Positions 1 to 64,000 of a DNA stretch of 64,000 bases are shown in pieces. The stretch is from Acidimicrobiales bacterium. Lineage in GTDB: Bacteria; Actinomycetota; Acidimicrobiia; Acidimicrobiales; Bog-793. The notes beneath the pieces are model-generated. The model was given only the letters and a program-made list of their open reading frames with translations. It had not been told where the DNA came from and did no database searches. Where the stretch lies: positions 1 through 64,000 of the forward strand of contig DATLTN010000052.1 in assembly GCA_035533595.1 (NCBI GenBank). The letters run 5' to 3'. The first letter of the stretch is position 1, and each line of letters starts with the position of its first letter. A program made the position numbers and the translations under genes.

Positions 1-553
1 GATTCGGTAATGACAGGAGACTCTTGAAGCTTGCGATCGAGGACTTCGTCGAGGCGACGATTACGTTCGGCGATGGTGGCGTCGAGCCAATGAATGCCTC
101 GCGCGCGATGTTGAAGTTCACCCCCTTGAATGCGTTCGTCAGCTGGTCGAGGATGTCCGCTGGGATGTTGCCCTCGCCGATCGTGAGGCCGTCGGGTTTC
201 GACGCCGCGAGCGCGTCTTGGCCGGGAATGAGGTTGCCAGTCGGAATGTTCTCGACGTTGAAGGTCGCTCCCAGGTACTGCCCCATCGCGACACTGAGGT
301 CGCGCCCGAGCTGATCGACGCTTCCCCCCACTGAGGACGGGATGATAAAGGTGACGGTCTTGCCTTTATAGAAGTTCAGCCCCTTCTGTAGGGGGGTCAA
401 CTTCTTCAATGCCGTCGAAGCTGAAATCGCCGCGGGCAGTAGCAGTAGCCCGGTGCAGGAAAGCGTGAGGAGCGCGGAGACCATGATCGATCGTCTGTGG
501 TGTCGTCCACCTGATCGTCCCGGCGCATTGCCAGATTGAAAGTGCCCGCCCAT
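1..553 (-). CDS. Tripartite tricarboxylate-type solute-binding protein (TctC/Bug family), 3' end outside window
   Basis: This gene runs off the left edge of the window. From ATG 553 it encodes an arginine-rich N terminus and a hydrophobic signal segment (around residues 24-42), followed by YKGKTVTFIIPSSVGGSVDQ. This matches the first beta strand and ligand loop of TctC/Bug periplasmic binding proteins. Further on, NIPTGNLIPGQDALAASKPD corresponds to the family's conserved pattern of P-G-x-x-x-x-G-x-x-x-x-A-x-x-x-P-D-G. AAGGAG lies a few bases before the ATG, supporting this start. The family captures carboxylates or related small organic acids outside the cell and hands them to TctA/TctB membrane proteins, which would lie outside the window if present. 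It is co-directional with the amidohydrolase and cupin genes, so it may supply their substrate (inference). Confidence 0.85.
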   Translation of the reverse strand, partial: MGGHFQSGNAPGRSGGRHHRRSIMVSALLTLSCTGLLLLPAAISASTALKKLTPLQKGLNFYKGKTVTFIIPSSVGGSVDQLGRDLSVAMGQYLGATFNVENIPTGNLIPGQDALAASKPDGLTIGEGNIPADILDQLTNAFKGVNFNIAREAFIGSTPPSPNVIVASTKSSIASFKSLLSLPN

Positions 554-615
554 GTTCTTCTCCTTGCTCGTGGTGATGGGTCTGGCAGTCGCCGCGTTGT
601 GTTGGCGAGGGTTGT

Positions 616-1701
616 TCAGTCGGTAGCGAGGCCGTAGAAGGCGGCGGCGTTCACGCGCGTGAGCCGGTCGCTCGCGGTGGCAGGTATGTCTGGCCGTTCG
701 ACGATCCGCGTATGCGCTCCCCAGACAGACGCGCGGTCCGGGTGCCCGTAGTCCGAGCCCACGATCAGGCTGGCGTCGCCCACCTCGGAGATGATTTGGG
801 GGAGATCCTCGCTCACTTCGCAAGTGACGAACAGGCGCCCTTCAGCTAGCACTTCGCGATTGCGCTCCTTGGCCCGCTCGCTCCCCGCGCCGAGTGCGAC
901 GTCCTTGCTTTGGTCGGCGCGCGCCGACCAAAGCACGTGCGCAAGCCATCCTGCACCCGCCTCGATGAAGCCGATCCGGAGGGTCGGGTAACGCTCGGGG
1001 AGCCGTGATTTGAGCACCCGGGAAAACGCGTCCTGGACGTAGAGTCCGGACTCGAGGCCCGTCTGCAGCCGGGTCATCAGATCTGTCACGATCCGATACG
1101 GACGCGCCGAGTGTAGACAGATGGGCAGATCGAGCCCCTGTGCCAGCTCGTAGACCGGAGCGAAGTAGGGGTCTGCGACGTTGCGGTCGCCGCATTCGAT
1201 CCCTCGCTTGAAGATGCCACAGGCCCCCGCGTCTCGAGCCCGCCGGATTTCGGCGAGCGCGTCAGGGATCGAGCTGAGCGGTGCCACCGCGACCCACTGC
1301 AGCCGTCCGTCGCTCTCCGAGCAGCGGTCGGCGAGCCAGCGGTTGTAGCTCTCGCAGAGCGCGATCTCGAGCTCCGGCCGCCGAGTGAGCTCGTTGAGGA
1401 AGAGCGTCGGATAGATGACGTGATGGCTGACGCCGAGCTCGTCCATGTCTTTCACCCTGGAGCGCACATCGTGGAGCTCCCGAGCTTCGACCGTGGTTCC
1501 AGTGCGCTCATCGCTGCGTACTTGCCGCTGGAAGAGCTGTCCATCGATGAACCACGCCCGGTGATAACCGGGGCGGAGGTAGGAGGGGGCACTCCCCTCG
1601 AGGAATGTCATTGTGCCGGGTCGCAGCTCCTCCCTGGACTTCGGAAAGTACGACCATGTGTCTTCGCACTCGTCAACGTGCGTGTCGGCGTCAATGAACA
1701 T
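616..1701 (-). CDS. Amidohydrolase 2 family metal-dependent hydrolase/decarboxylase
   Basis: The 361-residue product has the amidohydrolase_2 (PF04909, ACMSD/resorcylate decarboxylase-like) layout. The first-strand motif is MFIDADTHVDE, the central metal-ligand region contains LHSARPY, GFIEAGAGWLAH follows, and the late aspartate lies in VGSDYGHPD. I chose ATG 1701 because GGGAGG lies 9 bases upstream and the protein then begins directly at the first barrel strand; in-frame upstream ATGs would add an unconserved arginine-rich tail. These enzymes hydrolyse or decarboxylate cyclic or aromatic carboxylates using a single zinc or manganese ion. It lies just downstream of the cupin/ferredoxin/cupin genes and upstream of the solute-binding protein, suggesting one catabolic cluster. 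The exact substrate cannot be read from the sequence. Confidence 0.85.
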   Translation of the reverse strand: MFIDADTHVDECEDTWSYFPKSREELRPGTMTFLEGSAPSYLRPGYHRAWFIDGQLFQRQVRSDERTGTTVEARELHDVRSRVKDMDELGVSHHVIYPTLFLNELTRRPELEIALCESYNRWLADRCSESDGRLQWVAVAPLSSIPDALAEIRRARDAGACGIFKRGIECGDRNVADPYFAPVYELAQGLDLPICLHSARPYRIVTDLMTRLQTGLESGLYVQDAFSRVLKSRLPERYPTLRIGFIEAGAGWLAHVLWSARADQSKDVALGAGSERAKERNREVLAEGRLFVTCEVSEDLPQIISEVGDASLIVGSDYGHPDRASVWGAHTRIVERPDIPATASDRLTRVNAAAFYGLATD

Positions 1702-1851
1702 CGACTGCATCCTCCCTGCGTCGATCCCGGCACTCGGCCGTTTCATGTGCGTACTAGCGGGCCGCACCGGGGCCGCGCCTCGGTTCCCAAAGCTGGTTCC
1801 GGTACGTCGCTCCTTCTGCCCCTCACGGCTCTAGCCGCCGGGCCGGCGTGC

Positions 1852-2274
1852 TCAGCTGTCGATGGGCTCGAGCTTTTCGACCTGGCGGTGAGGGATGCGC
1901 CCGACCCGCTCGGGGAGTGGAGTGACGTCGGTGCGTGTCGGCGTCACGCGTGGATCACGACCTGTGATGTGCATAACCTCGAGCGGCTCCTCGGCGAGGG
2001 ACTCGAACCAGTACTTCGTGCCCGAGGGAAGCACGATCATCTCGTGCTTGTTGAGCACGTACTTCTTGTTGTCCTCGTCGTAGAACGCCGCGGTTCCCGC
2101 GAGCACGAACCACATCGAGTCGACGCCGTTGTGGGCGTGGAGGTTCGTCTCGCCGCCGCTTCGGACAACTTGTACCTGGGTCCCAAGAACCTCGGTCGAC
2201 CAGATGTCGACGAGATCCTTCACGTTCCCAATGTCCTCGGGGAGCTCGTAGCGATAAGCAGTTGGCTTGGGCAT
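1852..2274 (-). CDS. Single-domain cupin protein (paralogue A)
   Basis: The 140-residue protein is one cupin barrel. Motif 1 is GGETNLHAHNGVDSMWFVL, with two histidines, and motif 2 is in the region MIVLPSGTKYWFES. The second motif lacks the usual histidine, so metal binding may rest mainly on the HAH pair. It is a clear paralogue of the cupin at 2600-3028: HAHNG, AAFY, PSGTKYWFES and the tail DPRVxPxRTDVT are shared. AGGGAAGGA precedes ATG 2274. The two cupins bracket a ferredoxin gene on the same strand. The function is not assignable; a small oxygenase, isomerase or ligand-sensing protein serving the neighbouring amidohydrolase is plausible. Confidence 0.85.
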   Translation of the reverse strand: MPKPTAYRYELPEDIGNVKDLVDIWSTEVLGTQVQVVRSGGETNLHAHNGVDSMWFVLAGTAAFYDEDNKKYVLNKHEMIVLPSGTKYWFESLAEEPLEVMHITGRDPRVTPTRTDVTPLPERVGRIPHRQVEKLEPIDS

Positions 2275-2375
2275 GTGAATCCTTCCCTCTCAGGTGACGC
2301 TCTCTCGACTCCTCGGTGGAACCGGCGAGATCTCGGGGCGACGTTTCGCCCAACGGCAATTGGGGCTCGATGGCG

Positions 2376-2600
2376 CTAGGCGTCGTCGACAATGAAGATC
2401 GACTCGGTTGGACAGCTCCTCGCCGCCTCCTCGACCGCCGCCCGGAGCGACTCGCCGGGCGTTTCGTCGAGCAGGTAGAGGCACATGTCATCGCGTACCT
2501 CGAAGACCGTAGGAGCGGCCCGCATACAGTTCGCGTGACTCTCGCAGGTGTCGAAGTCGACTATTACGCGCAAGACACGCCCGGCCTGATCCATCGCCAT
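2376..2600 (-). CDS. Small ferredoxin with CxxHxxC...CP cluster motif
   Basis: The 74-residue protein follows the pattern of single-cluster ferredoxins associated with cytochromes P450 and ring oxygenases. It has VDFDTCESHANC (C19, H22, C25) and a late SCP (C63). Histidine replaces the second cysteine of the usual CxxCxxC motif; mycobacterial ferredoxins with such substitutions bind [3Fe-4S] or His-ligated [4Fe-4S] clusters. Its ATG overlaps the stop codon of the upstream cupin by one base (TGATG), so the two are translated together. No P450 or ferredoxin reductase gene is in the cluster. Its electron acceptor is unknown; the Rieske oxygenase at 25238-26524 is too distant to assign. Confidence 0.85.
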   Translation of the reverse strand: MAMDQAGRVLRVIVDFDTCESHANCMRAAPTVFEVRDDMCLYLLDETPGESLRAAVEEAARSCPTESIFIVDDA

Positions 2601-3028
2601 CAGGCGGGGATCGCGACGATCTGTTCGGCCTGGACGTGCGGGGTGGCGCCGACGCGGGCGACCCGGTCGCGCGAGGTGACGTCGGTGCGAGAAGGGGCGA
2701 CGCGGGGGTCCTTGGCGCCGATCCGCACTATCTCGAGCGGCTCGTCACTAGCGGATTCGAACCAGTACTTCGTCCCCGACGGGAGGACCACCATCTCGTG
2801 GCGTCCGATGAGCAGTCGGTCGCCGTCAGCGTTGTAGAAGGCGGCCTGGCCACCGAGCACGAGCCAGACGGCATCCTCGCCGTTGTGGGCGTGGAGGTTG
2901 GTCTCGCCGCCCCCGTTGACGATCTGGATGCCCACTGACAAGAGCTCAGTCCGCATCACATCGACCGCCGTCTTCGGCCGGGCCTTGGCCTCAGGAGGCA
3001 TCTCGTAGTGGAACGCCTGTTGCGCCAT
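2600..3028 (-). CDS. Single-domain cupin protein (paralogue B)
   Basis: The 142-residue cupin carries the same motifs as its neighbour at 1852-2274: GGETNLHAHNGEDAVWLVLG and HEMVVLPSGTKYWFES. The C-terminal tail DPRVAPSRTDVT is also conserved between the two copies. GGAAGGGA lies 5 bases before ATG 3028, nearly the same ribosome-binding arrangement as cupin A. The gene is the first of the cupin B / ferredoxin / cupin A set. Conservation outside the barrel core indicates gene duplication rather than independent recruitment. They may act as a heterodimer or on successive intermediates (inference). The substrate is unknown. Confidence 0.85.
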   Translation of the reverse strand: MAQQAFHYEMPPEAKARPKTAVDVMRTELLSVGIQIVNGGGETNLHAHNGEDAVWLVLGGQAAFYNADGDRLLIGRHEMVVLPSGTKYWFESASDEPLEIVRIGAKDPRVAPSRTDVTSRDRVARVGATPHVQAEQIVAIPA

Positions 3029-3340
3029 CTCAGTCCCTTCCCGTCAGGAGTGGAGCCCGTGTGCAACACATTGCAGACCGTATCTAGCTAGGTCTTCCTA
3101 AGCTCGATCCCCGAACCATGTCCATATACCGCCGTTGAGCAGACCGTACCAATGAAAAGGCGGCCTTGCTTGCCGATAATGTTAGGAGCCCGAAGTTCAC
3201 TTAGCAAGCAGTAGGCTGTAATCGATTGCAGAATCGTTGCGTCAAAACTCGATCCACCGACTGGCTGTCGGGTGTGCCCGAGCGGTCCGGAGTGAGGTTG
3301 GCGCCAGCGTGATGTCGCCCCAGTCCGACACCTGGACGTG

Positions 3341-3843
3341 ACGGACCAAGGTTTCGTGTCGTTCTCGATTGTCAGCGCATCGGTGGGCGTCTGCGGCTGC
3401 GGCGGTGACGGATTCGAGCTGACGGACGTGGCCGAGGGCGAAGGCGCGGGGAGGAAGGTCCCGAGCGTGGAGGGCACCTCGACCCGTTGGCCGAGCACGG
3501 TGGCGGTCCCACCGGCGCGGAGCACGTTCGCATCGTCGATGTGGCTCGCACCGGCGCAGATCGCATGCACGAGCGTGAGCACCTCGCGGCCGGGGAGTGC
3601 GCCGCCAACCCGGCCGCGAAGGCGCACCGTGTCGTTCACGAGCCGCTCGACACCGAGCCGGGCGGCGAGCGTCGCGATGAGCACAAGACCAGCGTTCGCG
3701 ACGGGCGTCGGCTCATCGAAGGTCACCCGGATGCGGTCGAGAGCGCGCGATACCGACAACACACAAAGAGCCTCTCGGTGCTGGTGTGAATTGCGACTCA
3801 GGTATCGCCATTCACCCCAGCCAGAGAGGCCTTTTTGGGTATG
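3341..3843 (-). mobile_element. Decayed 5' end of an IS1380-like insertion sequence (left copy)
   Basis: Read on the minus strand, a terminal sequence CCCAAAAAGGCCTCTC (about 3827-3842) is followed by an N-terminal transposase fragment from about 3762. The fragment reads VTFDEPTPVANAGL, then LAARLGVERLVNDTVRLRG, ALPGREVLTLVHAICAGA, SHIDDANVLRAGGT and VPSTLGTFL. These match the conserved start of IS1380-family transposases. The frame then breaks near 3445, where two extra C bases appear to follow TTCCTC; a different frame continues as RAFALGHVRQLE. No catalytic DDE core remains, so the element is inactive. The lower-GC stretch at about 3060-3340 downstream has no recognisable gene and may be further debris. 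Confidence 0.8.
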
Positions 3844-3925
3844 ACCAGGAGCGGTGATCAGCCCTGGTTAATCGGTGGATCGAGGCTAACACGTACCATG
3901 TTTGGCCCCAGTTAGGCTCTCGGCC

Positions 3926-4972
3926 GTGACGACCCTCCGTGACATCGCGCGTGAGACGGGATGCTCCACGGCGACGGTCTCGCGCGCCCTCAACGGCGCC
4001 GCCCATGTCGACCCGAAGACTCGCAGACGCATCGAGGCCGCAGCAACAGCCCTCGGCTACCGATCGAACGTCCTCGCACGCGCGCTCAGGCGACACCAGT
4101 CCGGAACGATCGGCCTCGTCATTCCAAGCCTTGAGAAATACAACTACGCCGCGGCGGTCCGCCTGCTGCACGACGCGCTCTCCGCGGAGGACTATCAGCT
4201 CATCCTGTGCTGCCACCGCGACGACCCCGCGCTCGAGCTCCGCGCGCTCCAGTCACTTGCCGATCGCCAAGTTGACGCGATCGTCCACGTTCCCTTCGAT
4301 GACGCGGGCGCCGCCGCGCTGCTGCAGCTGGCGGAGCCGCTGCCGATCGTCGAGCTCTACCGCCGCTCGCGCGCAACCGACGTCGACGCTGTCGTAGGCG
4401 ACGACGAACGGGGCGGCCACGACCTCGCCGAGCACGTGCTCGCTGCCGGGCACCGACGGATCGCACTGGTCATCGGCGGTGCAGAGCTGAGCACCACCAA
4501 GGGCCGGGTCGCCGGCTTCTCGCGTGCGGTGCGCGAGGCAGGGGTCTCAGCTGATGACTGTCCCGTCTTTTACGGGACGTCGGGACTCGCGTGGGGCCAG
4601 CAGGTGGTGGACGAGCTGCTGGCCGCCGCCGACCCGCCGACCGCGATCATCACCGGCAGCACCCAGATCGCGCTCGGGGCGATGCAGCAGCTCGTGAGAG
4701 CCGGTGCGCAGATCCCCCGTGACGTCTCCTTCGTGGCCTATTCGAACGCCGACTGGTGCGAACTCATGAGCCCCCCGGTCACGACGTACGAGATCCCCCA
4801 GCCGGAGATGGGTTTGATGGCGGCGCAGTTGCTCCTCAACCATCTGCGGCCGTCGATCGACCACGATTTGCAGCCTCGCACCGTAAGCTTCTCGGGGAGA
4901 CTGTTAGTACGTGCCTCGGTGGGTGCCCCCCGCCAATATCGCCCACTGCGTAGTGGCGTGCTCGTCGGCTAA
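3926..4972 (+). CDS. LacI-family transcriptional regulator
   Basis: The 348-residue protein (from GTG 3926) starts with a LacI helix-turn-helix and hinge: TTLRDIARETGCSTATVSRA followed by ALNGAAHVDPKTRRRIEAAA and LGYRSNVLARAL. The periplasmic-binding-protein-like effector domain begins at GTIGLVIPSLEKYNYA and runs to VSFSGRLLVRAS, the usual family length. GTG 3926 puts the HTH at the extreme N terminus. No good Shine-Dalgarno sequence is visible, so leaderless translation is possible. The gene stands alone between two outward-facing IS1380-like relics. It most likely represses a carbohydrate or organic-acid uptake gene; its target is not evident. Confidence 0.9.
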   Translation: MTTLRDIARETGCSTATVSRALNGAAHVDPKTRRRIEAAATALGYRSNVLARALRRHQSGTIGLVIPSLEKYNYAAAVRLLHDALSAEDYQLILCCHRDDPALELRALQSLADRQVDAIVHVPFDDAGAAALLQLAEPLPIVELYRRSRATDVDAVVGDDERGGHDLAEHVLAAGHRRIALVIGGAELSTTKGRVAGFSRAVREAGVSADDCPVFYGTSGLAWGQQVVDELLAAADPPTAIITGSTQIALGAMQQLVRAGAQIPRDVSFVAYSNADWCELMSPPVTTYEIPQPEMGLMAAQLLLNHLRPSIDHDLQPRTVSFSGRLLVRASVGAPRQYRPLRSGVLVG

Positions 4973-5017
4973 CCCTCGATCCACGCTTTGACCATGGCGG
5001 AAGTGAGGCACTTGGCC

Positions 5018-5228
5018 CGACCAAAAAAGGCCTCTCCTGCTGGGAGAATGACGATTGTCGAAGTCGTCCTATCCCAAGCAACGGGAGGCACTTTCTGTGT
5101 CGTCACTATCGCCCACGCCGAACTGAATCGGCAGGCTTCGACGAGCCGAGCCTTGTCGCCGACGCCGGGTTGAGGGTGCCCGCAACGCTTGCGGTGCGCC
5201 TCGGCCTCGCCAGCAGATTAATAGACAG
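5018..5228 (+). mobile_element. Decayed 5' end of an IS1380-like insertion sequence (right copy)
   Basis: The plus strand begins CCAAAAAAGGCCTCTC and aligns, with small gaps, to the terminal 100 bp of the relic at 3341-3843. The shared order is the A-run plus GGCCTCTC, GAATG-CGAT, GAGGC-CTTT-TGTGT and a TATCGC block. About 30 bases further on, from 5133, one frame reads FDEPSLVADAGLRVPATLAV then RLGLASRLIDS. This is homologous to the transposase N terminus of the other copy (FDEPTPVANAGL, LAARLGVERLV). The two copies are clearly diverged, so they come from different insertions or an old duplication. This copy stops at about 5228, just before the ribosome-binding site of the next gene. Only the 5' end survives. 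Confidence 0.75.
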
Positions 5229-5286
5229 CCCCCTGTACCCTCCACCACATCACGCCGCCGCGGGCGGCCGAACCGAGGAGGTCGCG

Positions 5287-5655
5287 ATGCACGCGCACGA
5301 GACGCTGGACGAGCTCAGGGGGGAAGGTCGCGCTCTCCGGGAGCTGATCCCGGAGGTCTACTCGGGCTATGTCCGCCTCTCGGGGGCGGCGATGGCCGAG
5401 GGAACCCTTTCGACGCGGTTGAAGGAGCTCATCGCGCTGGCAGTGAGCGTCACGCGCGAGTGCGACGGCTGCATCGCCGCCCATGCACGGGGTGCGGCGC
5501 GTGCCGGGGCGGGCGCGGCCGAGGTCGCCGAGGCGATCGGGGTGGCCATCATGATGAACGGTGGCCCGGGAACGGTTTGGGGCCCACGGGCCTATGCCGC
5601 GTTCCTCGAGTTCGCCGCCGCCCCCGCGGAGGGACAACCCTTAACCTCTAGTTGA
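5287..5655 (+). CDS. Carboxymuconolactone decarboxylase / AhpD-like protein
   Basis: The 122-residue alpha-helical protein has the AhpD/CMD motif ECDGCIAAH, i.e. a CxxC pair with histidine three residues later. It is preceded by LSTRLKELIALAVSVTR and followed by the helix GAAEVAEAIGVAIMMNGGPG. With the CxxC-xxx-H arrangement, the protein probably has thiol peroxidase or disulfide reductase activity rather than lactone decarboxylase activity. ATG 5287 is preceded by GAGGAG at 5275-5281. The frame is open further upstream, but that part encodes the IS1380 relic and should not be included. The promoter may now lie within the transposon remnant. Confidence 0.85.
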   Translation: MHAHETLDELRGEGRALRELIPEVYSGYVRLSGAAMAEGTLSTRLKELIALAVSVTRECDGCIAAHARGAARAGAGAAEVAEAIGVAIMMNGGPGTVWGPRAYAAFLEFAAAPAEGQPLTSS

Positions 5656-5660
5656 GCTTG

Positions 5661-5682
5661 AGCTGAGAGTCCCAGCTCAGCG
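5661..5682. terminator. Possible bidirectional hairpin between convergent genes
   Basis: GCTGAG (5662-5667) can pair with CTCAGC (5676-5681) around an 8-base loop. It sits where the AhpD-like gene and the minus-strand pncB gene converge. The stem is short and no T-run follows, so this is only a weak terminator candidate. Confidence 0.25.
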
Positions 5683-6999
5683 CGCCCGAAGGCGGTGATG
5701 GAGCTCCTCGGCGAGATCGGCGAGCGTGCTGCTCAGCTGCGGTGTGCGCTGTTCCGGCGCCTCAAGCTCCCGCAGCGCAGCAGGGAGGTGGGCGAGCTCG
5801 TGCGCACAGCGGGCCGCCGCCTGCTCAAGGGGGTTGACCGAGAATGCCTGGCGCCGACCACCCACCAGCATTGGCTCGAGCAGGGGGGTCGTGCCAGCGG
5901 GCGGTGCCTCGCCGCGGAGGCCGAGCGTGTCGTGGAAGTCCGCGGCGCGGAAGACCTGCTTGGCCCCAGGCAGGGTGACTTTCCCCTCGGAGAGCTTGGC
6001 GACGGGGCGGCCGTCGAACTCGACGAGCTTGTAGGCGCTGTCGAGGTAGGGGGCGTCGGCGATCGTGACGAGGCGGGTACCGATGCCCATCGCGTCGATC
6101 GGCGCTCCACCGGCGACGAGCGGGGCGATCTGGTACTCGTCGAGCGCGCCGGAGACCATGATCCGCACGCCGGTGAGCCCGGCGGCGTCGAGGGCGGCGC
6201 GTGCCTGTCGAGTGACGACGGCGAGGTCCCCGCTGTCGATGCGGATCGCGGCATGCTCCTCGAGGCCGCGGGCCTTGATCACCGAGATCGCGTGCTCGAC
6301 ACCGCGGCCCTGGTCGTAGGTGTCGACGAGGAAGGTCGAGCGGCCGGGGAAGTCCTCGGCGAAGGCGTCGAAGGCAGCCCGTTCATCCTCGAAGGCCTCG
6401 ATGTAGGAGTGCGCCATCGTCCCCGCCGCGACGAGGCCGTAGATCCGCGCGGCCTCGACGTTGCTCGTCGCCGAGAAGCCGGCGATCGCGCTGCCGCGCG
6501 CCGCGAGCATCGCCGCGTCGATGCTCTGTGCCCTGCGCATCCCGAACTCGACGAGGCCGATCTCGGAGCCGGCGGCAAGGCGGCAGCGGGCGGCCTTGGT
6601 GGTGACATTGGTCTGGAAGGTGAGCTCGTTGAGGAGCATCGTCTCGACGAGCTGGGCCTCGGCGATCGGTGCGGTGACCTCGACGAGGGGCTCGTTGGCG
6701 AGGACGACGCGGCCCTCGGGAACTCCCCAGACGTCACCGGTGAACTCGAGACCGTCGAGCGCCGCGAGCTGGGACTCGTTGAAGCCGAGCCCTTCGAGGG
6801 TGGCGAGCTCCTCGGCGCCGAAGTGCAGGTCCTCCAGCCAGTCGAGGCACTCCTCGATCCCCGAGGCGATGAGGAAGCCCCGTGAGGCGGGGAGCTGGCG
6901 GACGAAGAGGCTGAAGGTCGCGAGCCCGTCCATTCCCCGCGTCCGGTAGCTCGCGGCCATGTTCAGTTCGTAGAGGTCGGTGCGCAGCGAGGTCGGCAT
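5677..6999 (-). CDS. pncB: Nicotinate phosphoribosyltransferase
   Basis: The 440-residue protein starts LRTDLYELNMAASY, the classic N terminus of nicotinate phosphoribosyltransferase. It contains GFLIASGIEECLDWL, a middle segment EFGMRRAQSIDAA, VDTYDQGRGVEHAI, and the phosphate-binding region IRIDSGDLA ... IMVSGALDEYQI ... AMGIGTRLV. The enzyme converts nicotinate and PRPP, with ATP, to nicotinate mononucleotide in the NAD salvage (Preiss-Handler) pathway in the cytoplasm. ATG 6999 was chosen because the upstream extension is serine-rich and overlaps the preceding gene. It begins 4 bases after the stop of the D-2-hydroxyacid dehydrogenase gene, so the two are probably cotranscribed, perhaps linking NAD supply to an NAD-dependent enzyme. 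Confidence 0.93.
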   Translation of the reverse strand: MPTSLRTDLYELNMAASYRTRGMDGLATFSLFVRQLPASRGFLIASGIEECLDWLEDLHFGAEELATLEGLGFNESQLAALDGLEFTGDVWGVPEGRVVLANEPLVEVTAPIAEAQLVETMLLNELTFQTNVTTKAARCRLAAGSEIGLVEFGMRRAQSIDAAMLAARGSAIAGFSATSNVEAARIYGLVAAGTMAHSYIEAFEDERAAFDAFAEDFPGRSTFLVDTYDQGRGVEHAISVIKARGLEEHAAIRIDSGDLAVVTRQARAALDAAGLTGVRIMVSGALDEYQIAPLVAGGAPIDAMGIGTRLVTIADAPYLDSAYKLVEFDGRPVAKLSEGKVTLPGAKQVFRAADFHDTLGLRGEAPPAGTTPLLEPMLVGGRRQAFSVNPLEQAAARCAHELAHLPAALRELEAPEQRTPQLSSTLADLAEELHHRLRAR

Positions 7000-7003
7000 C
7001 GCG

Positions 7004-7954
7004 CTACTCGATGACGCGGATCGGCTCACCCGCGAGGAAGGCGGCGATGTCCTCGACCGCGTCGCTGTACATCGCCTCCATGCCCTCCTCGCTCACGTAG
7101 CCGAGGTGCGGGGCGAGCACCGCGTTCTCGAGGGCGAGGAAGGGGTGCCCGGTGGGCAGCGGCTCGACATCGAAGACGTCGAGGCCGGCGGCGGCGATGC
7201 GCCCGGCGCGGAGGGCGTCGACGAGCGCCTGCTCCTCGACGATCGGCCCCCGCGAGGTGTTGATCAGGACCGCGCTGCGCTTCATCGAGAAGAAGTCGTC
7301 GGCGCCGAGCAGGCCGCGGGTCCTCCTGCTGAGGAGGAGGTGGATGGAGAGCACGTCGGAACGCTCGAGGAGTGCCTGCTTGGTCACGAGCTCGACGCCG
7401 ACCTCGTCGGTGCGCGCTGCGGTGAGGTTCTCGCTCCAGGCGACCACCTCCATGCCGAAGGCGCGGGCGGCGGGGACCATCGCCGAGCCGAGGCGACCGA
7501 GACCGAGGAGGCCGAGGGTCTTGCCGGAGAGGAGGGCAGGGAAGCCGAGCTGCCAGTGGCCGGCACGGATCGCCGCGTCCTCGATGACGGTGCGCTTGGT
7601 CGTGGCGAAGATCAGCGACCAGGCGATCTCGACCGGCCCGGCGCTGCCGCTGCCGCCGGTGCCGGCGTAGGTGATGCCGCGCTCGCGCAGGCACTCGCGG
7701 TCGACCGCCGCGTTCACCATCCCGGTCGTCACGACCAGCTGCAGACGGGGGAGCTGTTCGATCACCTGGCGGGGGAGCGCGGTGCGTTCCCGCATCAGCA
7801 CCACGATGTCGAACTCGGAGAGGATGCCGACGAGGGTGTCCTCGTCCATCGCTCGGAAGAAGAAGCGGAGCGTGACGTCGTAGCCGAGCGCCGCCCAGTC
7901 GGCGAGGGCGTGTGCGCGGCCCTGATAGTCGTCGAGCACGGCGACGGCGGTCAT
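7004..7954 (-). CDS. D-2-hydroxyacid dehydrogenase family protein
   Basis: The 316-residue protein has the two-domain D-isomer-specific 2-hydroxyacid dehydrogenase fold. The Rossmann glycine motif is in LGLLGLGRLGSAMVPAARAF. The catalytic arginine lies in INTSRGPIVEE, the glutamate in GLDVFDVEPLP and the histidine in LAPHLGYVSEEG. It oxidises or reduces a 2-hydroxy/2-oxo acid with NAD(P). ATG 7954 gives MTAVAVLDDYQG, the normal start of this subgroup. The upstream promoter region is shared with the divergent MFS gene (8029). Downstream it is tightly linked to pncB. The substrate is unknown; 3-phosphoglycerate is unlikely because no ACT domain follows. Confidence 0.88.
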   Translation of the reverse strand: MTAVAVLDDYQGRAHALADWAALGYDVTLRFFFRAMDEDTLVGILSEFDIVVLMRERTALPRQVIEQLPRLQLVVTTGMVNAAVDRECLRERGITYAGTGGSGSAGPVEIAWSLIFATTKRTVIEDAAIRAGHWQLGFPALLSGKTLGLLGLGRLGSAMVPAARAFGMEVVAWSENLTAARTDEVGVELVTKQALLERSDVLSIHLLLSRRTRGLLGADDFFSMKRSAVLINTSRGPIVEEQALVDALRAGRIAAAGLDVFDVEPLPTGHPFLALENAVLAPHLGYVSEEGMEAMYSDAVEDIAAFLAGEPIRVIE

Positions 7955-8028
7955 GGTTCGAGTCTCACGGACTTTCCGACGGTCGTCCAACGGCCGCCCC
8001 GGCGGGCGCCGGTAGGGTCGGGGCGACG

Positions 8029-9252
8029 ATGAGGCGGCGACTCGCGGTGGTGGCGGTGCTCTTCGTCGTGTTCTGCACGACCTTCGCGAGCAACGGCCCG
8101 TCGATCCTCTACGTCGTCTACCAGGGCAAATACCACTTCACCTCGCTCACGGTGACGGCGATCTTCAGCGTCTACGCGGTCGCCGTGCTCGCCACGCTGC
8201 TCGTGGTCGGCCGCCTCTCGGACGTCGTCGGCCGACGCCCCCTGCTGCTCGCTGGTGCGGCGCTGCTCGTCGCGAGCGCGCTGCTCTTCGCGCTCGCCCG
8301 TTCGGCCCTGTGGCTCTTCGCGGCGCGCGCCCTGCAGGGCGTCGCCACCGGCACCCTCATCGCCGCGGCGGGCGCCTCGCTCGTCGAGCTCTCACCGCCG
8401 CGCCAGCGTCCGCGGGCCGCGCTGATGAACACCGTCGCCTTCCTCACCGGCGCGGCGGCCGGCTCGCTCGCCTTCGGGGTGATGGTGCAGTTCCTGCCGT
8501 CGCCGACGGTGCTCCCCTACGTGCTCGAGATCGCCCTCGACGGCGGCGCGCTGCTCGCGGTCGCGGTGCTGGTGATCGAGACGGTGACGCCCGGTGAGCA
8601 CGCCCGCTGGAGGCTGCAGCGCCCTTCGGTACCACGCGCCATCCTCCGCCCGTTCGTCGTCTCCTCGGTCACGATGGGGGTCGGCTGGTCGCTCGGCGGC
8701 GTCTACGGCGCGCTCAGCCCGACGATGACCCGCCAGATCCTGCACGTCTCGAGCCACCTCGTCGCCGGCGCCGTGCTCTGCACCTTCAACCTCGTCGGCG
8801 GGGTCGCGCAGCTTCTCCGCAGGCGGCACGGCGCCCGCGGCTCGATGCTGGCGGGGCTGGCCCTGGTGGCGCTCGGCGCGGCGCTCATCCAGCTCGCCTT
8901 CACCGCCCGCTCCTCGCTGCTGCTCTTCCTCGCCACGCTCTTCGGCGGAGCCGGAGCCGGGATGGCCTTCGTCGGGAGCCTCGCCCTCGTGAACGAGCTG
9001 GCGCCGGCAGCGCGCCGCGCCGAGGCGCTTGCGGCCTACAACCTGGTGGGCTATCTGGCGCTCTCGCTGCCGGTGATTGGTGTCGGCCTGCTCACGAGCG
9101 CGCTCGGCCTGCGCACCGCCTCACTGGTCTTCTGCTGCCTGCTGGTCGCCGCCGCGGGGCTGTTGGCGTTGCCGCTGCGGCGCGTCGGTGTCGCGGCCGA
9201 GGCGGTGGGGGAGCGGGGGCTCGGGGCCCGCCCTGCCGCTCAGGTGCGGTAG
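8029..9252 (+). CDS. Major facilitator superfamily permease
   Basis: The 407-residue membrane protein has about 12 hydrophobic helices. The first is LAVVAVLFVVFCTTFASNG. The loop 2-3 MFS signature VVGRLSDVVGRRPLLLAG is intact, and two six-helix halves are separated by a basic loop near ERARWRLQRPSVPRA-like sequence. ATG 8029 was preferred over upstream in-frame codons because it starts right before helix 1. The gene is divergent from the 2-hydroxyacid dehydrogenase and overlaps the 3' end of the convergent aldolase gene by 13 bases. It may export or import the organic acid processed by its neighbours; the sequence does not fix the substrate. Confidence 0.88.
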   Translation: MRRRLAVVAVLFVVFCTTFASNGPSILYVVYQGKYHFTSLTVTAIFSVYAVAVLATLLVVGRLSDVVGRRPLLLAGAALLVASALLFALARSALWLFAARALQGVATGTLIAAAGASLVELSPPRQRPRAALMNTVAFLTGAAAGSLAFGVMVQFLPSPTVLPYVLEIALDGGALLAVAVLVIETVTPGEHARWRLQRPSVPRAILRPFVVSSVTMGVGWSLGGVYGALSPTMTRQILHVSSHLVAGAVLCTFNLVGGVAQLLRRRHGARGSMLAGLALVALGAALIQLAFTARSSLLLFLATLFGGAGAGMAFVGSLALVNELAPAARRAEALAAYNLVGYLALSLPVIGVGLLTSALGLRTASLVFCCLLVAAAGLLALPLRRVGVAAEAVGERGLGARPAAQVR

Positions 9253-10025
9253 GAGGGGTCGATCTCGTCGATCTGGCGCTGGTAGGCCTCGAAGGCCCGC
9301 AGGCCGGCCTCGGGGCTCGCGAGCATCTTCCGGTAGTCACCGGAGGAGCGCTCGTGCGCGGAGTCCGAGACCTGCTTGATCTTGCCGCCGGTGCTCATCG
9401 TCGCCACCTGGATCTCACACGAGCGCTCGAGGGTCCACAGGCGCATGAACGCCGACTCGAGCGTGGCGCCCGCCGAGAGGAGGCCGTGGTTGTGGAGGAC
9501 GAGGAGCCACTCCTCGCCGAGGTTCTCGACAAGGCGGTCCTGCTCGTCCTTCTCCAAGGTGATGCCCTCGAAGTCGTGGTAGCGGATCTGCCCCCAGAGC
9601 TGGGAGGCGTAGAAGTTGTTGCCGTCGATCGGGCCGTCGAGGCCGGCGACGGCAGAGCCGGCGGTGGTGTGAGTGTGCATCACCGCGTGGATGTCCGGCC
9701 GTGCCGCGTGCAGGGCGGTGTGGATGATCACCCCGGCGCGGTTCACCGGCCAGGTGTCGTCCCCGATGATGTTCCCCTGGAGGTCGATCTTCACGAGGTT
9801 GGAGGCCGTGACGTCGCAGTAGCGGAGGCCGAAGGGGTTGATCAACAGGTGCGTCTCGGGGCCGGGGACGCGCAGCGAGATGTGGTTGAAGATCAGCTCG
9901 GTCCAGCCGAGGTAGTTGAAGATCCGGTAGCAGGCGGCGAGCTTCACCCGCAGCGCCCATTCCTCGTCGGAGACACCGGCCTTCTTGCTCGTCTCCGTCA
10001 CCAACGGCTGTTCGATGACCGCCAT
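9240..10025 (-). CDS. Class II aldolase/adducin family protein (copy 1)
   Basis: The 261-residue protein has the class II aldolase/adducin head domain. LGWTELIFNHISLRVPG is followed by LINPFGLRYCDVTASNLVKI, the zinc ligands HAVMHTHTTAG and a third histidine in LVLHNHGLLSAG. Members cleave sugar or hydroxyacid phosphates, decarboxylate related substrates, or act as non-enzymatic homologues. Its start is divergent from the tartrate/isopropylmalate-type dehydrogenase at 10141, with about 115 bp between them that must hold both promoters. The stop overlaps the MFS gene by 13 bases. Together with the dehydrogenase it suggests catabolism of a hydroxydicarboxylate or sugar acid (inference). A second family member lies at 15384-16139. 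Confidence 0.87.
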   Translation of the reverse strand: MAVIEQPLVTETSKKAGVSDEEWALRVKLAACYRIFNYLGWTELIFNHISLRVPGPETHLLINPFGLRYCDVTASNLVKIDLQGNIIGDDTWPVNRAGVIIHTALHAARPDIHAVMHTHTTAGSAVAGLDGPIDGNNFYASQLWGQIRYHDFEGITLEKDEQDRLVENLGEEWLLVLHNHGLLSAGATLESAFMRLWTLERSCEIQVATMSTGGKIKQVSDSAHERSSGDYRKMLASPEAGLRAFEAYQRQIDEIDPSYRT

Positions 10026-10140
10026 CGTCGCCTCCGTCCTCTCGGACCCTCGTCGTGTAGTCGAGCGTGTGCTGCTTTATCTTTGCGCATCCAGCCGGCC
10101 GGTAACTTCCAGGGCTGAATCTCGCGTGAGAGGAGCCCTG

Positions 10141-11211
10141 ATGCCGAAGCGCTACAAGGTGGCCGTGATCCCCGGTGACGGGATCGGCAACGAGGTGGTG
10201 CCGGCGGCCCTCGAGGTCCTCGAGGTCGTGGGGAGCCGCTTCGACTTCGCTCTCGAGCTCGTCGAATACCCCTGGGGGTGCGAGTACTACACCCGTGCCG
10301 GGGAGATGATGCCGGCGGACGGCCTCGCCCAGCTCGCCGAGCACGAAGCGATCTTCCTCGGTGCCGTCGGCTTCCCGGGTGTCCCCGACGACGTCTCGCT
10401 ATGGGGCCTTTTGATCCCGATCCGGCGCAGCTTCCACCAGTACGTGAACCTCCGCCCCGTGAAGCTGCTCGAGGGGGTGCCGAGCCCGCTACGCCCGGAG
10501 GTGATCGGCGGAGGAGTCGACCTCGTCATCGTCCGCGAGAACAACGAGGGGGAGTACTCCGAGATCGGGGGTCGCCTCTACCGCGACACCCCCGACGAGA
10601 TCGCCGTGCAGGAGGCAGTCTTCACGCGCCGCGGCATCGAGCGGGTGGCCCGTTTCGCGTTCGACCTCGCGCGCACGCGCCGCTCGTACGTGATGTCGGC
10701 GACGAAGTCGAACGGCATCATCCACACCCTCCCCTTCTGGGACCAGGTGGTGGGGGAGGTCGCCGAGCAGTACCCGGACGTCCGCTACGAGAAGATGCAC
10801 GTCGACGCCCTGGCGGCGGCGTTCGTGCAGCGCCCGGGGCACTTCGACGTGGTCCTCGGCTCGAACCTCTTCGCGGACATCCTGAGCGACCTCGGCGCAG
10901 CGGTGGCCGGCAGCATCGGGATCGCTCCGTCGGGGAACCTCGATCCGACGAGGGACAACCCTTCGATGTTCGAGCCCGTGCACGGCTCGGCTCCCGACAT
11001 CGCCGGGAAGGGGATCGCCAACCCGATCGGCCAGATCTGGTCGGGCTCGATGATGCTGCGCCACCTCGGCGAGGAAGCGGGCGCGGAGGCGATCGATCAG
11101 GCGATCGCACGAGTCCTCGCGACGAGCGAGATCCGCACCGGCGACCTCGGAGGCAAATCGACGACCGCCGAGGTGACCCGCGCGATCGTCGATGCCCTGC
11201 CTGCGAGTTGA
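10141..11211 (+). CDS. Tartrate dehydrogenase / D-malate dehydrogenase-type decarboxylating enzyme
   Basis: The 356-residue protein belongs to the isocitrate/isopropylmalate dehydrogenase family. It begins YKVAVIPGDGIGNEVVPAAL and has NLRPVKLLEGVPSPL, IVRENNEGEYSEIGG, the catalytic region SATKSNGIIHTLPFW, and the metal/NAD-binding blocks LGSNLFADILSDLGAA and MFEPVHGSAPDIAGKGIANP. WGCEYYTRAGEMMP and LWGLLIPIRRSFHQYVNLRP favour the TtuC/D-malate subgroup over LeuB. It would oxidatively decarboxylate a 2-hydroxy dicarboxylate using NAD and a divalent metal. ATG 10141 is preceded by GAGAGGAG; an upstream in-frame extension was rejected. Confidence 0.88.
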   Translation: MPKRYKVAVIPGDGIGNEVVPAALEVLEVVGSRFDFALELVEYPWGCEYYTRAGEMMPADGLAQLAEHEAIFLGAVGFPGVPDDVSLWGLLIPIRRSFHQYVNLRPVKLLEGVPSPLRPEVIGGGVDLVIVRENNEGEYSEIGGRLYRDTPDEIAVQEAVFTRRGIERVARFAFDLARTRRSYVMSATKSNGIIHTLPFWDQVVGEVAEQYPDVRYEKMHVDALAAAFVQRPGHFDVVLGSNLFADILSDLGAAVAGSIGIAPSGNLDPTRDNPSMFEPVHGSAPDIAGKGIANPIGQIWSGSMMLRHLGEEAGAEAIDQAIARVLATSEIRTGDLGGKSTTAEVTRAIVDALPAS

Positions 11212-11214
11212 GCG

Positions 11215-11270
11215 CCCGGCCACAGAACCTTCCATATGTCGACAGGATTATGTGACGGACCCGGCCACAG
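11215..11270. repeat. 11-bp direct repeat bracketing a short intergenic element
   Basis: CCCGGCCACAG occurs at 11215-11225 and again at 11260-11270, a 45-bp period. The bases between are relatively AT-rich and include TCCATATG and ATTATGTGACGG. The latter resembles ATTAATGTGACGG at 12183-12195, beyond the SDR gene. The element sits in the promoter region of the SDR gene and could be an operator pair or the scar of a small insertion. Confidence 0.4.
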
Positions 11271-11328
11271 CGACCCGCCGAGGTAGACGACGACGGGAGC
11301 CACTCGCCGGCGCACAAGGGGGACTGCG

Positions 11329-12122
11329 ATGCTCGATCTCCTGAACTTCGAAGGCCGCTCGGTCGTCGTGACCGGTGCCGCACGCGGCATCGGACGCGCG
11401 ACGGCGGCGGTCTTCGCCGAGCTCGGCGCCAGCCTCGTCGCCGTCGACATCGACCCGGACCTCCCGGACGCCGTCGCCGCCGAGCCGTCGCTCTACGGCG
11501 GAGGTGCCGTCGCCGTCGTTGCCGACGTGAGCGACGAGGGCGCCGTCAACGAGCTCGCGGCCCGGTGCGCGGCGGAGCAGCACGAGATCGCCGCCGTGGT
11601 GAACGTCGTCGGGCGGGGGAGTCGCGCGGCACTCGGCGAGCTCGAGCTCGCCGAGTGGGAGAGCGTGCTGAGCACCTCGCTCACCAGCATGTTCCTGATG
11701 ACGAGGGCATTCCTCCCGCTCGTCGTCCCGACGAAGGGAGTTTCGTCAACGTTGCCTCGACGCACGCCTTCGTCGCGCTCCCGCTCGGCGCCGCGTACAG
11801 CGCGGCGAAGGGCGGAGTGGTCTTGTTCACCCGACAGGTGGCGACCGAGGTCGGCTCCCTCGGAGTGCGGGCCAACGCCGTCTGCCCGGGACCGATCGAC
11901 ACCCGCGGCCGCACTGCCACCTTCCGACCGGAGTCGGCGTTGAGCACCGTCCTCGGGCGCACCGCGGACCCTTCGGAGGTGGCGAACGTGATCGCCTTCC
12001 TCGCCTCCCCGGCCGCTTCCTTCGTCACCGGGGCGGCGATCGTGATCGACGGTGGGCAGACGATCCATCGGGGCCACGTGGATCGCACCCGATTGCTCGA
12101 TCCTGCCGCGCACGAGCCGTGA
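11329..12122 (+). pseudogene. Short-chain dehydrogenase/reductase broken by a single frameshift
   Basis: The first frame (from ATG 11329) gives VVVTGAARGIGRATAAVFAE, the NAD(P)-binding glycine motif, then VVNVVGRGSRAALGELELAE. The frame fails at the G run 11736-11738, in AAGGGAG. The next frame resumes at once with SFVNVASTHAFVALPLGAAY, then SAAKGGVVLFTRQVATEVGS, with catalytic Ser-Tyr-Lys, and ends RTADPSEVANVIAFLASPAA and FVTGAAIVIDGGQTIHRG. Adding one G restores a normal protein of about 264 residues. Apart from this base there is no decay, so either a very recent loss or a sequencing error explains it. It probably oxidises a secondary alcohol in the adjacent hydroxyacid pathway. Confidence 0.85.
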
Positions 12123-12151
12123 CAACGCAGGTGCACTTCGGCCCGGGGGGG

Positions 12152-12197
12152 CTCCGTCACGCAAGCACGTCCAATATGGACGATTAATGTGACGGAG
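12152..12197. other. Nested inverted repeat at the convergent SDR/amidase-like 3' ends
   Basis: Outer arms CTCCGTCAC (12152-12160) and GTGACGGAG (12189-12197) are perfect complements. Inner arms CGTCC (12168-12172) and GGACG (12178-12182) pair around AATAT. The right arm includes the last codons of the minus-strand amidase-like gene. The position suits a bidirectional terminator or roadblock. No T-run follows, so a protein-binding site is equally possible. Confidence 0.45.
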
Positions 12198-13554
12198 GAA
12201 GAGTGCCGATCGGGGCGATTCGCTCCCACGAGTGGAGGGCCTGCAACTGTGCGGCGACGGCGAGGAGCGTCGCCTCACCGCCCGGGGGCGCCACCAGCTG
12301 TACGCCGATTGGCAGCCCCGCCTCGTCGCGGTCGTAGGGGAGTGAGGCGGCGGGCAGCCCGGCGACGTTCCACGGCGGCGTGTACAGCCAGTTGGTGACC
12401 GCGTTCATGGTGCGCAGCCATCCCCGCGGCCAGGATCCGACCGGCGGCGGGCCGCTCGTCAACGTCGGGGTGATCAACAGGTCGTAGCCCTGGAACCACC
12501 TGCGCATCGCCACGGCGAAGGCGTCGTCGGCGACGGGTGTGGCCTTGCGACGGGCGGCTCGGCCGTGGCGAGCCACCTTGCGGGTGCGCCGCTCCAACCT
12601 CTCGGTGGGGAGGCCCTCGGCCTCGTCTGCCATCGCCGCCTGCCATCGGTGGGTGAAGCGGAAGGTGATGTCGGCAGGGTAGGGGGGACGATCGGCGGTG
12701 ATCCGGTGGCCGGCCTGCTGCAGCGTCGTGGCTGCGCCCTTCACCGCTTCGTAGACCGCCGGCGTGATGCGGGCCGCGGGGGAGTAGTGGCCCGGCGCGT
12801 AAGCGATCCGGAGGGGGGCGGGCGGCGGCAGCGGGTCGCGGTAGCTCCGGGAGCCGGCGAGGACGTCGAGGGCGAGGCCGACGTCCTCGGCGCTGCGTCC
12901 GATCGGCCCAGCGGTCGTCATCCCGTACATCCGGGCCGCTTCCGGCTCGACCGGCGCGAGGAGATCGGGGCCGGGCTTCAGCCCGAACAGGCCACAGCAG
13001 CTCGCCGGGACACGTAGCCCGCCTACCCCGTCGGTCGCGACGGCGAGGACCGCCATCCCGGCAGCGACGGCGGCCGCGGCGCCCCCGGCGGCGCCGCCGG
13101 GGGAGTGCGCGGTGTTCCAGGGGTTTCGTGGCGCCTCCGCGCGCTCGGGCTCGGTGAAGGGCCAGATCCCGAACTCCGCGACCGAGGTCGTGCCAACGAT
13201 GAGCGCACCAGCTCCCCGCAGCATCGCGACGAGCGGATCATCCCGCACCGCCGGGTCCGGCGACGTTGCCGCCGAGCCGCGCTCGTTCGGAAGGCCGGCC
13301 ACCGCGAGGTCTGCGCTCACTGCCACCGGAATGCCTGCAAGGGGGCGGTCGCTCGGCTCGCGACGAGCGTCAAAGCTCTCGGCCTCGGCCAGCACGGCCG
13401 CCCGACGGAGGTGCCGGAAGGCGTGGAGGGTCGGCTCGAGGCGTTCGATGCGGTCAAGGTGTGCCCGCACGAGCTCGGTCGCCGTACATTGGCCGCTCCG
13501 CACCCGCTCTGAGAGCTCACCCGCTCCGAGGTCGGTGAGCAGCTGGTCGGTCAT
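12184..13554 (-). CDS. Amidase-signature family protein lacking all three catalytic residues
   Basis: The 456-residue, full-length member of the amidase signature family keeps the fold landmarks. However, the Ser-cisSer-Lys triad is gone. The first-strand motif reads GIPVAVSADLAVAGLPNERG, with S80 where the catalytic Lys should be. The glycine-serine loop reads HSPGGAAGGAAAAVAAGM, with A155 at the cis-Ser position. The nucleophile loop reads TDGVGGLRVPASCCGLFGLK, with G179 at the Ser position. The frame is intact and codon bias normal. Hydrolysis by the usual mechanism should be impossible, so a binding, scaffold or altered enzymatic role is likely. It is convergent with the SDR gene and is followed upstream (13676) by the co-directional cysteine hydrolase. 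Confidence 0.88.
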   Translation of the reverse strand: MTDQLLTDLGAGELSERVRSGQCTATELVRAHLDRIERLEPTLHAFRHLRRAAVLAEAESFDARREPSDRPLAGIPVAVSADLAVAGLPNERGSAATSPDPAVRDDPLVAMLRGAGALIVGTTSVAEFGIWPFTEPERAEAPRNPWNTAHSPGGAAGGAAAAVAAGMAVLAVATDGVGGLRVPASCCGLFGLKPGPDLLAPVEPEAARMYGMTTAGPIGRSAEDVGLALDVLAGSRSYRDPLPPPAPLRIAYAPGHYSPAARITPAVYEAVKGAATTLQQAGHRITADRPPYPADITFRFTHRWQAAMADEAEGLPTERLERRTRKVARHGRAARRKATPVADDAFAVAMRRWFQGYDLLITPTLTSGPPPVGSWPRGWLRTMNAVTNWLYTPPWNVAGLPAASLPYDRDEAGLPIGVQLVAPPGGEATLLAVAAQLQALHSWERIAPIGTLPPSH

Positions 13555-13675
13555 CCGGACGATCCCTTCGCGGCACGGCGCCCACGGCGACGAAGCGAAG
13601 ATCGTAAAGCGCGGCGGAGCAGCCCTCAGGCCGTCACGGCGATGTCAGCGGGGGAAGGTGAGGCCATGACCGCGG

Positions 13676-14395
13676 TCAGGCCAATTGCAGGTCGGGCAGC
13701 CCCGCTGCGCCCTTGTGCAGCTGGTCCAGGTAGCCGACCGTCTCGTCGAGGCTGACGACGTCGGCGTACTTCATGTGCAGATCGAAGAGCGAGACCTTGT
13801 GCGAGAGCTGGTTGCGGTCGGCTACGCACTCGGACGGCACGATGCAGTGGAAGTTGTTCTGGAAGGCGTCCATCACCGTCGCGCGCACGCAACCGCTCGT
13901 GACCATCCCGGTGACGATCGCCGTGTCGCAGCCGGCGTGCACGAGGTAGGAGGTGAGTGGCGTACCGAAAAAGGCGCTCGGCCGACCGGCCTTGTTGATC
14001 ACGATCTCCCCCGGCAGGGGAGTGAGCTCATCGACGATCACGTCGCCAGGGGGCGCGTCAGCGGGGGGCGCCGGTCGCGAGGTCGACTTCCAGCGTCCCC
14101 GCTCGGCGGGCGTCGGCTGGTGATCGGGCTCGGCATAGCCCTTGGTGAAGAAGATCGGCAGCCCGGCGGCACGCGCCACCTCCAGCAACCGGGCGTTCGC
14201 GGCCGCGGCGGGATAGCCGGTCGCGCTGAAGCCGGTCGGGTAGGTCGAATCGACGAAGGCACGCGTCATGTCGACCACGATCACCGCAGGACGCTCGCCC
14301 GCGGTGATCGGGCGGTCCTGCTGGTCGTAGCTGCGGCCCATCGCCGCGAGGTCATCAGCGCCAAAGACGCCGTCCCAGGGCTTGTTCCTCGCCAT
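13676..14395 (-). CDS. Isochorismatase-like cysteine hydrolase
   Basis: The 239-residue protein has the triad of the cysteine hydrolase (isochorismatase/N-carbamoylsarcosine amidase) family. Asp lies in AVIVVDMTRAFVD, Lys in EIVINKAGRPSAFFGT and Cys in TGMVTSGCVRATVMDAF. The nucleophile motif SGCVRATVMDA is typical of N-carbamoylsarcosine or maleamate amidohydrolases, so it probably releases ammonia from a carbamoyl or amide substrate. GGGGAGGA lies 4 bases before ATG 14395. It is upstream of and co-directional with the degenerate amidase-like gene, about 120 bp apart. It may be the working amide hydrolase of this pair (inference). Confidence 0.88.
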   Translation of the reverse strand: MARNKPWDGVFGADDLAAMGRSYDQQDRPITAGERPAVIVVDMTRAFVDSTYPTGFSATGYPAAAANARLLEVARAAGLPIFFTKGYAEPDHQPTPAERGRWKSTSRPAPPADAPPGDVIVDELTPLPGEIVINKAGRPSAFFGTPLTSYLVHAGCDTAIVTGMVTSGCVRATVMDAFQNNFHCIVPSECVADRNQLSHKVSLFDLHMKYADVVSLDETVGYLDQLHKGAAGLPDLQLA

Positions 14396-14681
14396 TTGTC
14401 CTCCCCGTCCGCGTGCTCGCTCCGGTGCGTCGTGCCGAGCCGTGGGCCCCAGTATGGGGCGCTCCGACGAGGTGCGCCCCGGAGAGTGCTGCAAGACAAC
14501 AATGCCGGAGGCTCGAGGAAGGCCGCGATCTCGTCTGCGCCGCCATGGTGTGGCCAGTGGCCTAGGCATCGCCCTCGGAATGCCACGACCGGCCGTGGCA
14601 CCCCACCTCTTTCCTGCGGCGGGAGCCTGCCGGTCGGGGAGGACTTGAAGGGCTGAACATTCCGACCCTTCGGGGACCCTA
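14396..14681. other. Intergenic stretch without a recognisable gene
   Basis: About 290 bp upstream of the cysteine hydrolase gene. No open frame with conserved features is seen on either strand. It presumably contains the hydrolase promoter. Short inverted motifs at 14682-14709 lie at its far end. Confidence 0.5.
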
Positions 14682-14709
14682 ATAATGTAACTTACATAAC
14701 GAACATTAT
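14682..14709. promoter_or_regulatory. AT-rich nested palindrome, candidate operator
   Basis: ATGTAACTTACAT (14685-14697) is a perfect dyad around a central C. A second pair, ATAATGT (14682-14688) and ACATTAT (14703-14709), overlaps it. This AT-rich block is striking in a window near 70% GC. It lies about 40 bp past the stop of the acyltransferase gene and about 290 bp before the cysteine hydrolase start. The form resembles TetR- or MarR-type operators; no regulator gene is adjacent. Confidence 0.4.
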
Positions 14710-14747
14710 CGGCGTCAGGACGAAAGGCACAAGGGAGATCCGTGTCG

Positions 14748-15290
14748 TCACAGCTGTCTGATAACGGTGGCCGGCACGCCTGCTACAAGGGTGGCCGGGG
14801 GCACGTCGCGGGTGACCACAGCGCCGGCGCCTACGACGGCACCGGCTCCGATGTTCACGCCGGGCAGGATTGTCGCGGCCGCGCCGATCCACACGTTGGT
14901 GCCAATCGTGATTGGCTCCGCCGTGATGTAGTCCCGCCGTTTGCTCGGTTCGACGGGGTGACCGGCCGTTATGAGGTTGACCTTGTGCGCAATCATCACC
15001 TCGTCGGCGATGTCGATGGCTGCGTGGCCGGTGAACGCGCACTGATAGCCGATGAAGACGGACCGGCCGACGGAGATGTTCAACCCGTAGTCGGTGTAGA
15101 AGGGCGGAATCAGTGTGAAGGAGTCCCCAACCGGCTTGCCGATGAGCTCCTCGAAGGCGATCCGGATCGACTCAGCCTCCTCAAGGCAGTAGGCGCTCAG
15201 CTTTGAGGAAAGCCGGGTGGCCAGCTTGACCCGTTCGAAGAGCTCACGGAACTCCGGCGTCCTGGTCTTGATGAGTTGCGCCTCGTGCAT
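14748..15290 (-). CDS. Hexapeptide-repeat sugar O-acetyltransferase (maltose/galactoside acetyltransferase-like)
   Basis: The 180-residue protein ends in a left-handed beta-helix of hexapeptide repeats: ISVGRSVFIGYQCAFTGHAA, then ITIGTNVWIGAAATILPGVN and IGAGAVVGAGAVVTRDVPP. It closes with the family tail LVAGVPATVIRQL. The active-site histidine region is LITAGHPVEPSKRRDY, matching maltose/galactoside acetyltransferases. An acetyl-CoA-dependent O-acetylation of a sugar or related alcohol is expected. AGGAG precedes ATG 15290. It stands apart from its neighbours, with an AT-rich palindrome beyond its 3' end. Confidence 0.88.
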   Translation of the reverse strand: MHEAQLIKTRTPEFRELFERVKLATRLSSKLSAYCLEEAESIRIAFEELIGKPVGDSFTLIPPFYTDYGLNISVGRSVFIGYQCAFTGHAAIDIADEVMIAHKVNLITAGHPVEPSKRRDYITAEPITIGTNVWIGAAATILPGVNIGAGAVVGAGAVVTRDVPPATLVAGVPATVIRQL

Positions 15291-15383
15291 GCCGCTCCTG
15301 AAGCCTGCCGCTGGGGTTCCAAAGGTAGTGAGACTGCTACCTGAGTTCGCGACACGTCGTCGGGGCTGCTCCCCGCCTACCGG

Positions 15384-16139
15384 TCAGCCGACGGGGATCT
15401 CCCCGGCGACCATCCCGTAGTAGCGGTAATTGGCGAGCATGCCCGCTTCGCCGCCCGCCGAGCCACGCGGTCGGTTCGCCTCCGGGTCGCGCAGCAGGTG
15501 GTCGATGTCGCCCTGCGGGAGGGGCTTCGGGTCACCGACGAGGTAGGCCTCGTAGGTGAGCTTCAGCAGCTCGTTGAGCTCGAGCGCGCGCACCGTCGCG
15601 TCCTCGATGCTCGTTCCGGCGACGGTGATCCCATGGCCGCGCATCAGGGCGAACTTCTTCTTGCCGATGAAGGCGGCAAACTTCTCACCCATCTCCTGGG
15701 TGTGGATCGTGATGCTCGTCGGGTAGGTGTCGATCCCTTCCGCGGCGATGCGCGCGCCCTGGGCGTTTCGGCCGTGGATCGGGAGGATCGGCTTCTCGCA
15801 GGCGGTGAGGATGAGCGCGGCACGCGGGTGCATGTGCACCACGCTGCGCAGCTCGGGGTTCGCCTTCAGAATGCATGTGTGCAGGTAGATCTCGCTCGGT
15901 GAGCGGACCCCCTCGGTGCCGCCTTCGAGGGTGTTGCCGGCGAAGTCCACCTCGACGATGTCGGAGTCACGCGTGTAGCGCACGCCGAGCTGGTCCTTGC
16001 CCTTTCCCCGGATGAGGACGCTCTCGGACTCGCCGTCCCAGTAGCTGATGTGGCCCTCGGAACCGTGGGTCATGTCCCAGGTCCCCATGATCCGGCAGGC
16101 CTCTGCGAGCCGTGCGGCGATCTTCTTGTCACGCGCCAT
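15384..16139 (-). CDS. Class II aldolase/adducin family protein (copy 2)
   Basis: The 251-residue protein shows MTHGSEGHISYWDG near the N terminus, zinc ligands SVVHMHPRAALILTACE and a third histidine in FALMRGHGITVAGTSIED. It is only distantly related to the copy at 9240-10025, so the two were probably acquired separately. GGGAGGAA lies just before ATG 16139; an arginine-rich upstream extension was rejected. The subgroup includes fuculose-phosphate and ribulose-phosphate aldolases as well as uncharacterised decarboxylases. The neighbouring enolase-superfamily gene (16885-18021) would fit sugar-acid catabolism, but they are not in one operon. Confidence 0.86.
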   Translation of the reverse strand: MARDKKIAARLAEACRIMGTWDMTHGSEGHISYWDGESESVLIRGKGKDQLGVRYTRDSDIVEVDFAGNTLEGGTEGVRSPSEIYLHTCILKANPELRSVVHMHPRAALILTACEKPILPIHGRNAQGARIAAEGIDTYPTSITIHTQEMGEKFAAFIGKKKFALMRGHGITVAGTSIEDATVRALELNELLKLTYEAYLVGDPKPLPQGDIDHLLRDPEANRPRGSAGGEAGMLANYRYYGMVAGEIPVG

Positions 16140-16400
16140 GGCGTTCCTCCCTTGTCGACGTCGGTGCCATCGCTCGGGTCGGAGCACCGGCGCGACGGAC
16201 GTCTGCCGACGGGTCGATGCGCCGGCGGAACGCTGCTCGGGGGCGTGGCCCCGATGCTCGCTCCCCCACCTGGGCTTGGGCGATCGTAAGGCCGCGACCC
16301 GGGGGGGTCAACGCAGCGGGCGACGTCGCTGACGCGCGGCCGGCACGTGTCGGGCTGCGGTCGAGTTGAACCCAGCGCTCCCGGCAGCCAGGCGCGATCC
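16140..16400. promoter_or_regulatory. Divergent intergenic region, aldolase copy 2 / YbaK-like
   Basis: This 261-bp spacer must hold the promoters of both the minus-strand aldolase and the plus-strand YbaK-like gene. I see the aldolase Shine-Dalgarno sequence at its left end, but no convincing -10/-35 pair or palindrome. Confidence 0.4.
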
Positions 16401-16877
16401 ATGAGCGGCGTTGGCGAGTCGTCGGTGGCAAGGGCGTTGCGCGCGGCGGGGGCCAAGGGAGAGGTGCGCGAGTTCGATGCCTCGACGAGGACTGCCGCCG
16501 AGGCTGCGGCAGCGCTCGGCTGCCCGGTGGGTGCGATCGCCAACTCGCTCGTCTTCGTCGCCGATGGCACGCCGATCCTCGTCCTCGCGAGCGGCGCGCA
16601 CCGAGTCGACCTCGAGTCCCTCGCCGCGGCGCTCGGTTGCGGCGAGCTCCGGCGCGCCAGCCCCGAGGAGGTGCGCGCCGCGACCGGGCAGGTGATCGGC
16701 GGCGTCGCCCCGCTCGGTCATCCCGCGCCGCTGAGAGCCGTGATCGACGAGGCGCTGCGCGACCACGAGGTGCTGTGGGCCTCGGCCGGCAGCCCGCACT
16801 CGGTCTTCTCGACCGACTTCGAAGAGCTGCGGGGCCTCGCCGGCGCGCTGCCCGTGACGGTCACGCCGCCGGCCTAG
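16401..16877 (+). CDS. YbaK/EbsC-like aminoacyl-tRNA deacylase domain protein
   Basis: The 158-residue single-domain protein contains LGCPVGAIANSLVFVADG, LVLASGAHRVDLESLAAAL, VIGGVAPLGHPAPLRAVIDE and WASAGSPHSVFSTDFEEL, the landmarks of the YbaK/ProX editing fold. Such proteins hydrolyse mischarged Cys- or Ala-tRNA(Pro) in trans. The lysine that is important in Haemophilus YbaK and in ProX is replaced by asparagine (N48 in AIANSLVF). From memory, this variant recurs in a subgroup of actinobacterial homologues, so activity or specificity may differ. ATG 16401 starts the conserved domain. It is convergent with the enolase-superfamily gene, leaving only 7 bases between stops. Confidence 0.85.
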   Translation: MSGVGESSVARALRAAGAKGEVREFDASTRTAAEAAAALGCPVGAIANSLVFVADGTPILVLASGAHRVDLESLAAALGCGELRRASPEEVRAATGQVIGGVAPLGHPAPLRAVIDEALRDHEVLWASAGSPHSVFSTDFEELRGLAGALPVTVTPPA

Positions 16878-16884
16878 GTGCCCC

Positions 16885-18021
16885 TCAGGCAGCGGTGAAG
16901 CGTTCGAGCGCCTCGGGATCGAAGTCGATCCCGAGGCCCGGTCGGTCGGGGCAGAGGACCTTCCCGTCGACGGTCTCGAGGCGCGTCTCGGGGGTGACGA
17001 GGCGCTCGAAGTTGTAGATGTCCTTGGCGAGCTCGAAGTATTCGACACCGAGGCTGTTCGGCGCGGCCGCGGCGAGGTGGACGTGCAGGTTGGCATGCCA
17101 GTGGGGGGCGACGGGGAGGCGGAAGGTCTCAGCCGTGCGGGCGATGCGGATCCATTCGCTCACGCCGCCGAGCACCCCGGCGTCCGGTTGCAGGATGTCG
17201 GCGGCGCCCGCCTCGATGAGGGCGCGGAACTCGTGCCGGGTCTGGGCGATCTCACCCGTCGCGATGGGCGTCTCGACGGTCCGGGCGAGCTCGGCGTGAC
17301 CGGCGATGTCGTCGGGTGAGAGCGGCTCCTCCATCCACCACAGCCCCCGCTCCCCCGCGGCGCGCTCGAAGGCACGGATCGCCCGCAGCGCCTCGTGGGC
17401 GTTCGGGTAGGCGTTGTTCGCGTCGAGCGCGAGGCGACCACCCGGACGGATCGGCTCGAGCGCGGCGGCCACCCGGCGGGCGTCCGCCTCGACGGAGAGG
17501 CCGCCGACCTTGATCTTGTGGTCGGCAAAGCCGAGCTGCTCGTTGTGCGCGATCTCGGCGCGCACGGCCTCCTCGGGTGAGGCGCCCTCGTCGCGGTAGT
17601 AGCCGCCGGAGGCGTAGCAGGCCACGGCGCCGGTCCGCCCTCCGAGGAGGACCGCGAGGGGCAGCCCCGCCCGCTTTCCGGCGAGGTCCCACAGGGCGAT
17701 GTCGAGGGCGGCGATGGCGCGCAGCACGATCCCCCGACGCCCGGTGAGGAGGGTCTCCTGGTAGAGGCGCTCGTAGAGGCCGAGGATGTTCTCGGCCTCC
17801 TCCCCGAGCGCGCTCGGCGTGAGCAGTTCGGTGACGGCGCGCGCGAGGAGCGGCCCGCCCGTGGTGCCGGCGTAGCTGTAGCCGACGCCGCTTCGCCCCT
17901 CTTCCTCTTCGACCTCGACGATGACGAAGTCACGGCGGTCAAGGATGCGAGTCGACATCCGGGTCGGCTTCTCGACAGGGATCGAGACCGCCCGGGCCCT
18001 CACCGCGCTGAGCTTTGACAC
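16885..18021 (-). CDS. Mandelate racemase/muconate lactonizing family (enolase superfamily) enzyme
   Basis: The 378-residue protein has the capping domain and TIM barrel of the enolase superfamily. The base KxK is in DHKIKVGG. The metal ligands are in LALDANNAYPN, WWMEEPLSPDD and PIATGEIAQT, and the general-acid/base histidine is in PVAPHWHANLHVHLA. These features assign it to the mandelate racemase subgroup, whose members racemise or dehydrate alpha-hydroxy acids and sugar acids with Mg2+. The start ATG 18021 gives SAVRARAVSIPVEKPTRMS, the normal N-terminal strand. It probably dehydrates a sugar acid; the substrate cannot be specified without modelling of the 20s loop. Confidence 0.9.
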   Translation of the reverse strand: MSKLSAVRARAVSIPVEKPTRMSTRILDRRDFVIVEVEEEEGRSGVGYSYAGTTGGPLLARAVTELLTPSALGEEAENILGLYERLYQETLLTGRRGIVLRAIAALDIALWDLAGKRAGLPLAVLLGGRTGAVACYASGGYYRDEGASPEEAVRAEIAHNEQLGFADHKIKVGGLSVEADARRVAAALEPIRPGGRLALDANNAYPNAHEALRAIRAFERAAGERGLWWMEEPLSPDDIAGHAELARTVETPIATGEIAQTRHEFRALIEAGAADILQPDAGVLGGVSEWIRIARTAETFRLPVAPHWHANLHVHLAAAAPNSLGVEYFELAKDIYNFERLVTPETRLETVDGKVLCPDRPGLGIDFDPEALERFTAA

Positions 18022-18092
18022 GCCGCCGCCTCCTCGTCACCCCTCGGTCGGGCTCGGCCTCAGCATCGCATGGCGCTTTGCGGCGCGGGCGA

Positions 18093-18275
18093 TCAGTCGC
18101 CGCAGCAGGTGGGGTCGTCGCAGAGGCTGGTGAACTCGTGCGCGAAGAGCGGGACCTCGCAGTGCGCGTCGTCGGTGCACTCGGTGCCGCGGTCGGGGTG
18201 CACGATGACCGTTCCGCTGCACGAGCGGAGGTCGCCGGCGGGTGGGGCGGTGGGGTGCAGCGTCGCGGTGTGCAT
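18093..18275 (-). CDS. Small cysteine-rich protein of unknown function (60 residues)
   Basis: An open frame from ATG 18275 encodes 60 residues with six cysteines (C19, C33, C39, C52, C57, C58) and several histidines. It ends SLCDDPTCCGD. Nearly every codon ends in G or C, as expected for a real gene in this genome, and no longer competing frame explains this. The protein is acidic in its C-terminal half and lacks a signal peptide or membrane helix. The spacing CxxDDxHC ... CDDPTCC suggests metal binding or a redox role. It sits alone between the enolase-superfamily gene and a divergent cupin. I do not recognise the family. Confidence 0.6.
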   Translation of the reverse strand: MHTATLHPTAPPAGDLRSCSGTVIVHPDRGTECTDDAHCEVPLFAHEFTSLCDDPTCCGD

Positions 18276-18386
18276 GGCTCCAGTTATGCCGCGGGGGTGT
18301 ATCAGCGGGCGGCGACGGCGCCGGAAAGCTCGTTGTAGGGTGCCCTCGAGCTGGGAGAATGACTCTCCCGAGACGAGGAGCAGCCC

Positions 18387-18785
18387 ATGGAGCACGTGAG
18401 CGGAAGGCAGCCGGGCGCGAAGTCCGCGACGACCAACGACACCTTCGTCGGCTCGGTCTGGCGCGATCCCGTCCTCACTGCCGAGGGCGTGAACATCTCG
18501 ACGATCATCTTCCAGCCGGGGGCGCACACCTTCTGGCATTCGCACTCGAACGGCCAGATCCTGTTCATCGATCACGGGCGCGGCGTGGTGGTGACCCGCG
18601 CCGGTGAGGTGAGGAGCCTCGGTGCGGCGGACGTCCTCTACGCGTCGCCGGGCGAGGAGCACTGGCACGGTGCCCTCCCCCACAGCTACCTCGGGCAGAC
18701 CACCGTCTCGATGGGAAGCACGGATTGGCTGGAGGCGGTCGACACCGCCGCCTACGAGGAGGCGGCGCGTCAGCTCGAGAGCTGA
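18387..18785 (+). CDS. Cupin-domain protein
   Basis: The 132-residue cupin has motif 1 FQPGAHTFWHSHSNGQILFI and motif 2 LYASPGEEHWHGALPHS. Both carry the histidine and glutamate ligands for a mononuclear metal, unlike the two cupins near 2-3 kb. The sequence MGSTDWLEAVDTAAYEE after the barrel matches the cupin group often found beside carboxymuconolactone decarboxylases (from memory). GAGGAG precedes ATG 18387. It is divergent from the cysteine-rich small gene. A role as a small oxygenase or isomerase, or in quinone/aldehyde handling, is possible but unproven. Confidence 0.85.
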   Translation: MEHVSGRQPGAKSATTNDTFVGSVWRDPVLTAEGVNISTIIFQPGAHTFWHSHSNGQILFIDHGRGVVVTRAGEVRSLGAADVLYASPGEEHWHGALPHSYLGQTTVSMGSTDWLEAVDTAAYEEAARQLES

Positions 18786-18797
18786 TCGCTCAGCGGT

Positions 18798-19502
18798 TCA
18801 GCCAGCGCGGCCGGCCTGCTTGCGGAGGAGGCCGTCGAAGGCGACGGCGAGCGCTGACCCCCCGAGCGCACCCGCCTCGTAGAGGTCGAGGAGCGCGGCG
18901 CTCGTCCAGACCGCCCCTCCCGGGTCCTCGAAGGGCCAGTTGGCGGCGCTCACGAGGTGCACCACCAGGTTCGGGTAGGCGACGTCGGGTACCGCGAGCG
19001 TCTCGTCGAGGAAGGCGTCGTAGTCCTCGGAGCGCAGGTAGAGGTCGACCGCCGCCGCCCGGCTCGACCCGACGAGGCGAAGCGCCCGCGCCCCTCCGAG
19101 AAGGTCCCGCCGAGAAGTGACCACCGCTTCGAGAGCGCCGGAGCCGACGCTCAGGCGTTCCGCGGCGGCCCGCCCACGAAGGCGCGGCAGCAGCTCCTCG
19201 AGGGGGCGTGCGAGGTGCCTGCGGAGTCGCGCCCGTTCCTCGCGGGCGAGGCCGGCGCGCGGCGGTCGCCCCTCCAGCTCCGCGAGCACGCTCCACGCGA
19301 GGCGCTCGCCGAAGGGTCGGCCGATCACCGGGGCCACCGCGGGCGTGCGCTCCAGGGCCTCGCCGGGCACGAGCCAGCTCCGCCCGTGCCGCTCCCCCAC
19401 CACCGCGCCGCTCCCGAGCAGCTGCAGCAGGTGGCGACGGCCGACCCCGAGTCGCCGCGCCGCCTCGTCGACGGTGTACACGTCGCGGAAGTGCATCGTC
19501 AC
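18798..19502 (-). CDS. Helix-turn-helix protein with AbiEi-like C-terminal domain
   Basis: The 234-residue protein starts with an excisionase/MerR-type HTH: YTVDEAARRLGVGRRHLLQL then HGRSWLVPGEAL. It continues into an arginine-rich region resembling actinobacterial proteins annotated as AbiEi-type antitoxins, with VVTSRRDLLGGARALRLVGS and YPNLVVHLVSAANWPFED. In AbiE systems AbiEi represses its own operon and neutralises the nucleotidyltransferase toxin AbiEii. No nucleotidyltransferase gene is adjacent here, so this is either a solitary regulator or an orphan antitoxin relative. The next gene, DinB, is divergent. The family assignment of the C-terminal part is tentative. Confidence 0.6.
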   Translation of the reverse strand: MTMHFRDVYTVDEAARRLGVGRRHLLQLLGSGAVVGERHGRSWLVPGEALERTPAVAPVIGRPFGERLAWSVLAELEGRPPRAGLAREERARLRRHLARPLEELLPRLRGRAAAERLSVGSGALEAVVTSRRDLLGGARALRLVGSSRAAAVDLYLRSEDYDAFLDETLAVPDVAYPNLVVHLVSAANWPFEDPGGAVWTSAALLDLYEAGALGGSALAVAFDGLLRKQAGRAG

Positions 19503-19584
19503 ACAATAGCGGGTGTATCGGCGCAGTACTGTGTCGGAGGGTGGTGTGCCTTCGGGACCGCGCCATCCCGTAGCTTGGCGCGCG

Positions 19585-20135
19585 ATGGACGAGGCGCAGA
19601 CGGACGAACACGGGCGACCCGAGCCACCGCACGGCGGCGACGAGCTCGCGACGCTGCTCGGCTTCTTGGAGTATCAGCGGGCGACCTTCGAGTGGAAGTG
19701 CCGGGGCCTGAGCGACGAGCAGCTACGCCAGGCGCTGCCGCCGACGTCGATGACTCTCGGAGGCATGTTCAAGCACCTCGCGATGGTCGAGGACTACTGG
19801 ATGAGTGAGGTGGTCGCCGGCGCGCCGCTGCACGAGGCGTGGGCGACGGTGGACTTCGACGCCGATCCAGACTGGGACTGGCGGAGCGCCGCCGACGACA
19901 CCGCGGAGGAGCTGCAGGCGCTGTGGGCCCAGCGCGTCGAGCGCTCCCGAGCGATCGTCCTCGCCGAGCTCGGCCGCGGCGAGGCGGCGGCGCTGGCGGA
20001 GAGCCACCCCGCTTGGGGGGGCACGGGGAGGTCTCGCTCCGCTGGGTGCTCGTCCACCTCATCGAGGAGTACGCACGGCACAACGGGCACGCAGACCTCC
20101 TCCGGGAGTCGATCGACGGCGAGACCGGCGAGTAG
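19585..20135 (+). pseudogene. DinB/DUF664-family protein interrupted at a seven-G run
   Basis: From ATG 19585 the frame encodes a four-helix DinB-like protein with the first metal histidine in [17 protein letters not shown]. After the G7 tract at 20015-20021 the frame is lost. A different frame immediately continues [20 protein letters not shown] then [14 protein letters not shown], supplying the last conserved histidines. Length change of the G tract by one base restores a normal protein of about 183 residues. Proteins of this family are small metal-dependent, often thiol-linked transferases. The break could be genuine phase variation, a recent mutation or a homopolymer read error. Confidence 0.8.
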
Positions 20136-20200
20136 CGGCGGGTCGACACCGCGACTGCCGTCACAGTTCTAGGGCTCTGCGCGTCGTGTTCTGTGACGCC

Positions 20201-20716
20201 CTAGAAGTGACTCCAGTGCACGACCTCGTCGAAGTCCCTGCGCTTTGGCCGCGTGATCGGCGCGAGCGGTCGGTCCCCGGGGTAGCCGAGGGAGAGCAGC
20301 CAGGCGCAGAAGCGGTCCTCGGGGAGGCCGAGAAGCTCGCGAGCACGCTTGTGTTCGGAGACCGCGGAGTGGGCGCTGCCGATGCCGAGGTCGGCCGCCG
20401 CGATCGCCATCGCCATCGCAGCCTGCCCGAGGTCGAACTGCAGGGTCTCACGGGTGTGCGGGTCGGCGTCGTCGATCGTGACGAGCGCCACCGTCGCCCG
20501 GGAGTGCGCCACGTGACCGGCGCCCTGCCAGACCATCGACAGCGCCGCCAGCTGCTCGCGCTCGGTGCAGACGACGAAGTCCCACCGCTGACCGTTGCGC
20601 GAGGAGGGGGTGCGCCGCGCAGCCTCGAGGATCTGCTCAAGGTCCTTGCGGGCGATCGGCTCCTCGGAGAAGGTACGGGTGTTGCGCCGAGAGATGATCG
20701 CCTGCCAGGTCTCCAT
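20201..20716 (-). CDS. Nitroreductase-family FMN protein
   Basis: The 171-residue protein begins METWQAIISRRNTRTFSEEP, the canonical nitroreductase start, with the FMN-binding arginines. It has ARRTPSSRNGQRWDFVVCT and, near the end, LLSLGYPGDRPLAP, the conserved G-Y-P motif. It would act as an FMN-dependent NAD(P)H oxidoreductase dimer on nitro compounds, quinones or similar acceptors. The gene starts inside the 3' end of the HAD phosphatase gene (80-bp same-strand overlap) and has no strong Shine-Dalgarno sequence, consistent with translational coupling. Confidence 0.88.
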   Translation of the reverse strand: METWQAIISRRNTRTFSEEPIARKDLEQILEAARRTPSSRNGQRWDFVVCTEREQLAALSMVWQGAGHVAHSRATVALVTIDDADPHTRETLQFDLGQAAMAMAIAAADLGIGSAHSAVSEHKRARELLGLPEDRFCAWLLSLGYPGDRPLAPITRPKRRDFDEVVHWSHF

Positions 20717-21419
20717 GTGGCCACGCTAACGGGCTGCTCAGAGGGGAGCTGGCGAGGATCTCCATCGCCTCGGCGAGCGTGAGCTCGCCGAGTGAGCTGA
20801 GGCGGTGGTGGGCCTCGCTGAAGTCCGCTCCGTGGGTGATGGCGTTCGGCACGACGACACAGCGCAGGCCGGCGGCGAGCGCGGCCCGCAGGCCGTTGTG
20901 GGAGTCCTCGACGGCGAAGGCGCGGGCCGGCTCCACACCGAGTGACCGGCAGGCCGCGAGGTACAGGTCCGGTGCCGGCTTCGCGGCGTGCCGCTCGTCG
21001 GGGCGGTGGACCGAGGAGAAGGCCTGCTCGAGGCGCACCGTCGCCAGGCAGCGGCGGACCCACTCCTCAAAAGAGCTCGAGGCGACGGCGAGGCCGAGGC
21101 CGAGGGCGCGCGCTTCGAGGACCCACTCGACGACGCCGGCCATCGGCCGCATGGTCTCGAAGAGGTCGTGCTGGAGGTCCCGGATCTCGGCCCGCAGCAC
21201 CTCTCGCGGCGCGACCGCGCCGCTCGCCCGTGCGCAGAGCAGCTCGTAGACGACGCGACCGCCCTCCGCGCTGCCGACCGTGCGGTTCCAGTCCTCGAGG
21301 GAGAGCTCGCAGGCGTGGCGGCGGAAGACCGTGCACCAGGCCTCGAAGACCGAGTCCTCGGTGTCCACGATCACGCCGTCGAGGTCGAAGACCACCGCGT
21401 CGAAGGGGCGGATCGACAC
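20637..21419 (-). CDS. HAD-superfamily phosphatase (beta-phosphoglucomutase-like)
   Basis: The protein has the four HAD motifs: FDAVVFDLDGVIVDTED (nucleophile DxD), LAVASSSFEEWV (motif II Ser), KPAPDLYLAACRSLG (motif III Lys) and AFAVEDSHNGLRAALAAG (motif IV). The cap insertion between motifs I and II is helical, as in subfamily IA phosphatases and phosphoglucomutases. I favour GTG 21419, which places motif I seven residues in; an ATG at 21464 would add 15 unconserved residues. The last 27 residues overlap the nitroreductase start and look like an unstructured extension. Confidence 0.85.
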   Translation of the reverse strand: MSIRPFDAVVFDLDGVIVDTEDSVFEAWCTVFRRHACELSLEDWNRTVGSAEGGRVVYELLCARASGAVAPREVLRAEIRDLQHDLFETMRPMAGVVEWVLEARALGLGLAVASSSFEEWVRRCLATVRLEQAFSSVHRPDERHAAKPAPDLYLAACRSLGVEPARAFAVEDSHNGLRAALAAGLRCVVVPNAITHGADFSEAHHRLSSLGELTLAEAMEILASSPLSSPLAWPHGDLAGDHLSAQHPYLLRGADRPQGP

Positions 21420-21481
21420 CGGGAGAGCATCGCAGAAGCGGGATACCGTTCCGAGCGGTTCCACCCGACCAAGGAGGGCCC

Positions 21482-22402
21482 GTGCTCGGCCTGATCACCG
21501 ATCCCGCGGCACCCGGCGGCCTCGTGCGGCGCGAACTGCCGGAGCCGACACCGAGGGACGACGAGGCGATTGTGGCGGTGCGCGCCTTCGGGGTGAACCG
21601 CGGCGAGCTCTCCCTCCTCGAACGGCGGCCGGAAGGCTGGATGCCCGGCCAGGACGTCGCCGGCACCGTGGTTGCCGCCGCCGCGGACGGGAGCGGACCG
21701 GTGGCCGGCAGCCGGGTGGTCGCCGTCGGGGACGGCGCAGGCTGGTCCGAGAGCGTTGCCGTCCCGTCGGCGCGCATCGGGCTCCTCCCTGACGGCGTCG
21801 AGTTCGCCGACGCCGCCGCCCTCCCCGTCGCCGGGCTCACCGCCCTCAGAGCGCTCCGCACCGGTGGTCCTGTGATCGGGCGCCGTGTGCTCGTCACCGG
21901 GGCGACCGGAGGGGTCGGCCACTTCGCTGTGCAGCTCGCCCGCGTCGCCGGGGCGCACGTCACTGCCCTCGTGAGCGGCGAGCACCGCCTCTCCGAGGCG
22001 CGGGCGCTCGGTGCGCACGCCGCCTTCGCCGGGACGCTCGGGGAGGCCGACCCCTACGACTTCGTCATCGACGGCGTCGGTGGCGAGGTCCTCCTCGACG
22101 CCCTCCACCACGTCGGGACGGACGCGACCGTGACGACCTACGGGATGGCCTCCGGCGCGCCCGCGCCGATCGCCTTCACCGACTTCCCCCGCACCTCGCA
22201 CGCCCGCCTCACCGGCTTCTTCGTCTACGAGACCGACCTCTCCACCTTCGGGGCCGACCTCGAGTACCTCGCCGGCCTCGTCGCGGAGGGCCGCCTCAGC
22301 GTCGAGTCCGGCGTGCGCAGGGACTGGTCCGAGACGGTCGAGGCGCTCGAAGAGCTGCGCGCCCGGCGGGTCGTCGGGAAGGTCACCCTGACGATCGGCT
22401 GA
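21482..22402 (+). CDS. Zinc-independent alcohol dehydrogenase/quinone oxidoreductase family protein
   Basis: The 306-residue medium-chain dehydrogenase/reductase has the N-terminal GroES-like domain (FGVNRGELSLLERRPEGWMP, then GQDVAGTVVAAAADGSG). A Rossmann domain follows with the nucleotide motif VLVTGATGGVGHFAVQLARV. The catalytic and structural zinc cysteines of classical ADH are absent, placing it with NADPH:quinone reductase/crotonase-type enzymes. GTG 21482 is preceded by AAGGAGG at ideal distance. It is divergent from the HAD gene, sharing a promoter region of about 60 bp that includes GGATACCG. Its substrate is unknown. Confidence 0.88.
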   Translation: MLGLITDPAAPGGLVRRELPEPTPRDDEAIVAVRAFGVNRGELSLLERRPEGWMPGQDVAGTVVAAAADGSGPVAGSRVVAVGDGAGWSESVAVPSARIGLLPDGVEFADAAALPVAGLTALRALRTGGPVIGRRVLVTGATGGVGHFAVQLARVAGAHVTALVSGEHRLSEARALGAHAAFAGTLGEADPYDFVIDGVGGEVLLDALHHVGTDATVTTYGMASGAPAPIAFTDFPRTSHARLTGFFVYETDLSTFGADLEYLAGLVAEGRLSVESGVRRDWSETVEALEELRARRVVGKVTLTIG

Positions 22403-22408
22403 GGCCGC

Positions 22409-23323
22409 TCAGGACCTCGCGAGCGAGGGGTCGAACGGGACGACCTGCAGCGGCAGTGCCTCCCAGTAGCGCTCGAGCTCCGCGCTCCCCCACCCGGCGT
22501 AGACCTCCTCCCAGTGCAGGTCGCCCTCCTCGCGCAGCGAGACCTCGCAGACCGGGTCGGCGGCGCGTTGGTAGCGGCAGTCCACCGAGCGGCGGAGGGC
22601 ACCACTGCGATTGGCGAGGGCGGCGTGCACCGTGTGGCTGTGGAAGACGACGACGTCGCCGGGGTCGAAGTCGGCGCTCCTCCAGCTGTCCTCGAGGCCC
22701 TCCGCCGCGCAGCAGAAGACCCTCGCCCCCGCGACCTTCCGCAGCGGGCGGATGCCGCCGAGGTGCGAGCCCTCCGCGACGGCGAGCGCCCCATCTTCGC
22801 GGCCGCAGCTCTCGAGGGCGATCCAGGCCGTGTAGGTCTCCGTGGCACCCTGCATCCCGACGTGGTCCTGGTGCGGCGGGGTCGGCAGCGCGCCGCCGAG
22901 GGACTGCGGAAAGGCCACCCGTGCCACGGGCCGCGGATGGCGGAGCACCGCGGAGGTGTCGAGGAGGGCGCCCAGCAACGCGAGCAACCGCGGGTGGTGG
23001 GCGACGCGGTGTAGCGCCTCACAGGAGAACAGCGCCCGCTGCACCGGTCGTGAGCTGACGAGGGTCGCCGCCTCCGCAGCCCCCGCTGCCTCGGGGTGGA
23101 GCCTTCCGCCGGGCCCGCCGCTGGCCCAGCCCGCACCGAGCAGGATGGTGCGCTGCGCGGCGTCGAGCGCGGCGAGGTCGTCGGGCGGCACGAGGCCGCG
23201 GACGAAGACGTAGCCGTGGCCGGCCATGGCCAGGCGCAGCGCCTCCTCGTCACCGACGATCGAGCGGGCGAGCTCGCCGCTCGCCCTCACGGGGGCCTCG
23301 GTTGCCGCGGCCGCCACGCTCAC
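22409..23323 (-). CDS. Phytanoyl-CoA dioxygenase (PhyH)-family protein
   Basis: The 304-residue protein has the double-stranded beta-helix Fe(II)/2-oxoglutarate oxygenase features. LPTPPHQDHVGMQGATETY gives the HxD pair, VVVFHSHTVHAALANRSG the distal histidine, and RRSVDCRYQ the 2-oxoglutarate arginine region. The GTG start at 23323 overlaps the stop of the aminotransferase gene as GTGA, so the two are translationally coupled. Members hydroxylate amino acids, betaines or acyl substrates. With the coupled class III aminotransferase, the natural reading is hydroxylation and transamination of one amino compound (inference). Confidence 0.87.
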   Translation of the reverse strand: MSVAAAATEAPVRASGELARSIVGDEEALRLAMAGHGYVFVRGLVPPDDLAALDAAQRTILLGAGWASGGPGGRLHPEAAGAAEAATLVSSRPVQRALFSCEALHRVAHHPRLLALLGALLDTSAVLRHPRPVARVAFPQSLGGALPTPPHQDHVGMQGATETYTAWIALESCGREDGALAVAEGSHLGGIRPLRKVAGARVFCCAAEGLEDSWRSADFDPGDVVVFHSHTVHAALANRSGALRRSVDCRYQRAADPVCEVSLREEGDLHWEEVYAGWGSAELERYWEALPLQVVPFDPSLARS

Positions 23324-24627
23324 CGCAGCGTCGCCGGTTCGGCGAGGCCGGCGACGACGCCCTCGAGGATGCCGGCCGCCTCGGCGATCTCCGCGGCCGT
23401 GACCGACAGCGGCGGCGCGATGCGCAACACGTTGCCGTAGAGGCCGCCCTTGCCGATGAGCAGGCCCCGTTCGCGCGCCCCCTCGAGCGCAGCGGCGGCG
23501 AGGGCTGGCGCGGGGGTGCGCGTCCCGGGGAGGACGAACTCGACCGCCGCCATCAGCCCCTTGCCGCGCACCTCTCCGACGGTGTCGAGCGGCGAGAAGA
23601 GCCGTCCGAGGGCCTCGAGGAGCTCGCCGCCGCGCGCCCGGGCGTTGCCCTGCAGGTCGTGGCGCTCGATGTAGTCGAGGGTGGCGAGGGCGGTCGCGGT
23701 GACGAGCGGGTTTCCGCCGAAGGTGCTGATCGAGTTGACCGAGACCGAGTCCATGAGCTGCGCGCCGGCGACGACCCCACCGATCGGGAGGCCGTTCGCC
23801 AACCCCTTGGCGAAGGTCATCGCGTCGGGGCGCACCCCGTCGGCGGAGATGCCGAAGTAGCTCTCCCCGGTGCGTCCCCACCCGGTCTGCACCTCGTCGG
23901 AGATGAAGGTCGCGCCGAGCTCGTCGGTGACCTCCTTCAGCGCGGCGAAGTAGCCCTGCGGCGGGACGATGAAGCCACCGACGCCCTGGATCGGCTCGAC
24001 GATCACCGCGGCGAGGTCACCGGAGAGACCCGTCGCGACCAGCTCCCGGAGATCGGCCACGCAGGCCGCCAGGAAGGCCTCTTCAGGAAGCGCCGCGTAG
24101 GGCGAGCGGTAGCGGTAGGGCGAGGGGGCGAGGCTCACCGCGAGCGGCGAGAAGGTGGACGCCGACCAGTTGCGGTTGCCGGTGACACCCATCGCCGCGA
24201 AGGAGCGACCGTGGTAGCTGTTGCGGAGGGCGAGCACCTGGTTTGAACGGCGAGCGGTCGTCGCGAGCAGGAGCGCCGCCTCGTTCGCCTCCGTCCCGGA
24301 GTTGGTGAAGAAGACCTTCGCCTCGGGGATCCCCGAGAGCCCCGCGATGCGCTCCGCGAGCTCGATCTGCTGCTCGATCAGGTACAGCGTCGAGGTGTGC
24401 ACGATGCGCGAGAGCTGGGCGCGGGTCGCCTCGACGATCTCCGGCACGTTGTGCCCGATGCTCGTGGTGAGGATGCCGCCGAAGAAGTCGAGGTAGCGGT
24501 GGCCTTCCGCGTCCACGACGTGGCGCCCGCGCCCTTCGACGAGAGCGATCGGGCGCTCGTAGTTGAGCGCGATCCAGTTCGGCAGGACGCGGCGGTGGCG
24601 GGCGAGGAGCTCGTCGTGGGTGGTCAT
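23320..24627 (-). CDS. Class III PLP-dependent aminotransferase
   Basis: The 435-residue protein carries the class III signature. FFTNSGTEANEAALLLATTA and ALRNSYHGRSFAAMGVTGNR occur in the N-terminal part. ISDEVQTGWGRTGESYFG and the PLP-lysine region MTFAKGLANGLPIGGVVAG lie in the middle, and STFGGNPLVTATALATLDYI follows. It resembles 4-aminobutyrate, alanine-glyoxylate and other omega-amino acid transaminases. ATG 24627 (MTTHDELLARH) is preferred over an in-frame ATG four codons earlier. It is followed by the PhyH dioxygenase with a GTGA overlap. The amino donor cannot be read from the motifs. Confidence 0.9.
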   Translation of the reverse strand: MTTHDELLARHRRVLPNWIALNYERPIALVEGRGRHVVDAEGHRYLDFFGGILTTSIGHNVPEIVEATRAQLSRIVHTSTLYLIEQQIELAERIAGLSGIPEAKVFFTNSGTEANEAALLLATTARRSNQVLALRNSYHGRSFAAMGVTGNRNWSASTFSPLAVSLAPSPYRYRSPYAALPEEAFLAACVADLRELVATGLSGDLAAVIVEPIQGVGGFIVPPQGYFAALKEVTDELGATFISDEVQTGWGRTGESYFGISADGVRPDAMTFAKGLANGLPIGGVVAGAQLMDSVSVNSISTFGGNPLVTATALATLDYIERHDLQGNARARGGELLEALGRLFSPLDTVGEVRGKGLMAAVEFVLPGTRTPAPALAAAALEGARERGLLIGKGGLYGNVLRIAPPLSVTAAEIAEAAGILEGVVAGLAEPATLR

Positions 24628-24671
24628 CGGACCATTCAACCGGTGTCACGGGGCGCCGTCGAGTGGAGCCC

Positions 24672-25091
24672 TCAGCCCTCGGCGCGCACGAGCTCGACGA
24701 CGGGGATCGGCCGGGTCGTCTTCTCCTGGTACTCCGCGAAGTTCGGGAAGGCCTCCGCGTGCTCGGCATAGATCCTGCCCCGTTCGGGCTCTCCGAGCGG
24801 GGTGGCCGTGGCGCGGAAGGTCTCCGGTCCGAGCTCGACGGTCACCGTCGGGGTCGCGACGAGGTTCACGTACCAGTCCGGGTTGGTGGGAGCGCCGCCC
24901 TTTGAGGCGAAGACGAAGATCCGCTCGCCCTCGCGGCGGTAGATCATCGGCGTGGTGTGCGGGTTGCCGCTCTTCGCGCCGGTGCTGGTGAGAAGGAGCA
25001 GCGGCCGCCCATCGAGCGTTCCGTCCGAGGTCGGGGCGTTGGCGCGGTAGGCCGCGATCACTTCCTGGTTGTGGCTGTTGCGGTCGGTCAT
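24672..25091 (-). CDS. Deazaflavin (F420)-dependent nitroreductase-family protein
   Basis: The 139-residue protein matches the DUF385/Ddn family with split-barrel fold. It has GRPLLLLTSTGAKSGNPHTT then PMIYRREGERIFVFASKGG, and the conserved NPDWYVNLVATPTVTVELG. In mycobacteria such proteins use reduced cofactor F420 to reduce quinones, nitroimidazoles and other substrates. GGGGAG precedes ATG 25091. It lies 44 bp upstream of the aminotransferase gene on the same strand, so may be in the same transcript. A related but distinct protein is encoded at 26733-27221. Confidence 0.87.
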   Translation of the reverse strand: MTDRNSHNQEVIAAYRANAPTSDGTLDGRPLLLLTSTGAKSGNPHTTPMIYRREGERIFVFASKGGAPTNPDWYVNLVATPTVTVELGPETFRATATPLGEPERGRIYAEHAEAFPNFAEYQEKTTRPIPVVELVRAEG

Positions 25092-25237
25092 CGTCCACTC
25101 CCCTGCTCGGATGCTCCGGCGCTCCCCGCGTCGGGGCGCGCTCGCGGTCGCCAGAGCTTAGAGATTCGAAGTAAGATTGCGCCCACGTGAAAGCCAATTC
25201 GAACGGGCAGCGGCCCTGAGGATGTCGGAGGGGAAAG

Positions 25238-26524
25238 ATGCACATCACTGAGGAGATGAATGAGCGCCTCGTGCGCGTCGGTCCCGGGACCCCGATGGGT
25301 GAGGTGCTCCGTCGCTACTGGACGCCCGCCTGCCTCGCGGAGGAGATCGCCGAGCCGGACAGCCCGCCGATCCGCGTCCGCCTCCTCGGCGAGGACCTCG
25401 TTGCCTTCAGAGACTCCTCGGGCGAGGTCGGCCTCGTCGCCGCCTACTGCGCGCACCGCCTCGCACCGCTGTTCTATGGCCGCAACGAAGAGTGCGGGCT
25501 GCGCTGCGTGTACCACGGCTGGAAGTTCGACACCCAGGGCAACTGCGTCGACATGCCGTCTGAGCCGCCGTACTCCAAGTTCCGCCTGCGCGTCTCGATC
25601 AAGGCCTACCCGACCTACGAGGCCGGCGGCATCGTCTGGTCCTACATGGGCCCCGTCCGCGAGATGCCCGCTCCCCCCGACTACGAGTGGCTGCGAGCCC
25701 CGGTCGGCACGCACGTGCGCGTCTCGAAGACTGGCGAGCACTGCAACTGGCTGCAGGCGCTCGAGGGCGGCATCGACACCGCCCACTCGAGCTTCGCCCA
25801 CAACAACGACATCTCGAACACCAAGGCGCTGCGCAACCTCGACACGCACCCCACGCTCGAGGTCGACGAGAAGCCGTGGGGCTTCACCTACGGCTCGATC
25901 CGCAACATCTCCGAGGACCAGAGCTACGTCCGCGTCTACCAGTACATGATGCCCAACCAGCAGATGCGTGGTGGCCTCGTGAACGGTGCGAACGGCGAGC
26001 CGGCCAAGCACCCCGCGTTGAACGGTCACATCTGGGTGGCGATCGACGACGAGAACGTCTTCGCGTACAACATCAAGTACACCTCGGACGACTCGTGGGA
26101 GATGACCTTTGAGAGCTTCGACGCCGAGGAGCACCGTGGCGGGCGTGGCCAGGTCGACTACATCCCCGGCACGCACTGGCTGAAGTCGAACAAGTCCAAC
26201 GACTACAAGATCGACCGCGAGGTGCAGCGGACGAAGACCTTCACCGGCATCCACGGGGTGAACACCCAGGACTTCGCGCTGCAGAGCGCACTGGGCGGCG
26301 GGTACATCGAGCCCCGCCACCTCGAGGCCCTCGGCTCGACAGACCGCGCGATCTCCTCGATGCGCAAGCTCCTCCTCGAGGCCGCCGATGACGTCGAGGC
26401 CGGACGGTCGATCCGTGGCACCGACCCGACGGTGCTGCGCACCGCCCGTGCCGCGGACATGGTCATCCCCCGCGGCGTGCCGTGGCGCGACGCCAGCAAG
26501 GAGGCCACGGTCGCCTACTGGTAG
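25238..26524 (+). CDS. Rieske non-heme iron oxygenase, alpha subunit (phthalate 4,5-dioxygenase-like)
   Basis: The 428-residue protein has an N-terminal Rieske [2Fe-2S] domain. C71 and H73 are in AAYCAHRLAPLFYGRNE, and C90 and H93 in CGLRCVYHGWKFDTQGN. The C-terminal catalytic domain has the mononuclear iron site in LQALEGGIDTAHSSFAHNND. These motifs place it with phthalate 4,5-dioxygenase and related carboxylated-aromatic oxygenases. GGAGGGGAAAG leads into ATG 25238. No reductase partner is adjacent, so electrons must come from elsewhere. The gene is divergent from the F420-type nitroreductase. Codon use fits the surrounding genome. Confidence 0.92.
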   Translation: MHITEEMNERLVRVGPGTPMGEVLRRYWTPACLAEEIAEPDSPPIRVRLLGEDLVAFRDSSGEVGLVAAYCAHRLAPLFYGRNEECGLRCVYHGWKFDTQGNCVDMPSEPPYSKFRLRVSIKAYPTYEAGGIVWSYMGPVREMPAPPDYEWLRAPVGTHVRVSKTGEHCNWLQALEGGIDTAHSSFAHNNDISNTKALRNLDTHPTLEVDEKPWGFTYGSIRNISEDQSYVRVYQYMMPNQQMRGGLVNGANGEPAKHPALNGHIWVAIDDENVFAYNIKYTSDDSWEMTFESFDAEEHRGGRGQVDYIPGTHWLKSNKSNDYKIDREVQRTKTFTGIHGVNTQDFALQSALGGGYIEPRHLEALGSTDRAISSMRKLLLEAADDVEAGRSIRGTDPTVLRTARAADMVIPRGVPWRDASKEATVAYW

Positions 26525-26732
26525 GCACCGACGCAGCACGTTCTCGCAAGTCATCGATCGCCCGTCCGGCCCTGCGCCAGGCGGGTGATCGGCATTTCCG
26601 CGCCCTGTCTCGCGGCGGGCGCAGGTGTTCAGCAGGCGCTGCGGGCGAAGCGGTCAGCTCCCCGAACGAATCCTCATTGTGTCAAGAGGGCCGTTCGGTC
26701 GCGTGCCGAAGCGGCAACATCGAAGGGTCGTT
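26525..26732. other. Intergenic stretch without a recognisable gene
   Basis: About 200 bp between the convergent Rieske oxygenase and F420-type nitroreductase genes. No coding signal on either strand and no clear terminator hairpin was seen. Confidence 0.5.
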
Positions 26733-27221
26733 TCAGCGTGGCGTCAGGATGGCGATTCGCGCACCGGCCGCCCATGCAAGGTGCAGGTCAGCAGGCACGG
26801 GGTTCCCGTCCCGGTCGAAGCCGATCCCGTTGAACTTGGCGAACGGGTGGTTGTCCCTCGCCATCCGCGCCAGGTGCTCCACGACGCCGGTCTCGTCGGC
26901 GAGCACCTGCACCTCTGCCGGCCGCCGTCTGCCGGAGAGGCGGGTGTCCACGGGCTCCCCGCTCCGGAGATTGCGGATCCAGCCGAACTGCGAGCTCACG
27001 AGCAGGCGTCCGTCGAGACGGGTGTACGCGACCGGGACCGCGTACCGGCGGCGGGACTTGCGCCCGACGACGTAGAGGGTGATCAGCCGCTTCCCGATGG
27101 CGCGGCTGAGGAGGGGGGCGCGCAGAAGGCCGCGGATCAGCCCGTTGACGATCCTCTGCAGGGGCAAGGTCTGTGCCCTCACGGTCGGTTTGACGACAGG
27201 TTGTGCGTTCGGGTCGGTCAT
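26733..27221 (-). CDS. Nitroreductase/deazaflavin-dependent oxidoreductase-like protein
   Basis: The 162-residue protein has the split-barrel layout of DUF385/PNPOx-like proteins. ITLYVVGRKSRRRYAVPVAY, then LLVSSQFGWIRNLRSGEPVD and the C-terminal block HPFAKFNGIGFDRDGNPVPA are visible. The phrase YVVGRKS(G/R)RRY is the typical cofactor-phosphate loop. GGAGAGGACCGA precedes ATG 27221. It lies downstream of and co-directional with the AhpD-like gene (27264-27761), 42 bp apart, so it probably belongs to the ECF41-linked redox operon. F420 versus FMN use cannot be decided here. Confidence 0.82.
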   Translation of the reverse strand: MTDPNAQPVVKPTVRAQTLPLQRIVNGLIRGLLRAPLLSRAIGKRLITLYVVGRKSRRRYAVPVAYTRLDGRLLVSSQFGWIRNLRSGEPVDTRLSGRRRPAEVQVLADETGVVEHLARMARDNHPFAKFNGIGFDRDGNPVPADLHLAWAAGARIAILTPR

Positions 27222-27263
27222 TCGGTCCTCTCCAGTTGCTCTCGTCGGCGGAACGGCTGTGCC

Positions 27264-27761
27264 TCAGGCGGACTGGGCGGCCGGCTCGGAGCGGTTGATC
27301 CACTGGGCGACCCAGTCGCCGGCGACCTGCCGGGTGGTGGCGTTGATGCGGTTCCAGGCGTTGATTCCGGCGATCGCGATCACCAGACCGGCGAGTTGGG
27401 GCTCGTCGTAGTGGCGGGCGGCCTCCTCCCACACCTCGTCGGGGACCGCGTCCGAGCGGTCGGCGAGACGGGTGGCGGCCTCGGTGAGTGCCAGGGCGGC
27501 ACGCTCGGCCTCGCTGAAGTACGGAGCCTCCCGCCAGGCGCCGACCACGAAGACACGCTGATCCGGCTCCCCCGCCGCCTTCAGCTCACGCGAGTGCATG
27601 TCGAGGCAGACGCTGCATCCGTTGATCTGACTGGCGCGCGCTTCGATGAGGTAGAGCGTGCTCTCGGGCACTCCGGCGCTGCGGGCGGCGGCACCGAGCT
27701 GCCGCAGCGCATCCATCGCGCCGGGGACGGTCATCGCCGGGTTGTTCATCCGTGGTCCCAT
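27264..27761 (-). CDS. AhpD-like carboxymuconolactone decarboxylase, ECF41 partner
   Basis: The 165-residue protein contains the AhpD motif QINGCSVCLDMHSRELKAAG (CxxC followed by histidine). Helices EAERAALALTEAATRLAD and QLAGLVIAIAGINAWNRINA follow, as in alkylhydroperoxidase-like CMD proteins. It is divergent from an ECF41-type sigma factor gene. ECF41 sigma factors are known to sit beside, and control, exactly such CMD/oxidoreductase/epimerase genes (Wecke and colleagues). A shared 94-bp intergenic region carries an inverted repeat. GGAGG lies 6 bases before ATG 27761. A role in peroxide or quinone stress is likely. Confidence 0.88.
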   Translation of the reverse strand: MGPRMNNPAMTVPGAMDALRQLGAAARSAGVPESTLYLIEARASQINGCSVCLDMHSRELKAAGEPDQRVFVVGAWREAPYFSEAERAALALTEAATRLADRSDAVPDEVWEEAARHYDEPQLAGLVIAIAGINAWNRINATTRQVAGDWVAQWINRSEPAAQSA

Positions 27762-27801
27762 GATGGTCCTCCAGCCATGTCTGTCGGTGTCGCGGTCACA
27801 T

Positions 27802-27833
27802 CACCTGCGTCTCAGGTGTCTACGGGTATGACA
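27802..27833 (-). promoter_or_regulatory. Candidate ECF41-type promoter and inverted repeat
   Basis: On the minus strand TGTCATA (27833-27827) lies 17 bases before CGCA (27809-27806). This resembles the TGTCACA / CGTC elements described for ECF41 promoters, with one mismatch in each block. CACCTG (27802-27807) and CAGGTG (27813-27818) form an inverted repeat in the same place. It would drive the AhpD-like gene. The match is imperfect. Confidence 0.3.
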
Positions 27834-27855
27834 CGCGGCGACGGAGGAACGTGAC

Positions 27856-28737
27856 ATGACCGATCAGCAGTGGCTGGCCGAGCGGTTCGAGGAGCACCGG
27901 CCCCGGCTGCGGGCGGTGGCCTACCGGATGCTGGGGTCGCTCACCGAGGCGGACGACGCGGTCCAGGACGCATGGCTGCGGGCCAGCCGCGCCGGAGCGG
28001 GCGGGGTCGAGAACCTCGCGGGCTGGCTCACGACGATCGTCGCCCGCGTCGCGCTGAACATGCTGCGTTCGCGCGGCGCGCGCCGACAGCAGCCGCTCGA
28101 TGTCCACCTCCCGGACCCGGTGATCGACCCGCCGGGCGGCACCGATCCAGAGCACGAGGCGCTGCTGGCCGACTCGGTCGGCCTCGCGCTGCTCGTCGTC
28201 CTCGAGGCTCTCGGTCCCGCCGAGCGCCTCGCCTTCGTGCTGCACGACATGTTCGCGGTGCCCTTCGACGAGATCGCGGAGATCGTCGACCGCTCACCAG
28301 AGGCGACCCGCCAGCTCGCGAGCCGCGCCCGCCAGCGGGTACGAGGCTCGGTGACGGTCCCCGACGCCGACCTCGACGTGCAGTGGCGGGTCGTGGACGT
28401 CTTTCTGACGGCGGCGCGTAGCGGTGACTTCGAGGCGCTCATCGCCGTTCTCGACCCCGATGTCGTGCTGCGGGCGGACGGCGGGATCGGCCTCTCGCAC
28501 TACGTGCAAGGCGCGGCGGAGGTCGCCCGCCAGGCCAGCATGTGGCGGCGGACAGGGCTCAGCGTCCGGCGGGCACTGGTGAACGGCGCCGCCGGGCTCG
28601 TCTCCGAGCGCGATGGCAAGCCCTTCTCGGTGGGGGCGTTCACGATCAGGAACGGGAAGATCGTCGAGTGCGACTTCCTGGTCGACCCGGCGCGGGTCGC
28701 CCAGCTCGACCTCAGAGCCCTTGACGAGCGCCCATGA
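27856..28737 (+). CDS. ECF41-family RNA polymerase sigma factor with SnoaL-like C-terminal domain
   Basis: The 293-residue protein has sigma region 2 (LRAVAYRMLGSLTEADDAVQ, then DAWLRASRA), a linker ending in LPDPVID, and sigma region 4 (LGPAERLAFVLHDMFAVPFD, then EIAEIVDRSPEATRQLASRA). A C-terminal SnoaL/NTF2-like domain of about 120 residues follows. This architecture defines ECF41 (SigJ-like) sigma factors, which lack a classical anti-sigma factor and are tuned by the C-terminal domain. The family's DGGGK and NPDKL motifs appear here as DGGIG and VDPARV. GGAGG precedes ATG 27856. The divergent AhpD-like gene is its probable target. Confidence 0.9.
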   Translation: MTDQQWLAERFEEHRPRLRAVAYRMLGSLTEADDAVQDAWLRASRAGAGGVENLAGWLTTIVARVALNMLRSRGARRQQPLDVHLPDPVIDPPGGTDPEHEALLADSVGLALLVVLEALGPAERLAFVLHDMFAVPFDEIAEIVDRSPEATRQLASRARQRVRGSVTVPDADLDVQWRVVDVFLTAARSGDFEALIAVLDPDVVLRADGGIGLSHYVQGAAEVARQASMWRRTGLSVRRALVNGAAGLVSERDGKPFSVGAFTIRNGKIVECDFLVDPARVAQLDLRALDERP

Positions 28738-28749
28738 GCCGCCGGAGTA

Positions 28750-29242
28750 CGGCAGGCGGGAGGGGATCAGCTTCTGGCACGTGAGCACCGAGCTCTTGAA
28801 CTGATTCGAGCTCTGGTTGACGCTCGAGGGGATGTTGGCCGCACGTCGTTGCTCGAGAAGACCGGGTCGGGGAAACCCCGGAAGCCGTGTGAGCGCATGC
28901 AGTCGACGGCCTTCAGGTAGCCCGCCTGGTCGGCCGGTGTGATCGCCTGACCGCCCACTTGCCTGCCGGCAGGTACTTGTGGCACGCGGCCTGGGCCGAC
29001 CGGAAAGGGGGCGATTTCGGGTCGACACCCGTGCCGGGACCGATCCTGATGGAGATCTCGTTCGCCGTGATGCGGGGCTCGGGGAAGCTCGGGACACCGT
29101 GGGTGCGCATGCACTGGGTGAACTCGATGGCCTGTTGGCCCGCGCTGCCGGCGGCCGCCCGCGACGTCGTGCCGGCGGTGGTCGAAGTCGTCGTCGAGCC
29201 CGTGATTCTCTCCGGTTTTCCGACCCGCCGCGAGCCGGGCAA
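28750..29242 (-). pseudogene. Remnant of an actinobacterial secreted protein with two CMRxHG repeats
   Basis: Three minus-strand frames together spell one conserved protein. Frame A gives FTQCMRTHGVPSFPEP then SAQAACHKYLPAGK. Frame B gives GGQAITPADQAGYLKAVDCM then RSHGFRGFPDPVFSS. Frame C gives NIPSSVNQSSNQFKSSVLTC then QKLIPSRLPYSGG. The breaks lie near 28970 (a G-rich tract) and 28840. No signal peptide remains at the 5' end, which abuts the LexA-type palindrome and the radical-SAM gene. The duplicated C-M-R-x-H-G and F-P-[DE]-P blocks are typical of small actinobacterial lipoproteins of unknown role. At least two indels make it non-functional unless they are sequence errors. Confidence 0.65.
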
Positions 29243-29255
29243 ACCGCCGCCCTCT

Positions 29256-29285
29256 CACCCTAGCGAACATATGTTCGCTAGGGTG
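29256..29285. promoter_or_regulatory. Perfect 30-bp palindrome containing a LexA/SOS box
   Basis: CACCCTAGCGAACAT (29256-29270) is followed directly by its exact complement ATGTTCGCTAGGGTG (29271-29285). The central 14 bases, CGAACATATGTTCG (29264-29277), equal the Gram-positive/actinobacterial SOS consensus CGAAC-N4-GTTCG. The site ends 5 bases before the GTG start of the radical-SAM gene. LexA bound here would block its transcription until DNA damage. Confidence 0.8.
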
Positions 29286-29290
29286 ACGTC

Positions 29291-30337
29291 GTGGACGAGG
29301 AGACCGGTCGACTGCGCTGGCCGCTGGCGGCCGACCAAGCGCCGCCTGCCGATCGCGGCCAGCTCTTCGACGACGCCCCACCGGCGGTCCACCATGTCGG
29401 CGTCGGCGAGTACCGCGGCCTCGAGTTCCTCGAGGTGAACGCGAAGCGGGTGATCAACCGGGTCCCGGCGGCGAGTCGCCTGCCCTTCTCGCACACGATC
29501 AACGCCTACCGCGGCTGTTCGCACGCCTGCAGCTACTGCTTCGCCCGCCCGACGCACGCCTTCCTCGGCCTCGGCGTCGGCGAGGACTTCGAGCGACGCA
29601 TCGTCGTGAAGGTGAACGCCGTCGAGCGCGTCGCCATTGAGGTGCGCTCGCGCCGCTGGGGTGGCGAGCACCTCGCGATGGGGACGAACACCGATCCGTA
29701 CCAGAAGGCCGAGGGTCGCTACCACCTGACGCGCGGCATCGTCGAGGTGCTCGGCGAGGTCCGCAACCCGTTCAGCATCCTCACCAAGTCGACGCTCATC
29801 CTGCGCGACCTCGCGCTCCTCCGGCGCGCCGCGGCGCGCACGGAGGTCAGCGTCAACCTCTCGATCGGCACCCTCGACCGCACCGCCTGGCGCCTCTTCG
29901 AGCCGGGCACTCCCCCGCCACGGGGGCGGGTCGAGGCGGTGCGTCGGCTGAACGAGGCGGGGGTTCCCTGCGGTGTGCTCATCGCCCCGGTGCTGCCCGG
30001 CCTCACCGATGACACCGAGCACCTCGAGGAGATCGCCGCCGCCTGCAAGGAGGCGGGGGCGGTCTCGGTGAGCGCGATCGCGCTCCACCTGCGCGACGGG
30101 GTCCGCGAGCACTTCCTCGGCGAGCTCGGGCGGCTCCGCCCCGACCTCCTCCCCCTCTACGCCCGCCGCTTCTCCGCCGGCGCCTACCAGCCCGCCGACG
30201 AGCAGCGCCGCATCGCCGACACTGTGGCGGCGATCGTGCAGGCTCCGGTGCGGACGACGCTGCGCGAGCGCCGCCCCGAGGTGCCCGCAGCGCCCCTCGG
30301 CGAGCAGCTCGGCCTCTTCTCTCCCGCCTGCGGCTGA
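29291..30337 (+). CDS. Rv2578c-family radical SAM protein (SplB-related), LexA-controlled
   Basis: The 348-residue protein has the radical-SAM cluster motif NAYRGCSHACSYCFARPTHA (CxxxCxxC). FERRIVVKVNAVERVAIEV, HLAMGTNTDPYQKAEGRYHL and FSILTKSTLILRDLALLRR follow, as in the Rv2578c group related to spore photoproduct lyase. The radical cluster would cleave S-adenosylmethionine to start chemistry on an unknown, possibly nucleic-acid, target. GTG 29291 lies 5 bases after a perfect SOS palindrome, leaving no room for a Shine-Dalgarno sequence, so the message is probably leaderless. I recall the mycobacterial homologue being in the LexA regulon, which fits. Confidence 0.85.
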   Translation: MDEETGRLRWPLAADQAPPADRGQLFDDAPPAVHHVGVGEYRGLEFLEVNAKRVINRVPAASRLPFSHTINAYRGCSHACSYCFARPTHAFLGLGVGEDFERRIVVKVNAVERVAIEVRSRRWGGEHLAMGTNTDPYQKAEGRYHLTRGIVEVLGEVRNPFSILTKSTLILRDLALLRRAAARTEVSVNLSIGTLDRTAWRLFEPGTPPPRGRVEAVRRLNEAGVPCGVLIAPVLPGLTDDTEHLEEIAAACKEAGAVSVSAIALHLRDGVREHFLGELGRLRPDLLPLYARRFSAGAYQPADEQRRIADTVAAIVQAPVRTTLRERRPEVPAAPLGEQLGLFSPACG

Positions 30338-30348
30338 GCACGCGAGGC

Positions 30349-30735
30349 CTAATAGGCCAGCTCCTCGGGGGAACGCCCGACGTGGTCGGGAGGCGGGTCT
30401 GCCGGGAAGCGCACCGCGGCCACGTGGCTCCTCCCCTCGACAAGGGCGCGGGCGATGCGGTGCATGCCGTCCATCACCCGGCCGTCGGCACCGAGGATCA
30501 CGGGGTAGGCGAGCTCCGCTGACTGCACGAGGACGAGGTGCTCGACGATCTCGCGCACCGCGAGCGGCGCGCCCCCGGCGGTCGACCAGTAGGCGGTGTC
30601 GATCTCGCTGATCGCCGAGAGCGCGACCTCCTCGAGCGGGAGCCCCCTGCTCAGCTCGACCAGGCGGGCGACCGACCAGGCCTCGAGGCCGTCGGGCCCC
30701 TCGTGGAAGTGGTACTGCGGGCGGAGCGGTGCCGT
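30349..30735 (-). CDS. Conserved hypothetical protein with no standard start codon
   Basis: The conserved frame reads LRPQYHFHEGPDGLEAWSVA, RLVELSRGLPLEEVALSAIS and EIDTAYWSTAGG. It then continues to VILGADGRVMDGMHRIARAL and ends PPDHVGRSPEELAY. It resembles small bacterial proteins with a ParB-like G-R-V-x-D-G-x-H-R motif. The full family length is about 128 residues, but between an in-frame stop at about 30750 and GTG 30558 there is no ATG, GTG or TTG. One missing T after the upstream gene's TGA (TGATGACGGC instead of TGAGACGGC) would create the usual TGATG coupling at this point. Either an ACG start, a mutated gene or a base error explains it. The function is unknown. Confidence 0.6.
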   Translation of the reverse strand, partial: TAPLRPQYHFHEGPDGLEAWSVARLVELSRGLPLEEVALSAISEIDTAYWSTAGGAPLAVREIVEHLVLVQSAELAYPVILGADGRVMDGMHRIARALVEGRSHVAAVRFPADPPPDHVGRSPEELAY

Positions 30736-30736
30736 C

Positions 30737-31096
30737 TCAGCCGTCGATCAGCTCCACGCGGTTGCCGAAGGGGTCGAAGACGACGCAACGGTGGACCTCA
30801 GGGGTGTCGTCCCAGTGCAGGGGCACCCCCGCGGCCTCGAGGAGCGGTGCCAGCTCGTCGAGCCCCGCGACGCGCAGCGCCGGATGGGCGGTGAGCGCGG
30901 GACGGAAGTCGGGGTCGACGCCGAGATGGACCTGTACGTCGCCGCGACGGAACCAGCGGCCGCCGCGCAGCGCCTGCGCCGCCGGCTTCTCCAGGATCTC
31001 GAAGCCGAGGAGGCCGGAGTAGAAGCCGTCGGCCTCCTCCTCGCGCCCCGCTGGCATCGCGACGTTCACGTGGTCGAGGGCGATCACCGTTGCCAT
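30737..31096 (-). CDS. VOC-family (glyoxalase/bleomycin resistance-like) protein
   Basis: The 119-residue protein follows the beta-alpha-beta-beta-beta pattern of vicinal-oxygen-chelate proteins. IALDHVNVAMPAGREEEADG and FYSGLLGFEIL come first, WFRRGDVQVHLGVD in the middle, and VHRCVVFDPFGNRVELIDG, with the metal glutamate near the end, last. The histidine in ALDHVNV and the glutamate in RVELID are standard metal ligands. A lyase, epimerase or binding role is possible. ATG 31096 gives the family start. Its stop abuts the conserved hypothetical gene downstream. Confidence 0.82.
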   Translation of the reverse strand: MATVIALDHVNVAMPAGREEEADGFYSGLLGFEILEKPAAQALRGGRWFRRGDVQVHLGVDPDFRPALTAHPALRVAGLDELAPLLEAAGVPLHWDDTPEVHRCVVFDPFGNRVELIDG

Positions 31097-31148
31097 CACC
31101 GAAGCATCCACCTCGCGCCCGCCGACCGCAAGGCCGCGGTCGTGCCGC

Positions 31149-33242
31149 TCAGCGGCTGTCGCGGTGGCGCAGCAGCAGCACCGAGCGCCCCGAGAGGGTT
31201 ACCGCGGCGTTGCGCACCGGACGGCGGCCGGCGCGGGCGGTGTCGAGGAGGATCTCCCAGAGCCCGGGGGCGGGCACCTTCGGGAGGGTCCAGGGGCGCG
31301 AGACGGCCGCCGCGTTGAGGAGCAGGAGGAGCGTCTCGCCCCGCAGGCTGCGGCCGCGGCTGTCCACCTCGTCGGCGGCCTGGCCGTGCATCAGCATCCC
31401 GAGGCTGCGGCGCTCCGGGTCGGCCCAGTCGGCGTCGGTCATCTCGTCGCCGTCCTGGCGGATCCAGAGCACCTCGTGCTCGGCGAAGAACTCCCGCCGG
31501 CGCAGCACCGGGTTCGCGTGCTCGATCTCGATGAGGCTGCGGGTGTAGGAGAGCAGGTCGCGCCCCGGGTCGTCGATCGCCCAGTTGAACCAGCTGATCT
31601 CGTTGTCCTGGCAGTAGGCGTTGTTGTTCCCGTACTGGCTGCGGCCCACCTCGTCACCGCCGAGCAGCATGCGCACCCCCTGGGAGAAGCACAGCGTGGC
31701 GAGCAGGTTGCGCTTCATCCGCTCGCGCAGCGCGATGATCCGCTCCGAGTCGGTGTCGCCCTCCTCCCCCCAGTTCGAGGAGTAGTTCTCGCTCGTCCCG
31801 TCCGTGTTCTGCTCGCCGTTGGCCTCGTTGTGGCGCTCGTTGTAGGCGACGAGGTCGGTGAGGGTGAAGCCGTCGTGGCAGGTGACGAAGTTCACCGAGG
31901 CGTAGGCGGCGCGCCCCGAGGGGGCGTAGACGTCGCTCGAGCCGCTGAGGCGACTGGCGAGCTCGGGGACCATGCCGGCGTCGCCGCGCCAGAAGCGGCG
32001 GACGCAGTCCCGGTAGGCGCCGTTCCACTCCGACCAGCCCTGCGGGAAGCGGCCGAGCTGGTAGCCGTCGGGGCCGACGTCCCACGGCTCGGCGATCAGC
32101 TTCACCTCCGAGAGGACGGGGTCCTGCCCGATGATCTCGAAGAAGGCGCTCGGCTTGCCGTCCCCGTAGCCGCGCACGAGCACCGGGGCGAGGTCGAAGC
32201 GGAAGCCGTCGACGTGCATGTCGGTCACCCAGTAGCGGAGGCTGTCCATGATCAGCGCCATCGTGCGCGGGTGGAGGATGTTGAGGCTGTTGCCGGTGCC
32301 GGTGAAGTCGGTGTACTCCCCCCGGCGGTCGTCGGCGAGGCGGTAGTAGGCGGCGTTGTCGATGCCGCGCAGCGAGAGCGTCGGGCCGAGGTGGCTGCCC
32401 TCGCCGGTGTGGTTGTAGACGACGTCGAGGATCACCTCGAGGCCGGCGCGGTGCAGCGCCTTCACCATCGACTTGAACTCGCCGACCTGGCCGCCGTCGC
32501 CGGTCGTCGCGTACTCCACGTGCGGGGCGAAGAAGCCGATCGAGTTGTAGCCCCAGTAGTTGGTGAGCCCCCGCTCGACGAGGTGGCGGTCGGCGACGAA
32601 CTGGTGGATGGGCATCAGCTCGACCGCCGTCACCCCGAGGTTCGTGAGGTGGTCGAGGACGGGGTCCGAGGCGAAGCCGAGGTAGGTGCCACGCAGCTCC
32701 TCGGGGATCTGCGGGTGCAGCTTGGTCATGCCGCGCACGTGCGTCTCGTAGATCACCGTGCGGTTCCAGGGGGTGCGCGGCGGGCGGTCGCCCCCCCAGG
32801 TGAAGGCGGGGTCGACGACGACACTCTTCGGCATCGCGCTGGCGCTATCCCGGCCGGGCATGACGCGGGGCGCGAGGGGCTCCGCGGGGTCGTAGCTGAA
32901 TAGCGCGTCGGACCAGCGGATGCCGCCGGAGATCGCCTGCGCGTAGGGGTCGATGAGGAGCTTGGAGGCGTCGAAGCGCTGGCCCGCCGCCGGGTCGTAG
33001 GGGCCCTCCACCCGGTAGCCGTAGCAGGCGCCGGGGCGGACGTCGGGGAGGTAGGCGTGCCAGACGTGGTCGGTGACCCCGGTGAGCTCGATGCGCGCCG
33101 ACTCGTCGCCGTCGGGGGCGTCGTAGAGGCAGAGCGTGACGCGCGTCGCGTGCTCGGAGAAGATCGCGAAGTTCACCCCTTCGCCGTCCCAGCGGGCACC
33201 GAGCGGGCGGGGTTGCCCTGGCCAGACCCGCAATTCGCGCAC
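31149..33242 (-). CDS. glgX: Glycogen debranching enzyme GlgX
   Basis: The 697-residue protein has the N-terminal CBM48 domain (RPLGARWDGEGVNFAIFSEH) and a GH13 isoamylase-type barrel. The nucleophile is in MHVDGFRFDLAPVLVRG, the acid/base in VKLIAEPWDVGPDGYQLGRF and the third carboxylate in NFVTCHDGFTLTDLVAYNER. It hydrolyses alpha-1,6 branches of partially degraded glycogen. GTG 33242 is preceded by GAGGTGAGGAG; the upstream in-frame extension is low complexity. It is the last gene of the glgE - treS::mak - malQ - glgB - glgX block, 94 bases after glgB. In this operon it would reopen branched alpha-glucan for turnover. Confidence 0.93.
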   Translation of the reverse strand: MRELRVWPGQPRPLGARWDGEGVNFAIFSEHATRVTLCLYDAPDGDESARIELTGVTDHVWHAYLPDVRPGACYGYRVEGPYDPAAGQRFDASKLLIDPYAQAISGGIRWSDALFSYDPAEPLAPRVMPGRDSASAMPKSVVVDPAFTWGGDRPPRTPWNRTVIYETHVRGMTKLHPQIPEELRGTYLGFASDPVLDHLTNLGVTAVELMPIHQFVADRHLVERGLTNYWGYNSIGFFAPHVEYATTGDGGQVGEFKSMVKALHRAGLEVILDVVYNHTGEGSHLGPTLSLRGIDNAAYYRLADDRRGEYTDFTGTGNSLNILHPRTMALIMDSLRYWVTDMHVDGFRFDLAPVLVRGYGDGKPSAFFEIIGQDPVLSEVKLIAEPWDVGPDGYQLGRFPQGWSEWNGAYRDCVRRFWRGDAGMVPELASRLSGSSDVYAPSGRAAYASVNFVTCHDGFTLTDLVAYNERHNEANGEQNTDGTSENYSSNWGEEGDTDSERIIALRERMKRNLLATLCFSQGVRMLLGGDEVGRSQYGNNNAYCQDNEISWFNWAIDDPGRDLLSYTRSLIEIEHANPVLRRREFFAEHEVLWIRQDGDEMTDADWADPERRSLGMLMHGQAADEVDSRGRSLRGETLLLLLNAAAVSRPWTLPKVPAPGLWEILLDTARAGRRPVRNAAVTLSGRSVLLLRHRDSR

Positions 33243-33336
33243 CCTCCTCACCTCCCCCGGCCGCGATGCCGGCGGAGGGCGGCAAGTGGAGCATGCAACA
33301 GGGGGTTCCCGCCAGCCGGGGCGAGCAGCGGGGCGC

Positions 33337-35216
<1,880 letters not shown>

Positions 35217-35220
<4 letters not shown>

Positions 35221-37211
35221 CGCCGCCGCTCCGCGTCGACGTGCTCGAAGAGGGCCGCGAGCGTGGGGTCGTTTGCCAGCTCGGCGAGGGTGCGCCCGCT
35301 GCGCAGGCTCCAGTTGCCGTCGTCCTCGGTCCCGGGGCGGTTGATCGGCTGCTCCTCGAGGAAGGCGTCCTCGAGGTCGCACACGACGAGGTCCGCGGGG
35401 CTGCGCGCGAGGTGGCCGAGCAGGCCGCGGAGCGCGGCCCGGGTCGTCTCCGGCGAGGTGAGCGCAGCGTCGGTGCCGCTCCCCTCGGCCGCGAGGCCGA
35501 GCGCATCGGCGACCCGGTTACGCAGCGCGGCGCGCGCCGTGCGCGCGCCCGTGTCACCGGGGTCGAGGTCGTCGCCGCGCCAGAAGGCGGCGAAGCGCGG
35601 CAGGTCGTGGGTGCCGACCGACGCCACGGCGCGCGCCGGCGGCTCGGGGAGGGGCGCGTCGGCGCGCAGGGTGAACTGGAGGATCGAGCTGTGCAGCATT
35701 GCCTCGTCGTCCATAGCCCGTTCGGTGGTCGCTGAAACGGTGCCGAGGTCCTCGCCGACCACCACCGCCCCGGCGCGCGCCGCCTCGATCGCCACCAGCG
35801 CGTGCAGCTCCTCGGTCGGCGAGGCGACGTACGCGCCCTCGGTGGCGGGGGCGCCGGCGGGGATCCACCAGAGCCGCTCGAAGGCCATCACGTGGTCGAT
35901 GCGCAGCACCTTGGCATAGGAGAAGGCGGCGCGCAGGCAGGCGCGCAGGTAGCGGTAGCCCTCCGTGCGCTGGCCCGTCGGGCTCGGCGGCGGGAAGCCC
36001 CAGTCCTGCCCGGCCGCCTGGAAGGGGTCCGGGGGGGCACCGACGTTCGCCCCGAAGGTGAAGCTCTCGGGGAACGCGGCGGTGTCGAAGCCCTCGGGGT
36101 GGACGCCGATCGGGAAGTCGAGGAGCAGTCCCGGGCCCTCGCCGGCGAGGGCGTCGAGCTGGCGGTCGAGGGCGAACTGGAGGTAGCGGTGGTAGGCCTC
36201 CCGCTGCTGTACGTCCGCGCCCGCAGGGGGGGTGGCGGCGAGGTCGTGACGGGCCCGGAACGAGCAGTAGGCGGCGAGCTCGGGGCGCGCCGCGTAGAAG
36301 GCATCGATCGCGGCGCGCCCCGCCGGGTCACGAGCCGCGAGCGCCGCGAGGCGCCCGAGCAGTGGGGCGCGGCGAGCGAGCACCTCGTCATAGCGCACCC
36401 GCGTCGGCTTGTCATCGGCCGCCCCGAGGAGCGCCGCGGCGTGCTCGCAGCGGAGCTGCTCATCCCCCGTCGCGGCGACGAGCGGGGTGAGATCGAGGTA
36501 GAGGCCGTTCCAGGCGAGGCGGGACAACGGCAGGTAGGGGCTCGTCTCGAGCGTCGGGCTCTCGCGTGCCGCGTAGAGCGGGAGGGTGGCGACGAGGGCC
36601 GCGCCCCGCTCGGCGAGGAGGCGGGAGAGGGCCGCGAGGTCGCCGAGGGTCCCCGCACCGAGGTCCGACGCACCCCGCAGCGCGTAGGTGGGGGTGAAGG
36701 CGCCCCAGCCGCGCTCGGCGCGTGGCAGTGCGGCCGGCGCGACGAGGAGCGTCGCCTGCTCGCAGAGGCCCGCCGAGACGAGGGCGATGCGGTGCACGCC
36801 GAGCGGCACCTCCCCCGGAAGGCGCACGGCACGCCGTCGCGCCCTGGTGGTCGGGGCCTCGAGGGACGAGAGAGGGTAGCGCTGCTCGTCGCCGTCCTCC
36901 TGGGTGACGACGAGCTCGGCGCCCGCGCCGAGCGCGCGCCGGGGGGTGAAGCTGATCACCGGTGCGCCGGGGCCGCGGTGGACGAGCACGGCGTCGAGGG
37001 TCACGGCCGAGCGCCGCGCCCGCTCGGCGGCGGCCGCCGCGTTCGCGGCGCGCTCGCTCCCGACGCTCACCCCGAGCAGGCCGAGGAGGGCGACGACGCT
37101 CTCCCGCGGGGTCACGACGGTCTCACCCGTCGTCCTCCGGTAGCTGGTCGCGATCCCGTGCAGCGCGGCGAGGCGCGCGAGGGCCGGCCCGGGGGCGGCG
37201 CCCACGCTCAC
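35217..37211 (-). CDS. malQ: 4-alpha-glucanotransferase MalQ (amylomaltase)
   Basis: The 664-residue GH77 enzyme has FTPTYALRGASDLGAGTLGD, LDFPIGVHPEGFDTAAFPES, GAPPDPFQAAGQDWGFPPP and the nucleophile region YAKVLRIDHVMAFERLWWIP. The acid/base is in GEDLGTVSATTE and the third carboxylate in ASVGTHDLPRFAAFWRG. A long N-terminal domain of about 170 residues precedes the barrel, as usual in actinobacteria. It transfers alpha-1,4-glucan segments between malto-oligosaccharides. GTG 37211 overlaps the treS::mak stop as GTGA and itself ends in an ATGA overlap with glgB. It probably recycles short glucans released by GlgX. Confidence 0.93.
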
Positions 37212-40200
37212 CGGTGGTGGCCGAGCAGCTCGAGGATGCCCTGGGCGGGGATGGTCACCCACTCGGGTCGGCTGTTCGCCTCGTAGCCGAGCTCGTAGAG
37301 GGCCTTCTCGAGGAGGAGGAAGTCGAGGAGGTTCTCGAGCTCCTCGCGCCCTTCGGGGAGGAAGGGCGCGTCCCAGCTCACCTCAAGGTAGGCGGTGAGG
37401 AAGGCGCCGGCGATCGAGCGGTACCAGAGCAGCAGGAGGCGCTCGAGGATCGAGGGGTCGCGCCCGGGGATGAGGTCGCGGCTCAGGCGGGTCGCCGCCA
37501 CGGAGGCGACGTAGTGCACCGAGCGCAGCATGCCGGCGACGTCGGTGAGCGCCGGGCGGCGCAGGCGGCGGGTCGAGATCGAGCGGGCGGGCTCGCCCTC
37601 GAAGTCGATGATCGTGAAGTCGCGTCCGGTCCACAGCACCTGCCCGAGGTGGTAGTCACCGTGGCAGCGGATCTTCCAGGCGGTGCTCGAGCCCTCGCGC
37701 ACGAGATCGAGGCGGGCGCGGATCTCCCCCTCGGCGGCGAGCACCTCGGTGATGACGGGGTGCCGCTCGGGGAGGGCGCGCACGGCGCGGAAGCTGCTGC
37801 GCATCAGGCTGCGCGCCCCGTGCAGCATCGCCTGGCGGTCGATGGCCGTCAGCTGCTGCGGCACGATCGCCGGATCGTAGGGGCCGGATGCGAGCGCCCG
37901 GTGCATCTCCCCGGTCCGCCGCCCGAGGAGCTCGGCCCACTGCAGGTGGGGCCCGATCAGCGGGTGCCCGGAGTCGGGGGCCTGCATCGCGACGTCGAGC
38001 AGGCGGCTCGGCACGTGCACGATGAGCTCCTCGGGGTCGCGGTGCGCGACCGCCTCCTCGAGGCCGTGCAGCAGCGCGTCGAGGACGTAGCTGAAGCCGT
38101 CCCCCTCGTTCTGCACGTACTCCTGGACGACGGCGATGCAGGAGGCCTCGCTCGCGCCGTCGCTGCGCCGCTCGAGGTGGCCGGCGACGACCGGCGAGTG
38201 CGCGAAGCGGGCGCGCTCGTGGAGGAAGCGGCCGAGCTCGACGTCGGGGTTGATCCCCGGCTCGACGCGCCGCAGGAGCTTCACGACGAGGCGGTTGGCG
38301 AGCACGATCGAGGAGTTCGACTGGTCGCCTCCGATCAGCTGGCTCGGGGCGTCGGCTTCGATGCCACGCGTCAGGCGCGTGAACGCGGGGGCGGGCACGG
38401 TGCTGATGCGCCCGGCGGTGCCGAGGAGCTGGCGGCGGCGCCCGAGGGCGCGCACGAGCGCCGCGGCGAGCTCCGGGTCGTAGGTCGCGTCGAAGAGCAC
38501 CCCCTCCTCACCGCCGCTGCGCAGCTCGCTGAGGAGCGACTCGGGGTGATGGCGGCGGAGGTCCTCGGCCCGTTCGCCGGTGGCGAAGGCGGCGGGCACG
38601 AGGTAGTCCTCCGGTGCCCCCTGGTCGAAGGCGACGTGCAGGAAGAGCAGGCTCGCGACCTGCTCGCTGGGCCGCTCGGCGTGCGGCAGCCCGACGACGT
38701 CGTCGATCGTCACCCGCCGGATGCGCCGCGCCTTGTCCCTGTACCAGCGGCGCCGCGGCAGGTAGTCGACGAGCGAGCCCTCGAGGCGCAGCTTCGCCGC
38801 CCCGCTGAAGACGTCGGTGAAGCGGCCGGGCACCTCGAGGTGCGGCGGCTGCGGCTCGGCCTGCTCGACGGAGGCCTCGATCGCGAACCAGTAGAAGCCA
38901 TGCGGCCCGAGGGTGATGAAGTACGGGAGGTCGCCGATCGGCGGGAACTCGGTGCCGCCGAAGAGCTCGACGGGGACCGCGCCGAGATAGCCCTGCAGGT
39001 CCAGCGAGACGCACTGGGTGAAGCGGGAGAGGTTGACGACGACGAGCAGCGTTTCGTCCCCGAGGCGGCGGAGGAAGGCGAAGACCTTGCGGTTCTCCGG
39101 CAGCAGGATCTCGAGGTCACCGCGGCTGAAGGCGCGGTAGCGGTTGCGCAGCGCCACCAGCCGCCGCATCCACCACAACAGCGAGCTCGGGTTCTCCTCC
39201 TGGGCGGCGACGTTCACCGACTGCGCGTGGTACTCGGGGTCGATCACCACCGGCAGGTAGAGGCGCTGCGGGTTGGCGTTGCTGAAGCCGGCGTTGCGGT
39301 CGCCGTCCCACTGCATCGGTGTCCGCACCCCGTTGCGGTCACCGAGATAGATGTTGTCGCCCATCCCGATCTCGTCGCCGTAGTAGATGATCGGCGTCCC
39401 CGGCAACGAGAAGAGCAGGCCGAGCATCATCTCGATGAGGTTGCGGTCGTTGCCGAGGAGGGGCGCGAGGCGGCGGCGGATGCCGACGTTCAGGCGGGCC
39501 TGGGGGTCCTCCGCGTAGGTGCGGTACATGTAGTCCCGCTCCTCGTCGGTGACCATCTCGAGCGTCAGCTCGTCGTGGTTGCGGAGGAACAGCGCCCACT
39601 GGCTCTCGGGGGGGATCGGCGGGGTCTCGGTGAGGATGTCGACGATCGGAAAGCGGTCCTCCTGGCGGGCCGCCATGAAGATGCGGGGCATCAGCGGGAA
39701 GTGGAAGGCCATGTGGCAGGCGCCCTCGAGGTAGGCGACGGCGTCCTCGGGCCACTGGTTCGCCTCGGCGAGCAGCATCCGGTTGGGGAAGTGCGCGTCG
39801 ACGTGCGCGCGCAGCTCGCGGAGGAAGGCGAAGGTCTCCGGCAGGTTCTCGCAGGTCGTCCCCTCGCGGGCGTAGAGGTAGGGGACGGCGTCGAGGCGCA
39901 GCCCGTCGACCCCCATCTCCAGCCAGTAGTCGACGACGTCGACCATCGCGGCGCGCACCGCCGGGTTGTCGTAGTTGAGGCTCGGCTGGTGGGAGTAGAA
40001 GCGGTGCCAGTAGTAGGCGCCGGCTGCCGAGTCGAAGGCCCAGTTCGAGGTCTCGAAGTCCTTGAAGATCACCCGCGCCTCGCGGTAGCGGTCGGGGGTG
40101 TCGGACCAGACGTAGAAGTCGCGCTCCACCGAGCCCGCGGGCGCGGCGCGAGCCCGCGTGAACCAGGGGTGCTCGTCGGAGGTGTGGGCGAGGACGAGCT

Positions 40201-40525
40201 CGGTGATCACCCTCAGCCCGCGGGCGTGCGCCTCGCGCAACAGCGCCCGGAAGTCCGTGAGCGTCCCGTAGGCCGGGTGGACGCGGCGGTAGTCGGCGAT
40301 GTCGTAGCCGTCGTCGCGCAGCGGTGAGGGGTAGAAGGGCAGCAGCCAGAGCGCGGTGACGCCGAGCTCGCGGAGGTAGTCGAGCTTGCCGATCAGCCCG
40401 CGGAAGTCCCCGACGCCGTCGCCGTTGCTGTCGGCGAAGGCGCGGACGTGCACCTCGTAGAGGACCGCGTCCTTGTACCACAGAGGGTCCGGCGCCGGCC
40501 CGAGGTCACGGCGGCGCGCGCTCAC
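37208..40525 (-). CDS. Fused trehalose synthase - maltokinase (TreS::Mak)
   Basis: The 1105-residue protein joins two enzymes. Residues 1 to about 560 are a GH13 trehalose synthase (LWYKDAVLYEVHVRAFADSN, nucleophile D212 in GLRLDAVPYLYAREGTTCEN, E254 in LLAEANQWPED, D318 in FLRNHDELTLEMVTDEERDY). Residues from about 600 form a maltokinase with an aminoglycoside-phosphotransferase-like fold (IRCHGDYHLGQVLWTGRDFT, then IIDFEGEPARS). TreS isomerises trehalose to maltose; Mak uses ATP to make maltose-1-phosphate, the donor for GlgE just upstream. Fusion channels the intermediate. GTG 40525 and the downstream GTG of malQ both lie in GTGA overlaps. In M. tuberculosis the two are separate proteins. 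Confidence 0.95.
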   Translation of the reverse strand: MSARRRDLGPAPDPLWYKDAVLYEVHVRAFADSNGDGVGDFRGLIGKLDYLRELGVTALWLLPFYPSPLRDDGYDIADYRRVHPAYGTLTDFRALLREAHARGLRVITELVLAHTSDEHPWFTRARAAPAGSVERDFYVWSDTPDRYREARVIFKDFETSNWAFDSAAGAYYWHRFYSHQPSLNYDNPAVRAAMVDVVDYWLEMGVDGLRLDAVPYLYAREGTTCENLPETFAFLRELRAHVDAHFPNRMLLAEANQWPEDAVAYLEGACHMAFHFPLMPRIFMAARQEDRFPIVDILTETPPIPPESQWALFLRNHDELTLEMVTDEERDYMYRTYAEDPQARLNVGIRRRLAPLLGNDRNLIEMMLGLLFSLPGTPIIYYGDEIGMGDNIYLGDRNGVRTPMQWDGDRNAGFSNANPQRLYLPVVIDPEYHAQSVNVAAQEENPSSLLWWMRRLVALRNRYRAFSRGDLEILLPENRKVFAFLRRLGDETLLVVVNLSRFTQCVSLDLQGYLGAVPVELFGGTEFPPIGDLPYFITLGPHGFYWFAIEASVEQAEPQPPHLEVPGRFTDVFSGAAKLRLEGSLVDYLPRRRWYRDKARRIRRVTIDDVVGLPHAERPSEQVASLLFLHVAFDQGAPEDYLVPAAFATGERAEDLRRHHPESLLSELRSGGEEGVLFDATYDPELAAALVRALGRRRQLLGTAGRISTVPAPAFTRLTRGIEADAPSQLIGGDQSNSSIVLANRLVVKLLRRVEPGINPDVELGRFLHERARFAHSPVVAGHLERRSDGASEASCIAVVQEYVQNEGDGFSYVLDALLHGLEEAVAHRDPEELIVHVPSRLLDVAMQAPDSGHPLIGPHLQWAELLGRRTGEMHRALASGPYDPAIVPQQLTAIDRQAMLHGARSLMRSSFRAVRALPERHPVITEVLAAEGEIRARLDLVREGSSTAWKIRCHGDYHLGQVLWTGRDFTIIDFEGEPARSISTRRLRRPALTDVAGMLRSVHYVASVAATRLSRDLIPGRDPSILERLLLLWYRSIAGAFLTAYLEVSWDAPFLPEGREELENLLDFLLLEKALYELGYEANSRPEWVTIPAQGILELLGHHR

Positions 40526-42564
40526 CCGCCCGCCCCGAGGGGTGCCGCGGCGGCGCCGGGGGCGGCGGCCGTCGGCGCCGGGGTGCTCGGCTCGACCGCG
40601 AAGAGGTGACCGGGGGCGCGCTTCGGATCGAGGATCACGAAGTTGCGGCCGACCTGCCAGTGGTAGCGCTCGCCGCTCAGCAGATCGTGCACGTCGAAGC
40701 GCTCCACCTCCGGGCCGGCGAAGCCGGCGGGGAGCTCCACCCAGCCCGACTGGGGGTAGTGCGCGTCGAGGTTGGCGACGCAGAGCACCGTGGCCCCCGC
40801 CTCCCCGGCGCCCGGGTGCTTGGAGTAGGCGAGGAGGGCGGGGTTGTCCGCGCCGTAAAAGGCGAGTGTGGTGTTCCGGCGGAGGGCGGCCTCGGCGCGC
40901 CGCAGCGCGTTCAGCTGCGCGACGAGGGGCGCGACGCCCGCCTTCTCGTCGAGGTGCCAGTGGCGTAGCTCGTACTTCTCTGAGTCGAGGTACTCCTCGG
41001 AGCCGACACTGCGCGGGCGGTGCTCCGCCTGCTCGAAGGCGGGGCCGTAGATCCCCCAGCTGGCCGACAGCGTCGCCGCGAGGAGCGCCCGCAGCGCGAA
41101 CGCGGCGGCGCCGTCGCGCTGCAGCTGCTCGGTGAGGATGTCGGGGGTGTTCGGCCACAGGTTGGGGCGGAAGTAGGCCGCCATCTCGGGGCTCGTCAAC
41201 TCGCGGAGATAGTCCACCAGCTCCTCTTTGCCCTGGCGCCAGGCGAAGTAGGTGTAGGACTGGCTGAAGCCGAGCTTCGCGAGCTCGCCCATCACCTTCG
41301 GGCGGGTGAAGGCCTCGGCGAGGAAGACGACCTCGGGATCCCTGCGCTGCACCTCCCGGATCAGCCACTCCCAGAAGGAGAAGGGCTTGGTGTGGGGGTT
41401 GTCGACCCGGAAGATGCGGATCCCGCGCTCGACCCAGAACTCGACGACCCCGCGCAGCGCCTGCCAAAGGTTGCGCCAATCGCGGCTCTCGAAGTCGATC
41501 GGGTAGATGTCCTCGTAGCGCTTCGGGGGGTTCTCCGCGTAGCGGATCGAGCCGTCGGCGCGATGGCGGAACCACTGCGGGTGCTCGCGGACCCAGGGGT
41601 GGTCGGGTGAGCACTGGAAGGCGAGGTCGAGGGCGACCTCGACCCCTCGCTGCGCCGCGGCGGCGACGAGGGCGTCGAAGTCCGCGAAGCTCCCGAGCTC
41701 GGGGTGCAGCGCGGTGTGACCGCCCGAGGGGCCGCCGATCGCCCACGGGCTCCCGGGGTCCTCGGGCCCCGCCTCGGTGGCGCCGTTCCGACCCTTGCGG
41801 TGCGTCGTCCCGATCGGGTGCACCGGCGGCAGGTAGAGGACGTCGATGCCGAGGTGCGCCAGGTAGTCGAGGCGCCCGAGCACGTCGCGGAAGGTTCCGT
41901 GTGCCCCCTCCTCCTCGGCACAGGAGCGGGGGAAGAGCTCGTACCAGGCGCCGACGAGGGCCCGCTCCCGTTCCACCTGCACGGGGTAGGGGGCGCTTGT
42001 GACACGCTGCGCCGGATCGGGGTAGCGGGCGCAGAGCGCGGCGACCTCGTCGCCGACGAGCTCGTCGAAAAGCGGCGGACGCGCCGCGAAGGGCTCGGTG
42101 ACCTCCATCAGCCGCCGGCGGTCGTTGCCGCGCGCCCGCACCGCCGCGGCGCGCGCGAGTGCTCCCCCGGTGAGCAGCTCGAGGCCGATGTCCTCGCCGG
42201 CCGCCGCCTTGATCGCGACCTCGCGCCGCCAGCTCCCGAAGTGGTCGACGGCGACCTCGGCCACCACCTCGTGGCGGCCGAGGCGCGAGAACGAGAGCGT
42301 CGCCCCGTAGCGGTCGTTGCCGAGGGCGACGAGCGGCACGCGCTGCCAGCGCCGCTCCTCCTCGTGGCGGTGGCGGAGCTCGCCGGTGAGCAGGTCGTGG
42401 CCGTCAAGGAGGGCGTCCACCTCGAAGCGCTGCGGGTCACCGGCGATCGCCTTCAGCGCTCGCCTGCCCCCGTCGACCGCGGGCCACAGCCCCGACAGGG
42501 TGGGGCGCGCCGGTGGCGCGCCGGCGGCGGGGAGCGAGGGGTCCGCAGCGTGGAGTTGGCGCAC
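40522..42564 (-). CDS. glgE: Alpha-1,4-glucan:maltose-1-phosphate maltosyltransferase GlgE
   Basis: The 680-residue GH13_3 enzyme has the GlgE signature GIRIFRVDNPHTKPFSFWEW (D388 nucleophile) and VVFLAEAFTRPKVMGELAKL (E417 acid/base). The spacing of 29 residues equals that in characterised Streptomyces GlgE. It also has VLYLPPVHPIGTTHRKGRNG. An N-terminal beta-domain of about 110 residues precedes the barrel. It extends alpha-glucan by maltosyl units from maltose-1-phosphate. GTG 42564 has AGGGA upstream and starts the unit RQLHAADPSLPAAG. It is the first gene of the five-gene glucan operon, and its stop overlaps treS::mak as GTGA. Confidence 0.95.
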   Translation of the reverse strand: MRQLHAADPSLPAAGAPPARPTLSGLWPAVDGGRRALKAIAGDPQRFEVDALLDGHDLLTGELRHRHEEERRWQRVPLVALGNDRYGATLSFSRLGRHEVVAEVAVDHFGSWRREVAIKAAAGEDIGLELLTGGALARAAAVRARGNDRRRLMEVTEPFAARPPLFDELVGDEVAALCARYPDPAQRVTSAPYPVQVERERALVGAWYELFPRSCAEEEGAHGTFRDVLGRLDYLAHLGIDVLYLPPVHPIGTTHRKGRNGATEAGPEDPGSPWAIGGPSGGHTALHPELGSFADFDALVAAAAQRGVEVALDLAFQCSPDHPWVREHPQWFRHRADGSIRYAENPPKRYEDIYPIDFESRDWRNLWQALRGVVEFWVERGIRIFRVDNPHTKPFSFWEWLIREVQRRDPEVVFLAEAFTRPKVMGELAKLGFSQSYTYFAWRQGKEELVDYLRELTSPEMAAYFRPNLWPNTPDILTEQLQRDGAAAFALRALLAATLSASWGIYGPAFEQAEHRPRSVGSEEYLDSEKYELRHWHLDEKAGVAPLVAQLNALRRAEAALRRNTTLAFYGADNPALLAYSKHPGAGEAGATVLCVANLDAHYPQSGWVELPAGFAGPEVERFDVHDLLSGERYHWQVGRNFVILDPKRAPGHLFAVEPSTPAPTAAAPGAAAAPLGAGG

Positions 42565-42578
42565 GGCAGTCCCTACCC

Positions 42579-42636
42579 GAACAGGATCGTGTCGACGCCC
42601 ACCGTGCGCCGGTTCTACCTGTTCTAGTCGACGCCG
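42579..42636 (-). promoter_or_regulatory. Inverted and direct repeats upstream of glgE
   Basis: GAACAGG (42579-42585) and CCTGTTC (42618-42624) are inverted repeats. GTCGACGCC occurs directly repeated at 42591-42599 and 42628-42636. This 58-bp block fills much of the 101-bp gap between the ABC gene stop and the glgE start, and is the natural place for the glucan operon promoter. No regulator is assigned. Confidence 0.4.
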
Positions 42637-42665
42637 CGACACGTCCCTCACTTGTGGCGCGCCCC

Positions 42666-44555
42666 TCAGGCCGGTTGCGCCTCTTCCTCGGGGGCCTCCG
42701 CGAACTGGGTGCGATAGAGCTCGGAGTAGAGCCCACCGCTGGCGAGCAGTTGGCCGTGCCGCCCGCTCTCGACGATGCGGCCGCCCTCGAGGACGAGGAT
42801 CTGGTCGGCCTCGCGGATCGTCGAGAGGCGGTGCGCGATGACGAGCGAGGTCCGTCCCTCGAGTGCGGTGTCGAGCGCCCGCTGCACCGCCACCTCGGAC
42901 TCCGAGTCGAGGTGGGCCGTCGCCTCGTCGAGGATCACGACGTCGGGGGCCTTCAGCAACAGGCGGGCGATCGCCACCCGCTGCTTCTCGCCACCGGAGA
43001 GGCGGTAGCCACGGTCGCCGACGAGGGTGTCGAGGCCCTCGGGGAGCGAGCGCACGAGCTCGGCGATCTGGCCGCCCTCGAGCGCCTCCCAGAGCTCCTC
43101 CTCGCTCGCCGCCGGCCGGGCGTAGAGGAGGTTGGCGCGGATCGTGTCGTGGAAGAGGTGCGCGTCCTGGGTGACGACCCCGACCGCCTCCTGCAAAGAG
43201 GAGAGGGTGAGCGAGCGCACGTCGTGGCCGCCGACGAGCACGCTCCCGCCGTTCGCGTCGTACAGGCGCGAGACGAGGGCGCCGATCGTCGTCTTGCCGG
43301 CGCCCGAGTGGCCGACGAGCGCGACCAGCTGGCCCGGCTCGACGGTGAAGCTCACGTCGTGGAGCACCTCCACACGGGGATGGCGCTCGAGCACCGCGAC
43401 CGACTCGAGCGAGGCGAGCGAGACCTCGTCGGCGCCGGGGTAGGAGAAATCGACGTGTCGGAACTCGACGCCGTTGTGGCCGCGCGGTAGGGCGCCGGCG
43501 CCGGGCGCCTCGGTGATCATCGGCTCGAGGTCGAGGACCTCGAAGACCCGGTCGAACGAGACGAGCGCCGTCATCACGTCGAGCTGGACGTTGGAGAGGG
43601 AGGTGAGCGGGCCGTAGAGGCGGGTGAGGTAGGAGCCGAGCGCCACCACCGTGCCCACCTGCAGCGTGCCGTGGGCGGCGAGGACGCCGCCCCATCCGTA
43701 GACCACGGCGGTCGCCACCGAGGCGGTGAGCATGATCCCGGCGAAGAAGATCCGCCCGAGCATCGCCTGGTGGATGCCGATGTCCCGCACCCGCCCGGCC
43801 CGCGAGTCGAACGCGGCACGGTCGCTCTCTGGGCGGCCGAAGATCTTCACGAGCAGCGCCCCGGAGACGTTGAAGCGCTCGGTCATCATCGTCGTCATCT
43901 CGGCGTTCAACGAGTACGACTCGCGCGTGATCACCTGCAGCCGACGGCCGACGAGGCGTGCCGGGATGACGAAGACCGGGAGGATCACCAGCGCGACGAG
44001 CGTGATCGGCCAGGAGAGGAAGAACATCGCCACGAGGACGAAGGACACCGTGACGACGTTGGAGACGACGTTCTGCAGCACGTCGGTGAAGGCCTGTTGG
44101 GCGCCGAGGACGTCGTTGTTGAGGCGCGAGACGAGCGCGCCTGTCTGGGCGCGGGTGAAGAAGGCGATCGGCATCCGGCTCACGTGCGCGAAGACCCGTG
44201 AGCGCATGTCGAAGATGAGTCCCTCGCCGACGCGCGAGGAGATCATCCGCTCGATCACCCCGAGCGCGACGTCGAAAAAGGCGAGGCCGGCGAGCAAAAA
44301 GGCGAGCGAGACGACGAGCGAGCCCCGGTGATCCTTGATCCCGACGTCGATGATCTCCCGGTAGATGAGCGGGTTCACCGTCCCGGCGGCGGCGTCGACC
44401 GCGATGAGCACCAGGAAGACCGCGAGCATCCACCGGTAGGGCTTCGCGAAGCGGATGATGCGGCGCACCGTGCCGCGCTTTAGCGGCGTCTTCAGCACCG
44501 AGCGGTCCCGGCGCATGTGCCCCCAGTACATCGCGCCGCCCATGCCCATGCCCAC
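42666..44555 (-). CDS. ABC exporter half-transporter (fused membrane and ATPase domains)
   Basis: The 629-residue protein has a six-helix transmembrane domain (start WMLAVFLVLIAVDAAAGTVN) with the typical loop RMPIAFFTRAQTGALVSRLN. A C-terminal ATPase carries Walker A LVALVGHSGAGKTTIGALVS, signature RLSGGEKQRVAIARLLLKAP and Walker B VVILDEATAHLDSES, with the H-loop in SLVIAHRLSTIREA. It is a homodimeric or paired exporter of lipids, peptides or drugs. It stands directly upstream of glgE on the same strand, but the 101-bp gap with repeats suggests a separate promoter for glgE. It is divergent from the 572-residue hypothetical gene. The substrate is unknown. Confidence 0.92.
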   Translation of the reverse strand: MGMGMGGAMYWGHMRRDRSVLKTPLKRGTVRRIIRFAKPYRWMLAVFLVLIAVDAAAGTVNPLIYREIIDVGIKDHRGSLVVSLAFLLAGLAFFDVALGVIERMISSRVGEGLIFDMRSRVFAHVSRMPIAFFTRAQTGALVSRLNNDVLGAQQAFTDVLQNVVSNVVTVSFVLVAMFFLSWPITLVALVILPVFVIPARLVGRRLQVITRESYSLNAEMTTMMTERFNVSGALLVKIFGRPESDRAAFDSRAGRVRDIGIHQAMLGRIFFAGIMLTASVATAVVYGWGGVLAAHGTLQVGTVVALGSYLTRLYGPLTSLSNVQLDVMTALVSFDRVFEVLDLEPMITEAPGAGALPRGHNGVEFRHVDFSYPGADEVSLASLESVAVLERHPRVEVLHDVSFTVEPGQLVALVGHSGAGKTTIGALVSRLYDANGGSVLVGGHDVRSLTLSSLQEAVGVVTQDAHLFHDTIRANLLYARPAASEEELWEALEGGQIAELVRSLPEGLDTLVGDRGYRLSGGEKQRVAIARLLLKAPDVVILDEATAHLDSESEVAVQRALDTALEGRTSLVIAHRLSTIREADQILVLEGGRIVESGRHGQLLASGGLYSELYRTQFAEAPEEEAQPA

Positions 44556-44654
44556 CGCGCCGACCTCCGCCTCTCCGCCGCGGCGAGCGTATCGGGGTGC
44601 CTGCGCCCTCCCCGGCGCGTCGTATGTTCATCAGGCGGTAACTTGACCGGCGCA

Positions 44655-46373
44655 ATGGCCCGCCGGATGGAGATCGAACTCACCTCGCTGAAGGACGACG
44701 TCTCCTACACCTGGCGCGCCGCCGGTGCCCGGCAGCCGAAGGGCGTGGTCGAGACCAAGCTCCTCCCCGCCGGCGCGAAGGTCGGCGACGTGCTGCGCGT
44801 CGAGGCGGACTTCGAGCTCGACGGCATCACGGTCGTCCAGGTCCTCCCCAACAAGGAGCACAGCCCGAGCACCGACCGCATCGAGCTGCGCCCCGAGCGC
44901 CCCGTCACCGGCGGGGTGACGACGACCCTCGTGGGCAAGGAGGAGCGCCGGGGATCCGGCCGCCGGGACGCCCTCGGCGAGGACCGCCCCCGTCGCGACC
45001 GTCCGTCGCGCGACAGCCGCCCCGGCCGCCCGCCGGCCGAGCGGGGCGACCCTCGGCCCCGGCCGACGGCCGAGCGTGGGGACTCCCGCAGCCGTCCCGC
45101 GCGCCCCGAGGGCGCGCCGCCGCGAGAGCCACGCGAGCCCCGAGAAGGTGGCGCCCGACCAGACGGCGCCCGCCGACCGGCGCGCGCACGCCCGGTCCGT
45201 CTCGTCCCGGGGCGGGTCCACCTCGACGCGCTCCTCGACACGCTCGCCCCCGAGCGGCGGCCGATCGCCGAGCAGTTGGCGCTCGGCGGCCTCCCGAAGG
45301 TGCGCCGCGCGATCGCCGACGAGCAGGCGGCAGCCCAGCGCGAAGGCCGCCCCGCGGCGGCCGGGGACGCGATCGTGGCGATCGCCGAGGAGCTCCTGAA
45401 GCCCGTCCGTGAGGCAGCCTGGCGCGACCGCGCCGAGGCCGCCGCGAAGTCGCTCGAGCAGATCTCGCTGCGCGACCTGCGTGCCGCCGTCGTCGGCGCC
45501 GCTCCCCAGAACGACGAGGGGCGGACGCTCTTGCGCTCGTTGCGCGAGGCGCTCGAGACGAGGGTCACCAAGCTGCGGACGACGTGGGAGGAGGAGATCG
45601 CCCACGCGCTCGAGGAGGGCCGCGTCCTGCAGGCGCTCCGTCTCTCGGCGCGTCTCCCCGAACCCTCCGCCCGCTTCCCCGCCGCGCTCGTCACCCGCCT
45701 CGCCGAGGCCGCGGGGGCGGCGCTCGGCAGCGACGTGCCGCCGGAGCGTTGGGTCGCGGTGCTCGAGGCGGCGGTCGCCTCCCCGATCCGCCGCTCCATC
45801 CACCCCGCGGGGCTCCCCGAGGACCCCTCGGGGGCGGTTCGTCAGGCGGCCACCGTGGCCGCCGGTCGCATACCGGCGCTCGCGAAGCTCGTCGGCCTCG
45901 CGATGCCCCCGCCACCGCGACCGGTCGGCGCGATCCCGCGCCCGCCCCGCCCGGCGGTGGCCGGCGCGCATCGCCTGCGCGTCCCCCCGCCGCCCGCCGC
46001 CGTCCCGCGACCGCCCGCAGAGGGCTCCGCGGCCGAGCCCACCCCCCCGGTCGCGGCGCGCGAGGGTGCCGGGCAGCCTTCCGAGGACGCGCCGGGCGCC
46101 GTCGCGAGCCCGCACCCGAGCGGAGCCGCGGCCGCGTCGGAGGAGGCGGTGACCGTGCCCGAGGGCGCGTCGCGCGTCCCGCCCGCGACACCAGCCGCTC
46201 CCGCGGAGGAGGCTGCCGTCGAGGCGACCGGTGCGGTGCATGGCGTCCTCAAGGCGGCCGAGTCACCCGTCGACGGGCCGCCGTCCACCGAGGACGCCGC
46301 CGGCGAGCACGCGGTGGCCGAGGAGCCAGTCGAGCAGGCCGCTGCTGAGATCGAGAGCCCCGAGCCCGCCTGA
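44655..46373 (+). CDS. Large low-complexity protein with conserved N-terminal beta-domain
   Basis: The 572-residue protein begins with a compact domain of about 65 residues: IELTSLKDDVSYTWRAAGAR, QPKGVVETKLLPAGAKVGDV and LRVEADFELDGITVVQVLPN. A long Arg/Asp/Pro/Gly-rich linker (about 95-180) follows. A helical region (about 185-420) has LDALLDTLAPERRPIAEQLA and LEQISLRDLRAAVVGAAPQN, and the tail is Pro/Ala/Glu-rich and probably disordered. The basic low-complexity linker recalls nucleic-acid-binding proteins. The 3' end overlaps the convergent Nudix gene by 111 bp. I do not recognise the family, though the N-terminal domain looks conserved. A good Shine-Dalgarno sequence is absent at ATG 44655. 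Confidence 0.75.
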   Translation: MARRMEIELTSLKDDVSYTWRAAGARQPKGVVETKLLPAGAKVGDVLRVEADFELDGITVVQVLPNKEHSPSTDRIELRPERPVTGGVTTTLVGKEERRGSGRRDALGEDRPRRDRPSRDSRPGRPPAERGDPRPRPTAERGDSRSRPARPEGAPPREPREPREGGARPDGARRPARARPVRLVPGRVHLDALLDTLAPERRPIAEQLALGGLPKVRRAIADEQAAAQREGRPAAAGDAIVAIAEELLKPVREAAWRDRAEAAAKSLEQISLRDLRAAVVGAAPQNDEGRTLLRSLREALETRVTKLRTTWEEEIAHALEEGRVLQALRLSARLPEPSARFPAALVTRLAEAAGAALGSDVPPERWVAVLEAAVASPIRRSIHPAGLPEDPSGAVRQAATVAAGRIPALAKLVGLAMPPPPRPVGAIPRPPRPAVAGAHRLRVPPPPAAVPRPPAEGSAAEPTPPVAAREGAGQPSEDAPGAVASPHPSGAAAASEEAVTVPEGASRVPPATPAAPAEEAAVEATGAVHGVLKAAESPVDGPPSTEDAAGEHAVAEEPVEQAAAEIESPEPA

Positions 46374-46706
46374 GGCGACGAGGGCGACCTCGGCGGCATC
46401 GCCGCCCGGCCGCAGCGCACCCCCACCCCGAGCGGCGCGGTAGTTCCACACGAGGAAGCGGCGACCACCACCGCACACGAGCGCCGTGCCCACGAGCGCA
46501 CCGAGGACGACCTCCAGCCCCGTCTCCTCCTCCGCCTCGCGACGGGCGGCCGCGGCCGGTGACTCCCCCACCTCGACCCGTCCCCCTGGGAGCGACCAGC
46601 GCCCCCGTTCCGGCTCCTGGCCGCGCCGGACGAGGAGCAGCCGGCCCGCGTCGACAAGGACGATGCCGGCACAGGCGATGACCGGTGAGCGCTCCCGGTC
46701 GCTCAG
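46263..46706 (-). CDS. Nudix hydrolase with apparent CTG start codon
   Basis: The 147-residue protein contains the Nudix box WSLPGGRVEVGESPAAAARR followed by EAEEETGLEVV, matching Gx5Ex7REUxEExGU. It would hydrolyse a nucleoside diphosphate linked to another moiety. In its frame no ATG, GTG or TTG lies near the expected N terminus. However, CTG 46706 fits very well: GGGGAGG is 7 bases upstream, and the CTG overlaps the acetyltransferase TGA as CTGA, just as other gene pairs here use ATGA, GTGA or TTGA. The protein then begins LSDRERSPVIACAGIVLVDA. The 3' end overlaps the convergent low-complexity gene by 111 bp. Confidence 0.8.
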   Translation of the reverse strand: MSDRERSPVIACAGIVLVDAGRLLLVRRGQEPERGRWSLPGGRVEVGESPAAAARREAEEETGLEVVLGALVGTALVCGGGRRFLVWNYRAARGGGALRPGGDAAEVALVASGGLGALDLSSGLLDWLLGHRVLAGGVLGGRRPVDG

Positions 46707-47179
46707 CGGCGGGCCTCCCCGCGGTGCACGAGCAGCAGGTCCGTGAGGTAGCCGCGCCCCTCGAGGAGCACCTTCGCGTCGCGCGCCCCGGGCGGCACGA
46801 CGGCGTCGAGGGCGCCGTGGCCCCCGGCTGCGGCCCACCCCTCGGCAGCCTCGAGCAGCGCCTCGCCGACGCCCACCGAGCGGAAGCCCTCGTCCACGAA
46901 GAGGAGGAGGAGCGTCGCACGGTGCGTCGCCGTCGGCAGGGCCGCGTAGGCGAGGCCGCAGGCCACCCCGTCGTAGCTGCCGAGGAAGAGCTGCCCCGCT
47001 CCACCCGCCGACGCCGCTGCGAGCGAGGGGCCACCGTCGCTCCCCTCGGGGAGCCAGCGGAGCAGCGAGCTCCCGCCACGAAGGGCGGCGAGCGCGGCGA
47101 GGGCGTCGTTCCAGAGCGGCTCGGCGAGGGCCGTGCCGTCCGCGGCGAACGGCACGGCCAGGGCGGGGCCCTCCCCCAC
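46703..47179 (-). CDS. GNAT-family N-acetyltransferase
   Basis: The 158-residue protein has the GNAT core: GSYDGVACGLAYAAL, strand LLLLFVDEGFRSVGVGEALL with the V/R-x-x-G-x-G acetyl-CoA loop (FRSVGVGEAL), and VLLEGRGYLTDLLLVHRG at the end. The beta-bulge strand and alpha-3 match small-molecule acetyltransferases. Its 3' end overlaps the Nudix gene as CTGA, and it follows a conserved hypothetical gene by 5 bases, so all are in one operon with the DUF4193-like gene. The substrate is unknown. Confidence 0.8.
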   Translation of the reverse strand: MGEGPALAVPFAADGTALAEPLWNDALAALAALRGGSSLLRWLPEGSDGGPSLAAASAGGAGQLFLGSYDGVACGLAYAALPTATHRATLLLLFVDEGFRSVGVGEALLEAAEGWAAAGGHGALDAVVPPGARDAKVLLEGRGYLTDLLLVHRGEARR

Positions 47180-47184
47180 GGCCG

Positions 47185-47649
47185 TCAGCCTCGGAGCTGG
47201 GTGACGCGGTTGAGGATCGTCCGCCGCCGACGGGTGGCGAGCTCGTACTGCTCGACGGCGTCGAGCTCCGCGGCGGTCAGCGCCTCGAGGCGGGCGACCA
47301 CCTGCGAGGCGGCGAGGGCGTCGTACCCGGGGATCGCGAGGTGCTCCGAGGAAACGGCGACCGCGGGCGTGACCGGCGGCGCGGCGGGGGGCTCCGCCCG
47401 GTCGTCGCGGTGCAGCACGGTGACCGTCGCGTCGGTGCCGCTCGGCTCGAGCAGGTCGTCGAGGCGGCGGCGGGCGTTGCGCAGCGCGAAGCGGCCGACG
47501 AGCTTCGCCGCGCCGACCTGGCCGGCGACGCGTCGGCGACCCTTGTCGATCAGCCCGGGGAGGTCCTCGAGGACCGTGAGCGCGAGGCCGACGGGCGCGT
47601 AGAGCGCGACGTCGAGCAGCTCGTCGAGGAAGGGCCGCTCCTCTTCCAT
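47185..47649 (-). CDS. Conserved actinobacterial hypothetical protein
   Basis: The 154-residue protein has an N-terminal segment VALYAPVGLALTVLEDLPGL then IDKGRRRVAGQVGAAKLVGR, resembling amphipathic or membrane-associated helices. A variable linker follows, then a C-terminal helical hairpin IPGYDALAASQVVARLEALT and AAELDAVEQYELATRRRRTI. That hairpin recurs in actinobacterial proteins that link a short membrane-associated segment to DUF8129-like helices (recalled, not checked). Its ATG overlaps the DUF4193-like gene stop by one base (TGATG). No function is known. Confidence 0.7.
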   Translation of the reverse strand: MEEERPFLDELLDVALYAPVGLALTVLEDLPGLIDKGRRRVAGQVGAAKLVGRFALRNARRRLDDLLEPSGTDATVTVLHRDDRAEPPAAPPVTPAVAVSSEHLAIPGYDALAASQVVARLEALTAAELDAVEQYELATRRRRTILNRVTQLRG

Positions 47650-48212
47650 CAGACGCAGTCCCTGCAGAGCATCCGCTTCTCGTCGGCGAGCTGGGTGTCG
47701 CTCTTCACGAGGAAGCAGGACTGGCAGAGGAACTCGCCGGGCTGCTTGGGGAGCACGCGGGCGTTACCGTCGACGCGGTCCTCGGTGTCCGCGGGCTCGT
47801 CCTCGTCGGGCTCCTCGTCCTCCTCCTCGGCGACGACGAGGCGCTCCTTCAGGATCACGTCGAGGCTCGCCTCCACCTCGTCGTCGTCGATCTCCTCGTC
47901 CTCTTCGTCCTCGCTCGCCTCCTCGCCCTCGACGAGGGCCTGCGGGTTGGCGACGACCACCACGGTCGGGTCGCCGTCGGCGACGAGGACGTCGTCGCCG
48001 AGCACCTCGTCACCGAGCACCTCGTCACCGAGCACCTCGTCTCCGAGGCCGTCGTCGTCGAGGTCGTCCCCGAGTGCATCGTCTTCGAGCTCTTCGAGGG
48101 CGTCCTCGTCGAGCTCGCCCTCGAGGAGCTCCTCGCCTGGCTCGGCGGGCTCTTCCTCCTCGACAGCGCCTTCGGCCACTTCGCCCTCCGGATCGCTCTT
48201 CTTGCTCGGCAT
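47649..48212 (-). CDS. DUF4193-like acidic protein with C-terminal zinc ribbon
   Basis: The 187-residue protein is extremely acidic for about 110 residues. It then has the family core ASLDVILKERLVVAEEE and the end RVLPKQPGEFLCQSCFLVKS followed by KRMLCRDCV. Two CxxC pairs make a zinc ribbon typical of DUF4193. An in-frame 15-bp tandem repeat encodes three GDEVL units within the acidic part, making this member longer than usual. A promoter with TTGAAG / TATAGT lies 84 bp upstream. It heads the operon with the hypothetical, GNAT and Nudix genes. The family is widespread in actinobacteria and its function is unknown. Confidence 0.85.
   Translation of the reverse strand: MPSKKSDPEGEVAEGAVEEEEPAEPGEELLEGELDEDALEELEDDALGDDLDDDGLGDEVLGDEVLGDEVLGDDVLVADGDPTVVVVANPQALVEGEEASEDEEDEEIDDDEVEASLDVILKERLVVAEEEDEEPDEDEPADTEDRVDGNARVLPKQPGEFLCQSCFLVKSDTQLADEKRMLCRDCV
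47998..48042 (-). repeat. Three 15-bp in-frame tandem repeats
   Basis: CCGAGCACCTCGTCA occurs at 47998-48012 and 48013-48027, and with one change at 48028-48042. On the coding strand each unit gives Asp-Glu-Val-Leu-Gly in the acidic domain of the DUF4193-like protein. Slippage here would change the number of GDEVL units without breaking the frame. Confidence 0.9.
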
Positions 48213-48295
48213 TCAGCTCCTCGTTCTCATCGCGCGTGGTCGTCGGGCCCTGGGGCGACGGCGCGCGACGACCTTCCGGGGGTCGGGCGCGGGTC

Positions 48296-48323
48296 ACTAT
48301 AGGGCACGCGTGTGGGGCTTCAA
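48296..48323 (-). promoter_or_regulatory. Sigma-70-type promoter of the DUF4193-like operon
   Basis: On the minus strand TTGAAG (48323-48318) is followed after 16 bases by TATAGT (48301-48296). This is the clearest -35/-10 pair in the window and lies 84 bp before ATG 48212, leaving a short leader. Confidence 0.6.
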
Positions 48324-48388
48324 CCGCTGTCACGGCCCGGAAATTCCCGCTGCGCGGAGGGTCTCCTCGGCCTGGAGGAAAGGCGAAA

Positions 48389-48459
48389 GGCGGGGCCGGG
48401 GAACCTTTGGGGCCGTCGTCGTCTCCGACGTTGTCTACTCAGTTCCCTACGGCCCCGCC
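48389..48459. terminator. Strong stem-loop in the thyX-like / DUF4193 intergenic region
   Basis: GGCGGGGCCGGGGAAC (48389-48404) pairs with GTTCCC (48442-48447) and CGGCCCCGCC (48450-48459), leaving a small TA bulge. The loop contains a second hairpin, CGTCG-N4-CGACG. It lies about 100 bp after the thyX-like stop codon and just upstream of the next operon promoter. No T-run follows. It may be an I-shaped actinobacterial terminator or a structured RNA. The remainder of the 350-bp gap (48213-48562) has no gene that I can support. Confidence 0.5.
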
Positions 48460-48562
48460 TGACGCAACAGCCCCGCCGTACTGCCGGGGAGCGACTGACG
48501 GAGGCTCCGGACGACATGGCGGAAACGGGACCCCCTATTCATGACGCGTGCGCACCGCCGCG

Positions 48563-50233
48563 TCAAGAGTCGATCCGAATCGCCTCTCGCCCTCCACCGG
48601 AGAGGGTACCGGGGCCGGAAACGGCCCCTCCCCCTCCACCACGCCGAACTTCCAGGCGCTGCTCGGCGTCGAGGCGCCCGAGCTCGACCTCGCCGTGGTC
48701 GACGAAGGACATCGCCGCCGCGAGCGCCCGGTGGCCGGCCTGCTCGGCGATCGCGCGGTGCATCTGCTGGGCGATCACCCGGTAGGCGGGGTGGCCCTGC
48801 GGCCCCGAGCGGAGCTCGGTGACGTGCATCGCCTCGCGCGCCGAGAGCTGCAGCGAGTAGCGGATGTTGAAGGCGAGGGCCACCGCGTAGCTGCACTGCT
48901 CGGGGAAGCTCTCCTCGAGCGCGCCGTGCAGCTCGCGCGAGCGCTCGAGGGAGGCGACGAACTCGTCCTCGAGGCCGGCCTCGGCGACGAGCGGCGGCAC
49001 CCCGTAGCCGAGGGTGGTGGTGAGCGGCTGCCACTCGATCGTCAGCATCCGGTGACGCTGCAGGTCCCGGAAGGCGCCGTAGTCCGAGACGACGTCGAAG
49101 CGGTAGGAGGTGCGCTCGAAGGCCCTGCCGGGGCGGTGGCGGCGGTTCTGGCGGCTCCCGACGTAGGCGGCGACGAGCTCCTCGCGCTCGGCCGGCGTGA
49201 GGGCGGCGACGCGCCGCTCCACCTCCGCGTCGGAGACCCCCGTGTACGGGTAGCACATCGCCGCGAGGACCTTCTCCTCGCCGGCGGGGTCGAAGTCGAC
49301 GAGGCGCACCGAGGGCTCGACCGCGCCAGCGGGCTCGTCGGGGAAGAGCAGCGCCGCGAGGGCGGTCATCTCGTCGCGCCGCCCCCCCAGGTACTCGACC
49401 CACTCGCCGCCGCGGTCGGGGCGGTCGAGGCGGGTGAGGAAGGAGGGGATCACCTTGTTCAGCTCGACGAGCATCAGCTCGGCGTAGCCCCGCACCTCCG
49501 GCGAGGGGTGCGCCCGCATCCGCAGGAGCAGCATCTCGTAGGCCTGCCCCGAGCCGTAGATGCCGACGTTGGAGAGCGCCCCCGCCGGCAGCAGGCCGCG
49601 CAGCGAGTCGAGCGCCGCGGCGCGCACCGACTGGCGGTAGGCGAAGTCCGAGATCGCGTCCGGCTTCTGCACCGAGCGCCGCAGGTGCCCCTCGAGGCGC
49701 GGCAGGAGCTCCCCGTAGGTGTCGAACATGCGGTCCATCTCGCCCACGTAGCGGGCACCGAGGGGCGACTCGAGGACGTCGGGGTCGCGGTAGTAGCGGT
49801 AGTGGCCGCTCGGCATGCGCGTGTCGTAGGGGATGTAGCGGGTGGACTGCTCGAGGTAGGACATCAGCCGCCCCCGCTCGAGGACCTTGGTGAGGATGTT
49901 CGAGGCCTGCTCGCAGGCGAGGTGGACGCCGCCGAGCTGCGCGACCGAGTCGTCGCCGTACTCGCCGAAGACGCGCGCGTACAGCTCCTCGGCGCGCCGC
50001 AGCCCCATCGTCGCGTCGAGGTAGATGTCCCCCGAGACGTCGAGGTCGTCGACGAACTCGTCGAGGAAGAGGCGGCGCAGGCTCTTCGGCGAGCGGGAGT
50101 AGCGGGCGAAGAGGGCACCCTTCACCACCTCGGGCAGGTTGACGAGCGCGAAGACGGGCCCGTCGAGGTTCGTGACGTAGTGGCGGAGCACGTCCCGCTC
50201 GTCCTCGGTGAAGGTCTCCCGGACGTAGGCCAT
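48563..50233 (-). CDS. Duplicated ThyX-like protein (FAD-dependent thymidylate synthase homologue)
   Basis: The 556-residue protein is about twice the length of ThyX and appears to hold two ThyX-like halves. The ThyX signature is RHR-x7-S. The N-terminal half has RGRLMSYLEQSTRYIPYD (R120-G-R122, S130), keeping the late serine and arginines but not the histidine. The C-terminal half has LQRHRMLTIEWQPLTTTLGY (about residue 393), keeping RHR but with proline instead of the serine. ATG 50233 (MAYVRETFTEDER) follows the helicase gene stop by 13 bases. It may still use FAD, dUMP and folate across the pseudo-dimer, or have a different job. No separate thyA or thyX is in the window. Confidence 0.75.
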   Translation of the reverse strand: MAYVRETFTEDERDVLRHYVTNLDGPVFALVNLPEVVKGALFARYSRSPKSLRRLFLDEFVDDLDVSGDIYLDATMGLRRAEELYARVFGEYGDDSVAQLGGVHLACEQASNILTKVLERGRLMSYLEQSTRYIPYDTRMPSGHYRYYRDPDVLESPLGARYVGEMDRMFDTYGELLPRLEGHLRRSVQKPDAISDFAYRQSVRAAALDSLRGLLPAGALSNVGIYGSGQAYEMLLLRMRAHPSPEVRGYAELMLVELNKVIPSFLTRLDRPDRGGEWVEYLGGRRDEMTALAALLFPDEPAGAVEPSVRLVDFDPAGEEKVLAAMCYPYTGVSDAEVERRVAALTPAEREELVAAYVGSRQNRRHRPGRAFERTSYRFDVVSDYGAFRDLQRHRMLTIEWQPLTTTLGYGVPPLVAEAGLEDEFVASLERSRELHGALEESFPEQCSYAVALAFNIRYSLQLSAREAMHVTELRSGPQGHPAYRVIAQQMHRAIAEQAGHRALAAAMSFVDHGEVELGRLDAEQRLEVRRGGGGGAVSGPGTLSGGGREAIRIDS

Positions 50234-50246
50234 TGCCCGAGAGAGA

Positions 50247-52397
50247 TTAAAGGAGCGGCTCCGTCTTCGGGGGGACCACCGCCTCTTCCTCGCTCTCCAC
50301 GACCCCGGCGCCCGCCGAGGCGGCGACGATGCCACGCGTCAGGAGCTCGGCCGCCTGGCGGGCGACGGTCCCGACCCGCTCTCCCGCCGTGACGTTGCCG
50401 ATCTGGCGGAGGAGGTCGATCAGCTGCTTCATGTTGCGGACGAAGTCGCCCCCCGACATCACCGGCTCGAAGGTGCCGGCGCGCCCCGGTGCCCGACGGG
50501 GCGCGAGCAGGCGGGCGAGGTCCGCGCCGCGGCACCACTCCTCCGCGAGCGAGGCGAAGCCGCTGTCGAGGGCGCGTGTGCGCGGCAGGCCGAGGCGGCG
50601 CTCGTCGAGGCGGAGCTCGACGGCGAGCTCCTCGAGGCTCGCGGCGCGGCGCGCGAGGCGGGGCGTGGAGAGGCCCCCCGGGCCCCGCTGGCGGCGCGCC
50701 TCGAAGGTGAACATCGAGGCGACGGCGGCGAGGCCCGGGGCGTCGAGGCCGTCGAGCAGGCCGGCTCCGATCGCCTCCGCGATCAACAGGTCGCAGTCGT
50801 GGTAGAGGCCGGAGAGGCGCTCGCCGGCCGGGGTGAGGTGCCAGTTCTCGAGGTAGTCCCGCTCCTCGAGCAGCGCGAGCACCGCGTCCAGCTGGCGGAC
50901 GAGGGGTTGCTCGCTCTGGTACTGCGCGAAGGACGAGGCGACGAGGCGGTAGGTGTCCTCGCGGTGGTAGCGGCGGACGAGGTTGACCACCATGTTGAAG
51001 TTCGGGCGGAACGAGGAGCGCAGCGCCCGCGAGCGGCTGGCGGCGAGCGCGGCCACCTCGTCAAAGGTATGAAAGGGCGAGTAGACGACGGCCGCGTAGC
51101 CGACGTCGTCGATGCTGCGGCGCCCCGCGCGCCCGGTGAGCTGGGTGTACTCCCCCGCCGTCAGGTCCTGGTGGCCGTTGCCCCCGAACTTGGAGAGCGC
51201 GTCGATCACCACCGAACGTGCCGGCATGTTGATCCCGAGCGCGAGGGTCTCGGTGGCGAAGACCGCCTTCACGAGCGCCTTCGCGAAGAGGTCCTCGACC
51301 GCCTCGCGAAAGGGCGGCACCATGCCCGCGTGGTGCGGCGCGATGCCGGACTCGAGGCCGGAGACGAAGCGCTGGTAGTTGAGGACCTTGAGGTCCGCGT
51401 CGGAGAGCTCGTCGACGTGCTCCTCGGCGATGCGACGGATCTCGCGGCGCTCCTCGCGGCTCGTGAGGCGGATGCCGACGTCGAGGCATTGGCGGACCGA
51501 GTCGTCGCAGCCGGCGCGCGAGAAGACGAAGTAGATCGCGGGGAGGAGCTCCTCCTCTGCCAGGCGCTCGACGACCTCGGCCCGGGCGGGCCGGAAGAGG
51601 TCTCCCGGCTTGCGCGCCGCGCTCGCACGCGGCCCCCGGCCGGGGCGCACCCTGCCCACCCGGTGCGCCCGCTCGTCGAGGGCGGCGGCCTCCCGGTTGG
51701 GGGCTCCGTCGACGAAGGTCGGGAAGAGGTGGAGATGGCCCGCCGAGCGGTCGCCGACGAGGTAGAGCTGGCGGAGGTCGATCGGCCGGTGGTCCTCGAT
51801 CACGGTGCCGACCGAGCCGCGCACCGTCGAGATCCAGCCGGCGAGCTCCTCGGCGTTGGAGACCGTCGCCGAGAGGCAGACGAGGACGACCGAGGGGGCC
51901 GCGGAGAGGATGATCTCCTCCCACACCGAGCCGCGGTAGCGGTCCTCCAGGTAGTGGACCTCGTCGAGGACGACGTAGCGGAGGTCCTTGAGGCTCCCCG
52001 AGCTCGCGTAGATCATGTTGCGCAGCACCTCGGTCGTCATCACGACGATCGGTGCCTCGCCGTTGCGCGAGACGTCGCCGGTGAGCAGCCCCACCTGCTC
52101 GCGTCCGTAGGCGCGCACGAGGTCCCCGTACTTCTGGTTGGAGAGCGCCTTCAACGGGGTGGTGTAGAAGGCGCGCCCCCCCTCCGCGATCGCGCGCGCC
52201 ACGGCGTACTCGGCGACCACGGTCTTGCCGGAGCCGGTCGGCGCGGCGACGAGCACCGAGCGGCCGGCGTCGAGGTGGTCGAGTGCCTCCTGCTGGAAGG
52301 GGTCGAGGGGGAAGGGGCGGCTGTCGACGAACCAGCGGCGGATCCCAGAGGCGGAGGGGGGCGGCGCCCCCGGCTCGGTGGCGGTGCCCGCGCTCAA
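50247..52397 (-). CDS. helY: HelY-like superfamily 2 (Ski2-type) ATP-dependent helicase
   Basis: The 716-residue protein has helicase motifs VLVAAPTGSGKTVVAEYAVA (I), TTPLKALSNQKYGDL (Ia), LRYVVLDEVHYLEDRYRGSV (II, DEVH), VCLSATVSNAEELAGWI (III), TLALGINMPARSVV (V) and YTQLTGRAGRRSIDDVGYAA (VI). This is the actinobacterial HelY group, related to exosome helicases Mtr4/Ski2. It likely unwinds RNA or structured nucleic acid. TTG 52397 overlaps the tatC stop as TTGA and starts LSAGTATEP; the upstream open frame is a tatC shadow. Its length is below that of M. tuberculosis HelY (about 900). tatB-tatC-helY is the usual actinobacterial order. Confidence 0.9.
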   Translation of the reverse strand: MSAGTATEPGAPPPSASGIRRWFVDSRPFPLDPFQQEALDHLDAGRSVLVAAPTGSGKTVVAEYAVARAIAEGGRAFYTTPLKALSNQKYGDLVRAYGREQVGLLTGDVSRNGEAPIVVMTTEVLRNMIYASSGSLKDLRYVVLDEVHYLEDRYRGSVWEEIILSAAPSVVLVCLSATVSNAEELAGWISTVRGSVGTVIEDHRPIDLRQLYLVGDRSAGHLHLFPTFVDGAPNREAAALDERAHRVGRVRPGRGPRASAARKPGDLFRPARAEVVERLAEEELLPAIYFVFSRAGCDDSVRQCLDVGIRLTSREERREIRRIAEEHVDELSDADLKVLNYQRFVSGLESGIAPHHAGMVPPFREAVEDLFAKALVKAVFATETLALGINMPARSVVIDALSKFGGNGHQDLTAGEYTQLTGRAGRRSIDDVGYAAVVYSPFHTFDEVAALAASRSRALRSSFRPNFNMVVNLVRRYHREDTYRLVASSFAQYQSEQPLVRQLDAVLALLEERDYLENWHLTPAGERLSGLYHDCDLLIAEAIGAGLLDGLDAPGLAAVASMFTFEARRQRGPGGLSTPRLARRAASLEELAVELRLDERRLGLPRTRALDSGFASLAEEWCRGADLARLLAPRRAPGRAGTFEPVMSGGDFVRNMKQLIDLLRQIGNVTAGERVGTVARQAAELLTRGIVAASAGAGVVESEEEAVVPPKTEPLL

Positions 52398-53137
52398 GGC
52401 TTCAGCAGCCTGCCGAGGACGATCGAGGCCTCGTAGAAGACGAGGAGCGGGACGGCGAGGGCGAGCATCGAGAAGGGGTCCGAGCTCGGCGTGACGACCG
52501 CGGCGATGACGACGATCGCGATGATCGCGATCCGCCGCGACTTCGCGAGCTGCGCGGGGCGGACGGCGCCGGCGAGCTCGAGGCCGACGAGCACGACGGG
52601 GAACTCGAAGGTGAGCCCGAAGATCGCGAGCAGCGCGATCACGAGCGAGAGGTAGCGGTTCGCCTGCAGGAGCGGCTTCACGCCGGGGCCGCCCTGGTGG
52701 AGGAGGAAGGCGAGGGCGTGCGGGAGCGTGAGCCACGCGACGAAGACGCCGAAGGCGAACAGCGCCAGGCTCGCCAGCACGAAGGGGATCGCGTAGCGGC
52801 GCTCGTTGGTCTTGAGGCCCGGGGTGACGAAGCGCCACAGGTGGTAGAGGATCACCGGCGAGGCGAGGAGCGCGCCGCCGAGGCCCATCGCGTCGAGGCG
52901 GAAGCCGAAGGCGTCGAGGGGGGCGGTGACGTACAGGCTGCAGTGCTGCGGGTCGGCGTGGCACAGCGGATGGCGCAGGAAGTTGATGATCTGCGGGTAC
53001 AGCGCGTAGCTCGCGATCGCGGCGAGCACGAAGACGGCGAGGCAGATCAGCAGGCGCTGGCGGAGCTCGGCGAGGTGCTCGGTGAGCGTCATCTCGTCCG
53101 GGGCGGGCCCGCCCGCGCGACGCAGCAGCCGGTTCAT
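52394..53137 (-). CDS. tatC: Sec-independent protein translocase subunit TatC
   Basis: The 247-residue membrane protein has six hydrophobic helices. It begins with the TatC N-terminal motif MTLTEHLAELRQRLLICLAV. FGLTFEFPVVLVGLELAG and VVTPSSDPFSMLALAVPLLV carry the conserved Glu/Pro and P-S-D-P residues. TatC recognises twin-arginine signal peptides and forms the translocon core with TatA/TatB. It lies between tatB and helY, with the TTGA overlap into helY. ATG 53137 starts 19 bases after the tatB stop. Confidence 0.95.
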   Translation of the reverse strand: MNRLLRRAGGPAPDEMTLTEHLAELRQRLLICLAVFVLAAIASYALYPQIINFLRHPLCHADPQHCSLYVTAPLDAFGFRLDAMGLGGALLASPVILYHLWRFVTPGLKTNERRYAIPFVLASLALFAFGVFVAWLTLPHALAFLLHQGGPGVKPLLQANRYLSLVIALLAIFGLTFEFPVVLVGLELAGAVRPAQLAKSRRIAIIAIVVIAAVVTPSSDPFSMLALAVPLLVFYEASIVLGRLLKP

Positions 53138-53156
53138 CGGCGCTTCGGGACGGGGG

Positions 53157-53507
53157 TCAGTTCATGCCCGGGTCGTCGAAGCCGATCGTCTCGACCGGCC
53201 CGCTCGAGCGCCTTGCGGCGCCCGTCGCCGCGGCGGACGCGACCGCGTCGGCGTTCCCCTCCGTCCCGCCGGGGCGGGTGAGGTCGTTGAGGAAGCTGCT
53301 CACCGACCCGGGGCGCGGCATGCGCGGCAGCTCGCCGACCTCCGGGAGGGCGCGCCGCACCTCCTCGGTGACCTGCTCACGCAGGTTCGTGAGCGTCCTC
53401 CAGGCGGTGCCGATCTGGCGGGCGACCTGCGGGAGGCGCTCCGGACCGAGGATGACGAGCGCGACCACGAGGATCACCAGCAGCTTCGCCGGATCGAGGT
53501 TCAGCAC
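53157..53507 (-). CDS. tatB: Twin-arginine translocase subunit TatA/TatB
   Basis: The 116-residue protein has the single N-terminal helix LDPAKLLVILVVALVILGPE followed by the glycine-proline hinge and RLPQVARQIGTAWRTLTNLR, an amphipathic helix. G-P-E-R-L-P at the hinge matches TatB better than TatA. The C-terminal tail is Ser/Thr/Gly-rich and poorly conserved. It partners with TatC from the adjacent gene. It lies between lepB and tatC, on the same strand. Confidence 0.88.
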   Translation of the reverse strand: MLNLDPAKLLVILVVALVILGPERLPQVARQIGTAWRTLTNLREQVTEEVRRALPEVGELPRMPRPGSVSSFLNDLTRPGGTEGNADAVASAAATGAARRSSGPVETIGFDDPGMN

Positions 53508-53555
53508 CTGTGCAATGTACCGGTGGGCACGCCCGGACCGGCGGAAGGGCGCCGG

Positions 53556-54236
53556 TTAGAAGAAGTGGATGTCGGGACGGCCGTTGTGCCACCACCGCAG
53601 GTCGACCTTGCCGACGATGGTGTCGCCGACGACGGTCCCCCAGTAGCGGCTGTCGCAGGAGATCGCGCGGTTGTCGCCGAGGACGTAGAAGTTGTCCGGC
53701 TTGATCTTCTGCGGCGTGATGCGCACCGGCCCGAGGGGGTCGTCCCTCGGCAGGTAGGGCTCGCTGATGCGCTTGCCGTCCACGTAGATGCTGTTTCCCT
53801 GCGAGCGGATCGTCTGGCCCGGGAGGCCGATCACCCGCTTCACGAGGTCGGTCTCCGACGAGCCGCAGGTATCGCGCGGCGGCTGGGTGAAGACGATGAT
53901 GTCGCCGCGCTGCAGGTGGTGGTAATCGAAGAAGGCCTTGTCGACGAGGATCCGGTCGCCGATGTTGAGTGTCGGCTCCATCGAGGCCGAGGGAATGAAG
54001 AAGGCCTGCACCGCGAAGGTGCGGATGACAAAGGCGAGCAGCAGCGCGGCGATGAGGACGACGCCCCACTCGGAGGCGACGCGCCGCCGGCTGTGCCGGC
54101 GGCGCGAGGACTCGCCGGCGGCGTCGGCCTCGGGGACCGGCTCGCCGTCGCCGCCCACCGCCTCGTCCCGGCTCACCGGGACCGTCATCGTCGGGGGGTC
54201 GCGCCGCGACTCGTCCCCGGGGTGCTCTTCGCTCAC
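53556..54236 (-). CDS. lepB: Signal peptidase I
   Basis: The 226-residue protein has a cytoplasmic acidic/basic N terminus and one membrane helix ([20 protein letters not shown]). The catalytic serine lies in [20 protein letters not shown], and the lysine in [20 protein letters not shown], with [20 protein letters not shown] as the third conserved block. It removes signal peptides from Sec- and Tat-exported proteins. GTG 54236 overlaps the pafA stop as GTGA, with GAGG 5 bases upstream. In mycobacteria the two genes after pafA are pafB and pafC; here a secretion enzyme is inserted between the proteasome and tat genes. Confidence 0.93.
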
Positions 54237-55591
54237 ATCGCCTCGATGAGGCGCTCGACGCGCTCGTCGTGGGCGCGGAAGGGGTCCTTCAACAAGACGG
54301 TGCGCTGGGTCTGGTCGTTCAGCTTGAGGTGCACCCAGTCGACGGTGAAATCCCGTCGGCGCTCCTTCGCGCGGCGGATGAACTCGCCGCGCAGGCGTGC
54401 CCGCGTCGTCGCCGGCGGGTGCTCCATCGCGTCGTTGATCGCCTCGTCGGTGACCATCCGCTCCACGGCGTTCTTCGCCTGCAGGCGGTAGAAGACGCCG
54501 CGCTCGCGGCTCACGTCGTGGTACTGCAGGTCGAGGAGCGCGACGCGCGGGTGGCCGAGGGGGAGGCCGTGGCGCTCCCGGTAGCCCTCGATGAGGCGGT
54601 GCTTGATCACCCAATCGCACTCGCGGTCGAGCGAGAGGGGGTCCTTCTCGATGCCCTCCATGCAGTGCTGCCACATCCCGAGCGCCTTCATCTCCTGCTC
54701 GGGGAGGCCCCGCTGCTCGGCGTAGCGGACCGCCCGGCCGAGGTACTCGTTCTGGATGTCGAAGGCGCTCACCTCGCGGCCGTTCGCGAGGCGGACGCGC
54801 CGCCGGCAGGTGATGTCGTGGCTGATCTCGCGGATCGCGCGGATCGGGTCCTCGAGGGTCATGTCGCGCAGCACGATGCCGGGGTCGTCGAGCATCCGCA
54901 GCATGATCGCCGCGGTCCCGACCTTCAAGAAGGTCGCGTACTCGCTCATGTTCGAGTCGCCGACGATGACGTGCAGGCGGCGGTAGCGCTCGGCGTCGGC
55001 GTGCGGCTCGTCGCGAGTGTTGATGATCGGGCGCGAGCGCGTCGTCGCGGACGAGAAGCCCTCCCAGATGTGCTCGGCGCGTTGCGAGATGCAGTAGGCG
55101 GCGCCGCGCGCCGTCTGCAGCACCTTGCCCGCCCCGGCGTAGATCTGCCGCGTGACGAGGAAGGGGATGAGAACCTGCGCGAAGTGGGCGAGGTCGTCGC
55201 GCCTGCCCGTCAGGTAGTTCTCGTGGCAGCCGTAGGAGTTGCCGGCCGAGTCGGTGTTGTTCTTGAACAGGTAGACCACGCCGCGGATGCCCTCGTCGCG
55301 AAGGCGCGCCTCGGCAGAGGCGACGAGGCCCTCGAGGATCCGCTCCCCTGCCTTGTCGTGGGCGACGAGGTCGAGGACCGAGTCGCACTCGGGGGTCGCG
55401 TACTCTGGGTGGCTTCCGACGTCGAGGTAGAGGCGGGCACCGTTCTCGAGGAAGACGTTGGAGGAGCGCCCCCACGAGACGACGCGGCGGAACAGGTAAC
55501 GGGCGACCTCGTCGGGGCTGAGGCGGCGCTGGCCGCGCAGCGTGCAGGTGACGCCGTACTCGTTCTCGATTCCGAAGATCCGACGGTCCAC
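54233..55591 (-). CDS. pafA: Pup--protein ligase PafA
   Basis: The 452-residue protein is a carboxylate-amine ligase. It starts [20 protein letters not shown], with the metal-binding GIENEYG motif. It has [20 protein letters not shown], then [20 protein letters not shown] and [20 protein letters not shown]. It lacks the insertion after the first strand that Dop carries. It joins the C-terminal glutamate of Pup to lysines of target proteins, using ATP. The gene follows prcA by 59 bases and its stop overlaps lepB. Confidence 0.95.
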
Positions 55592-55650
55592 GCCGAGAAC
55601 CTACAGGTCGCGGCGCGAGCTGGAGCACCGCCGAGAGGGATCTTCGATGG

Positions 55651-56334
55651 TCAGGCCGCGGTTTCGAGGAGCGCGGCGAGCTGTTCGGCGCTCGGGCGGT
55701 GGAAGGCCCGCCGGCCGTTGCCACGCGAGAGGAGCCCCACCTCGAGGTCGGCGGCGCGCAGCGTTCGCTCGCCGCCGAGGGCCGCGACGCCGGTGCGGAG
55801 CGCCGCCGCGAGGTCGGCTTCGGCCTCGAAAGCCGCCTCCACGCGCTGGGTGATCGCCTCGGCCTCGCCGCCGAGGACGGTGAAGCGCTCCTTGTCGGCG
55901 ACCGTGCCGTCGTAGGCGATGTGGTAGAGCCGGTAGTCCTCGGCGCTCTCGCCGAGCTCGGCGACGAGAATCTCCACCTCGAGCGGCTTCATCTCGTGGG
56001 TGAAGACCTGCCCGAGGTACTGGGCGTAGAGGTTGGCGAGCGAGCGGGCGTCGACGTCCTCGCGCGAGTAGGTGTAGCCCTTGGTGTCCGCGTGGCGGAT
56101 GCCGGCGACGCGCAGCTGATCGAACTCGTTGAACTTGCCGACCCCGGCGAAGGCGACGCGGTCGTAGATCTCGCTGATCTTGTGGAGGGTCCGCGAGGGG
56201 TTCTCGGTGACCATCACGATGCCGTCGGCGTAGGTGAGCGCGACGAGCGAGCGACCGCGGGCGATGCCCTTCTGGGCGTACTCGGCGCGGTCCTTCATCA
56301 CTTGCTCGGGGGCGACGTAGTAGGGCATGCTCAT
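55651..56334 (-). CDS. prcA: Proteasome subunit alpha PrcA
   Basis: The 227-residue protein begins with the alpha-subunit gate and helix H0 (YYVAPEQVMKDRAEYAQKGI then ARGRSLVALTYADGIVMVTE). It contains RVAFAGVGKFNEFDQLRVAG and HMxP-like EMKPLEVEILVAELGE. No N-terminal threonine nucleophile is present, as expected for alpha. It forms the outer rings of the 20S proteasome and docks the ARC ATPase. ATG 56334 overlaps the prcB stop as ATGA. Confidence 0.95.
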   Translation of the reverse strand: MSMPYYVAPEQVMKDRAEYAQKGIARGRSLVALTYADGIVMVTENPSRTLHKISEIYDRVAFAGVGKFNEFDQLRVAGIRHADTKGYTYSREDVDARSLANLYAQYLGQVFTHEMKPLEVEILVAELGESAEDYRLYHIAYDGTVADKERFTVLGGEAEAITQRVEAAFEAEADLAAALRTGVAALGGERTLRAADLEVGLLSRGNGRRAFHRPSAEQLAALLETAA

Positions 56335-57140
56335 CGGGAGCCGCCCCCTTCCCGGTTCGCCGCGGCCCGCCGCTCGAGGACGGCGCCGAAGCGCTCGGCC
56401 ACCTCGTCGTCGCCGATGCGCTGGTAGCCGCCGCTGTCGACGGTGGCGATGATCGGGTAGATGCCGCGCACGGGGTCGGGGCCACCGGTCGCGGCGTCCT
56501 CGTCGGCGGCCTGGTAGAGGGCCTCGACGGCGAGCTCCACCGCCTCGTCGCGCGAGAGCGCCTCGCGAAAACCCAGCTTGATCGTCGTGCGGGCGTCACG
56601 CCCGCCCGAGCCCGTCGCCGAGAAGTCGCGCTCCTCGTAACGGCCGCCAGTGACGTCGTAGGTGAAGATCCGGCCGTACATCCGGCGCTCGTCGTAGCCG
56701 GCGAACAGCGGCACGACGGCAAGGCCCTGCATCGCCATCGGCAGGTGGCTGCGCAGCATCTGGGAGAGCTGGTTGGCCTTGCCCTCCAGGCTGAGCGCCG
56801 CGCCCTCCACCTTCTCGTAGTGCTCCAGCTGGGTCTGGAAGAGGCGCACCATCTCGATCGCCGGCCCGGCGGCGCCGGCGATGCCGACCACGGAGTAGTG
56901 GTCGGCCGGGAAGACCTTCTCGATGCCGCGGTGGGCGATCGAGACGCCCTCGGTGGCGCGGCGGTCACCGGCCATCACGACCCCCTCCGCGTAGCGGAGG
57001 GCCGCGATCGTGGTCCCGTGCGGGATCTCACCGAGGGTGTTCGACGATCCCCCGGCGAGCGCCTCGGGGGCGGCGCGGCGCAGGAGGTCGGTGAAGCTCG
57101 GACCTGGGTCCTCGTCTGGCGCGTAGAGGTGGAGGCTCAT
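56331..57140 (-). CDS. prcB: Proteasome subunit beta PrcB
   Basis: The 269-residue precursor has a propeptide of about 42 residues ending in GEIPHG, directly before the nucleophile T43 (TTIAALRYAEGVVMAGDRRA). The active-site Asp/Lys region, VFPADHYSVVGIAGAAGPAI, and SATGSGGRDARTTIKLGF follow. After self-cleavage the threonine N terminus hydrolyses peptides inside the 20S core. It follows pup by 35 bases and couples to prcA by ATGA. The order pup-prcB-prcA is typical for actinobacteria. Confidence 0.95.
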   Translation of the reverse strand: MSLHLYAPDEDPGPSFTDLLRRAAPEALAGGSSNTLGEIPHGTTIAALRYAEGVVMAGDRRATEGVSIAHRGIEKVFPADHYSVVGIAGAAGPAIEMVRLFQTQLEHYEKVEGAALSLEGKANQLSQMLRSHLPMAMQGLAVVPLFAGYDERRMYGRIFTYDVTGGRYEERDFSATGSGGRDARTTIKLGFREALSRDEAVELAVEALYQAADEDAATGGPDPVRGIYPIIATVDSGGYQRIGDDEVAERFGAVLERRAAANREGGGSR

Positions 57141-57175
57141 CGGGGCGCCACCCTAGCGGCGGTCGGCGACGGCGG

Positions 57176-57373
57176 TTACTCGCCGCCTTTCTGCACGTAG
57201 TTGCGCACGAACTCCTCGGCGTTGTCCTCGAGGACCTCGTCGATCTCGTCCAGCAGCTCGTCGATCTCGGCCTTCAGACGCTCCGCGCGCTCGGTCGACT
57301 GCGGCGCCTCTTCGACGGCCGCCTGTTCCTCGCGCGGGGGAGCTGTCCTTCGCTTCTGCTCTCGTTCAGCCAT
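57176..57373 (-). CDS. pup: Prokaryotic ubiquitin-like protein Pup, ending in Glu
   Basis: The 65-residue protein is mainly disordered, with a central coiled-coil-forming helix (ERAERLKAEIDELLDEIDEV) and the conserved end AEEFVRNYVQKGGE. It tags proteins for the proteasome after its C-terminal glutamate is ligated by PafA. In M. tuberculosis the last residue is Gln and must be deamidated by Dop; here it is already Glu. It lies between dop and prcB, all on the minus strand. Confidence 0.96.
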   Translation of the reverse strand: MAEREQKRRTAPPREEQAAVEEAPQSTERAERLKAEIDELLDEIDEVLEDNAEEFVRNYVQKGGE

Positions 57374-57472
57374 GTTCCTCCCTCAGGTCCCCCCGGTGTA
57401 CTACGTGGCCCGTCCCTGCGGTGGTATCCCGCTCTCCCCTGTCGCACAAAGGACGGTGCTCCTCCTCCGTCG

Positions 57473-58987
57473 TCACGCCCCGAAGGTCGGGTCCACCGGC
57501 GAGGACCCGCCGAGGCGATCGATGAGCTCATGCGGGCTCTTCGACTCCGCTAGCAGCGTATCGACATGCCCAGAGCTGCCACGCAGCGGGTCCATCATCG
57601 GCACCCGCCGGAGTGGCCCCTCGCCCAGGTCGAAGATGATCGAGTCCCAGTTGGCGGCCACGATGTACTTCGCGAAGCGCTTCAGGCACTCGCCGCGGAA
57701 ATACGCGCGCGTGGTGCGTGGCGGGTCGGTAATCGCGGCCAGCACCTCCTCCTCGCTGATCAGCCGCTCCATGTTGAGGCGGGCGAAGAGGGAGCGCTCC
57801 GGGCGCAGGTCGTGGTACTGCAGGTCGAGCGCCTGCACCCGGTGGTCGTCCTCGGGGCAGTCGTGACGGGCGCAGTAGGCGTCGATCAGTTCGCGCTTCG
57901 CGACCCAGTCGAGCTGGCGCTTCAGCTGCGCGGGGTCGTTCTCCAGGTCGACGAGCACCGACTCCCAGCGCTCGAGGACCTCCTCGCCCACGGCCTCGGG
58001 GCCGAGCGCCTCGAGGCCGCGCTCGTCGGCGTACTTGCGGGCGAGGTCGAACAGCTCCCACTGCAGCTCGATGGCGGTCATCCGCTGGCCGCTCACGAGC
58101 TCGAGGGGCAGCTGCAGGGAGAGGTCGTGCGAGACGTCGTGCATCGCCCGCACGGGCTGCGCGAGGACGAGCTCGCGCGCGGTGAGTGCGTCGTCCTCGA
58201 TCAGGCAGAGCACGATCGCCGAGACGCCGACCTTCAAGAAGGCGGCGACCTCGGCGAGGTTGGCGTCGCCGGTGATCACGTGCAGGCGGCGGTAGCGGCC
58301 GGGGTCCGAATGCGGCTCGTCGCGGGTGTTGATGATCGGCCGCTTGAGCGTCGTCTCGAGGCCCACCTCCTCCTCGAAGAAGTCGGCGCGCTGGCTGAGC
58401 TCGAAGCCCCTGCGGCGGCTCCCCTCCTCCTCGCAGCCGACCTTCCCGGCGCCGGTGTACACCTGCCGAGTGACGAGGTGGACGGTGAACTCGCGGGCGA
58501 TGCGGGCGAAGGGCAGCTCGCGGTGCAGGAGGTAGTTCTCGTGGCAGCCGTAGGAGTTGCCCTTGCCGTCGGAATTGTTCTTGTAGATGACGATCTCGTC
58601 GCCGGCCGGGAGGACCCGCTTGGCGGCGGCCATCGAGCGCTGCAGGATGACCTCGCCGGCGCGGTCGAAGGTCAACAGCTCGCGGACGTTCGAGCATTCC
58701 GGGGAGGAGTACTCGGGGTGGGCGTGGTCGACGTAGTAGCGGGCGCCGTTGGTGAGCACCGTGTTCACGAGGTGCGTCTCGATCTCGGGCGCGGCGTTGC
58801 CGTCGCGCACGAAGCCGCGGGCGTCCTGGCCCGGGGACTCGTCCTCGAAGTCCCAGCCGATCTTGCCGGCGAGATCCGCCACGTAGGCGTTGATGAGCAG
58901 CGACGACGCGCTCGTCGGGTTCGACTCCGCCGAGATTGCGTGGATGCCGTACTCCGTCTCGATGCCGAGGACCTTCGGGACCGCCAT
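57473..58987 (-). CDS. dop: Pup deamidase/depupylase Dop
   Basis: The 504-residue protein is a PafA homologue starting MAVPKVLGIETEYGIHAISA. It carries the Dop-specific insertion NPTSASSLLINAYVADLAGK through about residue 58 (the Dop loop). It also has [40 protein letters not shown] and [20 protein letters not shown]. Since Pup here already ends in Glu, deamidation is not required. Its main task should be depupylation, which recycles Pup and rescues substrates. It precedes pup by about 100 bp. Confidence 0.95.
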   Translation of the reverse strand: MAVPKVLGIETEYGIHAISAESNPTSASSLLINAYVADLAGKIGWDFEDESPGQDARGFVRDGNAAPEIETHLVNTVLTNGARYYVDHAHPEYSSPECSNVRELLTFDRAGEVILQRSMAAAKRVLPAGDEIVIYKNNSDGKGNSYGCHENYLLHRELPFARIAREFTVHLVTRQVYTGAGKVGCEEEGSRRRGFELSQRADFFEEEVGLETTLKRPIINTRDEPHSDPGRYRRLHVITGDANLAEVAAFLKVGVSAIVLCLIEDDALTARELVLAQPVRAMHDVSHDLSLQLPLELVSGQRMTAIELQWELFDLARKYADERGLEALGPEAVGEEVLERWESVLVDLENDPAQLKRQLDWVAKRELIDAYCARHDCPEDDHRVQALDLQYHDLRPERSLFARLNMERLISEEEVLAAITDPPRTTRAYFRGECLKRFAKYIVAANWDSIIFDLGEGPLRRVPMMDPLRGSSGHVDTLLAESKSPHELIDRLGGSSPVDPTFGA

Positions 58988-59000
58988 AGCCCGAAGCTAA

Positions 59001-61202
<2,202 letters not shown>

Positions 61203-61235
61203 CGCCGGGCTGAGGGCCGCTCAGCGGCCCCCTCC

Positions 61236-62111
61236 TCACTCCTCGGTGAGCGCCGCCTGCTCGCCGCCCGCCTCGCTCCAGCCGCTCTCCGCGCCCGCAC
61301 TTTCGTGATCGGGGTCGAGCAGCGCGCCCTTCGCGGCGAGGCGCGCGGAGGTGAGGAAGCCGGTGTGGGCCACCATCCGGTGGTCCGGTCGCACCGATCG
61401 TCCCTCGATGTGCCAGCTGCGGTGGAGGACCTCGATCGTCTCGGCGAGCACGAAGCCGCAGCGCCCGAGCACGCCGCGCAGCTGCGCCGTCTGGTTGATC
61501 GAAGGGAGGTAGGCGCACAGCACGCCCCCCGGTTCGAGTGCGCTCGTGAGGTGCGGGACGACCCGCCAGGGCTCGGGGAGGTCGAGCAGCGCGCGCTGGA
61601 AGCCGCTCTCGTCGATTCCTTCGTAGGCGTCGCGCTCCTCCACCCGGTAGTGCGCGAGCGTGCCGGTCGCCGCCTCCACGTTGTGGCGGGCGCGCGCCGC
61701 GAAGTCGGCGCGGAGCTCGTAGCCGACCACCTCGCAGCCGGCACGAAGGGCGGCGATGGAGAGCGCACCGGAGCCCACACCGCTCTCAAAGACACGCGCT
61801 CCCGGGTAGAGGTCGGCGGCGATGAGGATCGCCCCGAGGTCCTTCGGGTAGATCACCTGCGCGCCGCGCGGCATCTTCAAGATGAGGTCCGAGAGGGTCG
61901 GCCGGAAGGCGAGGAAGCGCCGCGGCTCACCGGGCGCGCCCTCGCGGCGGCGGACGACGATCTGGGTCCCCTCTTCGGCGCCGATCACGGCGTCGAAGTC
62001 GACGACGCCGGAGTGGCTCTGGAACGAGCCCCCCGCGTCGAGGCGCACGAGGTAGCGGCGATCCCGGCCGTCGATCAGCAGGACCCGCTCGCCTGCGGTG
62101 AAGACCCCCAC
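61236..62111 (-). CDS. trmI: tRNA (adenine-58-N1)-methyltransferase TrmI
   Basis: The 291-residue protein has the TrmI N-terminal beta domain, then PRGAQVIYPKDLGAILIAAD. The SAM-binding motif is RVFESGVGSGALSIAALRAG. DERDAYE-like ERDAYEGIDESGFQRALLDL, with the catalytic aspartate in LLDLPEPWRVV, and RSWHIEGRSVRPDHRMVAHT follow. It methylates A58 (and sometimes A57) in the T-loop of tRNA as a tetramer. GTG 62111 is the start. In mycobacteria (Rv2118c) it also lies just upstream of the arc-proteasome locus. Confidence 0.93.
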   Translation of the reverse strand: MGVFTAGERVLLIDGRDRRYLVRLDAGGSFQSHSGVVDFDAVIGAEEGTQIVVRRREGAPGEPRRFLAFRPTLSDLILKMPRGAQVIYPKDLGAILIAADLYPGARVFESGVGSGALSIAALRAGCEVVGYELRADFAARARHNVEAATGTLAHYRVEERDAYEGIDESGFQRALLDLPEPWRVVPHLTSALEPGGVLCAYLPSINQTAQLRGVLGRCGFVLAETIEVLHRSWHIEGRSVRPDHRMVAHTGFLTSARLAAKGALLDPDHESAGAESGWSEAGGEQAALTEE

Positions 62112-62139
62112 GATCAGCGCCGCCCGCCGCGGCGACCGC

Positions 62140-62388
62140 TCACGCCTGCTCGGCTTCGGCGGTGTCCTTGCCTCGGCGACGGCGCGGCGGCGCGACGTGG
62201 GTCACGGTGAGCGACTCGCCGACGCGCAGCTCCTCGCGGATCACCTTCGGCGACTCCGGCCGCAGCAGCAGCCTCGCCAGCCCGGCGGCCGCGGCGACCA
62301 TCAGCCATGCGGCGTTACCCTCGAGCAGCCCCTGGCGCAGGCCGCGGCGCAGCAGTCGGCGGGCGACGCCGTCGATGAGGCCGATCAT
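62140..62388 (-). CDS. Small membrane-associated hypothetical protein
   Basis: The 82-residue protein has a basic N-terminal region (IDGVARRLLRRGLRQGLLEG), one hydrophobic segment (NAAWLMVAAAAGLARLLL) and a strand-rich tail RVGESLTVTHVAPPRRRRG. Its ATG overlaps the stop of the upstream small gene by one base (TGATG), and it precedes trmI by 28 bases. I do not recognise a family. The arrangement suggests a small membrane complex made with its two upstream neighbours. Confidence 0.72.
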   Translation of the reverse strand: MIGLIDGVARRLLRRGLRQGLLEGNAAWLMVAAAAGLARLLLRPESPKVIREELRVGESLTVTHVAPPRRRRGKDTAEAEQA

Positions 62389-62633
62389 CAGGCCCGCCGG
62401 ATCTCGAGGACGGTGGCGCGCTTGCGCCCACGACGGCGGCCGAGCAGGTAGGTGCCGGCGATGAAGGCGACGAGACCGACCACCCCGCCCACGAGCACGT
62501 TCTGACGGGAGCCTGCGAGCGCCTCGCGGGTGCCTCCCGTGAGGGCGCGCAGGCGTCCCTCGATGTCGGAGAGGGAGATCCGGTCCTCTCCCCCACCGTC
62601 GGTCACGAGCAGGAAGTCCAGACGACGGCTCAC
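62388..62633 (-). CDS. Small single-pass membrane protein
   Basis: The 81-residue protein has a soluble N-terminal half (LDFLLVTDGGGEDRISLSDI then EGRLRALTGGTREALAGSR). One membrane helix (VLVGGVVGLVAFIAGTYLLG) follows, and a very basic tail RRRGRKRATVLEIRRA. The GTG start at 62633 overlaps the upstream holin-like gene stop as GTGA. This is the middle member of a three-gene set of small membrane proteins. No function can be assigned. Confidence 0.75.
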   Translation of the reverse strand: MSRRLDFLLVTDGGGEDRISLSDIEGRLRALTGGTREALAGSRQNVLVGGVVGLVAFIAGTYLLGRRRGRKRATVLEIRRA

Positions 62634-63019
62634 GGTTCCTCCCGGTGCGGCCCCGCCCCGTGGCGGTCGCCGTTCAGGCCGCGCACCGTGAGCGCGACGA
62701 ACGCGGCGACGAGCGCCACGCCGGCGATGGCGGCGAAGAGATAGGGGGCGAAGGACCAGTTGCCGGCGAAGGTGGTGCCGCTCTCGGCCTGGGTGAGGCG
62801 GAGCACGCCGACCACGACGAACAGCCCTCCGAGGCCGAAGGCGAGCGCCCCGGCGAGGCCGTAGGCGAGGACGCGGCCGAGCCGCTTGATCGGCCCGACG
62901 GTCTCCTGCACGACGTAACGGCGCAGCAGCGTCACCGTCTCGGAGAGCGAGGGTCCGCCCGCGCCGGTGCTCTGCACGGCGCTCTTGTTGCGCCCGAGAT
63001 GCAACCGACCGATCTTCAC
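62630..63019 (-). CDS. Putative holin-superfamily-like membrane protein (DUF1469/phage holin family III type)
   Basis: The 129-residue protein has a cytoplasmic N terminus with SLSETVTLLRRYVVQETVGP then IKRLGRVLAYGLAGALAFGL. Two membrane helices follow (GLAGALAFGLGGLFVVVGVL and LFAAIAGVALVAAFVALTV). This helix-plus-two-TM plan matches actinobacterial holin-X/DUF1469 proteins, which in chromosomes are usually housekeeping membrane proteins rather than phage lysis genes. It is the first gene of the small-membrane operon leading into trmI. Confidence 0.7.
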   Translation of the reverse strand: MKIGRLHLGRNKSAVQSTGAGGPSLSETVTLLRRYVVQETVGPIKRLGRVLAYGLAGALAFGLGGLFVVVGVLRLTQAESGTTFAGNWSFAPYLFAAIAGVALVAAFVALTVRGLNGDRHGAGPHREEP

Positions 63020-63164
63020 GCAGTCCCTCCGGTTAGTCCCCTACCCATCTGGCGCCGCGAGGCTACCCGCGACCCCCACCGACCTCTTTCCACGGCGGCG
63101 CCGGGAGGGCCGGCGGAGCTGCCTAGAGTCGAAAGGCGCGGTCGCGCCACGCCGAGGAGGACAG

Positions 63165-64000
63165 ATGACCCGTTTGCACGATCTCTACCGCCTCGGCGGC
63201 CAGAGCCCCTGGATCGACGACCTGAAGCGCTCCTACGTCGCCGCCGGCGGCCTCGAGGAGCTGGTCGCGAAGGGCATCCGCGGCGTGACCTCCAACCCGA
63301 CGATCATGGCCAAGGCGATCGAGGCGGGGAGCGACTACGACGAGCAGTTCTTCGACCTCGTCGCCGCCGGCTCGACCGTCGAGGAGGCCTACTGGGAGCT
63401 CGTGCTCTTCGACGTCCTCGGCGCCTCACGCATCTTGCGCCCGGTCTTCGACGAGGCGCGAGGCGGCGACGGCTTCGTCTCGATCGAGGTCTCGCCGGCC
63501 GTCGCGCACGACACCGAGGCGACGATCGCGATGGCCCGCGACCTGCACCGCCGCCTCGAGCGGCCGAACGCCTTTGTGAAGATCCCCGCGACCCTCGAAG
63601 GCGTCCCGGCGATCGAGGAGATGATCGCCGGCGGGCACAGCATCAACGTCACGCTGATCTTCTCCCTCGAGCGCTACACGGCCGTGATCGAGGCCTACCT
63701 GCGCGGCCTCGAGCGCTTCGCCGCCGGCGGCGGCGACCTCTCGACCGTCGCCTCGGTCGCCTCGTTCTTCGTGAGCCGCGTCGACACCGAGGTCGACCGC
63801 CGCCTCGAGGCGATCGCCGCTGGCGCGCCCGGGAGCGCCACGGCCCGTGAGGCCGAGGCGCTGCGCGGCAAGGCTGCCGTCGCACAGGCCCGCCTCGCCT
63901 ACGCGCTGTTCAGCGAGCGCTTCGGCGACGGGCGCTTCGCCGCGCTCGCCGAAAAGGGCGCCCGTCGCCAGCGCCCGCTGTGGGCCTCCACCTCCACCAA
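63165..64000 (+). CDS. tal: Transaldolase, 3' end outside window
   Basis: The first 278 codons of a transaldolase are present. RLHDLYRLGGQSPWIDDLKR, then GIRGVTSNPTIMAKAI, FVSIEVSPAVAHDTEATIAM, AFVKIPATLEGVPAIEEMIA, NVTLIFSLERYTAVIEAYLR, SVASFFVSRVDTEVDRRL and QRPLWASTST lead up to the active-site lysine segment cut by the window edge. It moves a three-carbon unit between sugar phosphates in the non-oxidative pentose phosphate pathway. GGAGG precedes ATG 63165. In actinobacteria it usually heads an operon with transketolase and glucose-6-phosphate dehydrogenase genes, which would lie beyond the window. Confidence 0.93.
   Translation, partial: MTRLHDLYRLGGQSPWIDDLKRSYVAAGGLEELVAKGIRGVTSNPTIMAKAIEAGSDYDEQFFDLVAAGSTVEEAYWELVLFDVLGASRILRPVFDEARGGDGFVSIEVSPAVAHDTEATIAMARDLHRRLERPNAFVKIPATLEGVPAIEEMIAGGHSINVTLIFSLERYTAVIEAYLRGLERFAAGGGDLSTVASVASFFVSRVDTEVDRRLEAIAAGAPGSATAREAEALRGKAAVAQARLAYALFSERFGDGRFAALAEKGARRQRPLWASTST

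Follow-up and report, generated by a model that had tools for sequence, protein, structure and literature searches.

A contig-edge gene set encoding a candidate amidohydrolase-related oxygenase, a CxxHxxC ferredoxin, and two cupins in an Acidimicrobiales bacterium

The amidohydrolase family PF04909 holds more than 100,000 proteins, described in PMC10811679 as largely uncharacterized, and includes the dinuclear monooxygenases PtmU3 and AibH2, as reported in the relevant sections of PMC7782822, PMC10401708, and PMC10811679. The metal ligands of AibH2 are given as D25, H27, H211, E265, D337, and H340 (PMC10401708), and a second-sphere acid, D342, is kept only in dinuclear members according to the comparison made in PMC7782822. 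Oxygenases of this family were discovered through neighboring genes for Rieske ferredoxins, and such a gene is treated in the account of PMC10811679 as a finding aid for the amidohydrolase-related oxygenases (AROs) and not as a defining trait. The AibH1H2-AibG-AibF monooxygenase of Rhodococcus wratislaviensis (PMC7782822, PMC10401708) and the other AROs (PMC10811679), as portrayed in these papers, join the PF04909 barrel, the six ligands, and the second-sphere acid to an operon-encoded Rieske [2Fe-2S] ferredoxin and a nearby transporter component, and the Rhodococcus system has two amidohydrolases. PtmU3 (6omp) is a diiron hydroxylase from a diterpenoid pathway, that is, from natural-product synthesis, and the acid in it is Glu313 as stated in PMC7782822.

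Ferredoxins of the [3Fe-4S] type serve the actinobacterial Type V Rieske systems (PhdABCD, PhtA), which, in the parts of PMC2358900 that concern them, are catabolic, combine a Rieske oxygenase with a GR-type reductase, and often have their ferredoxin genes apart from the oxygenase and shared. P450 ferredoxins of the Mycobacterium marinum type carry the motif CXX?XXC(X)nCP, and proteins with the His-containing form, CxxHxxC(X)nCP, are presented in PMC6237146 as typical P450 partners. LumY-like cupins of riboflavin degradation are small proteins that act once the ring has been opened and are encoded in one cluster together with a Rieske oxygenase (as outlined in PMC12746152), and may serve as an analogy only for the cupins considered here.

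The window, a stretch of 64,000 nucleotides, comprises bases 1 to 64000 of contig C52 in an assembly of 2.79 Mb (96% complete, 73 contigs). Open reading frames and Pfam matches defined five co-directional genes on the minus strand at its start, which are given here in coding order after the element upstream of them and before a more distant gene of the same contig.

3762-3088, minus strand: broken IS1380-like transposase, directly upstream of the operon (NCBIfam IS1380 4e-11, below the cut-off)
3028-2600, minus strand: cupin A, 142 aa, first gene of the set (open reading frame; Cupin_2, E 2e-9)
2600-2376, minus strand: CxxHxxC...CP ferredoxin, 74 aa (open reading frame; Fer4_13, E 2e-11)
2274-1852, minus strand: cupin B, 140 aa (open reading frame; Cupin_2, E 1e-9)
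1710-616, with an alternative GTG start at 1767, minus strand: Amidohydro_2 protein, 364 aa, candidate oxygenase (Amidohydro_2, E 1e-14)
2..550, minus strand: TctC-like solute-binding protein, N-terminal part only (51% identity to a full-length copy; weak Pfam TctC match)
25238..26524, plus strand: Rieske oxygenase, same contig (Rieske 2e-18, LigXa_C 2e-28)

The start codon of the ferredoxin gene (ATG) and the stop codon of cupin A (TGA) overlap in the sequence TGATG, which makes the translational coupling of these two genes proposed in the preliminary description plausible. Between the ferredoxin and the start of cupin B there are 101 bases. Because the window begins at contig base 1, only part of the binding-protein gene is present, and whatever follows it, including the 3' end of the operon, lies outside the visible part. 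The co-directional arrangement of the amidohydrolase and TctC-type genes noted earlier was confirmed, with the correction that the binding protein is truncated by the contig start. Its N-terminal fragment gave a Pfam TctC (PF03401) match of E 0.028 and 14.4 bits against a cut-off of 27, and its residues 4 to 147 were 51% identical to a full-length copy on contig C53 that adjoins a TctA-like gene; the C-terminal half was absent elsewhere in the assembly, none of seven candidate places fitting. The transposase match covered the first 102 of the 419 positions of NCBIfam IS1380. The operon region had a GC content of 0.64, compared with 0.71 in the rest of the window, and a GC3 of 0.75 to 0.87, compared with a mean of 0.93, which fits acquisition. 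No reductase gene, including one for a GR-type ferredoxin reductase, was found among the visible operon genes, nor did the visible operon contain a Rieske oxygenase; the closest one on this contig lies about 22 kb off on the opposite strand.

The window amidohydrolase has counterparts of all six ARO metal ligands (D, H, H, E, D, H) and of the second-sphere acid. Residues H200, E250, D320, H323, and D325 mapped exactly onto AibH2 H211, E265, D337, H340, and D342, respectively, D325 being the acid, and D9-x-H11 aligned with the first motif of PtmU3 in a profile alignment. In AibH1, which is mononuclear, a His was aligned at the place of D342. All seven residues were invariant in eight aligned sequences, composed of the window protein and seven relatives 34 to 42% identical to it. 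The preliminary description had taken the set to lack an oxygenase; since the metal residues match those of the oxygenase family, the enzyme thought missing may be present, and the earlier statement is further weakened by the cut operon and by the Rieske-domain matches in the genome (see below). Among 26 collected amidohydrolase sequences, from which those shorter than 230 residues had been left out, the six ligands were present in 22 and the acid was kept as well in 17. Being this common, the ligand set may have less specificity than the papers suggest. The H-x-H...H...D set, which we take to be the signature of ACMSD-type decarboxylases, was carried by 3 of the 26.

When the eight-sequence profile was compared with the PDB, PtmU3 ranked first at 102 bits, followed by 4dzi (78), the ARO 8sm9 (72), DitZ (66), the AROs 8sm8 (66) and 8sm6 (65), AibH1 (61), LigW (60), ACMSD (58), and AibH2 (50). 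The PDB neighbors of the amidohydrolase by sequence were PtmU3, DitZ, and AibH1H2. PtmU3 shares the ligand positions but only about 20% identity, and its Glu acid is replaced by Asp in the window protein. The predicted model was of moderate quality (mean pLDDT 72, low around residues 322 to 326); it had the barrel fold expected of the PF04909 domain and matched PtmU3, DitZ, and AibH1H2. Foldseek placed PtmU3 first (7e-18), while the VIA-align Z scores were near ties (DitZ, 32.0; PtmU3, 29.5; AibH1H2 chain B, 28.7; ACMSD, 28.7), and on this model fold comparison hardly tells oxygenases from decarboxylases.

Two of the amidohydrolase relatives have a Rieske oxygenase gene nearby. In L090, an AT-rich locus read from plain open reading frames, a Rieske alpha gene lies 14 bases behind the amidohydrolase gene, and in L036 a Rieske oxygenase gene is close by, with a TENA/PqqC-like gene between; L012 and L088 are near CoA-transferase genes. 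A CxxHxxC ferredoxin was found beside the close relatives at none of the seven other loci, so the pairing of ferredoxin and amidohydrolase rests on one operon. Plasmid matches to the amidohydrolase were all weak (about 21 to 28% identity among the best 20 of 117), and an NCBIfam search with four of the relatives gave no match.

The ferredoxin lies between the two cupins, as previously described. Its cluster motif is C-ESH-ANC...CP with three Cys, it matched Fer4_13/Fer4_15 with CxxHxxC, and it is not a Rieske ferredoxin; from the motif, the cluster is probably of the [3Fe-4S] type. The solved sequences nearest to it were 8amp and the ferredoxin portion of a CYP51 chain (6mcw). The Rieske ferredoxin gene that served as a finding aid for the AROs was accordingly not found at the window operon. 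Like the AROs, the operon encodes a ferredoxin and a transporter component, but it differs from AibH1H2-AibG-AibF in the type of ferredoxin, in having a single amidohydrolase, here a candidate, and in its two cupins and the lack of a visible reductase gene.

Classical metal-binding cupins have a motif 1 of the form H-x-H-x(3,4)-E and a motif 2 His. In the window cupins, H46 and H48 of motif 1 were retained, both proteins have Asp in place of the usual Glu, and the motif 2 His was absent from all eight aligned members of the subfamily; the classical set is therefore incomplete. The two proteins show 53% identity across 136 aligned columns and have the motifs HAHNG and PSGTKYWFES in common, bearing out the paralogy and shared motifs, including the missing His, that had been pointed out before. 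Cupin A was predicted to be a single-domain cupin (mean pLDDT 82), and a fold search with this model returned many generic cupins without a functional lead; two weak matches were all that a PDB sequence search with the cupins gave. A scan of genome contigs yielded seven relatives, six of them close (45 to 49% identity), from Chloroflexota and one deltaproteobacterial assembly. The subfamily was found in 1 of 396 genomes of the window's phylum, its own (two-row profile, E 1e-20), in 2 of 298 of its order (E 1e-12), and in 7 of 301 from Chloroflexota (E 1e-30). Plasmids gave three partial matches (35 to 42% identity) and no close relative, and viral contigs searched for relatives of the cupins and the amidohydrolase gave none.

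Gene neighborhoods were counted at 25 non-redundant loci picked by cupin score, mostly from Chloroflexota but including one deltaproteobacterial genome (G665); the duplicates L012, L013, and L014 (the same as L098, L099, and L100) and the weak relative L018 were left out, and both the window and G662, a relative in the same bacterial family, stood outside the count. Profiles built in this analysis were used, and matches of at least 40 bits within 6 kb of the cupin were counted, some weaker matches thus being uncounted; the 20 controls were contig starts taken arbitrarily from these genomes, some of them short. Rieske oxygenase alpha genes were present at 9/25 cupin loci compared with 2/20 controls and amidohydrolases at 10/25 compared with 2/20. 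One or the other was present at 15/25 compared with 3/20 (one-sided Fisher p 0.002), or 3/15 when only controls of at least 9 kb were used (p 0.015). Close relatives of the window amidohydrolase were not enriched (3/25 against 2/20), and a ferredoxin of the CxxHxxC family was found at 1/25 cupin loci and 0/20 controls. These counts indicate that the cupins belong to oxidative catabolism and have no fixed ferredoxin partnership. A conserved cupin-ferredoxin-cupin cassette was thereby rejected, and the separation in relatives that the preliminary description had named as evidence against a single unit was largely found. Of its proposed redox or ring-opening system for an imported carboxylate, the redox or catabolic role was upheld by the oxidative catabolic clusters of the relatives, whereas the three genes as a unit were not.

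The single counted cupin locus with such a ferredoxin, L091 (Chloroflexota), is an instructive exception. On one strand it carries, in this order, genes for a cupin, a BphC-like dioxygenase, a Rieske oxygenase, a second cupin, from another family, and a CxxHxxC ferredoxin, so that the cupin and ferredoxin families of the window recur together around a Rieske oxygenase in a distant genome. The cupin of G662 belongs to a meta-cleavage cluster that also contains a Rieske oxygenase, an IclR-type regulator, and MhpE/MhpD-like genes, all named by reading, as well as a LigB-type dioxygenase identified by Pfam.

It is quite possible, if still tentative, that the set is a catabolic operon, interrupted by the end of the contig, whose ferredoxin supplies electrons to an amidohydrolase-related oxygenase and whose cupins process the product of an imported acid. 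The TctC-like protein would bind an organic acid outside the membrane for a tripartite tricarboxylate transporter, which would import the carboxylate. The Amidohydro_2 protein, as a putative dinuclear (Fe/Fe or Mn/Fe) oxygenase, would hydroxylate this substrate with O2, the ferredoxin passing electrons to it from a reductase presumably encoded elsewhere, and the two cupins may be metal-dependent auxiliary enzymes that hydrate, isomerize, or open the oxidized product. The ferredoxin-to-amidohydrolase step is proposed because the two share an operon and the ligand set is present, in this single case. The ligand set, the ranking of PtmU3, the ferredoxin in the same gene run, and the failure to detect a P450 in the genome argue for the oxygenase reading, and the enrichment of Rieske oxygenases and amidohydrolases near the cupins supports an oxidative catabolic role. 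Against this reading stand the commonness of the ligand set, the near ties in fold comparison, the pairing with the ferredoxin at a single locus, the missing enrichment of close amidohydrolase relatives near the cupins, and the lack of a Rieske-type ferredoxin nearby and of a visible reductase gene.

The main rival, which appears rather unlikely, assigns the ferredoxin as [3Fe-4S] donor to a Rieske oxygenase of a Type V three-component system, with the oxygenase gene past the contig end or at another place in the genome; the amidohydrolase would then act later in the pathway, as a hydrolase, hydratase, or decarboxylase, with the cupins as ring-fission accessories. The scattered and shared ferredoxin genes of the Type V systems suit it (as described in PMC2358900), as do the gene row of L091 and the cluster of G662. 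The genome contains 20 above-threshold Rieske-domain matches, of which some are fragments at contig ends, and the Rieske oxygenase at 25238-26524 on the same contig is a possible partner in trans. Moreover, three of the five other convincing ferredoxins of the same family in the genome adjoin Rieske oxygenase genes, with alpha and beta genes on C4, a beta-like gene on C68, where the alpha gene is cut off by the contig end, and a LigXa-like alpha gene on C43. However, neither a Rieske oxygenase nor a GR-type reductase is encoded in the visible operon, the nearest Rieske gene is distant and on the other strand, and a Rieske alpha or beta gene was present at 0 of 36 fetched ferredoxin loci of the same bacterial family. 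In a tree of 26 sequences, to be read with the caution that proteins of 60 to 75 residues yield weak trees, the window ferredoxin was on the Rieske-linked side, apart from most P450-linked ones (support 81/97), but grouped there with an N-type ferredoxin of its own bacterial family (94/92) and not with the Rieske-linked ferredoxins. That nearest kin is found across the family, with the genome's own copy beside a gltX-like gene, which lends something to an improbable alternative: that there is no common redox pathway and the ferredoxin arose by duplication of the general ferredoxin of the family and was caught by chance via transposition beside acquired cupins and an ordinary hydrolase. The rarity of the cupin subfamily in phylum and order, the lower GC and GC3, and the broken transposase agree with such an origin, whereas the short spacing, the start-stop overlap, and the five co-directional genes suggest one transcript, and the same two families occur together again in L091.

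A fragment of a cytochrome P450 operon, to which the ferredoxin would belong, was named in the preliminary description as an outcome that would overturn its proposal. The motif is that of typical P450 partners in the account of PMC6237146, and a P450-motif gene immediately precedes the ferredoxin at 8 of the 36 loci of the same bacterial family. Nevertheless, no PF00067 match was detected in the 96% complete genome, the control search being positive in 7 of 14 known genomes, and the window ferredoxin is on another branch than most of the family's P450-linked ones. The P450 operon was therefore rejected as very improbable.

With the operon cut by the contig end and the amidohydrolase itself a candidate oxygenase, the set is less odd than it had seemed. 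The novelty that is left lies in the pairing of a CxxHxxC ferredoxin with an amidohydrolase-related oxygenase; the open-licence PMC literature searched yielded no report of it, nor of such an oxygenase with a [3Fe-4S] ferredoxin. In the amidohydrolase-related systems known so far the donor is a Rieske ferredoxin, and one of the [3Fe-4S] type would accordingly represent a new variant. That a dinuclear monooxygenase is fed by a P450-style CxxHxxC [3Fe-4S] ferredoxin, with paired cupins dedicated to its product, and thus forms a new electron-transfer branch in a bacterium without detectable P450s is more doubtful than the catabolic operon as such. If true, it would help explain the presence of several ferredoxins of the P450-partner type in a genome in which no P450 was detected. 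If CxxHxxC ferredoxins also serve PF04909 oxygenases, another set of mislabeled oxygenases would become findable in this family.

The genome assembly to which the window belongs (2.8 Mb) yielded 20 Rieske-domain matches and seven TctC-like binding proteins, while no P450 was detected across the whole assembly. Rieske oxygenase operons of this genome, at loci L031 and L032, were found to carry additional small-protein genes:

L031, 150-386 and 937-1266: two small-protein genes
L032, 17838-18119 and 18747-19070: two small-protein genes

Their products, of about 78 to 93 and 107 to 109 amino acids, are interspersed among the alpha, beta, and ferredoxin genes, and the gene order of both is identical in the two operons. 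Neither small protein of the operon on C4, another contig of the assembly, had a Pfam match.

At L036, a locus with a relative of the window amidohydrolase, a run of genes was observed:

L036, 4493-9048: four genes on the same strand

It holds an amidohydrolase resembling the dinuclear oxygenases (ARO-like), a 265-amino-acid protein with no match in Pfam, a TENA/THI-4/PQQC-family protein, and a Rieske-type oxygenase of 537 amino acids.

Cupin genes in other genomes occurred in several arrangements:

L092, 9160-10273: adjacent cupin pair on one strand
L047, 585-1837: overlapping cupin and IclR-type regulator genes
L091, 5137-6894: Rieske alpha frame overrunning the next cupin gene

Pairing of cupins extends to the L092 genome, both members belonging to the window cupin subfamily or a neighboring one. 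The overlap at L047 is between the cupin gene and the end of the regulator gene, within a relative's meta-cleavage cluster. In L091 (Chloroflexota), the alpha frame crosses the downstream cupin gene in a different frame, and the alpha gene may contain a frameshift or sequencing error close to its 3' end.

Within the window, a regulator gene lies between inverted repeats:

3816-3852 and 5008-5044: imperfect 37-nt inverted repeat pair (78%)
3926-4972: LacI-family regulator gene

No further copy of the repeat core, AGAGGCCTTTTTNGGT, was found within the window beyond this pair. The regulator gene and its flanking repeats adjoin the broken IS1380-like transposase, and the repeats look like insertion-sequence ends.

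Follow-up and report, generated by a model that had tools for sequence, protein, structure and literature searches.

The window, by which we mean the whole stretch of 64,000 nt that was analysed, carries on its reverse strand a gene for an amidase-signature (AS) protein that lacks the catalytic Lys-cisSer-Ser triad (KSS) (Table 1). Its frame contains zero internal stops, and the preliminary description of the product as a full-length amidase homologue was borne out by a Pfam Amidase (PF01425) match of 256 bits over the whole model (profile 1–445 of 445). Solved AS enzymes align with it end to end, the best being NylA (3a2p, E = 1e-41), and by full-length homology and AS fold the protein belongs to the AS fold family by descent. 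Narrower assignments failed: the best curated models, PRK12470 (NF009119) and PRK06061 (NF004717), matched over the full length with 318.5 and 299 bits, respectively, both below the curated cut-off of 498, and the GatA model (TIGR00132) reached 148 bits against a curated cut-off of 481. Neither gatB nor gatC was found among the scanned neighbouring genes, and the same genome encodes another amidase, of the GatA type and with a KSS triad (L004). AlphaFold2, supplied with an alignment of ten proteins (the window protein and loci from the DNA scan described below), produced a model with a pLDDT of 77.8 and a pTM of 0.87. The best 50 Foldseek matches of this model were amidase-fold proteins only (TM ~0.7–0.9), including GatA, NylA, urethanases, and malonamidase E2; as modelled, the amidase fold is kept.

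Table 1. Positions of the features at the locus and of related genes elsewhere (positions without a prefix refer to the window)
Feature	Position	Strand	Remark
Triad-less AS protein, 456 aa	12184-13554	-	Single open frame; full-length PF01425 match
Codon 80, AGC (Ser), catalytic Lys position	13315..13317	-	AAG in relatives
Codon 81, GCA (Ala), normally Asp of the KD motif	13312..13314	-	GAC in relatives
Codon 155, GCC (Ala), cis-Ser position, in GGAAGGA	13090..13092	-	TCC in relatives
Codon 156, GCC (Ala), second Ser of GGSSGG	13087..13089	-	TCG in relatives
Codon 179, GGG (Gly), nucleophilic Ser position, in TDGVGGLRVP	13018..13020	-	TCG in relatives
Isochorismatase-like cysteine hydrolase, upstream of the amidase	13676..14569	-	Likely start 14413; PF00857, 120 bits
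Short-chain dehydrogenase (SDR) gene	11329-12122	+	Split across two frames near 11720
Catabolic-type genes surrounding the amidase	9240-18021		
Second cysteine hydrolase, same genome (L092, L104)	G000:C4:57465-58154		64% identical to the amidase-adjacent one
Triad-less GatA	L080:2345-5500		
Triad-less GatA	L078:205-3360		
Triad-less GatA	L069:6958-7998		
Triad-less GatA	L076:2444-5801		
Triad-less GatA	L067:1-2731		
Triad-less GatA	L064:2693-5760		
Triad-less GatA	L070:5166-6973		
Other amidase, both Ser lost	L073:3815-5422		
Other amidase, both Ser lost	L079:1-1674		
Other amidase, both Ser lost	L066:6743-7999		
Other amidase, both Ser lost	L077		

On the same strand, across a gap of 121 bp, lies a cysteine hydrolase whose nearest named solved relative is N-carbamoylsarcosine amidohydrolase and whose translation carries VVDM, NKAGRP, and SGCVR, which we take to be its Asp, Lys, and Cys motifs. 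This enzyme could act alone. The idea that it is the partner of the triad-less amidase derives from their proximity and appears doubtful to us; the pairing, put forward in the preliminary description, found no comparative support among the relatives of either gene. Within the stretches examined, no homologue of the hydrolase was present near the KSS relatives, and no amidase lay beside the closest hydrolase homologues (one 59% identical in G001, a genome of the same family, and a 64%-identical paralogue). A promoter and terminator scan returned one site of each kind, neither of them between the two genes. The second cysteine hydrolase of this genome is accompanied, at a distance of ~1.2 kb, by a third, more distant copy. 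On the other side of the amidase, the SDR gene has its N-terminal and C-terminal halves in different frames and is either a pseudogene or an assembly error. The surrounding catabolic-type genes encode two class II aldolases, of which one is closest to 3,4-dihydroxyphthalate decarboxylase, a hexapeptide transferase, a talarate/galactarate-dehydratase-like protein of the enolase superfamily, and a protein that matches tartrate dehydrogenase above the cut-off; an MFS transporter gene lies just beyond them. The cluster may possibly serve the breakdown of sugar acids.

Alignments with homologues put Ser80, Ala155, and Gly179 at the positions of the catalytic Lys, the cis-Ser, and the nucleophilic Ser, respectively, as the preliminary description had proposed; the placement was the same in every alignment, and none located the triad elsewhere. 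All three motifs are altered: Ser80-Ala81 replaces the Lys-Asp of (V/I)xKD, the cis-Ser loop (SPGGAAGGAAAA) reads GGAAGGA with Ala155 in place of GGSSGG(S), in line with the change from GGSSGGS originally described, and DxxGSxR has become DGVGGLR with Gly179. The view that only these three residues had changed held for the triad itself but was too narrow, as Asp81 and Ser156 are also replaced by Ala (D81->A, S156->A). Across codons 80, 81, 155, 156, and 179, L106 and L107, the nearest relatives, have a different base at 9 of the 15 positions. That these bases are unreal and result from assembly or binning is barely credible: the draft source genome comprises 73 contigs, and the frameshift in the SDR gene next door could be an assembly error, but nine differences that fall into three separate stretches, keep the frame, and all lie in the active site would be an implausible error pattern, and the codon usage matches that of the neighbouring genes. 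Since all three triad residues are gone, and since any one of the single replacements K70A, S147A, or S171A abolishes activity in the AS amidase QsdB (PMC3676327), this protein is very unlikely to hydrolyse substrates by the AS mechanism.

The nearest relatives (346 and 341 bits, 45% identity) were found in two genomes that belong to a different and very small class of the same phylum, and both are K-S-S. Among the homologues fetched for similarity, a selection independent of triad loss, 91 had the KSS state and one (L122) ESS. In a tree built with the active-site columns masked, the triad-less protein sits in a clade of 23 rows (SH-aLRT 99), in which its branching relative to L106/L107 is not resolved; from the same fork, its end branch measures 0.98 versus 0.51 for the sister row L106. 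The protein descends from KSS amidases. L122, a member of the same clade, has Glu at the catalytic Lys (VAVEDVVD) and an intact Ser pair. A second protein with the Ser/Ala/Gly (S/A/G) state was sought in ~1,040 distinct genomes (relatives, samples of the order, class, and phylum, and the whole family), in plasmids, and in a GTDB-wide DNA search with peptide patterns, and none was found; the GTDB-wide DNA scan for the triad-loss pattern also returned no second S/A/G orthologue. The 34 other genomes of the same family held no close homologue (best match 185 bits, 37%), and no synteny with KSS relatives appeared in any of the 22 neighbourhoods inspected. The S/A/G state so far appears to be an isolated event, and the suggested conservation of S/A/G across a clade has no clade on which it could pass or fail, because no second member was found. 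The preliminary description had also named a combination that would speak against it, namely orthologues that keep Lys/Ser/Ser with this copy as the only exception and under relaxed selection; the relatives have indeed retained K/S/S, which makes this copy the sole exception, while the part on relaxed selection turned out ambiguous.

Departures from conservation were counted at 64 positions invariant in 22 relatives of the clade, from which K80 is left out solely because of the Glu in L122. The triad-less protein keeps 53 of them and departs at 11 (S155A, S156A, and S179G as well as L70R, V75I, L128F, T220R, V222A, A366T, P390L, and P442S), eight of which fall outside the active site, whereas in a leave-one-out comparison the relatives depart at ≤ 3 invariant positions each. 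A rate model expects 7.3 departures on the triad-less branch, but the relatives show 0.4 of what it predicts for them (19 observed vs. 48.1 modelled), so that ~3 rather than 7.3 would be normal for this protein; the eight departures outside the active site are to be set against these ~3. The statement that the triad had been lost without other decay was consequently too strong, with eight other clade-invariant positions changed outside the triad and S156. When 83 positions with ≥ 95% conservation were considered, all three triad positions were found among the 17 departures (p = 0.007), and this concentration of changes at the active site favours a loss of catalysis in a protein that retained its fold. 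The pattern would thus be one of catalysis lost and fold kept plus some general acceleration at invariant positions, and because of this acceleration slow decay stays a rival. The dN/dS of the gene versus L106/L107 was uninformative, as the sequences are too diverged (dS ~0.9).

A decaying gene would be one that lost its function in this lineage, perhaps after horizontal acquisition, with the active site changing first, the remainder drifting, and a stop or frameshift still unmet. We hold this to be rather unlikely, although several observations go with it: the gene is a singleton and the 34 other same-family genomes contain no subclade of its kind, and 27% of simulated neutral decays were still free of stops at 0.05 substitutions per site. 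The long end branch, the surplus of changed invariant positions, which extends beyond the active site, and the adjoining frameshifted SDR gene point the same way and, together with the unshared neighbourhood, count against a pseudoenzyme. However, as stop-free runs made up no more than 27% at 0.05 and just 10% at 0.1 and 1.5% at 0.2 substitutions per site, the intact frame also speaks for a pseudoenzyme; mild drift that leaves the frame free of stops fails to explain 9 of 15 changed bases in five active-site codons, the fold was modelled well, and the codon usage is still native (codon fit of 0.358 and 0.359 nats per codon for the triad-less and the adjacent gene; GC3 of 0.87). The selected non-hydrolytic role proposed in the preliminary description is the likeliest reading and agrees with the missing triad, the intact frame, the native codons, and the focus of the changes on the active site; the evidence for purifying selection after the loss is indirect, as no orthologue sharing the S/A/G state was found.

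Triad loss in other genomes was surveyed with a strict DNA pattern (cis-Ser and nucleophilic Ser both lost) over 84,980 species genomes, which yielded 17 stretches, 11 of them amidase genes. So few stretches in so many genomes mark the triad-less state as uncommon and not something read by chance; as the pattern in its unconstrained form fits 35 of 63 loci and so reaches only part of the family, the counts are a lower bound. Seven of the amidase genes are GatA of Bacillota, in which the Lys is replaced by G/S/N/T, the cis-Ser by A, and the nucleophilic Ser by D/A. The gene order is gatC-gatA-gatB in L080, L078, and L076, gatA then gatB in L064 and L067, and gatC precedes gatA in L070, while the L069 stretch ends inside gatA; the GatB and GatC encoded beside triad-less GatA score above the curated cut-offs. 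The triad-less copy is the sole TIGR00132 match in six of the seven draft genomes, and G1041 has a second, KSS copy. L080, L078, and L069, all with the state G/A/D, represent the only genomes of their order in the searched collection, and their drafts gave no GlnRS match above the cut-off (weak ~70-bit hits were of a GluRS-like kind). The drafts came without completeness values, and a second GatA or a GlnRS may have been missed. L080 also has VKGEI where ordinary GatA carries its KRRI motif. Several of these Bacillota drafts presumably resemble MAGs from anaerobic digesters. In this one clade, dN/dS among the GatA genes of L080, L078, and L141 amounts to 0.15–0.19, i.e., these GatA proteins are under purifying selection, and triad-less amidase folds can accordingly be maintained. 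Taken together, these findings suggest an ammonia-dependent, glutaminase-dead GatCAB transamidosome; if true, such a GatCAB would run on free ammonia and be unable to use glutamine. A literature search for glutaminase-dead GatCAB found no paper. The other amidases without both Ser comprise two from Gammaproteobacteria (T/E/G and Q/G/G), one from a spirochaete (K/A/A), and one from an acidobacterium (A/G), the last lying near a KSS copy.

The Asp found at the nucleophile position of several triad-less GatA proteins, as well as Asp82 and Asp175 in the remodelled loops of the window protein, would be compatible with a new chemistry in which such residues took over the old pocket. For the window protein this is very improbable: its nucleophile position is Gly, with neither Cys nor Ser as a replacement, Asp175 is an ordinary residue of the family, and the alignments show no candidate nucleophile.

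We therefore consider it fairly probable that the window gene encodes a pseudoenzyme of the AS family with a non-hydrolytic role, in which the fold was kept and hydrolysis lost. Its ancestor would have been a PRK12470/PRK06061-type amidase of actinobacteria. The lost Lys, cis-Ser, and Ser are responsible for forming and stabilising the acyl-enzyme; without them amide hydrolysis should be impossible, and the gene would persist for some task that needs the fold. Most simply, the protein would bind a small ligand resembling an amide or a carboxylate, or serve as a structural partner of another enzyme. On its own, the window protein is one gene, the sole copy of its kind found in the searches; together with triad-less GatA it suggests repeated loss of catalysis in the AS fold. 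More tentatively, hydrolases of this fold might several times in bacteria have given rise to non-hydrolytic proteins that bind ligands or act as scaffolds, both among stand-alone amidases like this one and in GatCAB, in its glutaminase subunit. Within a large and thoroughly studied family, such a complete but triad-less fold offers a way to test what the loss of catalysis costs and what it is good for.

A literature search for amidase-signature pseudoenzymes found no paper, and known systems can be compared on single aspects. The actinobacterial amidases of PRK12470 and PRK06061 provide the best full-length curated models, from which the window protein differs by its score below the cut-off and by the missing Lys-cisSer-Ser. 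NylA (6-aminohexanoate cyclic dimer hydrolase), the best solved sequence match and one of the best fold matches (TM 0.86), is an active enzyme with the full triad, in contrast to the window protein. Triad-less GatA of Bacillota shares the independent loss of the same residues, with an identical PGGAAGG loop in L080, but is placed far from the window protein in the tree, carries Asp or Ala at the nucleophile position, where the window protein has Gly, and owes a known context to its gatC and/or gatB neighbours. The Arabidopsis AS homologues of the Toc64 type (At3g17970 and At5g09420), which are associated with the chloroplast Toc and mitochondrial Tom complexes in protein import, are described as most probably without enzymatic activity (PMC8393822); compared by description, they resemble the window protein in being AS proteins that are probably inactive, and, unlike this bacterial protein, they are members of import complexes.
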